Below are positions 1 through 52,982 of a stretch of 52,982 nt of DNA, piece by piece. Numbering within the stretch: the stretch's first letter is position 1; each line of letters begins with the position of its first letter. Below the pieces are notes generated by a model. It did no database searches and was not told where the DNA came from. It saw only the letters and a list, made by a program, of their open reading frames with translations. This DNA is from Ignavibacteriota bacterium. Lineage in GTDB: Bacteria; Bacteroidota; Ignavibacteria; Kapaibacteriales; UBA2268. The position numbers and the translations under genes were made by a program. The DNA lies in the NCBI GenBank assembly GCA_024636855.1, contig JAGXGG010000099.1:1-52982 (forward strand). The letters are read 5' to 3'.

Positions 1-1218
1 ATCTGAGAATCGTAATCGGAGTTTAGCACCTATGTTGAAATAACTGGAAGGATAATACCCATATTCTATAAATGGGTCTATACTTAGTTCATCTCTTAGT
101 ATTTGTTGCCAATAGCCAACCCTAAGCGGTAGGACACCTATTCCGTTACCATTCAGCCCCATTATGTATAATGATAGCAATGAAGTACCAGCATATAGGT
201 TGTAGTTACCGTTTATAGGTATTGCTACTTCCGCATTAGCCACTCTCATGAAATAACCTTTGATAATCGAGGTAGACGAGTCATTAGAATTATTGCCGAA
301 TGCAGAATATTGAGAATTTGTATTCACAAAAGTCATTTCTGCTAACCCTATTTTCCAAGATGAATGCTCGTGGTCTTTCCATTCGGTATATAGTTCGGGT
401 ACTACATTGACGAAATCAAGTACCGACACACTAAGTCCTGCATAAGGTATAGTATTGAATACTCCCTCGTCAGCAAAATCATTTCCTTGGATTAGTAATG
501 ATGTTTTTGAATTATAACCAGCTGCAAATCCTACATATGCCCTCAAATTCACTCCACCTAGCGAACCAACATCGATCGAGCCAGATACATTAGCATATTG
601 CGAAGGAAAGAATCCCATTCCTACTGCTATTGTAGCTGAAACATAAGGTATATCATCTCTGAAGTAATATCTTTTTCTTATGTAAGGGGTGATTAATCCC
701 ATCAATCCATTTTCAATTCTTGCATCGGGGATTATAGCTTCTACTCCGTGCACTCCCCAAGTCCAATTTTCAGCATCACGGAACCAACGTAATCTATTTT
801 CATATATTCCCAATCTATAAATACCACCCGTGAAAATACTCCCACCTTTGGCACCTCTTGCATTTTCATCCAATAGATCGGGGTTTGGGAATATTCCAAA
901 TATTCCAGAGTTCAGAGAGAAATCAGTACTACCACCAATGAGTCCCATACCTTCGAATAGACCTAATCTTATGAAATCTGGATAATATCTGTTGACTACA
1001 CTATCTCTTTGTGTAAGTTCTCTTTCTCGAAGTATTTCTTTAGTCGAAGGGTGGACTACACCTCTATCTTTATTACCTGGTGCATTTTTGATAAAGTGCT
1101 TTACAGTAGTATCTTTTTCAGTGATAGTGTATAAGTCTTCTTCCTCTCTTGTAGTTACTATGGTACAAGATTGGAGTAATGAGAATAGCAATATTATAAT
1201 TAGTATTAGTTTATTCAT
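1..1218 (-). CDS. Outer-membrane/lipoprotein-like protein, C-terminus beyond left edge
   Basis: Manual reverse-strand translation from ATG at 1218: MNKLILIIILLFSLLQSCTIVTTREEEDLYTITEKD... open without a stop to base 1 (...YFNIGAKLRLRFSD). Lipobox LLQSC, then a Gly/aromatic-rich beta-barrel-like pattern. Absent from the ORF track because it has no stop in the window. Confidence 0.85.
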   Translation of the reverse strand, partial: MNKLILIIILLFSLLQSCTIVTTREEEDLYTITEKDTTVKHFIKNAPGNKDRGVVHPSTKEILRERELTQRDSVVNRYYPDFIRLGLFEGMGLIGGSTDFSLNSGIFGIFPNPDLLDENARGAKGGSIFTGGIYRLGIYENRLRWFRDAENWTWGVHGVEAIIPDARIENGLMGLITPYIRKRYYFRDDIPYVSATIAVGMGFFPSQYANVSGSIDVGSLGGVNLRAYVGFAAGYNSKTSLLIQGNDFADEGVFNTIPYAGLSVSVLDFVNVVPELYTEWKDHEHSSWKIGLAEMTFVNTNSQYSAFGNNSNDSSTSIIKGYFMRVANAEVAIPINGNYNLYAGTSLLSLYIMGLNGNGIGVLPLRVGYWQQILRDELSIDPFIEYGYYPSSYFNIGAKLRLRFSD

Positions 1219-1221
1219 ATA

Positions 1222-1878
1222 TTACTCGATTTCTATATCTAAAGTTATAACGTCATTTAATTTCGCCATTAATTTATCGCCACTACTGACAGGCCCTACA
1301 CCCTGTGGAGTACCTGTGAATATACAATCACCCTTACGCAATCTAAATACATGCGAAATATAGGAAATTAGCTGAGCAACTGATCTTTGCATATCTGAGC
1401 TATCACCTGATTGCACTAGATTATCATTCACATAGAGCTCAATATGGCAATTATCAGCGTCTTCAATTTTATCTAGCGGAACAATGTTCGAGACAGGAGC
1501 TGAAGAGAAAAAGCTCTTAGCCGTTGCCCATGGCAAACCACTTTGTTTAGCTTTTGCTTGAACATCACGCAATGTAAAATCAATACCAACACCGAATCCA
1601 GAAACATATTCCATTGCTTCACTTTCGGATACATTATTACAATCCTTACCTATCACTACTACTAACTCTACTTCGTGATGCATATTATTAGAATAATTGG
1701 GTATTGGCACTTTACTACCAGTCATAGCATGTGCAGTAGCCGGTTTTATAAATACTACTGGCTCTGAGGATAGCTCACTACCCATTTCCTTAGCATGTTC
1801 GGCATAGTTACGACCAATACAGTAGATTACTCCAACTGGTATTATCGTTCCATCGGTATGTATAAATTGCTCAGACAT
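1222..1878 (-). CDS. Fumarylacetoacetate hydrolase (FAH) family protein
   Basis: CIGRNYAEHAKEMGSE...PVVFIKPATAH, HHEVELVVVIGKD, FTGTPQGVGPV motifs typical of the FAH / 2-hydroxyhepta-2,4-diene-1,7-dioate isomerase family. Confidence 0.92.
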   Translation of the reverse strand: MSEQFIHTDGTIIPVGVIYCIGRNYAEHAKEMGSELSSEPVVFIKPATAHAMTGSKVPIPNYSNNMHHEVELVVVIGKDCNNVSESEAMEYVSGFGVGIDFTLRDVQAKAKQSGLPWATAKSFFSSAPVSNIVPLDKIEDADNCHIELYVNDNLVQSGDSSDMQRSVAQLISYISHVFRLRKGDCIFTGTPQGVGPVSSGDKLMAKLNDVITLDIEIE

Positions 1879-1889
1879 ATATCTTTCGA

Positions 1890-4040
1890 TTAATTATTAA
1901 TGATATCAAAATATTGACTTACTTCTCTCTGTAACTTGGAAAGTGAGTCAAGTTCTTTTCTTGTTTTATAGCCAAATGAAGTTTGTTTGTAAGGTAGCTT
2001 TTCATCAGTGTATATACTGTTCATTATCATACCCCATATAGGTCCAGCTAATCTTCCACCTTGACCATCATTACCAATAGTATTAAAGTTAACTCGATGA
2101 TCGTCAAATCCTACCCATATACCACATATCAATTGAGGAGTATAACCTATGAACCAAGCATCCGAATTGTCGTTGGTAGTACCTGTCTTACCGGCAGCTT
2201 CTATTCTAGGAAAATATGATCTAATCCTAGCAGCAGTACCTCGGTTAACAACGTCTTGCAACATAATAGTCATTTCGTGAGCTATTTCCTTATCTAATAC
2301 ATCGTAAATTTTATTGGTTCTCTTCTTTCTGAATATTAGATTACCATTTCTGTCTTCAATTCGATTTACATAGTATGGTTCTACTCTATATCCATCATTT
2401 GCAAATATAGAGAAAGCTGAAATATGTTCGAGTGGGATGACATCTCCACCAGCACCAAGTGCTAAAGCTGGGACAGCGTCTATTGGTGTAGTGATACCTG
2501 CTTTTCTTAGTAGTTCTTTAACTTCGCTTGGGGTAGTGTATTTAGTTATCAATCTAGCAGCTACGGAATTCACTGACATTCTCAATCCATTAGCCAAAGT
2601 CATCTTATAAGTTGAGTCAGGACAATCATTAGTACCAGAGCGAGGAGCCCATACTTGCTTTGTATCCGGGTCTACATAAACAAAAGGTCCACAACCAATA
2701 GAATCTGTAGGATATAGTCCATTTTTCAATGACATAGAATATACAAACGGCTTCATCGAAGAACCCGGTTGTCTTTGTATTTGTGTTATATGATTGAGTG
2801 AGTGTTTACTATGACTATTCTCATTCATAAACTTAGGTGAAGCACCTACCAAAGATAATATAGCACCCGAAGAAGGGTCAATTACTACGACACCTATTTG
2901 GATAGTTGTCTTTTCATTTTTAACTGAATCTATAAAACGATTGTTCTTTTTTAATCTATTTGCTACTGCTTCTCTTTCACTTTTCGGTGCAGAGCGATAC
3001 TCTGGACTCTTTCTGATAGCTTCGGAGATTATATCGGCTTCTAATTGTTTATGATACTTCCAGTTCCATTTAGCATCGAATTTTTCCTGATATTCGGCTA
3101 AGTGTTTAGTCACAGCATCATTTGTGTATTGTTGTATTTTTTCGTTAAGTGTAGTATAGATTAATAATCCATCTTTATACAAATCGTAATCTTTATCTTT
3201 CAAAAAAGGTGAATAATTCTGGCGAATAGATTCTACGAAGTGAGGTGCTAGCATAGACTCAGTAACTGAGCCAGCATTTCCTTCGCGAACTTCGATAGGA
3301 GTTTCTATTGCTTTTTCATACTCTGAGTAAGAGATTTTATCTTGTGATTGCATCATGGATAAAACAAGGTTTCTTCTTCTAAGTGCTCTATCATAATCAG
3401 TTCGAACATCATATCTTGATGGAGCTTTCAGCAATCCAATCAGATAAGCCGATTCAGCAATTGTCAATTCCTTAGCATCCTTGTCAAAGAATGTACGAGA
3501 TGCCACACTAATACCGTAAGAACCACGCCCAAAATTCACTGTATTGAGATACATTTCTAATATCTCATCTTTAGTATAAGTATCCTCTATTTTGACAGTC
3601 ACTGCAGCTTCACGGATTTTTCTTTCCATATTCCTAGATAAATCTAAAAATAGATTCCTAGCTAATTGCTGAGTAATAGTAGATGCACCTTCTGCTCTGC
3701 TAAAAGGATTGATAACTTTCTTAAGTACTGCTTTCATCAATCTATCCAAATCAATTCCCCAATGGGAATAAAACTTCCTATCTTCGGTAGATATAAGTGC
3801 ATCGACAGCTGATTGTGGCATTTGATCCAATTTCAGATTCACTCTTCGTTGCATATAGAAATGGTCTATAATCTCATCATCGCTACTTATTATCTGACTA
3901 GCGTACATTTGTTCTGGGTTCTCTAGCTGTTGTAGAGAAGGCAATCCTGTGGAAATCACAGAATAGAAATAAATAGATACTCCAACAGAGACTACTAGAG
4001 TTATCGAGATTAATAATATGAGAAAGTTTCTTGGTGTCAT
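1890..4040 (-). CDS. Class A penicillin-binding protein (transglycosylase/transpeptidase)
   Basis: GT51 motifs STEDRKFYSHWGID and EGASTITQQLARNLFL; transpeptidase SSMKPFVY (SxxK), SVN and KTGTTND motifs; N-terminal TM segment. Confidence 0.95.
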   Translation of the reverse strand: MTPRNFLILLISITLVVSVGVSIYFYSVISTGLPSLQQLENPEQMYASQIISSDDEIIDHFYMQRRVNLKLDQMPQSAVDALISTEDRKFYSHWGIDLDRLMKAVLKKVINPFSRAEGASTITQQLARNLFLDLSRNMERKIREAAVTVKIEDTYTKDEILEMYLNTVNFGRGSYGISVASRTFFDKDAKELTIAESAYLIGLLKAPSRYDVRTDYDRALRRRNLVLSMMQSQDKISYSEYEKAIETPIEVREGNAGSVTESMLAPHFVESIRQNYSPFLKDKDYDLYKDGLLIYTTLNEKIQQYTNDAVTKHLAEYQEKFDAKWNWKYHKQLEADIISEAIRKSPEYRSAPKSEREAVANRLKKNNRFIDSVKNEKTTIQIGVVVIDPSSGAILSLVGASPKFMNENSHSKHSLNHITQIQRQPGSSMKPFVYSMSLKNGLYPTDSIGCGPFVYVDPDTKQVWAPRSGTNDCPDSTYKMTLANGLRMSVNSVAARLITKYTTPSEVKELLRKAGITTPIDAVPALALGAGGDVIPLEHISAFSIFANDGYRVEPYYVNRIEDRNGNLIFRKKRTNKIYDVLDKEIAHEMTIMLQDVVNRGTAARIRSYFPRIEAAGKTGTTNDNSDAWFIGYTPQLICGIWVGFDDHRVNFNTIGNDGQGGRLAGPIWGMIMNSIYTDEKLPYKQTSFGYKTRKELDSLSKLQREVSQYFDIINN

Positions 4041-5839
4041 TTTGTAAATATCTTTTCTAAGGTGACTCTTCGAAGTCGTTTATGGTATTGTTCATCTAAT
4101 TCATTATCAAATTTAACTAATTTTTCGGTTTCACCTTTACTTTTAGCACTTAGTAGATAAATCGGGATACCACGTTGGACTAATTGTGAAACCACAAATT
4201 CTGCTCTCTTTTGTGCTAACTGTTTGTTGTAGCTATTGCTTGCCACGGGGTCAGTGTGACCAGTTATAACTACTTTCGATAGCAGTGATTGCGATTTTAT
4301 TATGTCTTCTGCTAGATTATCTATTGCCTCTTGCCAAGTAGTATTTTCTTGATTACCCAAACTATCTAATATATATTCATAAGGTTTATCGGATTGATTA
4401 TACTTGAAGTTTATCCTAACAGTTTTCACAACATCGAATACTAGATCTCTTTTTACAGTATTGTTTGTATCATTATTAGCTACGAATACTTTGTATGAGT
4501 CATTAAATAATGTGTCATTTTTAACTTCTACATTGTATTCATGACCTTTTTCTAATTCAAATTTATACACCCCTTTATTATCAGTCTTAGTTGATTTGTG
4601 AGGTGTTTGTTCTTTATCTTTCTTAACTGTTACGTCTACATTCTCGACAGGTTCATTTGTTCTATTATCTTTTACAACACCTTCCAGATTGAAATTAGGA
4701 TTGATGACGACAGAATCTTCTTTTATAACAATATCAATTTTATCTTCAGGTTTTTCTTCTGGTATAAATTCAACGCTGTCTTTCCCTTCTTTGAATATTT
4801 TCTGAAGTAAGTAAATATCAAAATCGCCATCCTGATCAGAACTATAATAGAAATAGTTGTCGGAATAGTTAGGGAAGCTAGGAGAAAATTCATCCATTCT
4901 AGTATTCACAGGGGCACCCATATTAGTTGGTGCATTAGGGAAATTAATTTTGTTACCATTGACATTAAAGTCTAAGTAAAATATATCATATCCCCCCATA
5001 TTATCTCTACCAGCTGTACTAAAATATAATTTATTAGCCACAGGAGAAACGAAGGGTGTAATATCGTCACATGGGGAATTAACATTGGCTCCACAATTTA
5101 CTGGTTCATTCCAGCCATTTTCACTTTTACTCATATACCAAATATCAACACCTCCATAACCACCGGGTCTATCAGAAGCAAAGAAAAGTATATTATTCTT
5201 ATTATCATAAGCTGGATGTGATTCCCAAATCAGATGTGGTGATTTGGTTACTAATGAAGTCTTAATCTCAGTTATCTTTTCAGATTTGGAGTCATAAATT
5301 CTAGATTGACCAATAGTAGCAGCGAGTTCTTGGATTTCGTATCCAACTCTTCTTATAGTACCGTAGTTATCATTACTGAGCTGAGTAGAAGCAACAATTA
5401 ATTCATTTGGAGTTATATAAACAGGAAAGCCAAAATCCCCCTCGTATTCAGGGAACAACTCATCACCTACTGTGAAATTATCACTTGCTTTAGTACCGGT
5501 TAATTGGTCATAACCCTGTTTAATATTGTATATTCGTTGTTCATTTCCTTTAGATATAGTGGCAAAAGTAGCTTTTTGCTTTTTCCCGATAGAATAAACT
5601 ACATCTTTGAGATAAATACCATATTCTTGTTTTGGTGTATTTAGACCGGCTACTTGCTTTATTTGATAATAGTAATTCTTACCATTATTATAGTATGAGG
5701 TATCAATAGCTTTACCCATCCATTCGGTAGGTAAACACTGAGGGGGAGTCACTTCACAATCAATTGATTTATCTTTATTGAACGGAGGCCGACAAGATAC
5801 CATTAAGATAGAAAAGAGTATTATGTAAATTACTTTCAT
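4037..5839 (-). CDS. OmpA-family lipoprotein with PD40 (WD40-like) repeats and carboxypeptidase-regulatory-like domain (PorE-like architecture)
   Basis: Lipobox ILMVSC; PD40 repeats (ILFFASDRPGGYGGVDIWYM; KLYFSTAGRDNMGGYDIFYL; YFYYSSDQDGDFDIYLL); CRD-like LEGVVKDNRTNEPVENVDVTV; C-terminal OmpA-like GHTDPVASNSYNKQLAQKRAEFV. Overlaps the downstream PBP start by 4 nt. Confidence 0.88.
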   Translation of the reverse strand: MKVIYIILFSILMVSCRPPFNKDKSIDCEVTPPQCLPTEWMGKAIDTSYYNNGKNYYYQIKQVAGLNTPKQEYGIYLKDVVYSIGKKQKATFATISKGNEQRIYNIKQGYDQLTGTKASDNFTVGDELFPEYEGDFGFPVYITPNELIVASTQLSNDNYGTIRRVGYEIQELAATIGQSRIYDSKSEKITEIKTSLVTKSPHLIWESHPAYDNKNNILFFASDRPGGYGGVDIWYMSKSENGWNEPVNCGANVNSPCDDITPFVSPVANKLYFSTAGRDNMGGYDIFYLDFNVNGNKINFPNAPTNMGAPVNTRMDEFSPSFPNYSDNYFYYSSDQDGDFDIYLLQKIFKEGKDSVEFIPEEKPEDKIDIVIKEDSVVINPNFNLEGVVKDNRTNEPVENVDVTVKKDKEQTPHKSTKTDNKGVYKFELEKGHEYNVEVKNDTLFNDSYKVFVANNDTNNTVKRDLVFDVVKTVRINFKYNQSDKPYEYILDSLGNQENTTWQEAIDNLAEDIIKSQSLLSKVVITGHTDPVASNSYNKQLAQKRAEFVVSQLVQRGIPIYLLSAKSKGETEKLVKFDNELDEQYHKRLRRVTLEKIFTK

Positions 5840-5842
5840 AAA

Positions 5843-6447
5843 CTAATCTACGAAAGATGTAGGTAAATTAATAGCTTTGATTAATCTTTTTGTGTAATCA
5901 GTGTATGATACTTCTATAGCACCCAGTTGTTTCGTAAAAGGATTTATATACTGTGAATCTAGCAGTAAATAATTTCTTTCTTTCAATCTTTCTATCAAGT
6001 AGAAAAACGCACCTTTACTAGCGTCAGTTACCGTATTGAACATAGACTCACCAAAAAATGCACCACCAATAGCTACTCCATAAAGCCACCAACTAATTCA
6101 TCATCCTCGAAAGTCTCGACTGAATGTGCCATTCCTAAATAGTGCAACTGCATGTATGTTTCGATAATTTCTTCAGATATCCAAGTATCTTCTCTCTCTG
6201 AGCATTTCTCCATTACAGTTCTAAAGCAAGTATTAACTCTATATTCGAACTCATACTTATTTTCCGAACGTCTTAGAGATCTCGGCTTTTTAGGACTATC
6301 CAATGGTATAACTGCTCTTGGGTCAGGACAGTGCCAATAGATATCGCCATGCTTATGGTCAGCCATAGGGAAATACCCTTGCTTATAAGCTTGGATAAGA
6401 ATTTCTGGTTTTATAATACTTTTAGTGTTGTTTTGTTTATTCGTCAT
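5843..6447 (-). pseudogene. aat: Leucyl/phenylalanyl-tRNA--protein transferase, interrupted by a single-nucleotide frameshift
   Basis: N-terminal ORF 6073..6447 (AYKQGYFPMAD...IYWHCPDPRAVIPLD...DDELVGGF) and C-terminal ORF 5843..6043 (MFNTVTDASKGAFFYLIERLKERNYLLLDSQ) are consecutive pieces of Aat. The missing link YGVAIGGAFFGES is encoded between them in the shifted frame, so one base appears lost around 6081-6085. Confidence 0.9.
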
Positions 6448-6671
6448 TGTATAATATTAACCAATAAAAAACTTTATTGAATACTATCCTTTCTTTTTGC
6501 AGTATTTCTCATTTCTCAAAATTACATATTTTATAGCAGAATCGATAATGAAAAGTTTTTTAAGTGCCTTTTCCACCTCTAATACCCTCTCCCCAACTCC
6601 CCTGATAATGGCTCTTTCCAAGTTATATAATTATTCAGCAATAAGTCAAATATAAAGCATTAAATATTTTT

Positions 6672-6687
6672 TGGCACAAGCATTGTA
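6672..6687 (+). promoter_or_regulatory. Putative sigma-54 (-24/-12) promoter of flagellin gene 1
   Basis: TGGCACAAGCATTGTA vs consensus TGGCAC-N5-TTGCW: full TGGCAC match, correct spacing, one mismatch (TTGT for TTGC). Lies 56 bp upstream of the start at 6743. Confidence 0.6.
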
Positions 6688-6742
6688 AAAGACATAGTAG
6701 GAAGAAAGATTTTAGGAAGAATATATTCACATGGAGGTGAAT

Positions 6743-7675
6743 ATGCCTTTTTCGGTGGGCAATAGTGCAAGGATTAGCAGTAATACACCGGCAGCGAGTC
6801 ATCTAAAAGCGTTGAGAGATTCGACATTGGAGTTAAACAAACACCAACTGAATTTATCAACTGGGAAGCAAATCAATAATGCTTCTGATGATATTGCCAA
6901 TTACCCGACCTCCAGAATATTGCAATCCCGAAATAGTACTTTACAGTCTGCATTTCAGGCAGTAGCCGATGCTGGCAATGTTGTCAATATAATATTAGAA
7001 TCACTTGACAATATCGCTGATTTGATTACTGAGATAAAAGATTCGACCGCTCAGGCAGCGAGTGGAATACAAGGAACAGACGAAAAAATTGCTCTTTCAA
7101 AAGCGGCTTACAGATTGGCCTCACAAATACAAACTATCGTTGATAGTTCTGTATTCGGAGGGAGAAGTCTAATAGATGGGACTTTCTCAGCTAATTTTGT
7201 TATTTCAGTCAATGCATCCAATAGTTTGCAAACACTTTCAATAGATATGGGTACTGCAAACCCCAATTTCAATACGGAAACTGGGTTCTTCGATGTAAAT
7301 GCGATGGGAATATCAAACTTTGCCGGGGTTTCAGGACTCGATTTACGTGAGCTTAATTTGACAGATTCTAATAATCTTGGGATATTCTCAGATGACAATA
7401 TAGCTACTACTTTGGCTAGCATGTCAGAAGCATTAGACAATATCACTAATACAGCTGCATATGTAGGTGGATTTAGTAAGAGATTAGATTCGCAGTCAGA
7501 ATTTCTGACAGAGCAGATAACAGGATATAAAGATACAATCAGCAGAATAGAAGACGCTGATGTGGCTAGAGAACAATTGGAAATTGTCAAAAGGCAATTT
7601 ATGCAACAAACGGCACTCCAATCGCTATCACAAGCAAATGTATCACCGCAATCGTATTTACGATTGTTAGAATAA
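6743..7675 (+). CDS. Flagellin (copy 1)
   Basis: Flagellin N-terminal D0/D1 (LNLSTGKQINNASDDIANYPTSRILQSRN) and C-terminal (SRIEDADVAREQLEIVKRQFMQQTALQSLSQANVSPQSYLRLLE). Start moved from 6731 to 6743, because GGAGGTG directly upstream is the Shine-Dalgarno and the paralogue also begins MPF. Confidence 0.94.
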   Translation: MPFSVGNSARISSNTPAASHLKALRDSTLELNKHQLNLSTGKQINNASDDIANYPTSRILQSRNSTLQSAFQAVADAGNVVNIILESLDNIADLITEIKDSTAQAASGIQGTDEKIALSKAAYRLASQIQTIVDSSVFGGRSLIDGTFSANFVISVNASNSLQTLSIDMGTANPNFNTETGFFDVNAMGISNFAGVSGLDLRELNLTDSNNLGIFSDDNIATTLASMSEALDNITNTAAYVGGFSKRLDSQSEFLTEQITGYKDTISRIEDADVAREQLEIVKRQFMQQTALQSLSQANVSPQSYLRLLE

Positions 7676-7729
7676 GAAAATTTGTTCGACATAATTAATA
7701 ATATTTTCACTAACATATAAGAGGTTAAT

Positions 7730-8665
7730 ATGCCTTTTGCATCTAGTGAGAGCGCCAGAATAGTTACGAATATACCTGCGGAGAATGCTTATAATTCTTT
7801 GAAAAAATCAGGTTTAGAGATTTCTTTAAGGCAACTAAGACTCTCGACAGGTAAACGGATTAACAACGCATCGGATGACGTTGCGGCTTACATCACTTCA
7901 AGAGCTTTACAGGCAAGAAACGGTGCCCTAAAAGCTTCACTTAAAGTGGTTGGCGATGCCAAAAATATCACTAATATAGCTATGGATTCACTTGATAATA
8001 TCACTGAATTGATAACTTTAATTAAGGATAGTACTTCAGGGGCAGCATCAGGAGCGATGGGAACGGATGAAAAAATCGCACTTGCTAAAGCAGCTTGGAG
8101 AATGGCACAACAGATACAAACTGTTGTTGATTCGACGGTATTTGGTGGCAGACAGCTATTGGACGGTACTTACAGTGTTAATTTCTATATTGCAACTAAC
8201 GCTAATAATGACCTACTCTCGATGGCAGTCAATTTATCAACTAGTAATCCTGAGTTCAACGTAGAAAGTAATAACTTCGACTTGAATTCAACTGGAACTG
8301 CTAATTTTGCTGGAATAACAGGTCTAGATTTATCTAGCTTGAATTCAGTTAATGACACAGATCTAGGAATTTTTGATGATTCTGTAATCAATGTCACATT
8401 GACATCGTTAACAGAAGCACTTAACAATGTTAGTAAAACGGCAGCATTTGTCGGTGGTATTTCTAACAGGTTAGATTCACAAACTTCGTTGATAGAAGAA
8501 CAGGTAACCAACTACAATGCAGCAATCTCTCGTCTTGAGGACGCAGATGTGGCTATGGAACAATTGTCTCTGATCAAGGCACAATTCTTACAGCAAACAT
8601 CACTGACTTCGCTTTCACAAGCGAACCAGAATCCACAAGCATTCTTGCAACTACTGCAACAATAA
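7730..8665 (+). CDS. Flagellin (copy 2)
   Basis: Paralogue of copy 1: LRLSTGKRINNASDDVAAYITSRALQARN... and SRLEDADVAMEQLSLIKAQFLQQTSLTSLSQANQNPQAFLQLLQQ; AGAGG Shine-Dalgarno upstream. Confidence 0.94.
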   Translation: MPFASSESARIVTNIPAENAYNSLKKSGLEISLRQLRLSTGKRINNASDDVAAYITSRALQARNGALKASLKVVGDAKNITNIAMDSLDNITELITLIKDSTSGAASGAMGTDEKIALAKAAWRMAQQIQTVVDSTVFGGRQLLDGTYSVNFYIATNANNDLLSMAVNLSTSNPEFNVESNNFDLNSTGTANFAGITGLDLSSLNSVNDTDLGIFDDSVINVTLTSLTEALNNVSKTAAFVGGISNRLDSQTSLIEEQVTNYNAAISRLEDADVAMEQLSLIKAQFLQQTSLTSLSQANQNPQAFLQLLQQ

Positions 8666-8693
8666 GAGACCAAGCATTAACTATAATTAAAAG

Positions 8694-8726
8694 ACCGATT
8701 TCCTTTATTGGAAGTCGGTTTTTTTT
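8694..8726 (+). terminator. Rho-independent terminator after flagellin 2
   Basis: ACCGATTTCC-TTTATT-GGAAGTCGGT stem (one G-U pair) followed by a T-run. Confidence 0.85.
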
Positions 8727-8839
8727 GTTGATAATAAAATAGATTATTATTGAATGGTTATATACTTACAGTAGTACTATTTTTTTAATACAAATGGCTA
8801 GATACTTACTTAATTATATAATCTATTATTATGATTTTA

Positions 8840-9994
8840 CTAAGTAATTGTTCTAGAAATATCTTGTGGTAAACGAGTGAGTAATTCGTAATTAATTAGC
8901 TGGCTAAAATCACTGAAAGATGAAACGGAAAGTTCTTGATCTCCTTGTGTTCCTATCAATACTACCTCATCTCCTTTCTTAATTGTTGATTCGCTTAGTG
9001 TTACATCTACTGCTAGCATACTCATATTTACAGTACCTATTACATCGAATCTAGCACCATTAATTAGTACCTTACCTTGATTGCTTAATGAACGACTATA
9101 CCCGTGAGAATAGCCAACAGGTACCAATGCTATTTTTGTAACATTGTTGGTAAAATAAGAAGTTCCATAGCCAACAAATTCGCCAGCTTTAACAGTTTTA
9201 GTATCCATTACTTTAGTCTTCCAACTCAAAATGGGTTGCAGTGGATTTTTGCTGGAATTATACTTTGTAGTGTAATGCACAAAAGTTTCTTGGGTGGGAA
9301 AGAAGCCAAATTGCAAAATACCAATCCGGACTAAATCCATCTGAGATTTGGGATAGCGAATTGTAGCCGCTGAACTAGCTAGGTGTTTTTTGGCTTGGAG
9401 CCAGGGTGCAGTATTTAGTTTTGATTTGTATTGCTTAAATAGTTTGAATTGATCTTTGATACGCTTATAATTAGCTATGTTTTCGGCTCCAGCGAAATGT
9501 GAACAAACTCCTTTGACATCAAGATATGCTGTTTCTGATTCTATTTTTTTTAAAGTAGTTGCTAAATCTTTTTTGGGGAATCCAGTTCTATTCATTCCAG
9601 TTTCTAACTCAACATGGATGCGTGCTTTTTTGCCTAATCGTTTTGCTATACTAATAGCCGCGTTCAAACGGTCTTGTTCAAATACATAAAATTCAACTCC
9701 AGTTTCTATAGCCCAAGATAATTCCTCATTGTCAATTTGACCCATAATCATTAGTGTAAATTTTTGATTATCCAAAGCATTGGTTACTTTCAATGCTTCC
9801 CCAGCACTGAAAACACTGAAATGACGTATTCCATACTTGTACGCAATTGGGCAATAGTTCTCAATACCATGGCCATAAGCATTTCCTTTTACAACTGAGG
9901 AAAATGTAACACCTTTCCCCAAAAAATTATGGATGAATTCTATGTTATTTTTAACCGCTGATTCTGATAACTCAATGTAAGAAGTTTGAAACAT
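8840..9994 (-). CDS. alr: Alanine racemase
   Basis: PLP-lysine motif SVVKGNAYGHG near the N-terminus; VELETGMNRTGF; GYGTSYFTNN; GTVNMSMLAVDVT. Confidence 0.94.
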   Translation of the reverse strand: MFQTSYIELSESAVKNNIEFIHNFLGKGVTFSSVVKGNAYGHGIENYCPIAYKYGIRHFSVFSAGEALKVTNALDNQKFTLMIMGQIDNEELSWAIETGVEFYVFEQDRLNAAISIAKRLGKKARIHVELETGMNRTGFPKKDLATTLKKIESETAYLDVKGVCSHFAGAENIANYKRIKDQFKLFKQYKSKLNTAPWLQAKKHLASSAATIRYPKSQMDLVRIGILQFGFFPTQETFVHYTTKYNSSKNPLQPILSWKTKVMDTKTVKAGEFVGYGTSYFTNNVTKIALVPVGYSHGYSRSLSNQGKVLINGARFDVIGTVNMSMLAVDVTLSESTIKKGDEVVLIGTQGDQELSVSSFSDFSQLINYELLTRLPQDISRTIT

Positions 9995-9997
9995 AAT

Positions 9998-11137
9998 TTA
10001 TAGTATTTGTTTAATAATATGATAGAACATCTTGATTCCGCTTTCGGTAATTTCATCCGGGTAGTCATAGTCCGGATTGTGTAAAGCAGGAGTTGTTTTC
10101 CCCGCCCCAACCCCAAACATAGCGCCTTTGTAACGTTGGGTAAATACACCGAAGTCTTCGCCCCAACGAAATGGATATGCGCGTTCCGTCAGCTTCAGTT
10201 TACACTTTCTAGAAGCATTTCTTATATATTCTACTGCTTCGGGATGATTTATATTGGCTTGAAATACTTGAGTCCATGAAATATCTGGAGTAAGTTTGTA
10301 TCTTTTGCATATTTGCTCCATGAAAGCGATAATTTCTTCGCTACGTTGATCCATTAGATCAGTGTCCCAACTTCGAATTGTAAAATGTGCCTCGCCATAG
10401 CCAGCTGAAATTCCATAAGCCATATCGCCTAGAGTGGCATATACTGGGGTCATTAAGAAAAAGTTTGGCTCTTCAGGATTATTTAGTGTAATTTTATCCG
10501 CATACTCGAAAATTTTTGCAATCGCCATACTAGGGTTATTGCCTTGTTCAGGTTCTGCTGCATGTGCAGTTTTGCCTGTTATTTTCAAAATAATGCTTTT
10601 TACATTCCCCGTAAATTCATTTTCTTTAGTCACAATTTCGTGGGTTTCGTAACCAGGCAAATTGTGCAATGCGAATACGTAGTCTATTTCTTCTTTTATA
10701 AACTCATTATCCTTTAATACAGCTTCAGCTCCCATACCATTTTCTTCGGCAGGTTGAAAAAGTAATAACACTTTTCCTTTTGAAATTGGTTTTTCAGTTA
10801 ATACCTTCGACAATCCTAGCAAAATAGTGGTGTGTCCATCATGTCCACATTTATGAGATACCCCTTCATATTTAGACTTGTACTCAAATGTATTCACTTC
10901 TAAAATTGGCAAGGCATCTATATCACCTCGAATCATTACAGTAGGTCCAGTTTGAGTGCTATTAAAAGTTGCTAGCACACCTGTTTTGCCTACCTTTTTT
11001 ACAATGGCGTTACTTTCTGCCTCCATAAAATCAATTATTCTTTGTTGTGTCTCAAACTCTTGCTCTGAGATTTCAGGATTAGCATGTAAGACTTTTCGAA
11101 TACTGGTTAATTTTTCTAAAAGTGTTTTGTTTAGCAT
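9998..11137 (-). CDS. M20 family amidohydrolase (N-acyl-amino acid hydrolase type)
   Basis: IRGDIDALPI, HKCGHDGHTTILLG, FQPAEENGMGAEAVL, ALHNLPG motifs; ends 3 nt before the alr start. Confidence 0.92.
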   Translation of the reverse strand: MLNKTLLEKLTSIRKVLHANPEISEQEFETQQRIIDFMEAESNAIVKKVGKTGVLATFNSTQTGPTVMIRGDIDALPILEVNTFEYKSKYEGVSHKCGHDGHTTILLGLSKVLTEKPISKGKVLLLFQPAEENGMGAEAVLKDNEFIKEEIDYVFALHNLPGYETHEIVTKENEFTGNVKSIILKITGKTAHAAEPEQGNNPSMAIAKIFEYADKITLNNPEEPNFFLMTPVYATLGDMAYGISAGYGEAHFTIRSWDTDLMDQRSEEIIAFMEQICKRYKLTPDISWTQVFQANINHPEAVEYIRNASRKCKLKLTERAYPFRWGEDFGVFTQRYKGAMFGVGAGKTTPALHNPDYDYPDEITESGIKMFYHIIKQIL

Positions 11138-11362
11138 AATTACTTGACATGTTTGATTAAAGAAGTGACTATCAAAAAAAGTGTTATAAAGAATTTCAAT
11201 TAATCACATAATACAAATATTTATGCGATTATAAAATATTTTATGTTGATTTTTTTATCAAAACCTTAGTCATTAACGCTATAAAAATAGTGTCATTCTA
11301 ACGTTATTATCCCAAAATATAATTATATTGGGTTTCTTTATATTATCCAAAAGCATCAAATA

Positions 11363-12511
11363 ATGAAAAAAACAATACTCTTCTCCGTTCTTATATTTTC
11401 TATTTATTCACTCAATGCTCAGACTACAAAATCTGTAATGGCTGAAGTAAACCCTGATTCACTGCTAATATCCTTAGAAATTCTGACCGGTGAAAAACCC
11501 ACAAAAACATTAGGTACTATACCCAATAGGAATACCACTATTGGGAAAGAGGTTACTAGACTTCATTTAGAAAGAGAATTAGAAGTGTATGGGCTTGAAA
11601 CTCAAATAGAGAATTATCGACCTACAGGATACAATGTCGTTGCTGTTCAGAAAGGTGTGAAATATCCTGATTCATCTTTTATAATTTGCGCTCATTATGA
11701 TTCGGTTGATGATTATTGTGCCGATGATAATGCGAGTGGTACTACAGCTGTGTTGGAAGCTGCGCGAATATTATCACAATATAAATTTGAATATACTATA
11801 ATCTATGCCCTATGGGATGAAGAAGAAAAGGGTCTAATAGGTAGCTACAATTACGCTAAAACTGCAAAAGAGAACAATGAAAATATAGTTGGTGTTCTGA
11901 ATATGGATATGATAGGTTACGATGGTGACGAGGATTATTTGTTCGAAGTTCACATAGGTACAAATTCTATAAATGACAGACTAACTAATGAGTTAACTCA
12001 GGTTCTTGATAACAGTGATTTAGATATAGAAAAATCGATTCAAATACCAGGGACAGATAGAAGTGACCATGCCTCTTTTTGGAGACAAAATTACCCTGCT
12101 ATATTTATAACGGAAGGATTCTTTAATGACGATTTCAATCCAACTTATCATAGTTCAAATGATAGAATTTCTTTTATGAGTTTGGATTACCATCATCAAA
12201 TTAGTCAACTAGTAATTGCTACTTTATTCGAACTTGCCAAATTTGATAGCATCAGTTCTGCAGATAATTCTGTTGATATAGTTTTTGATATATATCCAAA
12301 CCCTACATCTGATTTCTTATATTTGCAAAAGAATAAGAACGTAGTAATCGCTGATATCAGTGTTTATAGTCTATCAGGTCGTGAGTTACTTTCTTTTGAG
12401 TCTAATACTAATTTGAATACAGTTGATATTGCAAATTTACAAAGTGGGGTCTATTTCCTAGTAGTCAATACAACTACAAAGAGATTTACTAGATCATTCG
12501 TAAAATTATAG
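11363..12511 (+). CDS. M28 family zinc aminopeptidase with T9SS C-terminal sorting domain
   Basis: Signal peptide; HYDSVDDYCADDNASGTTAVLE, WDEEEKGLIGS, LNMDMIGYD; C-terminal IYPNPTSDFLYLQ...VYSLSGRELL...LQSGVYFLVVNT. Confidence 0.92.
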   Translation: MKKTILFSVLIFSIYSLNAQTTKSVMAEVNPDSLLISLEILTGEKPTKTLGTIPNRNTTIGKEVTRLHLERELEVYGLETQIENYRPTGYNVVAVQKGVKYPDSSFIICAHYDSVDDYCADDNASGTTAVLEAARILSQYKFEYTIIYALWDEEEKGLIGSYNYAKTAKENNENIVGVLNMDMIGYDGDEDYLFEVHIGTNSINDRLTNELTQVLDNSDLDIEKSIQIPGTDRSDHASFWRQNYPAIFITEGFFNDDFNPTYHSSNDRISFMSLDYHHQISQLVIATLFELAKFDSISSADNSVDIVFDIYPNPTSDFLYLQKNKNVVIADISVYSLSGRELLSFESNTNLNTVDIANLQSGVYFLVVNTTTKRFTRSFVKL

Positions 12512-12618
12512 AAATAATATTAAAAAATCAGTCGAATTTATGAAACTATATTTAAGATAAAAGCGTCTTATTATATGAAAATGAATTAATTTTTTTCGAA
12601 TTATTATAAGGGTGTAGA

Positions 12619-13380
12619 ATGAAGAAATATATTTTTGCAATAGCATTGGCATTCGGAATTATGGCATTTGTGTCATGTTCTGATGATAGTAGTACGGATC
12701 CGAATGTGTTAGACGGAAACACGGATTTAGAGGCAACCAAAGTAGGTAGTGAGTTCGGTATATACTTAGAAATAGAAGGCGATACCAAAGGTGTACTAAA
12801 CAATGTAGAAGATAGCGTAGTAGTTACTAAGAGAGAAAATGGAATAACTACTCTAAGTGCTAAGTTTGTTGTCAGTGAGTCAACAATGATAGATGTTGAT
12901 ACTTTGCTTGGTACTGAGGAATTGTCTGAAGCTACTAAAAGAGAGATTGTGAATCACTTCCTAAAAAGATTTGATGCACAATTGGATACAACTGATAAGG
13001 AGAGAATTACTGTTACTACTGAAATCAAAGTAAAAGCTACCGACAAAGGTATACAAGACTTTGTATATAGCAAAGGTAATACAAACAAACCTTTTACTCT
13101 AATAAAGTATGATGATGGTGTTGGTGATAAGTACACATTCACTGCTGATGATGGGACTGAATACACAAGAGAGATAGTTTCCAAATCAACTGAAGATGAA
13201 TATCCTCTTGGATTTTTTTATATAAAAGTAACTAAAGTGGATGAAACTCAACCAAATGACCCACTATTGAAAAAGATTTCATATTACACTAATCACAAAT
13301 TTGGATTAGTTGGTATAGAGTTAGAAACATTAAATGGTAAGAAAGCTAAAATTGATATTTTGCCTTGGGCAATATTATAA
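12619..13380 (+). CDS. Putative lipoprotein of unknown function
   Basis: N-terminal MKKYIFAIALAFGIMAFVSCSDDSSTDPN (lipobox followed by Asp/Ser linker); no recognised domain. Confidence 0.75.
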   Translation: MKKYIFAIALAFGIMAFVSCSDDSSTDPNVLDGNTDLEATKVGSEFGIYLEIEGDTKGVLNNVEDSVVVTKRENGITTLSAKFVVSESTMIDVDTLLGTEELSEATKREIVNHFLKRFDAQLDTTDKERITVTTEIKVKATDKGIQDFVYSKGNTNKPFTLIKYDDGVGDKYTFTADDGTEYTREIVSKSTEDEYPLGFFYIKVTKVDETQPNDPLLKKISYYTNHKFGLVGIELETLNGKKAKIDILPWAIL

Positions 13381-13411
13381 TAGAATCTATTTGAGTAACA
13401 CTTAATATGAT

Positions 13412-13446
13412 AAGAGACTGTTTTTATAAACAGTCTCTTTTTTTTA
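13412..13446 (+). terminator. Rho-independent terminator (plus strand)
   Basis: AAGAGACTGTTT-TTAT-AAACAGTCTCTT perfect stem followed by T-run. Confidence 0.9.
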
Positions 13447-13453
13447 GTATTAT

Positions 13454-13482
13454 AAAAAAAGCAGGATTGATGAATCCTGCTT
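13454..13482 (-). terminator. Rho-independent terminator (minus strand) for the 636-aa gene
   Basis: Minus strand AAGCAGGATT-CATC-AATCCTGCTT followed by T-run; convergent with the plus-strand terminator. Confidence 0.85.
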
Positions 13483-13510
13483 CTTATTTTCTGTATATAT
13501 TTAGTTTCAA

Positions 13511-15421
13511 TTATAAGAATTGACCAAAGCTAACTATGCTTCTTTTCCTATGAGTGTAAGTCGATTCTTTGAAAGCTATTTCTCTAGTTTCCTTTACCTC
13601 TTCGCTTCTTTTGATATTGAACAGCATAAGATTATCAATTTTTAATTTGAGCAATCTCAAAGATGTTAAACTATCTTCCATTTGCTCTCTAATAGTAGTA
13701 TTTGCATTCTTTATAACTTTACCAGCATTATCTAGCAAGTTAAAGTAATATCCAACTCCACTTTCCAGATTCTCAGCAAACTTACTCAAATACTTCTGTT
13801 CTTTTTCAGTTGGAGTTCTCGCTGCTTCTACTACCTTGTCTTTAAGGTAATCTATATATAGGTTCAACTCTTTAACAAACATGTGTGGTCTGTCTTGACG
13901 AGAAATTATATTCTTTCTACCATAAATATGACCAACCATATCAGGCATACTTATTAGTTTATCGTAATAAGCCATATTCGGGCCAGGACAAATAGATACA
14001 CCAGCACCTTCTACTCTAGTTTCTAGACCGTGTGCTATAAGTGCAGTCGTCCCCAATCCCACGCAAGTACATGATCTATCTACAACTTTGTTATATTCAA
14101 ATTGGTATTCATTTTCAGGAAGATTTTGTTCTTTAAGCGATTCAACTTTTAGTCTCTGATATTGTCTAGAAGCTGTACAAATCGCTTTTTCACCAAACTC
14201 TTTGTTAAGCTGTACATAGCCCTTAGGACAAGAACTACCAGGACGACCTTTCTTAAGGTTTTCATCTCTTTCTTTGTCCTTAGTATTACCTCTCATACTA
14301 TTGAAAGGTACGCCAAGTGGAGAAATACCACTTAAATATAGATCTTTCTCAGTTGCTTTTACTAACTGAGCTCTAGTGTCATTATCAACAGTAGTTACAG
14401 ATGGTACAAGTAGGAATGGGGTTCCCCACCCTATTGAATCCATTCCGTAATGGTCAAGCAAAAAGTTATGTTCTTCAGCAGTACCAACACCACCTTGAGC
14501 TGTTATACGCATTTCTAATTTTACTTTAGGAACTGGTCTCAATTTTCTTTCCAAAGCAGGCTGTAAGACGCTGTAAACATCATCATATAGCTCTTCCCTT
14601 CTCTCTTTGAACTCTTCTAGGGCTGGGCCTAATAAAAATCCATCAGTTGCAAAGGCATGACCTCCACAATTAAGTCCAGATTCTATACGGTACTCAGACA
14701 CCCAAATTCCTTTCTTAGCAAGGTACTTACCTTGTATAAGAGCGGAGCGATAATCGCTGACCTTTAAGATTATCTTTTTATTAATCTCACCGTTCTCATC
14801 AGTATAGAAATCATCGAAATTCTCCATATAAGAGAATAGTCGCGGATTCATACCTGCCGACAGTACGATCGAAGATTTCAAATCACTGAGCGCATAGCCA
14901 CGTAAAGCAGCGTGAGCATCATTATATTCTATTGGTAGTTGTTCTTTTTTGACATAGTTTTCCTTGTCAACTTTTGTCATAATATTGACATCGATACTAC
15001 CCATTTTAACATTTTCTTCTATCCAAGATTTCAACTCGCTTATATCAGATACTTTAGCAAGCAATTCATTAAATTCTTGTTTTATCTTCGATGTATCAGG
15101 CAATAGCTTGATATACTCTTTTAATTCTTTACCTTGATTAGAGGTAACATCTTTCAATTTCTCGAATTTCTTTTCTGCGAATTCATTTATTAAATTCAAA
15201 TATGCCGTTATACGGCGAGCTCTTAAATCTTCTGATTTTTTTGTTATTTCTACGTATGGTACATTGAATTTTTCACTATACATTTTACGCAATCTTTCGA
15301 GTAACATGTCATCAACAAGCGATATAACAGAGTCTATCCCAAGATGTGCTACTTTAAGAGGGGTATCGATAGTGAACCCAATTCCCATTACGGGTATATG
15401 AAATGAATGTGGTTTTGCCAT
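13511..15421 (-). CDS. Conserved-looking 636-aa protein, possibly nitronate monooxygenase/TIM-barrel-like
   Basis: Long ORF; N-terminus IPVMGIGFTIDTPLKVAHLGIDSVISLVDD recalls the start of NPD-like FMN TIM barrels; internal RITAQGGVGTAEEHNFLLDHYGMDSIGWGTPF; Cys motifs SGLNCGGHAFATDG, GSSCPKG, AICTAS, RSCTCVGLGTT, SICPGPN. Function not assignable by eye. Confidence 0.8.
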   Translation of the reverse strand: MAKPHSFHIPVMGIGFTIDTPLKVAHLGIDSVISLVDDMLLERLRKMYSEKFNVPYVEITKKSEDLRARRITAYLNLINEFAEKKFEKLKDVTSNQGKELKEYIKLLPDTSKIKQEFNELLAKVSDISELKSWIEENVKMGSIDVNIMTKVDKENYVKKEQLPIEYNDAHAALRGYALSDLKSSIVLSAGMNPRLFSYMENFDDFYTDENGEINKKIILKVSDYRSALIQGKYLAKKGIWVSEYRIESGLNCGGHAFATDGFLLGPALEEFKERREELYDDVYSVLQPALERKLRPVPKVKLEMRITAQGGVGTAEEHNFLLDHYGMDSIGWGTPFLLVPSVTTVDNDTRAQLVKATEKDLYLSGISPLGVPFNSMRGNTKDKERDENLKKGRPGSSCPKGYVQLNKEFGEKAICTASRQYQRLKVESLKEQNLPENEYQFEYNKVVDRSCTCVGLGTTALIAHGLETRVEGAGVSICPGPNMAYYDKLISMPDMVGHIYGRKNIISRQDRPHMFVKELNLYIDYLKDKVVEAARTPTEKEQKYLSKFAENLESGVGYYFNLLDNAGKVIKNANTTIREQMEDSLTSLRLLKLKIDNLMLFNIKRSEEVKETREIAFKESTYTHRKRSIVSFGQFL

Positions 15422-15842
15422 AAAATTTTACTTTATTTAATTCTCAATTATAATACTAAGTCTGTAAGTATAAAGACTAAATTACAAATATATTAACGTG
15501 CCAATGTATAAATCAGTTTATATAAACTTATAGTTTTATCAAAAAATATATATATAAGTCACAATTCTAGTGAAAATTTACAAAATTTAATTAATAATTG
15601 CAAATTGATTTGAAAAATTAATAGCTATCAAAATAGTCAATATTAAATATTAAATAACTCTGTAAAATAGGTGTCTTTTGTCTTCAAAGTGAGTCAAATA
15701 TCTATTGGATTATCTGAACAATATCAATATCATAGTTATAAGCATCTACCCTGATAGTAGTTTCTTTGCTGATCAAAGTCGAATTGAAGATAATAAAAGA
15801 CTTAATAATGAGCTGGTTATCTAGATTAGATACCAGAAAACT

Positions 15843-16622
15843 CTAAATCTTTTTCATCCCTCTAATAACAATTAAATAACTAAATAATAATAGCGATGCC
15901 ACGAAAACACAGCTTACTATTATCAAATCAAATATGTCTAATAGAAAAGGTATAAAAATTGGTTTTAATATTGTCACAGGTAAATTAATCGGTGAGTAAA
16001 CAATATACTCATTATTATTGAACGATAAGGCATTACCCATTAAGCAAGCAACTAATGGGAGTATAAATGAAAAGAGTATGTTTTTCGAGTAACTTTGAAT
16101 CAGAACAATTATTTCCAAAAATGGAACTATTAAAAACGGAAGTAAGAACAAGTAGAATAATATTTTATTGATATTCCAACTCCCATAGCTTATTTCTATT
16201 CCTTGTATCAAATTAAGATATAATATCTGTCCTAAAATTAAGATAATCATAATGAAAATACAAAGTGTAGAAAGTATAAAAGTCACAGATAATCTAGAGA
16301 ACATATGAACATATAATGGAATTAAAGAATTCGAATATAAAGTATCTGCTTCTGAATCTGAATTATTTGAACTGTACATAATAGTAGTTATTAGGAAAGG
16401 TAAGAACGCTAATATGAATAATCCAAGAACCATAAATGATTCTTTTAGAATAGATGTACTTGAGTAATATTGAGTCGCATTACTATCCATCAAAAATATA
16501 TATGACATAAGCATACATAGAATTGGGTAAAACAGTAGGGTAATGTATATTTTAAACCGTGCTATTTTTACTATGTCAGCTTTCAACGCATTAAAATACG
16601 TCAACTTATAATCCACATCCAT
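15843..16622 (-). CDS. ABC transporter permease-like membrane protein
   Basis: Multiple TM segments; probable start MDVDYKLTYF at 16622 (ORF track gives 16679), immediately after the stop of the upstream permease. Confidence 0.75.
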   Translation of the reverse strand: MDVDYKLTYFNALKADIVKIARFKIYITLLFYPILCMLMSYIFLMDSNATQYYSSTSILKESFMVLGLFILAFLPFLITTIMYSSNNSDSEADTLYSNSLIPLYVHMFSRLSVTFILSTLCIFIMIILILGQILYLNLIQGIEISYGSWNINKILFYLFLLPFLIVPFLEIIVLIQSYSKNILFSFILPLVACLMGNALSFNNNEYIVYSPINLPVTILKPIFIPFLLDIFDLIIVSCVFVASLLLFSYLIVIRGMKKI

Positions 16623-16623
16623 T

Positions 16624-17415
16624 TCAGAATACTCTCTTATAAGAATAACGTTTAATAAAGTATAGTGATAAAGCCACAAACAGTATATTCGAAGAAACTA
16701 TCAAAAAAAGTTCCATGCTACTAATTGGGATTTCAGATTCTATTGTTCGAAAAAGTACTAATTGGATATTGAAATATGAATAAATAGTAACCTTGATAAC
16801 CATAATAGCATTATATAAAGAAAAATAAATCAATGGTAATATCAAGAGAAATGAGATATAGAAGCCCGAAATCCATTTATTAAGTATATTTAGTAATACT
16901 ATAATAGGTAGTGTTAGTATAGGGGAAAAGAGAATAATTAAAAGCAGTTTAGGTAATTGCTGATAATCTATATTTAAATCCAAATCAAATTTAAAATAAA
17001 AAAATATGATAAAAAGTAACAGATAACCAATTAAGAATAGCATATTATATGCATTATACTTGATAACCATAAGTATTTTAGAATAATCGATGAAGTAACT
17101 AGGCAAAACCGAATTGTGTAATATGTTATTACCTCTTTTATTTTCAACTTGACTAAAAATAATATAACATATTAACAATAGAAATATGGGATGAAATAAT
17201 TGAACATAAAGACCAAAATTTACAAAAAAGAGATTACTTAGAACAGTTTGTTCTTGTAACATATTACTTAAATCATTGTAAGATTCAGTCATTAAAAATA
17301 TTAATAACAAATACAGCAAAGGTGTAAATAAGCAAATTAATATCAACTGCTTATTTTTAACTTTTATTTGTTCTGAAGCGAAAGCTCTTTTTATTTTTTT
17401 AAGAAATTCCATCAT
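16624..17415 (-). CDS. ABC transporter permease-like membrane protein
   Basis: Six-TM-like hydrophobic protein; ATGA overlap with the upstream ATPase gene. Confidence 0.78.
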   Translation of the reverse strand: MMEFLKKIKRAFASEQIKVKNKQLILICLFTPLLYLLLIFLMTESYNDLSNMLQEQTVLSNLFFVNFGLYVQLFHPIFLLLICYIIFSQVENKRGNNILHNSVLPSYFIDYSKILMVIKYNAYNMLFLIGYLLLFIIFFYFKFDLDLNIDYQQLPKLLLIILFSPILTLPIIVLLNILNKWISGFYISFLLILPLIYFSLYNAIMVIKVTIYSYFNIQLVLFRTIESEIPISSMELFLIVSSNILFVALSLYFIKRYSYKRVF

Positions 17416-18110
17416 AAGTACATCGCCAGTATTCTTTTCTCTATATCGTCTATATCTCCGGCATTCTCTACTACTTCTATTAACTTACCATTATTGATAA
17501 AAACAAAATAATCAGTAATAGATCCCATCTCCCTGATATTATGGCTCGATAATATTATTGTAGATTTATTTTCATTCTTAAGTTTAATTAAGAACTCTCT
17601 GAAATTAATTGCTATTTTTGGGTCAAGGTTTGAGAATGGCTCATCTAACAGTATTAACTGAGTATCTATAAGATATATAATGGCAAATATTAAGCGCTGT
17701 TTCATCCCAGATGAAAATTTGCCGAATTTTCCTTTTTTATCATGTAGCTCTACAAATTCTAGAGCCTCACTGATTCTGTCTTCAGGAAGGTTCCTATATT
17801 TACACAATATGCTTAAGTTATCATAAGCATTAAGATGAGTATAAAATAAAGGCTCATTTACAAAAGCTAATAGATTTTCTTTTATATCTAAATAATTATT
17901 CTCATAAACTAATCCATCTATTAGTATATTACCTTCTTTTTGAAATTCTAAACCCGCTATTAATTTGAGTAGTGTTGATTTGCCTACTCCATTTTCGCCT
18001 ACTAAACAGTATATTTTTTCTTTTTCAATACTCAGAGAAAAGTCCTCAATTTGAAAACTTTTCTTGCTATATGAAAAATTTATATTTTCTATTTCTACTT
18101 TGATACTCAT
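17412..18110 (-). CDS. ABC transporter ATP-binding protein
   Basis: Walker A GENGVGKSTLLKL, signature FSSGMKQRLIF, Walker B LILLDEPFSNLD, H-loop SSHN. Likely start MSIKVEIENINF at 18110 (track start 18188 gives an atypical N-extension). Confidence 0.92.
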   Translation of the reverse strand: MSIKVEIENINFSYSKKSFQIEDFSLSIEKEKIYCLVGENGVGKSTLLKLIAGLEFQKEGNILIDGLVYENNYLDIKENLLAFVNEPLFYTHLNAYDNLSILCKYRNLPEDRISEALEFVELHDKKGKFGKFSSGMKQRLIFAIIYLIDTQLILLDEPFSNLDPKIAINFREFLIKLKNENKSTIILSSHNIREMGSITDYFVFINNGKLIEVVENAGDIDDIEKRILAMYL

Positions 18111-18281
18111 TCTATTCTGAAAACCTTTTTTCAAATACATATTAATAATTATTTTAATATATGTATTTAATATTTTTTTACATTCCATTTATTTACCAAA
18201 CATAATATTTTTTGGGAATAATATACGGGAGTAGTTTTTTAGGGTAAGCACAGCATATTTATTTCTTCTTCTTAAATTTAT

Positions 18282-18289
18282 TATCTTTG
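18282..18289 (+). promoter_or_regulatory. Possible Bacteroidota-type -7 promoter element upstream of gltX
   Basis: TATCTTTG matches TAnnTTTG 57 bp upstream of the gltX start; no clear -33 element, so tentative. Confidence 0.3.
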
Positions 18290-18346
18290 TTGTTATGTTT
18301 GTACATATATTTGAAAAAATAAATAGAAATAAAACGGAAAACTCCA

Positions 18347-19801
18347 ATGTCAACTAGAGTAAGATTCGCCCCATCACCAACTGGATACCTACATGTAGGT
18401 GGTCTAAGAACAGCACTATACAATTATCTATTCGCTAAAAGTACAGGTGGTACAATGATACTTAGAATAGAAGATACTGATAGAACTAGATTCGTAGAGG
18501 ATTCGCAAACGAATCTGATAGAGTCGCTAAAATGGTGTGGTATTGAGTTTGACGAAGGTCCAATGCAAGGTGGTGACTACGGTCCCTACATACAGTCCCA
18601 AAGATTTGATCTATATACTAAGCATGCCCAAATACTAATTGACAATGCCGCAGCGTATTATGCATTCGATTCATCCGAAGAGATAGAGTCAATGCGTGAG
18701 AGACAAAAAGCAGCTGGTATAGCGCCTAAATATGATCGCACTACTATGCGAAGTCAATATACTTTAGGTGAAGAAAAAACAAAGGAATTGCTCGCAGAGG
18801 GAGCTCCGTATGTTGTTAGATTAAAAGTACCTCATGAAGAGATAAAGTATGAAGATTTGATTCGCGGTAAAGTATCAGTCAATGGTAAAGATGTAGATGA
18901 TCAGATTCTAATAAAATCAGATGGATTTCCAACATACCATTTAGCTAATATAGTAGATGACCATCTGATGGAAATAACACACGTAATTCGTGGTGAAGAG
19001 TGGTTACCTTCTGTTCCCAAGCATATTTTATTATACAAAGCATTTGGTTGGGAAATGCCGAAGTTTGCACACTTGCCTCTTCTTTTGAATCAAAATAAAC
19101 AAAAGCTAAGCAAAAGACACGGCGATGTCGCTGTAGAAGATTTCAAACAAAAGGGATATTTTGCAGAAGCCTTCACTAATTTCATAGCTCTTCTCGGCTG
19201 GAACCCAAGTGGAGAACGTGAAATATATACAATGGATGAGTTAATAGCTGGTTTCAATATTGAAAAAGTGAACAAAGGTGGAGCTATATTCGATAGAAGA
19301 AAGTTACTTTGGATGAACTCTGAGTACCTAAAAGCTAAGCCGGTAAGTGAATTAGCAGATAAAATAATTCCGAAATTGGAAGCGGAAGGTATTAACTATA
19401 AAAATAAAGAATACTTAGAAGCTGTTATTGATTTATTACGCGAGAGAGTAGATTTCGTTGAAGAGATACCTACTTTCGGTGACTATATGTTCGGAGATAT
19501 CAGTGGATACGACGAAAAGTATATGGAAAAGCAATGGAAAGATGATACATATTCGTCTATAAAACCATTAATGGACGAACTAGAAAAGCTAAATGATTGG
19601 AAAGATGAGCCAATACACGATATAGTAAAGAATTTCGTTGAAACTTCAGGTCTTGGGTTTGGCAAAGTGATGAATCCTATCAGACTAATGGTAACAGGTA
19701 AATCGGTTGGAGCTAGTCTAACTTTAACTATGGAATTGCTTGGTAAGGAAGAAACTTTCAAAAGAATAAATGATTTTATAAAATTGAAAAATGAAAAATA
19801 G
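18347..19801 (+). CDS. gltX: Glutamyl-tRNA synthetase
   Basis: HIGH-type motif FAPSPTGYLHVGGLRTALYNYLFA; KLSKRHGDVAVEDF (KMSKS-type); ILRIEDTDRTR. Confidence 0.96.
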   Translation: MSTRVRFAPSPTGYLHVGGLRTALYNYLFAKSTGGTMILRIEDTDRTRFVEDSQTNLIESLKWCGIEFDEGPMQGGDYGPYIQSQRFDLYTKHAQILIDNAAAYYAFDSSEEIESMRERQKAAGIAPKYDRTTMRSQYTLGEEKTKELLAEGAPYVVRLKVPHEEIKYEDLIRGKVSVNGKDVDDQILIKSDGFPTYHLANIVDDHLMEITHVIRGEEWLPSVPKHILLYKAFGWEMPKFAHLPLLLNQNKQKLSKRHGDVAVEDFKQKGYFAEAFTNFIALLGWNPSGEREIYTMDELIAGFNIEKVNKGGAIFDRRKLLWMNSEYLKAKPVSELADKIIPKLEAEGINYKNKEYLEAVIDLLRERVDFVEEIPTFGDYMFGDISGYDEKYMEKQWKDDTYSSIKPLMDELEKLNDWKDEPIHDIVKNFVETSGLGFGKVMNPIRLMVTGKSVGASLTLTMELLGKEETFKRINDFIKLKNEK

Positions 19802-20252
19802 TTTTGTACTTATATTTTTAATCGTTCTAATGGGATGCGGCTCTTCCAAAAATGAAGCTAATTGTGTAAGTGAAGCTCGTAAAAAAGTCCTTATTAGTTG
19901 GGGCGATTATGATATGAAGCAGAATAAATTGATTAAAGGCTATGCTATTACTACAGACAAGCAAGTCTATCAATTATATAACCTTAGTGATAGCATAGGC
20001 ATTATTCCGCTCTATAAAACGACAGATTCTGTATATTGTGAGATGAGTGGTTTGCTTTGGAATACAATACTAGAAGTACAGAAGCTTAACGTACCAGCTG
20101 ATACAGTCAGATTCGTAAGATATGCGAATTTGGCAACAGGATATCAGCTAAATGGGTTTTGGAATAATCGACTGAAAGCAATAGGAAGTAAGGAATACAG
20201 AGAAGTTTTTAGTATATTGAATACTATTTCGCCAATCAAATTTGAAGAATAA
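19791..20252 (+). CDS. Putative lipoprotein
   Basis: MKNSFVLIFLIVLMGCGSSKNEANC lipobox; overlaps the gltX 3' end. Confidence 0.75.
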   Translation: MKNSFVLIFLIVLMGCGSSKNEANCVSEARKKVLISWGDYDMKQNKLIKGYAITTDKQVYQLYNLSDSIGIIPLYKTTDSVYCEMSGLLWNTILEVQKLNVPADTVRFVRYANLATGYQLNGFWNNRLKAIGSKEYREVFSILNTISPIKFEE

Positions 20253-20257
20253 TTTTA

Positions 20258-21658
20258 ATGAAAGTTTTAATAGCTGATGATAATGTAGATTTTTGCTCCA
20301 CAATCTCTGAGATTGTAAGTAGTTTTGGATATGAAACAGTGATGTTCAATGATCCTGATTCTGCTATGGATTATCTTAGTGAGCATAATCGTGAGATAGG
20401 ATTAGCCCTGCTAGACATAGAGTTCGGCCCTTCTGAAAAGAAAACGGGTCTAGACATACTAGAACATTGCAGGAAAAAATATCCTTCTATCCCAGTAGTT
20501 ATGATTTCTGGTAAAGGGTCAATAGAGACAGCGGTTAAAGCTACTAAACTCGGTGCTGTAAATTTCATCGAGAAAAGTATAGTCAGCAAAAAAAGAATAA
20601 AAGATGTATTAGAAAGTGCTGTTAGCCGATTAGAGTCAAAAGGTGAAGAAAAAGAAATACTTCATTTCTTACAAGTACATGGCCTAATAGGTAATAGTAA
20701 ACAAATGGTCGAATTAGGTGATCACGTTATTAGATTTGGTCGCACGGATTTGAATATATTAGTAACTGGTGAAACTGGAACTGGGAAAAAGCTTGTAGCT
20801 AAGGCAATACATGCCGTTTCACGGAGAAGTAAAAACTCAATAGTAACTGTCGATATACCAAACATTCCTAAGGAACTTTTCCAAAGTGAATTATTTGGAC
20901 ATATTAAAGGTGCCTTCTCAGGTGCAACTGATACTAAGCGTGGTCTATTCCATAAAGCACATCGTGGGACACTTTTCTTAGATGAGATTGGTGATATGCC
21001 CCTTGATTTGCAAAGTAATTTGCTAATACCAATAGAAGAAAGACAAGTTAGAAAAGTCGGGTCAGTAGAAAGCGAAGATGTAGATGTACGTATCGTTTCA
21101 GCGACAGATAAAAACCTTATTAATGAGATGAAAGACGGCACTTTCAGAGAGCCACTTTATCACAGATTACGTGAATGCGAAATCTATATTCCACCTCTAA
21201 GGGAACGAAAAGAAGACATTCCACTAATTGTCGATTATTACTTGCGAATACATAATGAGAACTTCGACGAACAAAAAGTATTTTCTCCATCTGCCATAGA
21301 GTTCATGTCTGAACAGATTTGGAAGGGTAATGTTCGTGAGTTAGCTAGTTTGGTTCGTGTAATACTACAAACAGTGAAGAACGAAGAAATAGAAGTAAGC
21401 GATGTACACAAGATGCTAAAAACTAGCTCTTCGACACCAATAGTGGAAGGCAAAGCAGACGCATATCTATCTGCTGATAGAACTCTAAAAGAAGATTTGC
21501 AGCAAGTAGATAAAAAGAAAATAGAGGGAACTCTAAAAAGATGTAATGGTAACGTTAGCAAGTCAGCTTCTCAGCTAGGCATTAGTAGAGAGACATTACA
21601 CAATAAAATAAGAAAGTACGACCTAGACGTACAGCAATATCGAAAAAATAGAAAATAA
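20258..21658 (+). CDS. NtrC-family sigma-54-dependent response regulator
   Basis: REC domain (IADDN, LLDIEF, ISGKG, EKS); AAA+ Walker A GETGTGKKLVAKAIH; sigma-54 contact loop GAFSGA; LFLDEIGDMPLDLQ; C-terminal Fis-type HTH NVSKSASQLGISRETLHNKIRKY. Confidence 0.95.
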   Translation: MKVLIADDNVDFCSTISEIVSSFGYETVMFNDPDSAMDYLSEHNREIGLALLDIEFGPSEKKTGLDILEHCRKKYPSIPVVMISGKGSIETAVKATKLGAVNFIEKSIVSKKRIKDVLESAVSRLESKGEEKEILHFLQVHGLIGNSKQMVELGDHVIRFGRTDLNILVTGETGTGKKLVAKAIHAVSRRSKNSIVTVDIPNIPKELFQSELFGHIKGAFSGATDTKRGLFHKAHRGTLFLDEIGDMPLDLQSNLLIPIEERQVRKVGSVESEDVDVRIVSATDKNLINEMKDGTFREPLYHRLRECEIYIPPLRERKEDIPLIVDYYLRIHNENFDEQKVFSPSAIEFMSEQIWKGNVRELASLVRVILQTVKNEEIEVSDVHKMLKTSSSTPIVEGKADAYLSADRTLKEDLQQVDKKKIEGTLKRCNGNVSKSASQLGISRETLHNKIRKYDLDVQQYRKNRK

Positions 21659-21673
21659 ACGAAGCTTTACAAT

Positions 21674-22453
21674 TTGGAAAGTAGCAATTCGATAAAACTC
21701 TCTGCCGTTGTAATTACCTACAACGAAGAAGATAAAATCGGCAGATGTTTAGATTCGCTGATTAATGTCGCTGATGAGATTATAGTAGTTGACTCACTTT
21801 CTACTGACTGTACGGTTGAAATTTGCACTTCCAAAGGTGCCTCGGTTATCAGCCAAAAATTTCTCGGATATATAGAGCAAAAGAATTTCGCATTAGAAAA
21901 ATCAAATTTTGATTATGTATTATCCCTTGATGCCGATGAAGTACTTTCACCAGAACTAATCAAATCAATCCAAAGAATTAAAACAAATTTCGTATCAGAT
22001 GCCTACAAATTCAACCGGCTTACAAATTTCTGTGGTAAATGGATAAAACATGGAGGGTGGTACCCCGATGTAAAGACAAGAATTTGGAATAAGAATGATG
22101 GTAAATGGGGTGGAACAAATCCACATGACGAAGTCATACTTGAGAAAGGGAAAAAAGTAGAAAAACTAAATGGGGATTTACTACATTATTCTATCGATAG
22201 CATTAGTCAACACATAGATCAAATTCAGAAATTCACAACAATAGCCGCAGAAACACTGCACAAGAAAGGAAAAAAGACTTCAATAGCTAAAATCCTTTTC
22301 AACTCATGGTTCAAATTTGTTAGGGATTATTTCATTCTACTTGGTTTTCTAGATGGTTTCTATGGTTTCGTAGTTGCGTTCAATTCAGCTTATGCTACTT
22401 ATCTAAAGTATCTGAAATTGTACGATTTGAATAAATCGAAGAATCTAAAATAA
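21674..22453 (+). CDS. Family 2 glycosyltransferase (LPS-core type), TTG start
   Basis: LSAVVITYNEEDKIGRCLDSLINVADEIIVVDSLSTDCTVEI, LDADEVLSPEL, GGWYPDVKTRIWNK motifs. Confidence 0.92.
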   Translation: MESSNSIKLSAVVITYNEEDKIGRCLDSLINVADEIIVVDSLSTDCTVEICTSKGASVISQKFLGYIEQKNFALEKSNFDYVLSLDADEVLSPELIKSIQRIKTNFVSDAYKFNRLTNFCGKWIKHGGWYPDVKTRIWNKNDGKWGGTNPHDEVILEKGKKVEKLNGDLLHYSIDSISQHIDQIQKFTTIAAETLHKKGKKTSIAKILFNSWFKFVRDYFILLGFLDGFYGFVVAFNSAYATYLKYLKLYDLNKSKNLK

Positions 22454-22471
22454 CTGAGGAATTAGAATTAT

Positions 22472-25135
22472 TTACTCAATGAATAATTTATTCATTTCCA
22501 TCTTATTACCTTCTATTATTTGCAGAAAATAAAGTCCACTAGAAATTCCTGTAATCTCCCAATTAATTTCAATTTCATCCTCGTCTTTATTGATATTATA
22601 CTCAGCAATTGATTTACCAGTATAATTCATTATTTTTAAATTAATATTCCCTTTATATCCACCTTTACTAATTAAGTGAAGTGAATTGCCAATATTATTT
22701 ATTTTTGTTTGAGTATTAAAGAAAGATACTTGCCTTATATCCTGAGCACAAATCTTCTCAGTTACTAACGAGCCATTGATTAAATCAAACACATAATTTG
22801 AAGTAGTATCTTGGATTGAAATTCCAGTTGAATCAATATCAGTTAGCAATACTGTACCGAACAAACTACCTATTTGATTCCTTCCATTACTATTAGCAGT
22901 GCCATCGTAACTAATTCTGATTTCTTGATTGTCATTTACTGTTGATATATCTATGAGCTCAACTCCTTCTACTCTTTCTACAAAGTACTTACTATTAGAT
23001 AGAATTAGCGATGCCTCAAACTTAAAATTATCAGTTACTTCTATACAAGTTGTTGTTAGAAATATTGGAATCTCAAAATTTCTCATACCAATTACAGTTC
23101 GCAAATGTGGTACTTCAAGAGTGAATTTAGTACTTTCTATAATTATTTTCAAAGGTAAAGTGATTTTTCTTTTGCATTCAGAATCTATGTATATATCCAA
23201 TGTGTCCTTTAATATCCCCACATATAATTGGTCAAAATCTATGAGAATATTTCTATTGAAATTTCCATTTGGGTATTTGTTAACCAAAAAGGGCTTATTC
23301 TTGATACTCATTTTATTACCTAAACGTAAAGAAAGACTATCTACACTCAATGGCTTATTAGATTTGACAGGGAATTCGATACTATAAGTTTGTTCAATTC
23401 CGCGACATATTCTTATTTCATATTCTTCTATTTGGGTATAATCAATCTGAGCTACTTCAATGTTATAGCTTGTTATCCCTTCGCAGCCACCTGCATCCAC
23501 AACTTCAAGTTCTAACAATCCCAAATCAGCTATAACAATAGTGTCTTGGCTACCAATTTGAATTCTATTTGTTGAACCCGACTTAGTAAAATACCACTTA
23601 TATTCCATATACTTTTGTGTGGAAGTAAAAGTCATCTCTTCAAGCGGGGATTGACATAAATCAAATTCAGCAGGTGATACTTTTACTATTTCTGGCGTGA
23701 TTTTCTCAATTATACTAACATAAAATGTATCATTGAACTGCTGGTAACAACTTTGGAAATGATACAAATACATTCCTTCATCACTTTTACTTATGTTTTC
23801 GATAACTAAATCATTACTATAATCTCGAGAACCATCTCTCTTAATCCATGTATGCACACCACAAGCATCTTCAACCCCCTTGATAGTAACATCTTGATTA
23901 ATACAATACTGCATTAAATCAGGAGGTCGATTAAAAATAGCTGGAGTAATAGGTTCAGCTAGAAAGTTCGATGGAATGTTAGGTATATGAGGAACGTTGA
24001 TAATATTATTACTTACACCTATTCCCAAATGTTGATATCCAACATTTGGACTTTCAGAATTAGGACAATTGATTACTCCGAGAAAGGTACTATCTTTTCT
24101 CCCAGTATAACTTTGTAAATAACTTATATAAATTCTATTATTTGGTGCTAATTGAAAATCTCTAAATAGACAATCGACACATGTTGCTTCCTGAATCCAA
24201 ACGATTTTTCTTGAATTAAGTACACTATTTTTATTAGTATAATCTTTCAAATCAAATTGATGAATAATGTAGTTATCGTGTCCACTTTGTGCATAGAGTT
24301 TACTCCCGTTCTGCGAAAATTCAAAGATAGTTCTTATATTATATTCTGACTCTTTATTAAAATCAATCTTATAGTTTTGTATTACATTTCCGTTACTATT
24401 ATCAAAAGAATAAAATACGAAATTACTTCCATAATAATTTGAGATTAGTTTATCGCCCTGGGGGGAAAACTTAACTTTAATACCACTAAAAATCTTATTA
24501 TCGTTATCAGTATCTATATCATTATATCGAGTATTTACAAATGTATCTGATGAGAATAGCTGAGTAATAAGCAATTCATCTGGATCCTCAACCATTGATG
24601 CTATATAGTAACTATCTCCATCTTTGCTTAAAGTTGCGGCTAATGGCAAACTTGTTATTGAAGTTTCTATCAAGGTTTCTGGTTTGATAGTATTTAAAGG
24701 TGAGTTATAATCAATTTTGATATAGTTTAATGTTCCATTTTTGTCGGATTCTTTGGTTGAAATATAAACGAAATAACACATTCTTTTGGAATAGAAAGGT
24801 AAGACTATTGACTCTATATTGGTATTTATATCTTGATTATCAAATAAATGTTCGAATCTTATTATACCTGAACTATTACGAATCACAATTTTGTTCTTAT
24901 ATATATCAAAACTTAATTGTATTTCGCCTTTCTCATCTGTGAAAATATCGGAATGCCTATAATTTCTATCTTTTTTATAATTATCGATATCTATTGCATA
25001 TTGGCATTCTTCTTCACCGAAATTTATTTGCTCGCGGCTGTCAAGCTGCCAAGTTGAAAAAGGTTTATTGGCAAACGAAAATGATTGAGCAAGTATGAAA
25101 ATAATTATAAAAATATATTTCATAAAAAACCACAA
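22472..25135 (-). CDS. Large secreted protein with T9SS-type C-terminal sorting domain
   Basis: Signal peptide (start probably MKYIFIIIFILAQSFSFA, four codons inside the track ORF); PD40-like N-terminal blocks; C-terminal LHLISKGGYKGNINLKIMNYTGKSIAEYNIN...ISSGLYFLQIIEGNKMEMNKLFIE. Confidence 0.82.
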   Translation of the reverse strand: MWFFMKYIFIIIFILAQSFSFANKPFSTWQLDSREQINFGEEECQYAIDIDNYKKDRNYRHSDIFTDEKGEIQLSFDIYKNKIVIRNSSGIIRFEHLFDNQDINTNIESIVLPFYSKRMCYFVYISTKESDKNGTLNYIKIDYNSPLNTIKPETLIETSITSLPLAATLSKDGDSYYIASMVEDPDELLITQLFSSDTFVNTRYNDIDTDNDNKIFSGIKVKFSPQGDKLISNYYGSNFVFYSFDNSNGNVIQNYKIDFNKESEYNIRTIFEFSQNGSKLYAQSGHDNYIIHQFDLKDYTNKNSVLNSRKIVWIQEATCVDCLFRDFQLAPNNRIYISYLQSYTGRKDSTFLGVINCPNSESPNVGYQHLGIGVSNNIINVPHIPNIPSNFLAEPITPAIFNRPPDLMQYCINQDVTIKGVEDACGVHTWIKRDGSRDYSNDLVIENISKSDEGMYLYHFQSCYQQFNDTFYVSIIEKITPEIVKVSPAEFDLCQSPLEEMTFTSTQKYMEYKWYFTKSGSTNRIQIGSQDTIVIADLGLLELEVVDAGGCEGITSYNIEVAQIDYTQIEEYEIRICRGIEQTYSIEFPVKSNKPLSVDSLSLRLGNKMSIKNKPFLVNKYPNGNFNRNILIDFDQLYVGILKDTLDIYIDSECKRKITLPLKIIIESTKFTLEVPHLRTVIGMRNFEIPIFLTTTCIEVTDNFKFEASLILSNSKYFVERVEGVELIDISTVNDNQEIRISYDGTANSNGRNQIGSLFGTVLLTDIDSTGISIQDTTSNYVFDLINGSLVTEKICAQDIRQVSFFNTQTKINNIGNSLHLISKGGYKGNINLKIMNYTGKSIAEYNINKDEDEIEINWEITGISSGLYFLQIIEGNKMEMNKLFIE

Positions 25136-25219
25136 AATGTTTAACTATTCAAATTAATAATTAAAAGAACAGATTAGTTACAGAATGGTTACAAAATGAA
25201 ATTATTTTTTGCATAAATC

Positions 25220-25642
25220 TTACAAATCGAAATTAATCATACAATTAACACCGAATTTATCTTCGCACATACCGAAATAAGCATTCCAGAAAGTTTCTTC
25301 AAGAGGCATAGTCACTAATCCACCTTCAGATAAACCAGCAAAAAAAGTATCAACTTCTTCTTTTGATTCGGCAGTTATTGCAAGTGAAAAATTCTGTCCA
25401 ATTGGAATCTCATCGAAAGCAGGATGTCCATCACTTGCCATAATAGTAGTATATTCATTAATAACATAAACGGCATTCATAATCAGATTCTTTGATTCCT
25501 CTGTCATCTCTACCCCATCCATAGGAGGTGCTTCACTAAATCTATTTAATGAAATAATCTCCCCACCAAGAATTGATTTGTAGTGATTCAATGCTTCTTC
25601 GGCTTTACCGTTGAAAGTAAGATAAGGTATTATGCTTTTCAT
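25220..25642 (-). CDS. VOC (glyoxalase/PhnB-like) family protein
   Basis: IIPYLTFNGKAEEALNHYKSILGGEIISLNRFSEAPPM...VMPLEETFWNAYFGMCEDKFGVNCMINF (residue order approximate) is typical of PhnB-like VOC proteins. Confidence 0.9.
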   Translation of the reverse strand: MKSIIPYLTFNGKAEEALNHYKSILGGEIISLNRFSEAPPMDGVEMTEESKNLIMNAVYVINEYTTIMASDGHPAFDEIPIGQNFSLAITAESKEEVDTFFAGLSEGGLVTMPLEETFWNAYFGMCEDKFGVNCMINFDL

Positions 25643-25723
25643 ATTAAAGTCTTATTTTTATTTTTAAAATCGGTGTGCTAATTTAAACCAAATGAATTAG
25701 ATTTGCAAAAGGGTATCACATTA

Positions 25724-26272
25724 TCATTCAGTGTCAGTTTCATTATTGATTTCATCGAATAATTTTTCTATTCTCATAAACTCTTCCAATTTACCTTCTA
25801 CTTTTGACCATCTTTCAATTTCTTTCAAATCAACTTCATTGCTTTTAGCAACCATTAGAGCTTGTATTAGTGATTGGTTGTCATTCCAAAAATAGTAAGC
25901 CGCCAAACGATCCTTGATACAATCAGTAACAGAGAGTAGAAACAATTTCCCTGTACTGAAATCTAAAGTTTCATAATTATTTATTGGTTCGCTACCAATT
26001 GAGAGTGGACCTTTTGGGAACTCAACAATAAATTTAAATTTTTCACTTTTAAAATATCCATTTTCAAATGTAAAACCTATTTCAGACATTATCTTTTTGA
26101 AGTCAGTTGTGTTATTTGAGTATAACTCTATAAAATCTAAATCATTTGATTGATATTTATTATGCGTATAAACACTTACGCATCCACCACCGGAGAGGAC
26201 GCAACGAAAATCATTTTTATCAAGATGAGTACAAACGAGGGCAGCTAGTTCCTGATAAGTCAAGTTAGTCAT
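25724..26272 (-). CDS. Nucleotidyltransferase-fold protein (AbiEii/DUF6036-like)
   Basis: CVLSGGGCVSVYTHNKYQSNDLDFIEL resembles GG..S-x-D-x-D of the NTase fold; later carboxylate candidate FKFIVEFP; follows a wHTH gene with ATGA overlap. Confidence 0.72.
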   Translation of the reverse strand: MTNLTYQELAALVCTHLDKNDFRCVLSGGGCVSVYTHNKYQSNDLDFIELYSNNTTDFKKIMSEIGFTFENGYFKSEKFKFIVEFPKGPLSIGSEPINNYETLDFSTGKLFLLSVTDCIKDRLAAYYFWNDNQSLIQALMVAKSNEVDLKEIERWSKVEGKLEEFMRIEKLFDEINNETDTE

Positions 26273-26598
26273 AACACCTTACCTTTTCTTCTTGGTCTTC
26301 TTCTATTATTAACTAATTTTTCATAGATTTCATCAGGAAGAAAAGTCAATGTTTTCTCAATTAGAGCAGATAGCTCTTTTAAAAAAGGGTATCGTGGGTT
26401 GAGTTTGTAAATAATCGTTCGCCCTTTTGATTCAGAATAAAGAATACTATTCTTTTCCAAATTGTCCAATTGATTCTGAATAGGGCTGAGAGAAGTCTCA
26501 TAGAATTCCGATATCTCACGAGCATACCCATCGTTACGAGCTATTATAAATTGCAAGCAACGTTCTTTATTTATATTACCAAGTATTCCTTCAATCAT
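26269..26598 (-). CDS. Winged helix-turn-helix transcriptional regulator
   Basis: AREISEFYETSLSPIQNQLDNLEKNSILYSESKGRTIIYKLNPRYPFLKELSALIEK = ArsR-like wHTH with beta-wing. Confidence 0.82.
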   Translation of the reverse strand: MIEGILGNINKERCLQFIIARNDGYAREISEFYETSLSPIQNQLDNLEKNSILYSESKGRTIIYKLNPRYPFLKELSALIEKTLTFLPDEIYEKLVNNRRRPRRKGKVL

Positions 26599-26600
26599 TA

Positions 26601-26642
26601 TCGACCTAGATATTAGTGTATATAACCTATATAATAGGTCGA
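26601..26642. promoter_or_regulatory. Nested inverted repeats, putative operator of the wHTH-NTase operon
   Basis: Perfect 8-bp inverted repeat TCGACCTA (26601-26608) / TAGGTCGA (26635-26642), with an inner ACCTAT-ATA-ATAGGT palindrome (26625-26639), immediately upstream of the start at 26598. Confidence 0.55.
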
Positions 26643-26675
26643 AATTACCAATAATTTATTTTAAATTCAAATTTT

Positions 26676-27494
26676 TTACACCCTCTCTATTTTGAAATGA
26701 TGTACTTTATGCTTCTGGTCTTGCAATCTGATACCAGCTGTACCTTCAGGTAGTATAACTATATTGGCACCCACTGTCATAGTAATAGTCTCGAATTTGG
26801 GGTGTTCGTAAACCTTAGCTTCGAATTCCTCGGCACACTCGCCGAATACTGCCCCTTCCTTATCAATGCCTAATTTACCACGTAAGCTATAACCAAAATA
26901 CTCCATCTCCTCTATCGGTTGAATTGCAGATGGATATAGTGTCTCAGCATCTTTCGGCTCGTTAGGATATACGATTTCGAGTAGTGGTGGTAATTCTAGT
27001 TTAATTCCATTTACATCCACACTCAATGGCTCTACATTGATGAAGTTAGTCAAAACACCAACTAAAGAATTGAATGAGTACATAAGCGAGCTAAAATAAG
27101 TACCCTTGTACTCCAGATTCACACCTGACTCTATGCGGGGCAAGAACTCCGCGAACGAGTTATTCCACTCATCGAAGTGGTCTTGGTGCCATATGCCAGT
27201 GTCTAGCATATCTATCTCATCCATCTCTTGTGGACAATCACTAACCTTACCCAAAAATTTAATCAAGCTGTTTTTTGGCTCTAATATGCATTCTAGCATA
27301 AGAGGCACATTGCTATCTTGCAGTATTCCGAAATAGATCATATTAACATCTACTTTCCCTATGCCGTCGAATAGCACTAATGAGTCCTTGAGCACTGGTA
27401 GCCCTTTGTAAGTAAAGTTTTCTTCTGCTATGAATAGCTGAGGTTTACCTTCTACTATTCCACTTGCTCTGCGAATTGCGTTTCTTATTTCCAT
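26676..27494 (-). CDS. Hypothetical protein
   Basis: 272-aa ORF with ordinary composition; no recognised motif. Confidence 0.7.
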   Translation of the reverse strand: MEIRNAIRRASGIVEGKPQLFIAEENFTYKGLPVLKDSLVLFDGIGKVDVNMIYFGILQDSNVPLMLECILEPKNSLIKFLGKVSDCPQEMDEIDMLDTGIWHQDHFDEWNNSFAEFLPRIESGVNLEYKGTYFSSLMYSFNSLVGVLTNFINVEPLSVDVNGIKLELPPLLEIVYPNEPKDAETLYPSAIQPIEEMEYFGYSLRGKLGIDKEGAVFGECAEEFEAKVYEHPKFETITMTVGANIVILPEGTAGIRLQDQKHKVHHFKIERV

Positions 27495-27673
27495 TTAATA
27501 ATTTCGATTTTGTATTTAATGTTTAAGTGCAAATATAAGATTATGCTATTACAACTCATGCATATTTCAATAGGATTAAAAAAAAATGAGAAAGTCAATA
27601 AATTTTGTAACTTTATTCTGCTTTATTTGTCTTTATAACTTATTAAGTTCAACAAAAAGATAGGGAGATTTTT

Positions 27674-30283
27674 ATGAAAACTTTATTTACTCTTTTATTT
27701 GTATTCCAGATTAGTTTATTCGCACAGACAGAATTTAATATTGATAACTATAGGGAATATCTTAATTCTCATCAAAATATGTCATACCCTGACCTATTAG
27801 ATGAATATCCAGCTAGTAAGTTCAACGCTTACGCTAAAACTAATTTTTATGATGCAAAGTATTCCGATTCTATCAACCAGTTCTTCGGGTTGACTCAAGA
27901 TGAGATTTCGTTATTAAACTCTCATTCGTTCATGGTCTCGGAAAGATATAGCTATCCTAGCTTCATAGAAGGACTTTACGAACTTTACAAAAAAGACATT
28001 CCAGTATATATTTCAGCAGATATGATGTTACATTCGGTACATAAATCAGTTGACAATATATTGATTGATATAGAAAAGGAGTTGTTATATGATGGTGTTT
28101 TTAATGGTCTTAATTCTATGTTAAAAGAACTTGAAAAATATGACCGAAATAAATATTCCTCAGACCCAGTCAAAAATAAGAAATACAGTGATTTAATAGA
28201 CGATGCAAACTTATATCTGATGGTAACTATTAATACTCTAAAAGATAAAGAAGTATTTAAACCTTCAGAAAGCATAATAAATAAATATAGTGAAATAATA
28301 GAGAACATAAAACAACAAAAAGGTATGAGTGATGTTCAACTATTCGCTGATACCTCATACAGACGTTATGATTGGAGTCAGTTTGTACCACGAGGTCATT
28401 ACGAGTCAAATGGAGAAGAACTTAGAAATTATTTCAAGGCATTAATCTGGCTAGGAAGAACAGAGATTTTTATAAATGCTCCTAAAGATCAAGACCCAGA
28501 TGAGAGATACCGCGTCAGAGATTCAGAAGTAATGAGACAAAACCGGTTAGCTTATTTTATTACTTATCTTGCAAAAAAATCTAATGTTTCAGGTACTTTC
28601 AAATATATAGATGAAATTATTGCAACATTTATAGGAAGGCAAGATAATATCACAAGCTTTGAATTAGAAGAAGTTATAGAAGGTAAAGTAACCAGTGCTG
28701 ATGATTTACTAGATGATAAACTTATCAAGGAACTTCAGTCCACAGCCCTCGAATTGAACTCAGCTCAACAGACTTATCTATCTCAAATTTTAATGTCTGA
28801 TCCAATGATAAAGGAAGAAATAGAACCAGCTGCTGCATTTATGCTAATGGGACAAAGACCAATACTAGATGGGTTTATTACCTCTAAAGTCACTTATGAT
28901 AGAGTCACCTATAATGGTAGCAAGATAACAAGGATGTTACCAAATAGCTTAGATGTTTTATTTGGATTAGGTAATAACGCTTCTATACAAGCGTTAGAAA
29001 AAGAACTAATTAATTATCCTTATTCTTCGAACTTAGCAGCATTAAGATATTTGATTAACTCTTATGATGATGATTTTTGGTCTAAGAATGTATATACTTC
29101 TTGGTTAAGTTCTATTAGAGGACTCAACCCTAAGAACACAAGAGACGAAAGAGAACAACTTCCTGAATTTATGAGAACTGCTGCTTGGTGGCAAAAATCG
29201 ATGAATACCCAACTCGCTTCATGGGCTGAGTTGAGACATGATTTTTTACTTTATGCTAAGCAACCTTATTCAGCAGGTGTAATAGGGTGTAGTACACCTG
29301 ATGCTTTTTTGGAACCAGTCCCTGATATGTATGAAAGTATTGTAAATATTTTCAAAAATTTAAATAAACTTAGTATTGATAAGAGTAAATTTGGTCATAT
29401 TTTTGAATTCCTTAATAATGCCATTAATACTTATAAAAAGTTAGAAACTATTTCAAAAAGCACATTGAACAATAATATATCTAATGAGTACCAAGATTTT
29501 TTAAATGATTTTCTTTGCACTAAGGAAATTGATATGGTTTGCGCTAAAGACACTTGGTTAGATGGATGGTACCCTAAATTATTCTATAATTATAATATTA
29601 GTACTAAGGATTTGAATAGAGAAGGTCAACGCTCGGAACATTTAGATTTTCTTGTAGCTGATATACATACTTCACCTACAGACGAAGAGGGCAATCCAGT
29701 GGGATGGGTGAAGCATATAGCAACTGGCCCAATTAATATGGCAGTGATAATTACAAACAACAAAGATGGTGAAAAGACAGCTTACGCAGGGCCAGTATCT
29801 AGTTTCTATGAATTCACGACGGATAAATATGAAAGATATACTGATTCGCAATGGCAAGATGAATTTTTTGGCGACGAACCGCAGATAAATATGGAGAATT
29901 TGAAATTCGGACAGAATAGTTTCACAAAGCATTACCTTGCTGATCTAGAAGGCAAAGCATTCAATGGTGCACCAGAACTAGCAGTAACAAGCGTAAATCC
30001 AGATGATTATAGCTATGATAACGACAATATAAGTATCTATCCCAACCCGGCATCGAATCATTTTAACCTATCTTGTAATGTGAACCCAGGTGAATTGACA
30101 GCTAACTTCAAGCTGATTAATATGGATGGTGTTGTAGTCCAAAGTGAGCTAATACAATTCGTAGCAACTGGTAATAATTTAAAGAAAATAGTACTCGATG
30201 AATCAATCAAATCTGGAGCTTTTATCTATAGCTTAGATTTTGATAAATCTAAGTATAGCGGAAAAGTCAACGTGGTTAAGTAA
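27674..30283 (+). CDS. DUF3160 family protein with T9SS C-terminal sorting domain
   Basis: Signal peptide; VYISADMMLHSVHKSVD, YFKALIWLGR, MGQRPILDGF, LVADIHTSP, HIATGPINMAVI characteristic of DUF3160; C-terminal ISIYPNPASNHFNLSC.... Confidence 0.88.
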   Translation: MKTLFTLLFVFQISLFAQTEFNIDNYREYLNSHQNMSYPDLLDEYPASKFNAYAKTNFYDAKYSDSINQFFGLTQDEISLLNSHSFMVSERYSYPSFIEGLYELYKKDIPVYISADMMLHSVHKSVDNILIDIEKELLYDGVFNGLNSMLKELEKYDRNKYSSDPVKNKKYSDLIDDANLYLMVTINTLKDKEVFKPSESIINKYSEIIENIKQQKGMSDVQLFADTSYRRYDWSQFVPRGHYESNGEELRNYFKALIWLGRTEIFINAPKDQDPDERYRVRDSEVMRQNRLAYFITYLAKKSNVSGTFKYIDEIIATFIGRQDNITSFELEEVIEGKVTSADDLLDDKLIKELQSTALELNSAQQTYLSQILMSDPMIKEEIEPAAAFMLMGQRPILDGFITSKVTYDRVTYNGSKITRMLPNSLDVLFGLGNNASIQALEKELINYPYSSNLAALRYLINSYDDDFWSKNVYTSWLSSIRGLNPKNTRDEREQLPEFMRTAAWWQKSMNTQLASWAELRHDFLLYAKQPYSAGVIGCSTPDAFLEPVPDMYESIVNIFKNLNKLSIDKSKFGHIFEFLNNAINTYKKLETISKSTLNNNISNEYQDFLNDFLCTKEIDMVCAKDTWLDGWYPKLFYNYNISTKDLNREGQRSEHLDFLVADIHTSPTDEEGNPVGWVKHIATGPINMAVIITNNKDGEKTAYAGPVSSFYEFTTDKYERYTDSQWQDEFFGDEPQINMENLKFGQNSFTKHYLADLEGKAFNGAPELAVTSVNPDDYSYDNDNISIYPNPASNHFNLSCNVNPGELTANFKLINMDGVVVQSELIQFVATGNNLKKIVLDESIKSGAFIYSLDFDKSKYSGKVNVVK

Positions 30284-30313
30284 ATTAGCCCTAACAAATA
30301 GAATCTAATATCT

Positions 30314-30346
30314 AACCTCTTTGCTTATAGTGAAGAGGTTTTTTTA
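30314..30346 (+). terminator. Rho-independent terminator
   Basis: AACCTCTT-TGCTTATAGTG-AAGAGGTT stem followed by T-run. Confidence 0.75.
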
Positions 30347-30367
30347 GTTAATCAAAGAGATGTATCC

Positions 30368-31189
30368 CTAAAACTCATATCTAATTCCCATGCCTGCATA
30401 ATAGGGAGAAACCAAAGGTGTGATTGATAAATCTTTCTTTTCGCTCTTTCTATGTAGATAAGGAATAGCGTAACCAATCAAGCTACCAAGAGCTGCACCT
30501 GCAATAACGTCAGTTGGAAAATGATAACCAGATTGCTGACGAAACAAACCAACAGCACTTGCTGCTACTAATGTACCACCCCAAATATAGGGTGTCCAAT
30601 CTGAATCAGGAAAATAATCAGAATAAACGGTCGAGAAAAATACAGCACTAGAGAAAGCTAATGCCGTATGTCCCGAAGGGAAAGATCCTCTCAAATCTTG
30701 TTTTAGTGCTAATTTGTCTTCCAAAGGAGTCTCGGGATTATAAGCCAGGGGCCTTACCCGAGAAACCGATTTTATAGAGCTAGTTAGAAATGTAGTAGAT
30801 AGAATAGTCTGCAAATACATAACTGTCACTGTACCAATATCATCTCTTACATCTTCAGAGAGTAATAGTGTAAAAGGTGTAATAATAGTAGTAACGACAA
30901 GAATATCACTTGCACTGCTGATATCTGGTGACCAATTGGAAGCTGTACTTCGATCAAACGAATTGATATCAGAGGTGTTAAGTGCATTTATCTCAACTAC
31001 TGTCATGACCTCTGCACCTTCGGAAAGTACTTCACTCAGGATAATTAGTCCTAGATCGGCACCAAAGATTATTGATTCTTTTGTCCAATTAGAATTATAA
31101 GGAGATTCAGAAACTGAATCTATTGGATTTGAAAAGAAAACAATTGGGGCTAATAGTATAAGCAACAACCTTCTATTGATTAAATTCAT
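30368..31189 (-). CDS. PAP2 superfamily membrane phosphatase
   Basis: SRVRPLAYN, GSFPSGHTALAFSSA, SGYHFPTDVIAGAALG (KxxxxxxRP / PSGH / SRxxxxxHxxxD pattern). Confidence 0.92.
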   Translation of the reverse strand: MNLINRRLLLILLAPIVFFSNPIDSVSESPYNSNWTKESIIFGADLGLIILSEVLSEGAEVMTVVEINALNTSDINSFDRSTASNWSPDISSASDILVVTTIITPFTLLLSEDVRDDIGTVTVMYLQTILSTTFLTSSIKSVSRVRPLAYNPETPLEDKLALKQDLRGSFPSGHTALAFSSAVFFSTVYSDYFPDSDWTPYIWGGTLVAASAVGLFRQQSGYHFPTDVIAGAALGSLIGYAIPYLHRKSEKKDLSITPLVSPYYAGMGIRYEF

Positions 31190-31285
31190 AGAGCACTGGT
31201 AAAGTTTAATAGCATTTAATATAATGAATGTCTATGTTATTTCAAAGGGGAATGGCACTACCTTAATAACACTTTTCCTTCTTTC

Positions 31286-32725
31286 TTATCTAAATACAAT
31301 GTCATATTTCTTAATAAGTGCTTCTATAATACTTTTATCAAAAATTACAGCTTCATTTCGAGGATTAAATTGTTTTAAGAATGAATCTGTATTTACAGTA
31401 AAAGATTGGAGATTATACAACTGTACTACTTTTTGTATGATCCCATTTTTATCTACATTATTTGCTTCCGACAATAAAATGTCCTTATAAGCAAGATCTG
31501 TTACACGTGTATCAAATATGATGACAACATCTCGATTAATATAATTATAATCGTTAATACTGTTGTCATTGTAATATTTTTTTATAACTTCCAGCATTCC
31601 ATCTTTATCCCTCATCAACTTTGACCACTCATCTAAATTCGCTTTCTGAATCACCTGACCAAGATTAGTATAGTCTTTTTGTTGTAAATATATTTCAGCT
31701 AATTCATCAGTTACTAAGGTTCTTTCGAAGGGCAAGACTGATTTGCCGGCTTCTACTTTTGCTAAAGCTTTGTTGAGTACTTCTATGGATTTATCAAATT
31801 TGCCTGCTTTTTTATATAACTTACTCAGATTAATGAGTGAACTATGATAAGAAAAATCTGAAACCTTTTTCTTGTCTATCAACCTTTTTAAAGTTTCAAT
31901 TGCATTTGCATCATCATTTTGGGAAATATATAATTTGCTGTCTAGAAATAATCCATCTACAAATTCCGTGCTTTCTTCTCCAATCTTCCAAGTAATAACT
32001 TCCTTATAATTACTAGTCATTTTCTTAGCTTCTTCGATCTCGTTATTACTGATCATTTTATCAATAATTACTACTGCTTCTTTAGGACTAACTTCAACAT
32101 CTCTAATGTACAACTTCATATTCTCAATCTTGTTTTTATCATCCCAATAAGTCCAATTGTAGTTTTTTAACCCATCAGTATATTCACCAATAAATTTCTT
32201 AGTACCATTTTCATGAAATCCTTCCCATTTTCCAGTTCTTTTACCATCTTTAAAAGCCCCTTTGACGGCTAATTTTTCTTTATCGTTATAGTTTATCCAA
32301 TTCCCATTCAACTTACCATTTTTAAAATTCTCAACTTTTTGTTTGGTACCATCAGTATTATAATATGTTACTTCTCCATCAAATTTATCATTTTCAATTT
32401 CACCAGTCGCTGACAATGTACCATCTAAATAATAGTCCTCTACTTTACCTTTGACAACTCCATTATTATATTTGAGTTTTCTATATAGGTATATAAAGTC
32501 AGGATTGGAAGTTTCGTCATGACTCTTACTTAACCAAATTACCCATTCACCGTCTCTATTCCCATTTGAATTCGATTTATTAGGAGCATCAGGGATTTTA
32601 TTCAAATCGACCTTTTCTAAAAGTTTAGGGTCAACTTTTTCTAGCCAAATATTTTTTTCAGATTGAGATTTGAGTATCCCGTAAGGGAAAAACGCTAAAA
32701 GTAATACTATAATTATAAGTCTCAT
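31286..32725 (-). CDS. MORN-repeat (YwqK-like) protein with TPR-like C-terminal part
   Basis: Repeated NGxxxGxxxxYxxxG units (GEIENDKFDGEVTYYNTDGTKQKVENFKNGKLNGNWINYNDKEKLAVKGAFKDGKRTGKWEGFHENGTKKFIGEYTDG), signal peptide, then helical repeats. Confidence 0.85.
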   Translation of the reverse strand: MRLIIIVLLLAFFPYGILKSQSEKNIWLEKVDPKLLEKVDLNKIPDAPNKSNSNGNRDGEWVIWLSKSHDETSNPDFIYLYRKLKYNNGVVKGKVEDYYLDGTLSATGEIENDKFDGEVTYYNTDGTKQKVENFKNGKLNGNWINYNDKEKLAVKGAFKDGKRTGKWEGFHENGTKKFIGEYTDGLKNYNWTYWDDKNKIENMKLYIRDVEVSPKEAVVIIDKMISNNEIEEAKKMTSNYKEVITWKIGEESTEFVDGLFLDSKLYISQNDDANAIETLKRLIDKKKVSDFSYHSSLINLSKLYKKAGKFDKSIEVLNKALAKVEAGKSVLPFERTLVTDELAEIYLQQKDYTNLGQVIQKANLDEWSKLMRDKDGMLEVIKKYYNDNSINDYNYINRDVVIIFDTRVTDLAYKDILLSEANNVDKNGIIQKVVQLYNLQSFTVNTDSFLKQFNPRNEAVIFDKSIIEALIKKYDIVFR

Positions 32726-32885
32726 AAGTTTAGATTTCCTCTGTTAGTAACTATTGTAAGGTTACAATATAATAAATAATAAGTCCATATAGAAAGCACT
32801 ATTTTCATAGTGCTGTACTTTATATTTTCTACTCGCAAGTTGTGTGCTACTAGTACTAGTAATTTCATTTTGTTTTAGGAAATAT

Positions 32886-33579
32886 TTATCTCTTGATTAG
32901 ACTACCTGAGCCATTCTCACGTACAGTAATCTTACTAGGTGAACCGGTAATAGATATCGCCACTACCGTTTATTAATACAGATAACTCACCTGTGATATT
33001 ATTAATAGTTATGTCGCCAGAGCCATTAGAATTTACATCTACATTATTAGAAGCTGTGATTGTGATATCTCCCGAGCCATTCGATTCTATTTGTGCATTA
33101 ATAGTTGGCATCATAGACAAATCAATAACACCAGAACCATTACTTTTAATTTCTTGATTACTCGAACTACCTTTAAGATGGAAGTCACCAGAACCGTTGG
33201 ATGTTATTATTGGGTCAAAAACCAAAGAGTCAGAAGTCCAATCAGCACTACTATTACTCTCTAGTTCCATGTAAGTTGTAGCGTATATTTCAAAGTGAAT
33301 ACCGTTGCTTGAAAAGCAATCATTAACATCATTAGTGAACCTAAGAGTATTACTATTATTTTCAATCTTCAGTTTGTTTTTTAGATTATTTTCGATTGAA
33401 TAATCTACTTTGTAATCTCCACTTTTCAGATGAACACTACCTGGATATGAGTTAGAAACATTCTCGAATTTATTAAGATTTTTTTCTAATTTTACGTAAT
33501 TATTATCACCCTTTACGCAGTTATCACTACATGACGATAGGATAATAATTAATGCAAGTATTAATATAGTTTTTTTCAT
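32886..33579 (-). pseudogene. GIN-domain (DUF2807) putative lipoprotein, 3' end frameshifted
   Basis: Lipobox ALIIILSSCSDNC; five NGSG repeats (NGSGDFHL, NGSGVIDL, NGSGDITI, NGSGDITI, NGSGDIYY). ORF stops at 32935, but the other frame continues GSPSKITVRENGSGSLIKR to a TAA at 32886-32888, the expected end of a GIN domain. Confidence 0.78.
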
Positions 33580-33585
33580 AGTTCT

Positions 33586-34041
33586 TTATTTTTGTTTGTC
33601 TCTTAATTTAAAAGACAATGGAACAGAAATATAAGTAGCTACTTTTTCTCCATCCATCCCTATTGCTGAGTAATACTCGGCATTATAGATTGCCTTTAAT
33701 GCACTACCATTCAAGTAATCATTATCACTTTTCAAAATATTTACGCTTAAAACTCTATCTTGATTATCGATTAAAACCTTTATAATTACCCTTCCTTGTA
33801 TGTTATTATCTTTGGCGTAATCAGGATAAACTACAGATTTTTGTATTTCCTCAATATCAAGCATAACATTTTTTTTAAGCTTAACAAAATCCAGATTAAT
33901 ATTATTCTTCTTTGCAGTAGATATGAATTGCTCATAATCTGGATGAGTTATTTCATATATGATTTCTGGAGGCTCTGCTAAAGATGAACAAGCCAAAAGA
34001 AGTACCACGGAAAGCAACAATATTTTTGAGATTACTCCCAC
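33586..34041 (-). CDS. TonB-C-like (energy transducer TonB C-terminal domain) lipoprotein
   Basis: LLLSVVLLLACSS lipobox; VVYPDYAKDNNIQGRVIIKVLIDNQDRVLSVNILKSDNDYLNGSALKAI...VPLSFKL. GTG start overlaps the guaA stop. Confidence 0.85.
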   Translation of the reverse strand: MGVISKILLLSVVLLLACSSLAEPPEIIYEITHPDYEQFISTAKKNNINLDFVKLKKNVMLDIEEIQKSVVYPDYAKDNNIQGRVIIKVLIDNQDRVLSVNILKSDNDYLNGSALKAIYNAEYYSAIGMDGEKVATYISVPLSFKLRDKQK

Positions 34042-35573
34042 TCAATAGTTCCGGGGGGTTTACTAGTTATGTCATATACCACACGGTTGATGCCTTTTAT
34101 CTCGTTGATTATTCGGCTCGAGATTTTCTCCAATACATCATACGGCATTGGGTACCACTCAGCAGTCATACCGTCGGTGCTAGTTACTGCACGAACAGCA
34201 CAAGTGAACTCATAAGTACGCTCATCGCCCATTACACCTACACTTTTCACTGGTAGTAGTACTGCGAAGGCTTGCCATATCTCGTCGTATAGACCAGCTT
34301 TTGTGATTTCCTCTAAGTAGATTGCATCTGCTCTTTGTAGGATTTCTATCTTATCTTCTGATATTTCACCAAGTATTCGGATGCCTAGTCCCGGCCCTGG
34401 GAATGGATGTCTCTTTACGAACCAATCTGGTATGCCGAGCATACATCCAACTTCACGAACTTCATCTTTGAATAGCTCACGGAATGGTTCTAATAATTTA
34501 AGATTCATTTTCTCAGGTAGCCCACCTACGTTGTGGTGACTCTTGATAGTAGCCGATGGCCCTTTGACTGAGACTGACTCTATTACGTCTGGGTACAGTG
34601 TACCTTGTGCTAACCACTTAGCTGAGTCAACTCCTTGCGTTGCTCCATCGAATAGGTCTATGAACGCCTTGCCGATCGCTTTTCTCTTTAGCTCTGGGTC
34701 GGAAACTCCTGCCAAACCACTGTAGAATGTCTCGTGTCCGTTTATCACTTCTATAGACATATCGAAATGTTTTTGGAATAGGTCATATATCTCACTGCTC
34801 TCGTTCATTCGCATTAGACCTGAGTCTATGTGAATACAGTGAAGTTGATCGCCTATTGCTTTGTGGATTAGTACAGCAGCGACAGTAGAGTCAACACCGC
34901 CACTTAGCCCACAGATTACTTTTTCCATTCCTACTTTATCACGAATCTCTTGGATAGCGATATCTATGAATGATTCTGCATTCCAGACGTCAACGCAACC
35001 GCAGATAGTACGAACGAAGTTCTCAAGAACTTTTTTACCTTCTAATGAGTGGTGAACTTCGGGGTGGAATTGCACGCCGTATATTTTCTTTTCTATATTA
35101 GCTATTGCACATATAGGAGCATTCTCCGTATTGGCAATAGTTTCGAAGCCATCGGGCATTTTGCTTAGTGAATCGCCGTGGCTCATCCACATCTGCGCAT
35201 TGTTCGATATGCCTTTTAGTAGCGGATTATCCTCTACTACGTTGACTATCGCCTTGCCGTATTCGCGTTTAGCAGCAGCATCTACTTGTCCATTTTGGGT
35301 GAAGGCGATGAGCTGCAATCCGTAGCAGATACCGAGAACTGGTATCCCTAGCTCGAATACGTTGAATAGCGGATGAGGTGCACCCTCTGAGTACACACTA
35401 GATGGCCCTCCCGAAAGGATTATACCTTTGGGGTTGATTTCTTCTAATTTTGCTTTTTCTATATTGAAGGGGTGTATTTCGGCAAAGACTCCTACTTCAC
35501 GCACTTTTCGTGCTATTAGCTGAGTGTATTGTGAGCCGAAATCGAGTATTAATATTTTTTCTACATTTTCCAT
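34032..35573 (-). CDS. guaA: GMP synthase (glutamine-hydrolysing)
   Basis: GATase GICYGLQLIAF, FHPEVHHS; PP-loop GLSGGVDSTVAA; C-terminal NRVVYDITSKPPGTIEWE. Confidence 0.97.
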   Translation of the reverse strand: MENVEKILILDFGSQYTQLIARKVREVGVFAEIHPFNIEKAKLEEINPKGIILSGGPSSVYSEGAPHPLFNVFELGIPVLGICYGLQLIAFTQNGQVDAAAKREYGKAIVNVVEDNPLLKGISNNAQMWMSHGDSLSKMPDGFETIANTENAPICAIANIEKKIYGVQFHPEVHHSLEGKKVLENFVRTICGCVDVWNAESFIDIAIQEIRDKVGMEKVICGLSGGVDSTVAAVLIHKAIGDQLHCIHIDSGLMRMNESSEIYDLFQKHFDMSIEVINGHETFYSGLAGVSDPELKRKAIGKAFIDLFDGATQGVDSAKWLAQGTLYPDVIESVSVKGPSATIKSHHNVGGLPEKMNLKLLEPFRELFKDEVREVGCMLGIPDWFVKRHPFPGPGLGIRILGEISEDKIEILQRADAIYLEEITKAGLYDEIWQAFAVLLPVKSVGVMGDERTYEFTCAVRAVTSTDGMTAEWYPMPYDVLEKISSRIINEIKGINRVVYDITSKPPGTIEWE

Positions 35574-35621
35574 AGTACAAATTTAAGAAAAAGAAAGTGA
35601 TTAGTCAGACGAAAATTTCGA

Positions 35622-36161
35622 ATGGTTTTGTATATTCGAGGAATGAAGAAAAATGAAACTAATATTATATTAAATAGTAATAGACTAATACTCAGAGAAT
35701 TTGAACTCTCTGATGCTGAGGAAATCTATAAACTAAATTCTGATAAAGAAGTAATTCGATATACTGGTGATATTGCTTTTGAATCCGTAGAGGCGGCTAG
35801 TGAGTTCCTATCGAACTACAATGATTACGAGTTAAATGGATATGGCCGATGGGCAGTTATAGAAAAGGAAAGCAAAGCTTTTCGAGGTTGGTGTGGGTTG
35901 AAATATCACAGTGAAGGATTTACAGATATTGGATTTCGGTTTCATCGAATGTACTGGGGTAATGGCTATGCTTCTGAGTCGGCAAAATCTGTATTAGATT
36001 ATGGGTTCAACTCACTCTGTTTGACCGAGATTATTGGTAGAGCATCTCAGGAGAATATTGCTTCGATAAAAGTATTAGAGAAAATAGGTATGAAATTTTG
36101 GAAGAAAGATGTTTGTGAAGGAATCCCAAATTCAGTATATTACAAATTAGATAAAAATTAA
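35622..36161 (+). CDS. GNAT family acetyltransferase (RimJ/RimL type)
   Basis: SNRLILREFELSDAEEIYKLNSD...DIGFRFHRMYWGNGYASESAKSVLDYGF...QENIASIKVLEKIGMKF. Confidence 0.93.
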   Translation: MVLYIRGMKKNETNIILNSNRLILREFELSDAEEIYKLNSDKEVIRYTGDIAFESVEAASEFLSNYNDYELNGYGRWAVIEKESKAFRGWCGLKYHSEGFTDIGFRFHRMYWGNGYASESAKSVLDYGFNSLCLTEIIGRASQENIASIKVLEKIGMKFWKKDVCEGIPNSVYYKLDKN

Positions 36162-36162
36162 A

Positions 36163-37686
36163 ATGGAGAATTTAATGAAATATTTATTTAATATCACCCT
36201 CGTATTAGCGCTAGCTAGCCTAAGTGCGTATTCACAACAAGTCCAATCTGTTTCGGATATTAAGTGCGGATTTAATGCTCAATACAATGTAGATGAGCTT
36301 GATTTTTACAAAGAAAAAAACAATGAAACTCAAGGCCAATTCTATAGTACTACAGATTCATCTGACTGTGTGCAACATTATGTAATACCAGTTGTATTCC
36401 ACGTATTTGCTGATAATGCAAAAGCTAAAGTTCCCATAGAGCAATTACAATCGGCATTAGATGTAATAAATAGAGATATGAACGGATTGAATATTGACTA
36501 TGACGATGTCGATCCATTTTTTTTAGATAGAAGAGGAAAGTTAAATATTACTTTCGCTTTGGCCGCTATTGACCCAGAGGGAAATCCAACTAATGGAGCA
36601 ACATTCCATCCGAACAATGCTGGATTCGGAAATTATCAAGACTATGACGATAGTGTAAAAGCCTATGCATGGGATAACTACAAGTATATGAACATTTATA
36701 TCATGAATGATTTGTATAATAATGGAGTTACAAATAATTCAGGTATAGCTTGGTATCCTAATACAAATATGTCTAGAAACAATTTAGCTAGAATAGTTTT
36801 TAATTATGTTTACTTAGGAAACAAGGGTAGCTCATTTGCAGATGAAAATTTCCAATCGGTATTTACTCACGAAGTTGGGCATTGGCTGAATCTAGCACAC
36901 ACTTTCGAAGGTGGATGCGACGGTAAAAATGATGAGGTGGATGATACTCCTCCTACTTTGCAATCTGCTGGTTGCGGACCAGGTACTTCTAGTTGTGGCC
37001 ACCCAGTAAATGGTGATAATTATATGGATTATACTGCATGTTATAGTATGTTCACCCAAGGTCAAGTAGAAAGAATGTTAAAAGCACTAACTACACATCC
37101 TACTAGAAATTCACTTTGGAAAGTAAGTAATCTAAAAGAAACTGGAACTTATGATCACTATATTCCTAATGTACCTAGCTCTCAATTCTCAGCAGATAAA
37201 GAAATAATTAGAGAAGGAGAATCTATTCAATATGCTGATATTTCCTGTGGAAATCCTAATAAATGGGAGTGGACTTTTGAAGGCGGTACACCTGCAGCAT
37301 CGACACAGAAAAACCCAAATATTCTTTATTCTACACCTGGGAATTATATGGTTACTCTAGTTGCTACTAATGATGATGGTTCTTCGGAAGAATCAACTAT
37401 GCAGATCAGAGTCGTATCGAAAACTGAATCTTCTATTGGGGAATCTAAAGAGAATTTGGATCTTTTCGTATATCCGAACCCTACTAGTGATAGAGTGGAA
37501 ATTAGAAATCTAGAATATTCGAGTTACGATGTAAGTATATTTGATAATCTGGGGAATGTAGTTTTGAGTGGTACTGTCACTAATGGCAATAGCGTAGTTA
37601 GCCTAGAGAGTTTATACACGGGTGTTTACCACCTACGAGTTACTTCTAGCAACGGTGTATACTATTCGAAAGTAATAAAGAAGTAA
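36163..37686 (+). CDS. M43 (pappalysin-like) zinc metalloprotease with PKD domain and T9SS sorting domain
   Basis: FTHEVGHWLNLAHTFEGGCDGKNDEVDDTPP (HExxHxxxxxH); NYMDYTACYSMFTQGQVERM Met-turn; PKD WEWTFEGGTPAASTQKNPNILYSTPGNYMVTLVATN; VYPNPTSDRVEIRNL.... Confidence 0.94.
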   Translation: MENLMKYLFNITLVLALASLSAYSQQVQSVSDIKCGFNAQYNVDELDFYKEKNNETQGQFYSTTDSSDCVQHYVIPVVFHVFADNAKAKVPIEQLQSALDVINRDMNGLNIDYDDVDPFFLDRRGKLNITFALAAIDPEGNPTNGATFHPNNAGFGNYQDYDDSVKAYAWDNYKYMNIYIMNDLYNNGVTNNSGIAWYPNTNMSRNNLARIVFNYVYLGNKGSSFADENFQSVFTHEVGHWLNLAHTFEGGCDGKNDEVDDTPPTLQSAGCGPGTSSCGHPVNGDNYMDYTACYSMFTQGQVERMLKALTTHPTRNSLWKVSNLKETGTYDHYIPNVPSSQFSADKEIIREGESIQYADISCGNPNKWEWTFEGGTPAASTQKNPNILYSTPGNYMVTLVATNDDGSSEESTMQIRVVSKTESSIGESKENLDLFVYPNPTSDRVEIRNLEYSSYDVSIFDNLGNVVLSGTVTNGNSVVSLESLYTGVYHLRVTSSNGVYYSKVIKK

Positions 37687-37691
37687 GGCAA

Positions 37692-38123
37692 ATGAACAAA
37701 AACCTAAGCGTAACGCATAGCATAGAAATAGATGGCTCGCCGGCAGATGTATGGGATGCAATGACTAATCCTGAGAAGATAAAAGTATATCTATACGGAA
37801 CTGAGACTATTACCGATTGGAAAGTAGGTAGTCCTATAATATTCCAAGGGGAATACGAGGGGCACCAATACAAAGACAAAGGTAATGTACTAGAAAACGA
37901 ACCGAATAAATTGCTCAAATATAATTATTGGAGCGGGTTTTCGGGTTTAGAAGATAAGCTAGAAAACTATTTCATCGTTACTTATTTGATAGATGATATA
38001 GGTGACGGCAAATCAGTATTCACTTGGGTACAAGAAGGATTCCGTAATGAAGAAAGCCACAAGCATACTCAAGACGGCCTACCAGCAATGTTAGATCAGA
38101 TAAAAGCAGTTGTTGAGGGTTAG
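37692..38123 (+). CDS. SRPBCC (AHSA1-like) domain protein
   Basis: SIEIDGSPADVWDAMTNPEKIKVYLYGTETITDWKVGSPIIFQGEYEG. Confidence 0.9.
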   Translation: MNKNLSVTHSIEIDGSPADVWDAMTNPEKIKVYLYGTETITDWKVGSPIIFQGEYEGHQYKDKGNVLENEPNKLLKYNYWSGFSGLEDKLENYFIVTYLIDDIGDGKSVFTWVQEGFRNEESHKHTQDGLPAMLDQIKAVVEG

Positions 38124-38133
38124 ACCAAACTTA

Positions 38134-38697
38134 TTAGTAAAAGTCGCAATCAACAAAGTGGTCATTCACCATCCCAGTTGCTTGCATAAAAGCATAACTA
38201 GTAGTAGGGCCAATGAATTTGAAACCACGCTTTTTTAGTGTCTTACTCATTTGTGTTGCTTCAGTTGTAATAGCAGGGACTTCGGACATATTGCGTCTTT
38301 TGTTCAATTTAGGTTTGTGATTTACGAATTGCCATATATACTTATCAAACGAACCATACTCTTCTTGAATTTCTAAATATACTCTGGCATTATTAATTGC
38401 GGCTTCTATCTTAGCTCTGTTTCTGATTATTCCGCTATCTACTAGTAGTTCATTTACTTTAGCATCGCCGAAATTCGCTATTTTCTTTGCATCGAAATTA
38501 TCAAATGCCTTTCTGAAATTCTCTCTTTTCTTTAGTATCGTTATCCAACTCAACCCTGCTTGGAAAGATTCTAACAGTAAAAATTCGAATAGTTTCTGGT
38601 CATCATGGAGTGGTTTACCCCATTCTTTGTCATGATATTCTATATATAGTGGGTCTTCACCACACCAAGGGCATCTGGCTATTAACTTTTCTTTCAT
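38134..38697 (-). CDS. tag: DNA-3-methyladenine glycosylase I
   Basis: RCPWCGEDPLYIEYHDKEWGKPLHDDQKLFEFLLLESFQAGLSWITILKKRENFR. Confidence 0.95.
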   Translation of the reverse strand: MKEKLIARCPWCGEDPLYIEYHDKEWGKPLHDDQKLFEFLLLESFQAGLSWITILKKRENFRKAFDNFDAKKIANFGDAKVNELLVDSGIIRNRAKIEAAINNARVYLEIQEEYGSFDKYIWQFVNHKPKLNKRRNMSEVPAITTEATQMSKTLKKRGFKFIGPTTSYAFMQATGMVNDHFVDCDFY

Positions 38698-38794
38698 ATA
38701 GGTTTGCCTTTTTAATTGAATTTATAAAATAATAGTGACTAAAAAGGCATTAATTATACAAACTGGAAAAATTACAAATCGATAAAATAAGAGA

Positions 38795-39139
38795 CTACGC
38801 TTTGGGACTTTCACCGTATTTATTTGCTCTTTCGTCCCCATCTTGCACAGTATAGTACATAACCATAACGGCACCAACGAAAATTAGAAAATAAAGTAGT
38901 GCATATTTACCCGATTTCCCCAAATCATGGAACCTACGAACAGTAACGCTGATAGAAGGTATGAAAATAAACGCTAAGTATGAAAGTGTTAGGTAATAAG
39001 CTATCCCTAATTCCACTTCGATAACAGAAAGAACTAAGTAAGCAATGAAATTAGCAAGGAAAAAGTGCCAGAATTCTCTTCTTCTAGCCCTTCCCTTAAA
39101 GTTCACATAATTACTTAATGCTTTGTTATAATATTTCAT
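38795..39139 (-). CDS. DUF805 family membrane protein
   Basis: NYVNFKGRARRREFWHFFLANFI...SVTVRRFHDLGKSG. Confidence 0.92.
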   Translation of the reverse strand: MKYYNKALSNYVNFKGRARRREFWHFFLANFIAYLVLSVIEVELGIAYYLTLSYLAFIFIPSISVTVRRFHDLGKSGKYALLYFLIFVGAVMVMYYTVQDGDERANKYGESPKA

Positions 39140-39214
39140 TTATTAGCCATCTAGTGATATTGCACAATAATGCATTAGCTTAGTATAGCAATTAGGTTGC
39201 CAAATAAATCTAAC

Positions 39215-40744
39215 CTACTTATTTCTTTTTAAAGTGAATAAATCTTTTCGTCTATCTCTAAGATTTTTAACACTGCCGAATTGATTTAGTTCACGCAGTA
39301 GATCTATATCAACATCTGCAATTAATATCATCTCGGTATTAGTAGTTGCTTCTGCTTTTATTCCACTTGCTGGAAAAGCAAAATCACACGGAGTAAAAAC
39401 CATTGACTGAGCAAACTGAATATCCATATTATGTACCTTTGGAAGATTCCCTACACTACCTGCTATAGCAACATAGCACTCGTTTTCAATTGCTCTGGCT
39501 TGTGCACAATTTCGGACACGAGAATATCCGTTTTGTGTATCTGTTAGAAATGGTATGAAAAGTATATCCATACCTTCATCAGCCAATAGGCGACTTAGTT
39601 CTGGGAATTCTACATCATAGCAAATCAATATTCCTATTTTACCACAATCCGTATCAAATGCTTGTAATTCATACCCACCTTGCATTCCCCATATTCTTGC
39701 CTCATCAGGAGTAACATGTAGCTTTTCGTATCTCTCAGTAGTACCATCGCGACGACATAGATATCCAACATTGAACAAAAGATTGTCCTTTATCTCAGGC
39801 ATACTACCTGTTATTACATTTATATTATAAGATATAGCTAGCTCTGATATTTTTTGAACTATAATCTCAGTATGCTTTGCTAACTCACGAATAGCTTCCG
39901 ATTCGGAGAGATGATTATTCTCTGCCATGAGTGGCGCATTGAAAAACTCAGGGAAGAGAGCGAAATCAGACCTGTAACCTGAAACAGTATCTATAAAATA
40001 CTCTACTTGTTGCATCAATTCTTCAAGATCATTATATGGTCTCATCTGCCATTGGATTAGTCCCAATCGAACAATCTTCTTTTGTGTAACCGCCTCTTTG
40101 GACTTTTTCTCAAAATATATATTATCCCATTTTAACAAAACGGCATATTCGCTGGATTGCTTATCACCTTCTAAGTATCCTTTGAGGATTCTGGATGGGT
40201 GGAAATCATTTGAAATCTGAAAATTCAATACTGGATCGTCTATCTCTTTTCTACGTACTTTTTCTATGTATTCTTTCGGAGATATTTCGTCTTCGTATTG
40301 ATGGTAGTTAGGTATTCTTCCGCCAAATGCGATACCCTTCAAATTCAGTTTTTCGCAAAGTTCTTTTCTATAATCATAGAGCCTTCTAGCTAATCGAAGA
40401 CCTCGGAATTCTGGTTTTATGAATACATCTACTCCATATAGAACTTCACCATTTGGCTTGTGAGTACTGAATGTACAGTTACCTGTTATTTCGTTATAAT
40501 TATGATTGCTTTCTACTTTAGATGAATTGACAAGTATAGATAAAGCACAACCTGCTAGTTGATTATTCACTCGTATTACTACCTGACCATCAGGGAATTT
40601 ATCTATGAGAGTTTTTATCTGAAATTCTTCCCAATAGTCATGAGGCATATTAGCGTACGATTCTATCATCGCACTTTTAAGTTCTTCGTAGTCATCTGAA
40701 GTAAGGTATCCAAGTTCTATATTTTCAATTTCTTGTTTTATCAT
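39215..40744 (-). CDS. Bifunctional GNAT acetyltransferase / carbon-nitrogen hydrolase (nitrilase family)
   Basis: N-terminal GNAT (GVDVFIKPEFRGLRLARRLYDYRKEL); C-terminal nitrilase triad ALFPEFF / YEKLHVTPDE / ILICYDVEFPE. Confidence 0.92.
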   Translation of the reverse strand: MIKQEIENIELGYLTSDDYEELKSAMIESYANMPHDYWEEFQIKTLIDKFPDGQVVIRVNNQLAGCALSILVNSSKVESNHNYNEITGNCTFSTHKPNGEVLYGVDVFIKPEFRGLRLARRLYDYRKELCEKLNLKGIAFGGRIPNYHQYEDEISPKEYIEKVRRKEIDDPVLNFQISNDFHPSRILKGYLEGDKQSSEYAVLLKWDNIYFEKKSKEAVTQKKIVRLGLIQWQMRPYNDLEELMQQVEYFIDTVSGYRSDFALFPEFFNAPLMAENNHLSESEAIRELAKHTEIIVQKISELAISYNINVITGSMPEIKDNLLFNVGYLCRRDGTTERYEKLHVTPDEARIWGMQGGYELQAFDTDCGKIGILICYDVEFPELSRLLADEGMDILFIPFLTDTQNGYSRVRNCAQARAIENECYVAIAGSVGNLPKVHNMDIQFAQSMVFTPCDFAFPASGIKAEATTNTEMILIADVDIDLLRELNQFGSVKNLRDRRKDLFTLKRNK

Positions 40745-40883
40745 TCTTTTTAAGTATTTTGTTTTTAGTTCGTAACTAATATAATGATTTATAAATCATC
40801 GTTTATATTATTTCTTTACTTTATAAAGGCAATAATATTGTTTAGTTTTAGTTATTCCATATAAATAAACACGAGAAATAATT

Positions 40884-41678
40884 ATGAAACCAAGATTATT
40901 AGTGATACTAAATACACTTACTTTCTTACTTGCACTGTATATCAATTTCCTCTCTAGCACAGGTGTTATAAGCGGTGATACAGTTAGTGATATTAGCTCC
41001 AAATATACGACTCTCATCACTCCTGCTGGGTACGCCTTTGCAATATGGGGCTTTATCTATATTATGCTAACCGGTTTCATAGGATTTCAATGGTATTCTG
41101 TATTCAAATCGAAAGATGATACGTTAGTTAAAGATTCTGGACTTTGGTTCACTATATCAAATCTAGCTAATACTATGTGGATAATCGCATGGGTAAATGA
41201 TTGGGTACTAATGTCTGTATTTTTCATGATTTTATTACTTATTTCACTTTCCAAACTAGTGATAAGAAACAGGTTAGAGATTTGGGATGCACCGCTTAGG
41301 ATAATGCTATTCGTATGGTGGCCTATTACTTTCTATTTTGGTTGGATAATATTGGCATCCGTTGTGAATATATCGGCATTAATAGTTAGTTTGAATTTGG
41401 GGATACAGGCCGGAGTAACTGAATTATTGGCTATAATTGTACTTGTAGTAGCTACTGTGATTTACCTTGTTCTATTAGCAAAAAGAAATTTACGAGAAGC
41501 AGCTTTAGTTGGTATCTGGGGTTTAATCGCAATTGCAGTCAAACAATACGAAGTAAATGCGAGTATCGGAATAACTGCAATTATTCTGGCACTTATTTTG
41601 ATTTCAATTTCAGGAAGACATGCTTGGCGGAATAGAGAAACTACTCCAATAAGAAAATTAGGCCGTGAAGAATTTTGA
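40884..41678 (+). CDS. TspO/MBR-like tryptophan-rich membrane protein
   Basis: Polytopic; TPAGYAFAIWGFIYIMLTGF, ISNLANTMWIIAWVNDW motifs. Confidence 0.8.
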   Translation: MKPRLLVILNTLTFLLALYINFLSSTGVISGDTVSDISSKYTTLITPAGYAFAIWGFIYIMLTGFIGFQWYSVFKSKDDTLVKDSGLWFTISNLANTMWIIAWVNDWVLMSVFFMILLLISLSKLVIRNRLEIWDAPLRIMLFVWWPITFYFGWIILASVVNISALIVSLNLGIQAGVTELLAIIVLVVATVIYLVLLAKRNLREAALVGIWGLIAIAVKQYEVNASIGITAIILALILISISGRHAWRNRETTPIRKLGREEF

Positions 41679-41728
41679 TTATTCAATTTATAATTCTTAT
41701 ATTGTCTTTATAAACAAAAGGATAGCTT

Positions 41729-42409
41729 ATGGAATTATCTATACTCGAGAAAATAACATTAATAGCTCTAGACGATGACACTGGTAAATGGGTGACAGAC
41801 TCTATGCGTTTGAATTATGCCCTAGCCGGAGGGGTTCTGTTACAATTAACTCAGAAAAATAAAATCGAATTAGTTGATAATAAAGTAAATGTACTCGACA
41901 ATAGCCCAACTGACAATTTCCTGTTGAATGATGCTATGAAGCTAATAGAAGGCATTACTAATAAGAAAGCTGTTAATGTAGTATATAAATTAGCTAGACT
42001 AACTCGTAAGCTAAAAGACGGCATCGTGGCAGACCTAATGTCCAAAGGAATACTTAAAGAGCAGGAAGGGAAGGTTATGTGGCTATTTCCTACTACACAC
42101 TACCCGATGGTAGATAGTACATTGGAAAATAGAGTAAAAGCAGAACTTATTGATATAGTTGACAATAATCACTCTGCCCAGAATGAAGATAATTTATTCT
42201 TATTGAGTGTATTACTTAATTGTAATTTGGAAAAAGAAGTATTTGGAAATAAAGCTAATAAGAAAAAAATAACTACCAGAATAGAAGAACTAACTGCTGA
42301 GAATTCTGTAGGCGGTGCGACTAGTCAAGCTTTGATTCAGATGCAAGCAGCTATGACTATGCTAATGATTTCTACGGCGACTATCTCTGCGACTAGTTCT
42401 GGTAGATAA
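41729..42409 (+). CDS. GPP34 (GOLPH3/Vps74)-like phosphoprotein
   Basis: LSILEKITLIALDDDTGKWVTDSMRLNYALAGGVLLQLTQKNKIEL...LKDGIVADLMSKGILKEQEGKVMWLFPTTHYP. Confidence 0.88.
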   Translation: MELSILEKITLIALDDDTGKWVTDSMRLNYALAGGVLLQLTQKNKIELVDNKVNVLDNSPTDNFLLNDAMKLIEGITNKKAVNVVYKLARLTRKLKDGIVADLMSKGILKEQEGKVMWLFPTTHYPMVDSTLENRVKAELIDIVDNNHSAQNEDNLFLLSVLLNCNLEKEVFGNKANKKKITTRIEELTAENSVGGATSQALIQMQAAMTMLMISTATISATSSGR

Positions 42410-42417
42410 ATAGACAT

Positions 42418-43620
42418 TTATTTATCTAATGTGAAACTGAATTTGGCTCCTTGCCCAATTTCAGATTTTACATTAATAGTGCCCCCTAGTAACTCAATTA
42501 CTTTTTTTACAGTTGAGAGCCCTATGCCATTACCAGTTTTACCGTATCTATCACTATTTGACAAAACTTCGAAAATGTTAAATATTCTTTCCTGATACTC
42601 TTTCTTTATTCCTGGACCATTATCTTTTACACTGAATTTGTATTGATTTTCATCTTCATCGATTTGTATCTCTATTTCTATCATTTCTTTATCATTATAC
42701 TTTATTGCGTTCGCAACCAGATTAATCAATATTTGGTCTAAAGCCGTTCTATTAGCAACAATAGATTCTAGTGAACTCTTCAGATTAATTGACAAATTCT
42801 TCTCAGAAGAGAATAGATTTGAGATACCAGAAATAAAAGTACTTATGTTTATTTTAGATTTCTCTTCTTTTAGCGAATCTTCACTCTTGCTATACTTAAG
42901 TAAGCCTTCGATCAAACTACTCAGTTTTTCAGCTGACTCTTTTATCAATCTAAGAATATTTTTTCCTTCTTCATCGATATTATTACTATATTGCTTTCTA
43001 AATAAGTCAGCTAAACTGGTAATACTATAAAGTGGTGATTTCAAGTCATGTGCAGCAACATCTGCAAATCTTTCTAACTCGTGATTTTTAGATTCTAGTT
43101 TGTTAATTAAAATCTCTTGATCTAATTTACTTTTTCTTAGTCGAAGTAGATTCATTACTTGCACTGACAAAGCCTTAAGCGCAGTTATTTGACTTTGATT
43201 AAGCACCTTGGGTTCATGGTCAATAACACATAAAGTGCCAAGTGGTAAACCTTCATCCGTAACTAATGGAATCCCTGCATAGAATATAACAAAAGGATCA
43301 GCCGTAACTAATGGGTTGTCATGAAATCTCTCATCTTCTCTAGCATCCCTTATTAAGAATACTTTATCATTTTCATTTATTGCATGAGCACAGAAAGCAT
43401 ACTCTTTCGGAGTTTCGGATACTCCAAGGCCATGGTGTGATTTGAACCATTGTCTTTTATTATCAATAAGACTAACCAGCGAGATAGGAGTCCCACATAT
43501 TTGTGCTGCAATAGATGTTAAATTATCATAATCTTCGTCAGGTAAAGTATCTAAAATCGAGAACGATTCTAATTCTTTTAGTCTTTCCTTTTCGTTAATA
43601 TGTTCTCTTGGCCCAATCAT
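42418..43620 (-). CDS. GAF-domain sensor histidine kinase
   Basis: GAF LISLVSLIDNKRQWFKSHHGL-type; H-box AAHDLKSPLYSI; N-box LVANAIKYND; G1/G2 VKDNGPGI, GKTGNGIGLSTVKKV. Confidence 0.95.
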   Translation of the reverse strand: MIGPREHINEKERLKELESFSILDTLPDEDYDNLTSIAAQICGTPISLVSLIDNKRQWFKSHHGLGVSETPKEYAFCAHAINENDKVFLIRDAREDERFHDNPLVTADPFVIFYAGIPLVTDEGLPLGTLCVIDHEPKVLNQSQITALKALSVQVMNLLRLRKSKLDQEILINKLESKNHELERFADVAAHDLKSPLYSITSLADLFRKQYSNNIDEEGKNILRLIKESAEKLSSLIEGLLKYSKSEDSLKEEKSKINISTFISGISNLFSSEKNLSINLKSSLESIVANRTALDQILINLVANAIKYNDKEMIEIEIQIDEDENQYKFSVKDNGPGIKKEYQERIFNIFEVLSNSDRYGKTGNGIGLSTVKKVIELLGGTINVKSEIGQGAKFSFTLDK

Positions 43621-43697
43621 TAATATTTACCTTACTGTTTATTCTAATTATTGAATATAAATCAAACGGTTAACTAATGTCCTGATTTTAAATCTAC

Positions 43698-44810
43698 TTA
43701 ATCTAATATTTTTTTATAGAGGTCGTGACCATGAAGTCCAAAATTTTTGAAATAACCAGTATACCACTGATTTAGTTGTATGCCATTTTGAATAGATTGC
43801 TCGATATCTCTGATAGAACTAATACCACCAGTCCGGATTACGTGAAATTCATTCTGTGGGTTAATTTTAGAAATTGACTTTATTGCTTTGCTAGCTAGTT
43901 CGAGCGAAGTTTGTTTTAATGGTTCACCAGAAAGCCCGCCGCCAAATGTATTATAAAAATAATAGTAGTGGTGTTTCTCTTTACGTCTAATACTGTTTTC
44001 TAGCTCTTTGTAGCGAGTAGAAGTATTACCAAAGTTTACTCCTGCATATTTCAAATCTGAAAGTATTCTCACCAAGTCTTCAACCTGATTAAGATTAGTA
44101 TCATTCGATAATTTTACTATAACAGGCAGATTGCGATTTAGTTTGGCTATAAAATTTTGTGAAATATATTCGAGTCTTTCTATTAACTCTGGCTCTAGAT
44201 TATTGCTTACTGACTTACCTTCTACATTTGGACAACTCTCATTAATCTCAATGAAATCTACGCCTGCTCTTTCGTACATATCTAATCCAAGGACCATATT
44301 CTTCAAAGCGATTTCATTGCTATCCACCGAATCATAAGAAAGAGAAATACCAATCGGGCAATTCTTTACTCTTTCAATTTTACTCAATCTATCAGCTACT
44401 ACTTCATGACCTGGATTTGGCAGACCTAACCAATTAATAGCAGCTTGGGAGCGAGGGAAAGGTAGAAAAGGATGAGTTGTCTTGTATTTTGTATTTCCCT
44501 CACGGCTTCTATAAGTAGTGGTACCAGCTAAGAAAGCGCCTGCTCCTTGATTAGCGACTACATTATACCCCTTACCCAATTTAAACATACCCGCAGCATT
44601 GAATATAGGAGCATTGAAACGGATATCCCAAAGCTTAACTGAGTGATCCTTTCGAAACATAACCTTTTCATCAGGAACATCCTCTATATACTTCTGCATG
44701 AATTTAGCTTTACCAAAGGAGGTAATTTTCGCTGCTGCATCAGCAGGCAAATAAGCCAGAAGTGGCCTGAAATGATGTTCAATTTCTGCGAATGTTTCTA
44801 GTAAACTCAC
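43698..44810 (-). CDS. Dihydroorotate dehydrogenase family protein
   Basis: APIFNAAGMFKLG, AINWLGLPNPG, VDFIEINESCPNVEGKS, VNFGNTSTRY, IRTGGISSIRDIEQSIQNG; overlaps the rpoN stop by 4 nt. Exact DHOD class not assigned. Confidence 0.82.
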   Translation of the reverse strand: MSLLETFAEIEHHFRPLLAYLPADAAAKITSFGKAKFMQKYIEDVPDEKVMFRKDHSVKLWDIRFNAPIFNAAGMFKLGKGYNVVANQGAGAFLAGTTTYRSREGNTKYKTTHPFLPFPRSQAAINWLGLPNPGHEVVADRLSKIERVKNCPIGISLSYDSVDSNEIALKNMVLGLDMYERAGVDFIEINESCPNVEGKSVSNNLEPELIERLEYISQNFIAKLNRNLPVIVKLSNDTNLNQVEDLVRILSDLKYAGVNFGNTSTRYKELENSIRRKEKHHYYYFYNTFGGGLSGEPLKQTSLELASKAIKSISKINPQNEFHVIRTGGISSIRDIEQSIQNGIQLNQWYTGYFKNFGLHGHDLYKKILD

Positions 44811-46546
44811 ACAAGTTCCTTTCTTAATCGCGCAACTGGTATTTTTAGTTGCTCACGGTATTTGGCTATAGTTCTACGTGCTACATTGAAACCATGGTCT
44901 TTCATCAACTTACTAAGTTTCTGATCACTATGTGGTTTACGTTTATCCTCAGCTTCTATTACGTCTTTTAGTTTTTGCTTTATTATACGAGTAGATACTT
45001 CTTCACCTTCATCATTTGGAAGTGATTCACTGAAGAAATACTTTAGTTCATAAGTTCCAAAATCCGTTCTTACATACTTACCATTAACAATACGGCAGAC
45101 GGTAGAAATGTCCAATCCAGTTTCTTCGGCCACTGCTTTGTATATTAAAGGCTTTATACCCAATTCCCCTACTTCAAAGAAATCCTTTTGCAAGTGAGCT
45201 ATAGCAGTCATCACCATTAGCATAGTATGTTTACGTTGCTTTATTGCTTGGATTAGGAACTTAGCATCATCATATTTCTTACGAATCCAATCTCTAGTTT
45301 CTTGGTTGAACTTACGATATTTCACTTCTTTACGCATTTTCTCGTAAGCTTTGTTTAATCTCAGCTCAGGTATTGTATTATCGTTGAGTGAGATTAATAA
45401 TTCACCCGTCTCTTCTTCTTTTAAAACTATGTAATCTGGAGTTACCGTATTTATTTCATTTTGGTAGTCGTGCCCACCAGGTTTTGGGTTTAATCCACGA
45501 ATAACGTCCAAGACTTTCTTCAAAACATCTTCGGTAATCGCCAAGTCTTTGATTATAGCATCATAGTGTTTTTTCATGAATTGGTCGTAGTGATTCTCGA
45601 TTATCTCATAAGATAAATCTTCATATTCGTTCGGCTCCATTACCGCATCCAACTGAGATAATAAACACTCTTGTATAGACCGAGAACCAATTCCTGGAGG
45701 GTCTAAGTGCTGAACTGAATAAAGAACTTTTTCGGCATCTTTGATAGTCACTTCTTCGAATGGTTCGAAGTCAATAATTGAATTAACCATCGATTCGTCA
45801 ATTGAGTCACTATCACCAAAAACATCTTGTATTATATCTTTGCTTATTCCGTTAGAATGTATTGGAGTGATATTTTTTATTTTGTTCATATACTCCCTTT
45901 CTTCATCCTCTAATGCATATTGTTTAGCTGGATTACTATAATCTATGGGAGATTCTTCTTTTATTTCATTGAAGTTATTTTCTAGTTGATAGTTTAGTTC
46001 GGCTAATAGTTGATTAGTTTCGAATACAATTTCTTTCAAATCACGGCGGAGGTAACCGTCATTATCTATATTCCCTATTATCTGTTCACCGAGTACATAT
46101 TGTTCTTTCGTTAATTTTAATAATCTGAGTTGAGAGACAAGGCTTTCTGATTCTGAAGTTGATGATTTGTAAGGCATTTCGTTGTCATCATCATCATCAT
46201 TTCCTGAGTAATTCGAGTTTCTATCTGAATCAGTAGTACCATCCCAAAGCAATTTCTGGAATTCGAATGGGTCATTTGATTCATCGAATTGCTTAGCTTC
46301 TTCAGGTCTATTAAGCATTTCTTCTCGAACTGTACTATTTTCCTCTTCCCTAGAAATGGGTACATGATCAATTTCAAATTCATCATCATCAAAAGAAGCA
46401 TCATCCAACATAGGGTTGGCTTCTATTTGCTGCTGTACGTGTTGCTCTAACTGTATCAGAGGCAACTGTAACAGTTTAAGATATTGTATCTGCTGCGGTG
46501 TGAGAGTCTGCGAGAGACTCGTCTTCATGTTTAATCCAAGTTTCAA
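44807..46546 (-). CDS. rpoN: RNA polymerase sigma-54 factor
   Basis: N-terminal region I SLSQTLTPQQIQYLKLLQLPLIQLEQHVQQQIEANPML; RpoN box NVARRTIAKYREQLKIPVARLRKE. Confidence 0.95.
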   Translation of the reverse strand: MKLGLNMKTSLSQTLTPQQIQYLKLLQLPLIQLEQHVQQQIEANPMLDDASFDDDEFEIDHVPISREEENSTVREEMLNRPEEAKQFDESNDPFEFQKLLWDGTTDSDRNSNYSGNDDDDDNEMPYKSSTSESESLVSQLRLLKLTKEQYVLGEQIIGNIDNDGYLRRDLKEIVFETNQLLAELNYQLENNFNEIKEESPIDYSNPAKQYALEDEEREYMNKIKNITPIHSNGISKDIIQDVFGDSDSIDESMVNSIIDFEPFEEVTIKDAEKVLYSVQHLDPPGIGSRSIQECLLSQLDAVMEPNEYEDLSYEIIENHYDQFMKKHYDAIIKDLAITEDVLKKVLDVIRGLNPKPGGHDYQNEINTVTPDYIVLKEEETGELLISLNDNTIPELRLNKAYEKMRKEVKYRKFNQETRDWIRKKYDDAKFLIQAIKQRKHTMLMVMTAIAHLQKDFFEVGELGIKPLIYKAVAEETGLDISTVCRIVNGKYVRTDFGTYELKYFFSESLPNDEGEEVSTRIIKQKLKDVIEAEDKRKPHSDQKLSKLMKDHGFNVARRTIAKYREQLKIPVARLRKELV

Positions 46547-46562
46547 TATATTCCCCCATATA

Positions 46563-47147
46563 TTACTTAACTTGTTGTATAAATTTCTTTGTCCATTCTT
46601 TTCCGAATCGTCTGACTAGTGCATCTTTCACAGAATCCACTAGATGTATTTCCTTTTCTCGGCCATTTATTCTGCCGGGTTTGCATTCCTTTATTTTGTC
46701 GTAATAGACATAATCTCCACCAAAATCACCTACTCGGAGAGGATACAGATGACACGATACTGGTTTTCTGAAATCCGACTCACCATTGTGATAAGCTTTT
46801 TCTATTGCACATTTGGCTACATCGCCATCGTAAAACACAAAAACGCAATCTTTGTCATCTATACACCTAGTGTATAGTCCATCTGGCTTTTCGTCTATAT
46901 ATCCTTCTTCTTCTATTATTCTTAACGAACGTTCATCAAGATATTTTTTGGCTGCTTCTAAGTTCTTCTCTATTTCGGCTACTTCTTCTTTAATTACGGG
47001 TGCACCGTGGTCACCTTCGAAAGTACAACACGCCCCCTTGCATTTGGCTATGTCGCATGCGAAATGGGCGTTTAAGACCTCATGGTCAACTAGTACATTA
47101 TCAATTTTTATCATAAATTCGGAGACCCTTAGAAAATATTGTGCCAA
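46563..47147 (-). CDS. DUF3109 family Cys-rich protein
   Basis: FACDIAKCKGACCTFEGDHGAPV...CIDDKDCVFVFYDGDVAKCAIEKAYHNGESDFRKPVSCHLYPLRV. Confidence 0.93.
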   Translation of the reverse strand: MAQYFLRVSEFMIKIDNVLVDHEVLNAHFACDIAKCKGACCTFEGDHGAPVIKEEVAEIEKNLEAAKKYLDERSLRIIEEEGYIDEKPDGLYTRCIDDKDCVFVFYDGDVAKCAIEKAYHNGESDFRKPVSCHLYPLRVGDFGGDYVYYDKIKECKPGRINGREKEIHLVDSVKDALVRRFGKEWTKKFIQQVK

Positions 47148-47340
47148 ATACTATCACAAGATAAATATTTTTTTTATAAATAAAAACGAATTTGAAATTT
47201 TTTTACATTTTTTTCTAAATATTAACTTTTTATTCATAAATCAAATAAACTAATATCCTTTGTAAGTCTCAATTAAAACGTATTTTTGTGAAGTCGCTGA
47301 ACACATAATTATAAATTATTAATTGAGAAAAAAAGTTTAA

Positions 47341-48945
47341 TTGGGTAATAATTTTCAAATAAAATTGAAATCTTCTTCTAAATTATGGTTGACCCTATCA
47401 ATTGTATTTTCGATTGTTTTGCTTATTCCATTAGGAAGTATATTCCTCTCACTATTTGAAACAGTAGGTGATGGCTGGAAAGAATTATTTGATGGTTTGA
47501 TACAGACTTATTTGCTTAATACTTTGATTCTAGCAGTTGGGGTATCGTTTTTTACTCTAATATTTGCGGTACTTCCAGCCTGGCTTATTGCAAATTATCG
47601 ATTTCCTTTTTCTAATAGCTTGAAATGGATGATGGTACTTCCCCTATCTATCCCCACTTATATTATTGCGTTTATCTATGGAGATATATTTAGCTTTGGG
47701 GGAGAATTTTATTTACTCGCTGACTATTTATTCGGGTTTGGAATAAAAGAAATTTACTTTGATATTTTCAAAGTTTATTATCTGATTCCAATTTTGTCTT
47801 CTGTTCTATATCCATATATCTATCTTACTTGTTTAGATTCATTCGAAAATAACAACCGAGCATTTATCGAATCTGCTGAGTTACTAGGTAAGTCGCGCTC
47901 ATCCATATTTAGAAAAATAGCTCTCCCACTTTCTAGACCAGCTATAGTTTCGGGTTTATTTCTAGTTAATATGGAATTGCTAAATGATTATGGTGCTATG
48001 GATTTTTTCGGTATTCAGACATTCACTACTGGAATATTTAGAACTTGGTTCGGCATGAATGACTTAGGTACAGCACTCAGGTTAGCACTTATTTTGTTCA
48101 CTATATCATTTCTTTTTATTTATGCAGAACGCTTGTTCAGAAGGCAAGCCAAGTATTATGAAGAAGGAAACCATACTAATCTAACAAAAAAGAAAAAAGG
48201 GTTTATCGGATCTCTTGTAGCAATGATTATCTGCTTTATACCTGTGATTTTAGGTTTTGTTATCCCTATAGCAAAGCTGACATATAATGCCTTTACCACA
48301 TATCATTCCGTTGATTTTTTCGCTTATACCGTAGCAATGATGAATACAACATTCTTGGCTTTTGCGGCAGCATCAGTAATTGTAATAATTTCACTAGCAC
48401 TTATCTATGGTGAAAGAACGGGTAAATTCGGATTGGTGAACAAACTTATATCACTCTCTACTGTTGGTTATGCTATACCTGGTGCTATCATAGCCGTTTC
48501 TATGTTGTTCTTTCTATCTGGATTGAAATCTACTTTTGGAGTATTCGGATTTGGGACTCTAATCGTATTAATATATGCGTATAATATTAGATTTATGGCT
48601 ACTGCTTACACTCCTATCAAATCGGCTACCGATAAGCTAGGTATGAATTCCTATGATACATCGAGATTGCTGGGTTTTGGGAATTTACGTACTTTCTGGA
48701 AAGTTGAGTTACCGATAATACAACCAGCTATATTAACAGCAATGCTAGTAGCAGTAGTGGAAATATTAAAAGAATTACCCTTGACTCTTATTCTCAGACC
48801 ATTCAACTACGAGACGTTATCGACTATTGCTTATCAATACGCTAAAAATGAAATGGTAAAAGATGCCTCTATTTATTCGCTTTCTATCGTAGCTATTTCT
48901 ATATTACCAATTATATTTTTTGTGAAATCGAAGAAAGAACAATGA
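47341..48945 (+). CDS. Iron(III)-type ABC transporter permease (FbpB-like)
   Basis: Two fused ABC permease halves; FIESAELLGKSRSSIFRKIALPLSRPAIVSG and ...FGNLRTFWKVELPIIQPAILTA EAA loops; TTG start. Confidence 0.9.
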   Translation: MGNNFQIKLKSSSKLWLTLSIVFSIVLLIPLGSIFLSLFETVGDGWKELFDGLIQTYLLNTLILAVGVSFFTLIFAVLPAWLIANYRFPFSNSLKWMMVLPLSIPTYIIAFIYGDIFSFGGEFYLLADYLFGFGIKEIYFDIFKVYYLIPILSSVLYPYIYLTCLDSFENNNRAFIESAELLGKSRSSIFRKIALPLSRPAIVSGLFLVNMELLNDYGAMDFFGIQTFTTGIFRTWFGMNDLGTALRLALILFTISFLFIYAERLFRRQAKYYEEGNHTNLTKKKKGFIGSLVAMIICFIPVILGFVIPIAKLTYNAFTTYHSVDFFAYTVAMMNTTFLAFAAASVIVIISLALIYGERTGKFGLVNKLISLSTVGYAIPGAIIAVSMLFFLSGLKSTFGVFGFGTLIVLIYAYNIRFMATAYTPIKSATDKLGMNSYDTSRLLGFGNLRTFWKVELPIIQPAILTAMLVAVVEILKELPLTLILRPFNYETLSTIAYQYAKNEMVKDASIYSLSIVAISILPIIFFVKSKKEQ

Positions 48946-49916
48946 GCTTTTTGCAGGTAAAAAACATAGTAAAATCGTTTGGCAAAACTGAAGTCTTGCG
49001 AGGTATTTCATTTGAAATGGAAGCTCATTCTAGACTCGCTCTAATAGGAAAATCAGGCAGTGGGAAAACTACAATGCTAAGGTTGATAGCTGGTTTAGAA
49101 ATTCCGAATAGTGGTAGTATAATTATTAATGGAGAAGTACTAACATCTCATAGCAACTTCACTAAACCAGAAAAGCGGAATATGGGTTATGTATTCCAAA
49201 ACCATTCACTTTTTCCTCACCTAAATGTTTATGATAATATAGTATTTGGAATGGAGAAGCTAACAAAAAAGGAAAGAATAGAATCTGCAATGTCATATCT
49301 ATCCATGCTTGGATTAGAAGACAAGGTAAAAAGCTATCCACATCAACTATCTGGCGGTGAAAAGCAACGAATCTCTATTATCAGAACATTAGCTTCAAAA
49401 CCGAGATTACTTTTGTTAGATGAGCCATTCAGTAATCTAGATAAGAACACCAAAGAAAGATTAAAAGTTGATTTGAAAAAAATATTAGACCAAGAAAAGC
49501 TACCAACTATAATGATAACTCACGATGCCGACGATTCGTTTGACTTAGCTGATGAAGTTATATTGTTAGATCAGGGCAATATAGTAGCAAGAGGAAACCC
49601 CGAAGAGCTATACAAAAGACCTATAAATGAGCATTCTGCTCGCTTTTTCAGTGAGTCATATATAATTGAAAAAGATGAAACAAACCTTTCATTTTTCAAT
49701 CAGTTCGAAATAAATAGTAACAGAATATGCATTTCACCACAATCTATTTCTATCACGAATAATGGGACTCAAGCCAAAGTAATTGGACATAAATTTGTAG
49801 GAAATGGATATATGGTAATACTCGATTATTTAGGAGCCAAACTAAAAATGTTCACCACTGAAAAAATCACCAGCCCATCTGTATTAATCGGGATAAGCGA
49901 TATTATAGAGTTATGA
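48942..49916 (+). CDS. Iron(III)-type ABC transporter ATP-binding protein (FbpC-like)
   Basis: GKSGSGKTTMLRLIAGLE, YVFQNHSLFPHLNVYDNI, LSGGEKQRISIIRTLAS, LLLLDEPFSNLD; C-terminal TOBE-like region; ATGA overlap with the permease. Confidence 0.93.
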   Translation: MSFLQVKNIVKSFGKTEVLRGISFEMEAHSRLALIGKSGSGKTTMLRLIAGLEIPNSGSIIINGEVLTSHSNFTKPEKRNMGYVFQNHSLFPHLNVYDNIVFGMEKLTKKERIESAMSYLSMLGLEDKVKSYPHQLSGGEKQRISIIRTLASKPRLLLLDEPFSNLDKNTKERLKVDLKKILDQEKLPTIMITHDADDSFDLADEVILLDQGNIVARGNPEELYKRPINEHSARFFSESYIIEKDETNLSFFNQFEINSNRICISPQSISITNNGTQAKVIGHKFVGNGYMVILDYLGAKLKMFTTEKITSPSVLIGISDIIEL

Positions 49917-49955
49917 TTTATTGAACCCATCATTACAATCGTTTTATGAGATAAT

Positions 49956-49989
49956 AAAAAGGCTGTCTTTGCAAAAGACAGCCTTTTTT
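49956..49989. terminator. Bidirectional Rho-independent terminator between convergent genes
   Basis: AAAAAGGCTGTCTTT-GC-AAAAGACAGCCTTTTT. Confidence 0.88.
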
Positions 49990-50017
49990 AATATTCGGGA
50001 AAAATAGGAATCTATTT

Positions 50018-51490
50018 CTAGATAGAAACTATAACTAGCTCTACCCTTCTGTTTTTAGCTCTTGCTTCATCACTAGTATCCACTATTAGTGGCTGTGATT
50101 TACCAAAGCCTTTAGTACCGATTCTTCCAGATTGGATTCCACTATTACCAAGGTAAGTGCTAACAGCTTTAGCTCTTTCTAGTGATAGATTGTTATTATA
50201 ATCATCAGCACCTCTATCGTCAGTATGGCCGTGTAGCTCTATTTTTACGTTAGGGTTGTCATTCATGAATTTCGTTAATCTTGCTAACTCAGGTTTAGAC
50301 TCATTTTGCAATGTAGATTTATCAAAATCAAAGAATATGAGCAATCTAGTTTTACCTTTAGCTATTTTGCTAAGAGTGATATCTTTTGTTATGTCTTTAT
50401 TCGTAATAGAAGAAGAAATGTTGAAGTTCTCAGAATAGAACAAGTACCCTTCTTTTTCTGCAGTTATCGAATAGTTCCTACCAGCAGTAAGAACTGAGTT
50501 ATACTCACCAGAGATATCATCACTTCTTAGGTTAGCTACTACTTGACCATTAGTCAAATCAGTAATACGTATATCAGAACCAAGTGCTGTGTTTTCATCT
50601 ATATCTCTTACAGTACCGTGTACAAACACAACATCTTCAGCTACGTGCGGGTTAGGCACAGCTGAGAATATGTTGAAATTTCCTTTTTCTGACGGCTTAT
50701 TAGTACTAAAGAATGCCGTTTCAGAGTTAGCTGCAACAACATAAAAGTGCTCGTCATATTCAGTATTTATTGCAGCACCAGCATTTTTGAAACCGAACGT
50801 ATTTTTATCAGCATTTATTTTCGCAAAATAAATGTCGAATCCACCCTGTCCCCCAGATTTATTACTAGAGTAAGTGAATGTCTTATTATCCGCAGCTATA
50901 AATGGACTCATCTCGTCTGAGTCAGTATTTACAGAAGTTAATTCTTTTGCTTGTGACCATCCTTCTCGGGTACGTTCGCTATAGAATATATTAGTTCCGC
51001 TAGAAGCAGCAGGTCTATCGCTGACAAAGTAAAGTGTACGTCCATCACTTGTTATAGACGGCTGCGAATCCCAATATTTACTATTAACTGCCATTCCCAA
51101 GTTCTGTACATCAGTCCAAGAGCCATTCACTTTTCGCGCGCTATATAGGTCAGTTCTGCCTATACCATCTACACTATGCTCATAAGAAGAAAATATCATG
51201 TATTGACCATCTGGAGTAAGTGTAGCTGCTCCATTCTGATCACCAGAATTAACGTCACTATCTACTTTCTTTACGATTTCCCATTTGCCGTTTTTCAATT
51301 TAGCATGGTAAAGAGTTTGTTCACCAGATTTATCAGCAGTGAAGTACATCTCATTTGCACGAAGTGTAATCCCACTTGAAAAATCATCACCATCAGTATT
51401 TACTCCAATTGGACTTACTATTATGTTCTGTCCTAAAGCTAAGGAGAATGACGCTACTACTAAAGCTATATATATACTTAAGTTTTTCAT
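50018..51490 (-). CDS. OmpA-family protein with PD40 repeats and CRD-like domain
   Basis: PD40 repeats (YFTADKSGEQTLYHAKL; YFVSDRPAASSGTNIFYSE; TYSSNKSGGQGGFDIYFAK); C-terminal OmpA ELHGHTDDRGADDYNNNLSLERAKAVSTYLGN...ARAKNRRVELVI. Confidence 0.93.
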   Translation of the reverse strand: MKNLSIYIALVVASFSLALGQNIIVSPIGVNTDGDDFSSGITLRANEMYFTADKSGEQTLYHAKLKNGKWEIVKKVDSDVNSGDQNGAATLTPDGQYMIFSSYEHSVDGIGRTDLYSARKVNGSWTDVQNLGMAVNSKYWDSQPSITSDGRTLYFVSDRPAASSGTNIFYSERTREGWSQAKELTSVNTDSDEMSPFIAADNKTFTYSSNKSGGQGGFDIYFAKINADKNTFGFKNAGAAINTEYDEHFYVVAANSETAFFSTNKPSEKGNFNIFSAVPNPHVAEDVVFVHGTVRDIDENTALGSDIRITDLTNGQVVANLRSDDISGEYNSVLTAGRNYSITAEKEGYLFYSENFNISSSITNKDITKDITLSKIAKGKTRLLIFFDFDKSTLQNESKPELARLTKFMNDNPNVKIELHGHTDDRGADDYNNNLSLERAKAVSTYLGNSGIQSGRIGTKGFGKSQPLIVDTSDEARAKNRRVELVIVSI

Positions 51491-51505
51491 ATTAATTTCT
51501 CCTTA

Positions 51506-52381
51506 TTATAGGTTTTCAAACCATAAAGTGATTGAAAAGCGTAATTGGTTAATTGTCTCATTAGATACAGTTAAAACTTTAGGGCCTTCAGTGAATGACT
51601 GATTGTCGTTAAATATCTCTTGATCATTGTAACTAGTTATATCCATATTATAATTTAATTGCGGAGCCAAATAAATATTGTTGGCAATTTCAAATTTATA
51701 ACCTACACCTAGATTAATACCATAACGAGTTGATTTGAAATCCTGACTAGCTGAAACAGAACTAGAATTGTCACTAGTTGCATTTGGACCAACAAAGTTT
51801 ATATCAGTATCTTCTTTTGTAAAATCAAATTGACCAGTTCTGGTTCCTATCCCATAGTTAAATGATGGGCCAACTAAGAAGTATAACTGTTCATTGGCAT
51901 TTATTCTCAAGCTAGGATCAAAACTGAAGAAACTGAATTTATCTTCAACTTCTAGATTCACAATTTCTGTTCCTAAGTAAACTGTAGAAGAAGCATCAAA
52001 AAAATCTACAATCCCATCTGAATTATTGCTATATTTGAATTGGTTATATAGGAATTTGACATGGATACCGAAAGTCTTATCTATATCATAATCAACGAAG
52101 AATCCAATATGGGGCGATAGACCTGATAGACTTTCGAAAACATTATATACAGAGTTAGCTGTGGTTGATTCACCAGTAATTCCATCTCTCCAATTCAAAT
52201 CTGCACCATACTTATTATAACTCAATCCACCTTCTAGACCTAGTGCCCAAGGTCGTTTGCCCGATTTTGTTGGCGAACTGTCATCTGAACGACCCTTAGG
52301 TCGTAACACGTCTTCTTGTGAATAGCTGCTCATAGTCATTAGACATGCAGCTACTGTTATCAAAACTATTTTTTTCATCAC
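51506..52381 (-). CDS. Outer-membrane beta-barrel protein
   Basis: Signal peptide MMKKIVLITVAACLMTMSSYSQ; WALGLEGGLSYNKYGAD, GINLGVGYKFEIANNIYLAPQLNYNMD alternating pattern, terminal aromatic LRFSITLWFENL. Confidence 0.85.
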   Translation of the reverse strand: MMKKIVLITVAACLMTMSSYSQEDVLRPKGRSDDSSPTKSGKRPWALGLEGGLSYNKYGADLNWRDGITGESTTANSVYNVFESLSGLSPHIGFFVDYDIDKTFGIHVKFLYNQFKYSNNSDGIVDFFDASSTVYLGTEIVNLEVEDKFSFFSFDPSLRINANEQLYFLVGPSFNYGIGTRTGQFDFTKEDTDINFVGPNATSDNSSSVSASQDFKSTRYGINLGVGYKFEIANNIYLAPQLNYNMDITSYNDQEIFNDNQSFTEGPKVLTVSNETINQLRFSITLWFENL

Positions 52382-52448
52382 CTATAATTCCATTAATTAG
52401 TTTAATATATTTTCAAACTGTTGTAATACTAGCACTTAAAATAACAAT

Positions 52449-52982
52449 TTATTTATTTAAAAGCCAAGCAAAAATAAGAGGCGCGACTATAGTAGCATCG
52501 GACTCTATTATAAATTTTGGAGTATCTATATCCAATTTACCCCAAGTTATCTTCTCATTAGGAACTGCTCCAGAATAAGAACCAAAACTAGTTGTAGAGT
52601 CAGAAATTTGACAGAAATAACTCCAAAATGGTATTGTTTCCATTTCCATATCTTGATAAAGCATAGGCACTACGCAAATAGGTAAATCACCTGCTATACC
52701 ACCTCCAATTTGGAAAAACCCAAGACCATTGTCCTTTGTATTTTTTATATAATAATCTGCCAAGAATGTCATATACTCTATTCCACTCTTCATAGTACTC
52801 GGCTTCAAATCACCCTTCATACAGTAGGAAGCGAATATATTACCCATAGTTGAGTCTTCCCAACCTGGAACTATAATAGGTAAGTTTTTCTCAGCGGCAG
52901 CCAACATCCAAGAGTTCTTAGGGTCTATCTCGTAGTCTCCCTCTAATACACCTGAAAGTAGCATTTTGTACATGAACTCATG
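52449..52982 (-). CDS. Deoxyhypusine synthase family protein (5' end beyond right edge)
   Basis: PIIVPGWEDSTMGNIFASY, GLGFFQIGGGIAGDLPICVVPML, PFWSYFCQISDSTTSFGSYSGAVPNEKITWGKLDIDTPKFIIESDATIVAPLIFAWLL. The frame is open past the ORF-track start (HEFMYKM...), so it is truncated by the window. Confidence 0.92.
   Translation of the reverse strand, partial: HEFMYKMLLSGVLEGDYEIDPKNSWMLAAAEKNLPIIVPGWEDSTMGNIFASYCMKGDLKPSTMKSGIEYMTFLADYYIKNTKDNGLGFFQIGGGIAGDLPICVVPMLYQDMEMETIPFWSYFCQISDSTTSFGSYSGAVPNEKITWGKLDIDTPKFIIESDATIVAPLIFAWLLNK

What the first reader, a model, noticed from the sequence alone, without database searches (positions are those of the whole stretch)
25724..26598. wHTH plus nucleotidyltransferase gene pair: candidate AbiE-like toxin-antitoxin module
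A 109-aa ArsR-like winged-helix protein overlaps by ATGA with a 182-aa protein containing an NTase-like SGGGCVSVY...SNDLDF motif. A small DNA-binding protein translationally coupled to an NTase is the layout of AbiEi/AbiEii and MNT/HEPN-type systems. The gene order, coupling and operator-like repeats fit an autoregulated module, but neither protein closely resembles a characterised pair that I can name with certainty.
Basis: partly seen in the sequence, partly recalled or inferred. Interest (0 to 1): 0.6.

Follow-up and report, generated by a model that had tools for sequence, protein, structure and literature searches.

The report
Repressor–nucleotidyltransferase gene pair, probable toxin–antitoxin
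Two tightly linked small genes, a DNA-binding repressor and an enzyme that attaches nucleotides to other molecules, travel together in at least a dozen bacterial phyla with their own matching control DNA; they probably form an unrecognised toxin–antitoxin family, though toxicity has not been tested.

Summary
On the minus strand, a 109-aa winged-helix (wHTH) gene (26598–26269) overlaps by ATGA with a 182-aa nucleotidyltransferase (NTase) gene (26272–25724).

The pair is a conserved module. All 80 best relatives from 84,980 species genomes (436 relatives matched), and those read on plasmids of Bdellovibrio, Sulfurospirillum, Sulfurimonas and Leptospira, have the wHTH directly upstream, usually with the same 4-bp overlap. 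The catalytic Gly-Gly and Asp-x-Asp are intact.

A 42-bp double palindrome (TGACCTA…TAGGTCA, twice, 21 bp apart) lies before the wHTH gene in most of 92 loci. Its bases covary with wHTH recognition-helix residues, so the wHTH almost certainly represses its own operon.

In two sister genomes the same chromosomal slot holds a YefM–YoeB toxin–antitoxin. The window keeps a nine-codon yoeB scar.

It is not AbiE: no AbiEii family match, no AbiEi C-terminal domain, motifs only partly met. It is not HEPN/MNT: no HEPN gene. The NTase lies nearest DUF2204 by profile and MenT1/ANT(2'') by fold.

Best reading: an autoregulated toxin–antitoxin-like module with the NTase as toxin. Autoregulation is well supported; toxicity and antitoxicity are inferred.

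The parts
26269..26598 (-). 109-aa winged-helix (ArsR-like) DNA-binding protein; predicted autorepressor and candidate antitoxin; conserved basic C-terminal tail RRPRRKGKVL
   Evidence: ArsR/SmtB and PADLOC PDC-M05A wHTH matches; solved ArsR relatives; tail R99 in 87/87, R101 84, P102 86, R103 84, K107 86 of 87
25724..26272 (-). 182-aa nucleotidyltransferase; candidate toxin; G28-G29, S42-x-D44-x-D46, E84 and K120-D-R motifs
   Evidence: D44 and D46 83/83, E84 80 E + 3 D of 83; AlphaFold model pLDDT 92.4; nearest solved folds MenT1, ANT(2'')-Ia, LnuA
26269..26272 (-). ATGA stop/start overlap (translational coupling)
   Evidence: the same -4 overlap in 71 of 91 pairs examined
26600..26641 (-). 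double-palindrome operator CGACCTATTATATAGGTTATATACACTAATATCTAGGTCGAT, ending one base before the wHTH start codon
   Evidence: 42-bp motif found in upstream regions of 92 loci, 26.0 bits vs 6.5-6.6 in shuffles; the two half-operators start at 26603 and 26624, 21 bp apart
25719..25749 (+). remnant of the 3' end of a yoeB toxin gene (IIIQCQFHY-stop), antisense to and overlapping the NTase 3' end
   Evidence: 44-bp stretch 93% identical to the yoeB end in sister genome G003, locus L137; intact YefM/YoeB there and in L138

Best explanation
The two genes are one autoregulated, horizontally mobile module. SHOWN by sequence: the wHTH and NTase are an obligate coupled pair; the NTase keeps the catalytic residues of an active nucleotidyltransferase; a double-palindrome operator directly precedes the wHTH start and covaries with its recognition helix, so two wHTH dimers on the same DNA face very probably shut off the operon's own transcription. 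INFERRED: the NTase is a growth-inhibiting toxin of the MenT/AbiEii working type, which transfers nucleotides to a cellular target (tRNA 3' ends are the best guess by analogy with MenT1). The wHTH is the antitoxin. Lacking the AbiEi C-terminal domain, it would have to restrain the NTase by direct binding, perhaps with its conserved basic disordered C-terminal tail, and/or by provoking self-phosphorylation of S42, which sits two residues before the first catalytic Asp, exactly as MenT1 T39 does before D41.
For: Pairing: 80 of 80 kept genome relatives have the wHTH directly upstream on the same strand, and 71 of 91 pairs have a -4 overlap; wHTH and NTase trees mirror each other (Mantel r 0.76, best of 2000 permutations 0.28). 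Catalysis: D44/D46 83/83, E84 80+3 D. Operator. Covariation: K/R at residue 38 goes with G at half-site position 5 (13/0 against 1/73, Fisher 1.4e-14); the strongest mutual-information pairs are S38-pos5, R27-pos2, P39-pos6, with Q41-pos3 fifth, in the HTH. Toxin-like behaviour: the slot holds YefM-YoeB in two sister genomes and the window carries a yoeB scar; patchy presence (4 of 54 genomes of the family); plasmid-borne; NTase broken with wHTH intact in L004, NTase split in L033, catalytic D44N/E84K in the fused L028; orphan NTase fragment L005; HigBA neighbours in 5 of 79 loci. Fold: MenT1 has the best TM-score, 0.57-0.58; T39/D41 roles from PMC11375011.
Against: No toxicity, antitoxicity or phage data exist for this family. 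Foldseek similarity to MenT1 is moderate (TM about 0.57, no hit with E <= 0.001), and antibiotic-modifying NTases score about as well by E-value. AbiEi needs its C-terminal domain for antitoxicity (PMC3985639), which this wHTH lacks. The single-chain model did not dock the two domains confidently (pTM 0.66, tail pLDDT about 50). Broken copies are few and some may be assembly errors. Neighbourhood HigBA counts were not compared with a background.
Confidence: 0.55

Rival explanations
1. Inducible drug- or metabolite-modifying enzyme with its own repressor: the NTase adenylylates a small molecule, as ANT(2'') and LnuA do, and the wHTH derepresses the operon when needed.
For: Weak Pfam match to aminoglycoside-2''-adenylyltransferase (E 0.14 for the window protein, best 0.0037 among 88 relatives); ANT(2'')-Ia and LnuA among the top solved folds at similar size; ArsR-like repressors often sense small ligands.
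Against: Obligate pairing in 80 of 80 loci with start/stop overlap is unusual for resistance genes; no transporter or third gene co-occurs; no enrichment in clinical plasmids: the plasmid hits were 38 records, of Leptospira, Bdellovibrio, Sulfurospirillum and Sulfurimonas; swap with a YefM-YoeB slot.
Confidence: 0.15
2. Regulatory switch: the NTase nucleotidylates the wHTH (for example in its conserved region or tail), controlling operator binding. The NTase would then be the modifier, as MntA is for HepT, not the toxin.
For: wHTH domain related to the one fused to a minimal NTase in PDC-M05A proteins (E 2e-9; 3e-13 to 2e-16 for whole M05A proteins scored with our wHTH profile), whose partner is HEPN (PMC12988326); the wHTH tail is nearly invariant; one natural wHTH-NTase fusion (L028).
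Against: No HEPN or other effector gene is conserved nearby; the tail has no conserved Ser, Thr or Tyr to modify; a pure self-regulating pair would have no obvious benefit.
Confidence: 0.15
3. Split AbiEi-like antitoxin: wHTH plus NTase-fold protein together correspond to the two domains of AbiEi, and the true toxin lies elsewhere or was lost.
For: Best solved match of the single-chain model is AbiEi 6y8q (E 2.9e-4); the AbiEi C-terminal domain has the same structural neighbours (5KQJ, 4FO1, 5UVD; PMC7319586) as our NTase.
Against: No AbiEii (PF08843) match in the window's own genome; no conserved third gene in 79 loci; the match over both domains is loose (TM 0.45 by target, rmsd 15).
Confidence: 0.06

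Closest known systems
MenAT (MenT1/MenA1, MenT3/MenA3) of Mycobacterium tuberculosis
   Same: NTase fold of about 180-195 aa; MenT1 has the best TM-score of the solved structures listed (0.57-0.58); S/T-x-D-x-D with the hydroxyl residue two before the catalytic Asp (MenT1 T39/D41; PMC11375011).
   Different: About 13-15% identity over the structural match. MenA1 is a 68-aa protein without DNA-binding domain and MenAT1 is not transcriptionally autoregulated; here the partner is a wHTH with a conserved operator.
AbiE (AbiEi/AbiEii), type IV toxin-antitoxin
   Same: Order wHTH gene then NTase gene; autoregulation through two inverted repeats in the promoter (AbiEi 23-3-23 bp, PMC3985639; here two ~19-bp palindromes 21 bp apart); S-x-D-L-D-F catalytic motif.
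   Different: Window NTase has no AbiEii match, and only 1 of 88 members one at E <= 0.1 (0.057); profile match to relatives' AbiEii covers only 58 columns (probability 79%); no AbiEi C-terminal domain; DUF1814 motif II Arg and motif IV +DxxD missing.
HEPN/MNT (HepT/MntA) and PADLOC candidate PDC-M05
   Same: wHTH homologous to the wHTH part of PDC-M05A, a wHTH-MNT fusion.
   Different: The NTase here is not the PDC-M05A MNT domain (no match) and there is no HEPN gene; the wHTH stands alone with its own C-terminal tail.
DUF2204 / DUF6036 nucleotidyltransferases (Pfam PF09970, PF19502)
   Same: Nearest families by sequence profile: hhalign probability 91% over 133 columns to DUF2204; weak hmmscan matches in 39 and 9 of 88 members.
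   Different: Below Pfam cut-off for the window protein; these families have no assigned function in the papers searched.

Membership tests
AbiE type IV toxin-antitoxin | Toxin belongs to AbiEii/DUF1814 (PF08843) | tested here: not met
   No PF08843 match to the window NTase; 1 of 88 family members at E 0.057; hhalign to eight AbiEii relatives only over the catalytic region
AbiE type IV toxin-antitoxin | DUF1814 motifs I-IV (GG-x15-DhD with Arg in motif II; KLxAaxxR-like motif III; +DxxD motif IV) | tested here: not met
   GG-x14-DhD present (G29 to D44); the Arg position four before D44 is Y40 in 82/83; motif III-like K120-D-R-L-A-A without Arg at +7; no +DxxD (against the motif definitions in PMC3985639)
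AbiE type IV toxin-antitoxin | Antitoxin AbiEi/COG5340 with wHTH plus C-terminal antitoxin domain | tested here: not met
   109-aa protein; wHTH covers about residues 1-90, then only a short disordered tail; no AbiEi-family Pfam match
AbiE type IV toxin-antitoxin | Autoregulation through paired inverted repeats in the promoter | tested here: met
   Conserved double palindrome and covariation with the recognition helix; binding itself not measured
MenT nucleotidyltransferase toxins | NTase fold with S/T-x-D-x-D active site | tested here: met
   fold similarity moderate
MenT nucleotidyltransferase toxins | Growth inhibition by nucleotide transfer to tRNA, neutralised by the partner | not testable with these tools
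   Needs expression and tRNA-modification assays
HEPN/MNT (type VII) including PDC-M05 | HEPN-domain partner gene | tested here: not met
   Partner is the wHTH in every kept relative; no conserved third gene in 79 loci
HEPN/MNT (type VII) including PDC-M05 | NTase of the MntA/MNT family (GSx..SDxD, about 100-115 aa) | tested here: not met
   182 aa, GG-x14-DxD; no PADLOC match for the NTase or its relatives
ArsR/SmtB-like winged-helix regulators | Sequence and fold match to the family | tested here: met
   E 1.5e-4 to NF033788 but far below its cut-off; CzrA E 2e-5 to 3e-4; SqrR, CzrA, SmtB folds TM about 0.61-0.72 by target

The most novel reading that the evidence does not exclude
A previously unnamed, phylum-spanning toxin-antitoxin family in which a tail-bearing single-domain ArsR-like protein is both repressor and sole antitoxin of a DUF2204-like nucleotidyltransferase toxin, inhibiting it by plugging its basic C-terminal tail (R-x-P-R-R-x-G-K-P-L) into the acidic active site. 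This would be a neutralisation mechanism distinct from MenA kinase-type, MenA1-type and MntA-type control.
Probability: 0.22. Interest if true: 0.7.

Novelty: new variant of a known kind. Interest (0 to 1): 0.52.

Why it matters
If right, it adds a widespread and unannotated toxin–antitoxin family (at least 436 relatives in 84,980 species genomes; the annotated plasmid copies are labelled hypothetical) that the defence and protein-family libraries searched here do not describe. It also supplies a ready test system: the operator half-site changes in step with recognition-helix residues across phyla, which gives a small natural protein–DNA recognition code. And it asks how a wHTH without the AbiEi C-terminal domain can silence a nucleotidyltransferase.

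Tried and rejected
AbiE and HEPN/MNT membership: rejected on tested features. A third conserved gene: none; the two most widespread 'conserved' flanking clusters are antisense shadow ORFs of the pair itself. Phage origin: no match in 50,697 phage records; viral-contig hits are mostly near-identical Leptospira-like elements. Simple inverted-repeat scoring upstream was ambiguous (window p 0.11, about half the loci at p <= 0.05) until the joint motif search. Docking wHTH and NTase through a single chain (L077, read through its stop) gave well-folded domains without a confident interface. The first attempts at that alignment misaligned. Sigma-70 promoter and terminator patterns and Rfam: nothing notable. 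Solved-structure sequence search for the NTase: no significant match. Literature: no paper found in the searchable open library that describes this pair; the 2009 toxin–antitoxin survey lists only ArsR–COG3832 as a stable pair with a non-Xre HTH (PMC2701414).

Full report
WHAT IS THERE. Both genes lie on the minus strand, wHTH first (26598–26269, 109 aa) then NTase (26272–25724, 182 aa), overlapping in ATGA. The genome holds one copy.

FAMILIES. The wHTH matches ArsR/SmtB-type regulators weakly (NF033788, E 1.5e-4, well below that model's cut-off) and solved ArsR proteins such as CzrA. It also matches the wHTH part of the PADLOC candidate PDC-M05A (E 2e-9). [quoted passage not shown] The window NTase has no Pfam, NCBIfam or PADLOC match at E <= 0.1. 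With 88 relatives, weak matches to DUF2204 (39 members), DUF6036 (9) and aminoglycoside-2''-adenylyltransferase (8) appear. Profile–profile comparison gives DUF2204 91% over 133 columns, AbiEii 79% over 58 columns, and an unrelated control 0.8%.

A CONSERVED PAIR. Relatives were found in close genomes, in Bdellovibrio, Sulfurospirillum, Sulfurimonas and Leptospira plasmids, and in 436 places of the GTDB species collection, of which the best 80 were kept. Their record titles name Chloroflexota, Geobacter-type and other 'Deltaproteobacteria', KSB1, Fibrobacteres, Spirochaetes, Acidobacteria, Opitutales, Eisenbacteria, Krumholzibacteria, Aminicenantes, Clostridiales, Epsilon- and Gammaproteobacteria and Ignavibacteria. 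All 80 have the wHTH directly upstream on the same strand; 71 of 91 pairs overlap by exactly four bases. The two protein trees mirror each other. The kept 80 are the relatives closest to the query, so pairing among the other 356 was not examined.

ACTIVE SITE. G28 (83/83), G29 (82/83), D44 and D46 (83/83), E84 (80, with D in three), K120 (82/83), D121 and R122 (83/83), S42 (81/83) are conserved. The model is confident (pLDDT 92.4). The nearest solved folds are ANT(2'')-Ia, LnuA, a fungal NTase, MenT1 and AbiEi; MenT1 has the highest TM-score, 0.57–0.58. S42 stands two residues before D44, as MenT1 T39, the auto-phosphorylation site, stands before D41 (PMC11375011). This parallel is read from sequence and is not a test.

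OPERATOR. A joint motif search over 92 upstream regions, most from unrelated genomes, found TGACCTAaAATATAGGTCATATGACCTAaAATAtAGGTCA, 26.0 bits against 6.5–6.6 in shuffled sequence. In the window it is 26600–26641, ending one base before the ATG, with the two halves 21 bp apart. The half-site varies by lineage (TGACCT, TGACGT, TGACGG, TGACCAA, TGTCAGA, TTGACTA) and the recognition helix varies with it. Lys or Arg at residue 38 occurs in all 13 loci with G at position 5 and in only 1 of the 74 others (Fisher 1.4e-14). The three strongest of all residue–base pairs are S38–position 5, R27–position 2 and P39–position 6; Q41–position 3 ranks fifth. Shared ancestry inflates such statistics, but Lys (Chloroflexota) and Arg (other phyla) reach the same base separately. 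This is strong evidence that the wHTH itself reads the operator, hence autoregulation.

GENOMIC BEHAVIOUR. In the sister genomes G002 and G003 the slot between the same 272-aa gene and the same glyoxalase-like gene holds a YefM–YoeB toxin–antitoxin. The window keeps the last nine codons of yoeB (IIIQCQFHY-stop) antisense under the NTase 3' end, with the rest (565 bp in G003) reduced to about 10 bp. The pair therefore replaced, or outlived, a known toxin–antitoxin at this site; the order of events is not known. It is patchy (4 of 54 genomes of the family). Several copies are damaged: NTase frameshifted with wHTH intact (L004), NTase split (L033), fused with D44N and E84K (L028), and an orphan fragment (L005). 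Around 79 loci no third gene is conserved; HigBA pairs recur in five.

MECHANISM. Well supported: one transcript; a wHTH dimer on each of two palindromes blocks it; an enzymatically competent NTase is made only together with the wHTH. Inferred: the NTase is toxic and the wHTH neutralises it. The wHTH has no AbiEi C-terminal domain, so inhibition would be by direct binding. Its C-terminal tail R99-x-R101-P102-R103…K107 is nearly invariant and predicted disordered. It could bind the operator's AT-rich centres or the acidic NTase pocket. The single-chain model of a natural in-frame neighbour (L077) does not decide this (pTM 0.66).

COMPARED WITH KNOWN SYSTEMS. It works most like AbiE (order, autoregulation by paired repeats, NTase) and its NTase looks most like MenT1 in fold. 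It is not a member of AbiE or HEPN/MNT on the tested features. [quoted passage not shown] The window's genome has no AbiEii, however, so a split-antitoxin reading is unlikely here. No paper in the searchable library describes the pair, though subscription journals and preprints were not searchable.

VERDICT. A real, widespread, autoregulated wHTH–NTase module; probably a new variant of NTase-based toxin–antitoxin systems. Its toxicity is the untested step.

Noticed in passing
L137:3341-3878 and L138:1642-2176 (window slot 25643-26675): YefM-YoeB toxin-antitoxin occupies the same slot in two sister genomes; L137 also carries two uncharacterised (lipoprotein-like by eye) ORFs there, so the site looks like an exchange point for small modules.
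   Followed up: partly
L028:3650-4549: Natural in-frame fusion of wHTH and NTase with D44 to Asn and E84 to Lys: a fused and probably inactive copy.
   Followed up: partly
G361 contig 1 (loci L056, L073, L149, L164, L168, L169): One Chloroflexota genome carries three full wHTH copies and one partial copy, at least two of them with the NTase, so the module can be multicopy.
   Followed up: no
L059:1167-1736, L084:4986-5615, L073:768-1364, L036:5435-6073: A second NTase (DUF6036/DUF2204/AbiEii-like where scanned) lies near the pair in four loci, three of them with Chloroflexota titles, and DUF559 (Vsr-like) proteins in seven loci.
   Followed up: no
window 26641-26690: Upstream of the operator on the minus strand, ATTTG - 20 bp - TAATTTCG resembles a Bacteroidota-type promoter (TTTG / TAnnTTTG), which would place the transcription start inside the first half-operator; read by eye, not scored.
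   Followed up: no
window 26676-27494: 272-aa uncharacterised protein conserved in all four genomes of the genus searched (89%, 86% and 82% identity) next to this slot; no Pfam family above cut-off.
   Followed up: no
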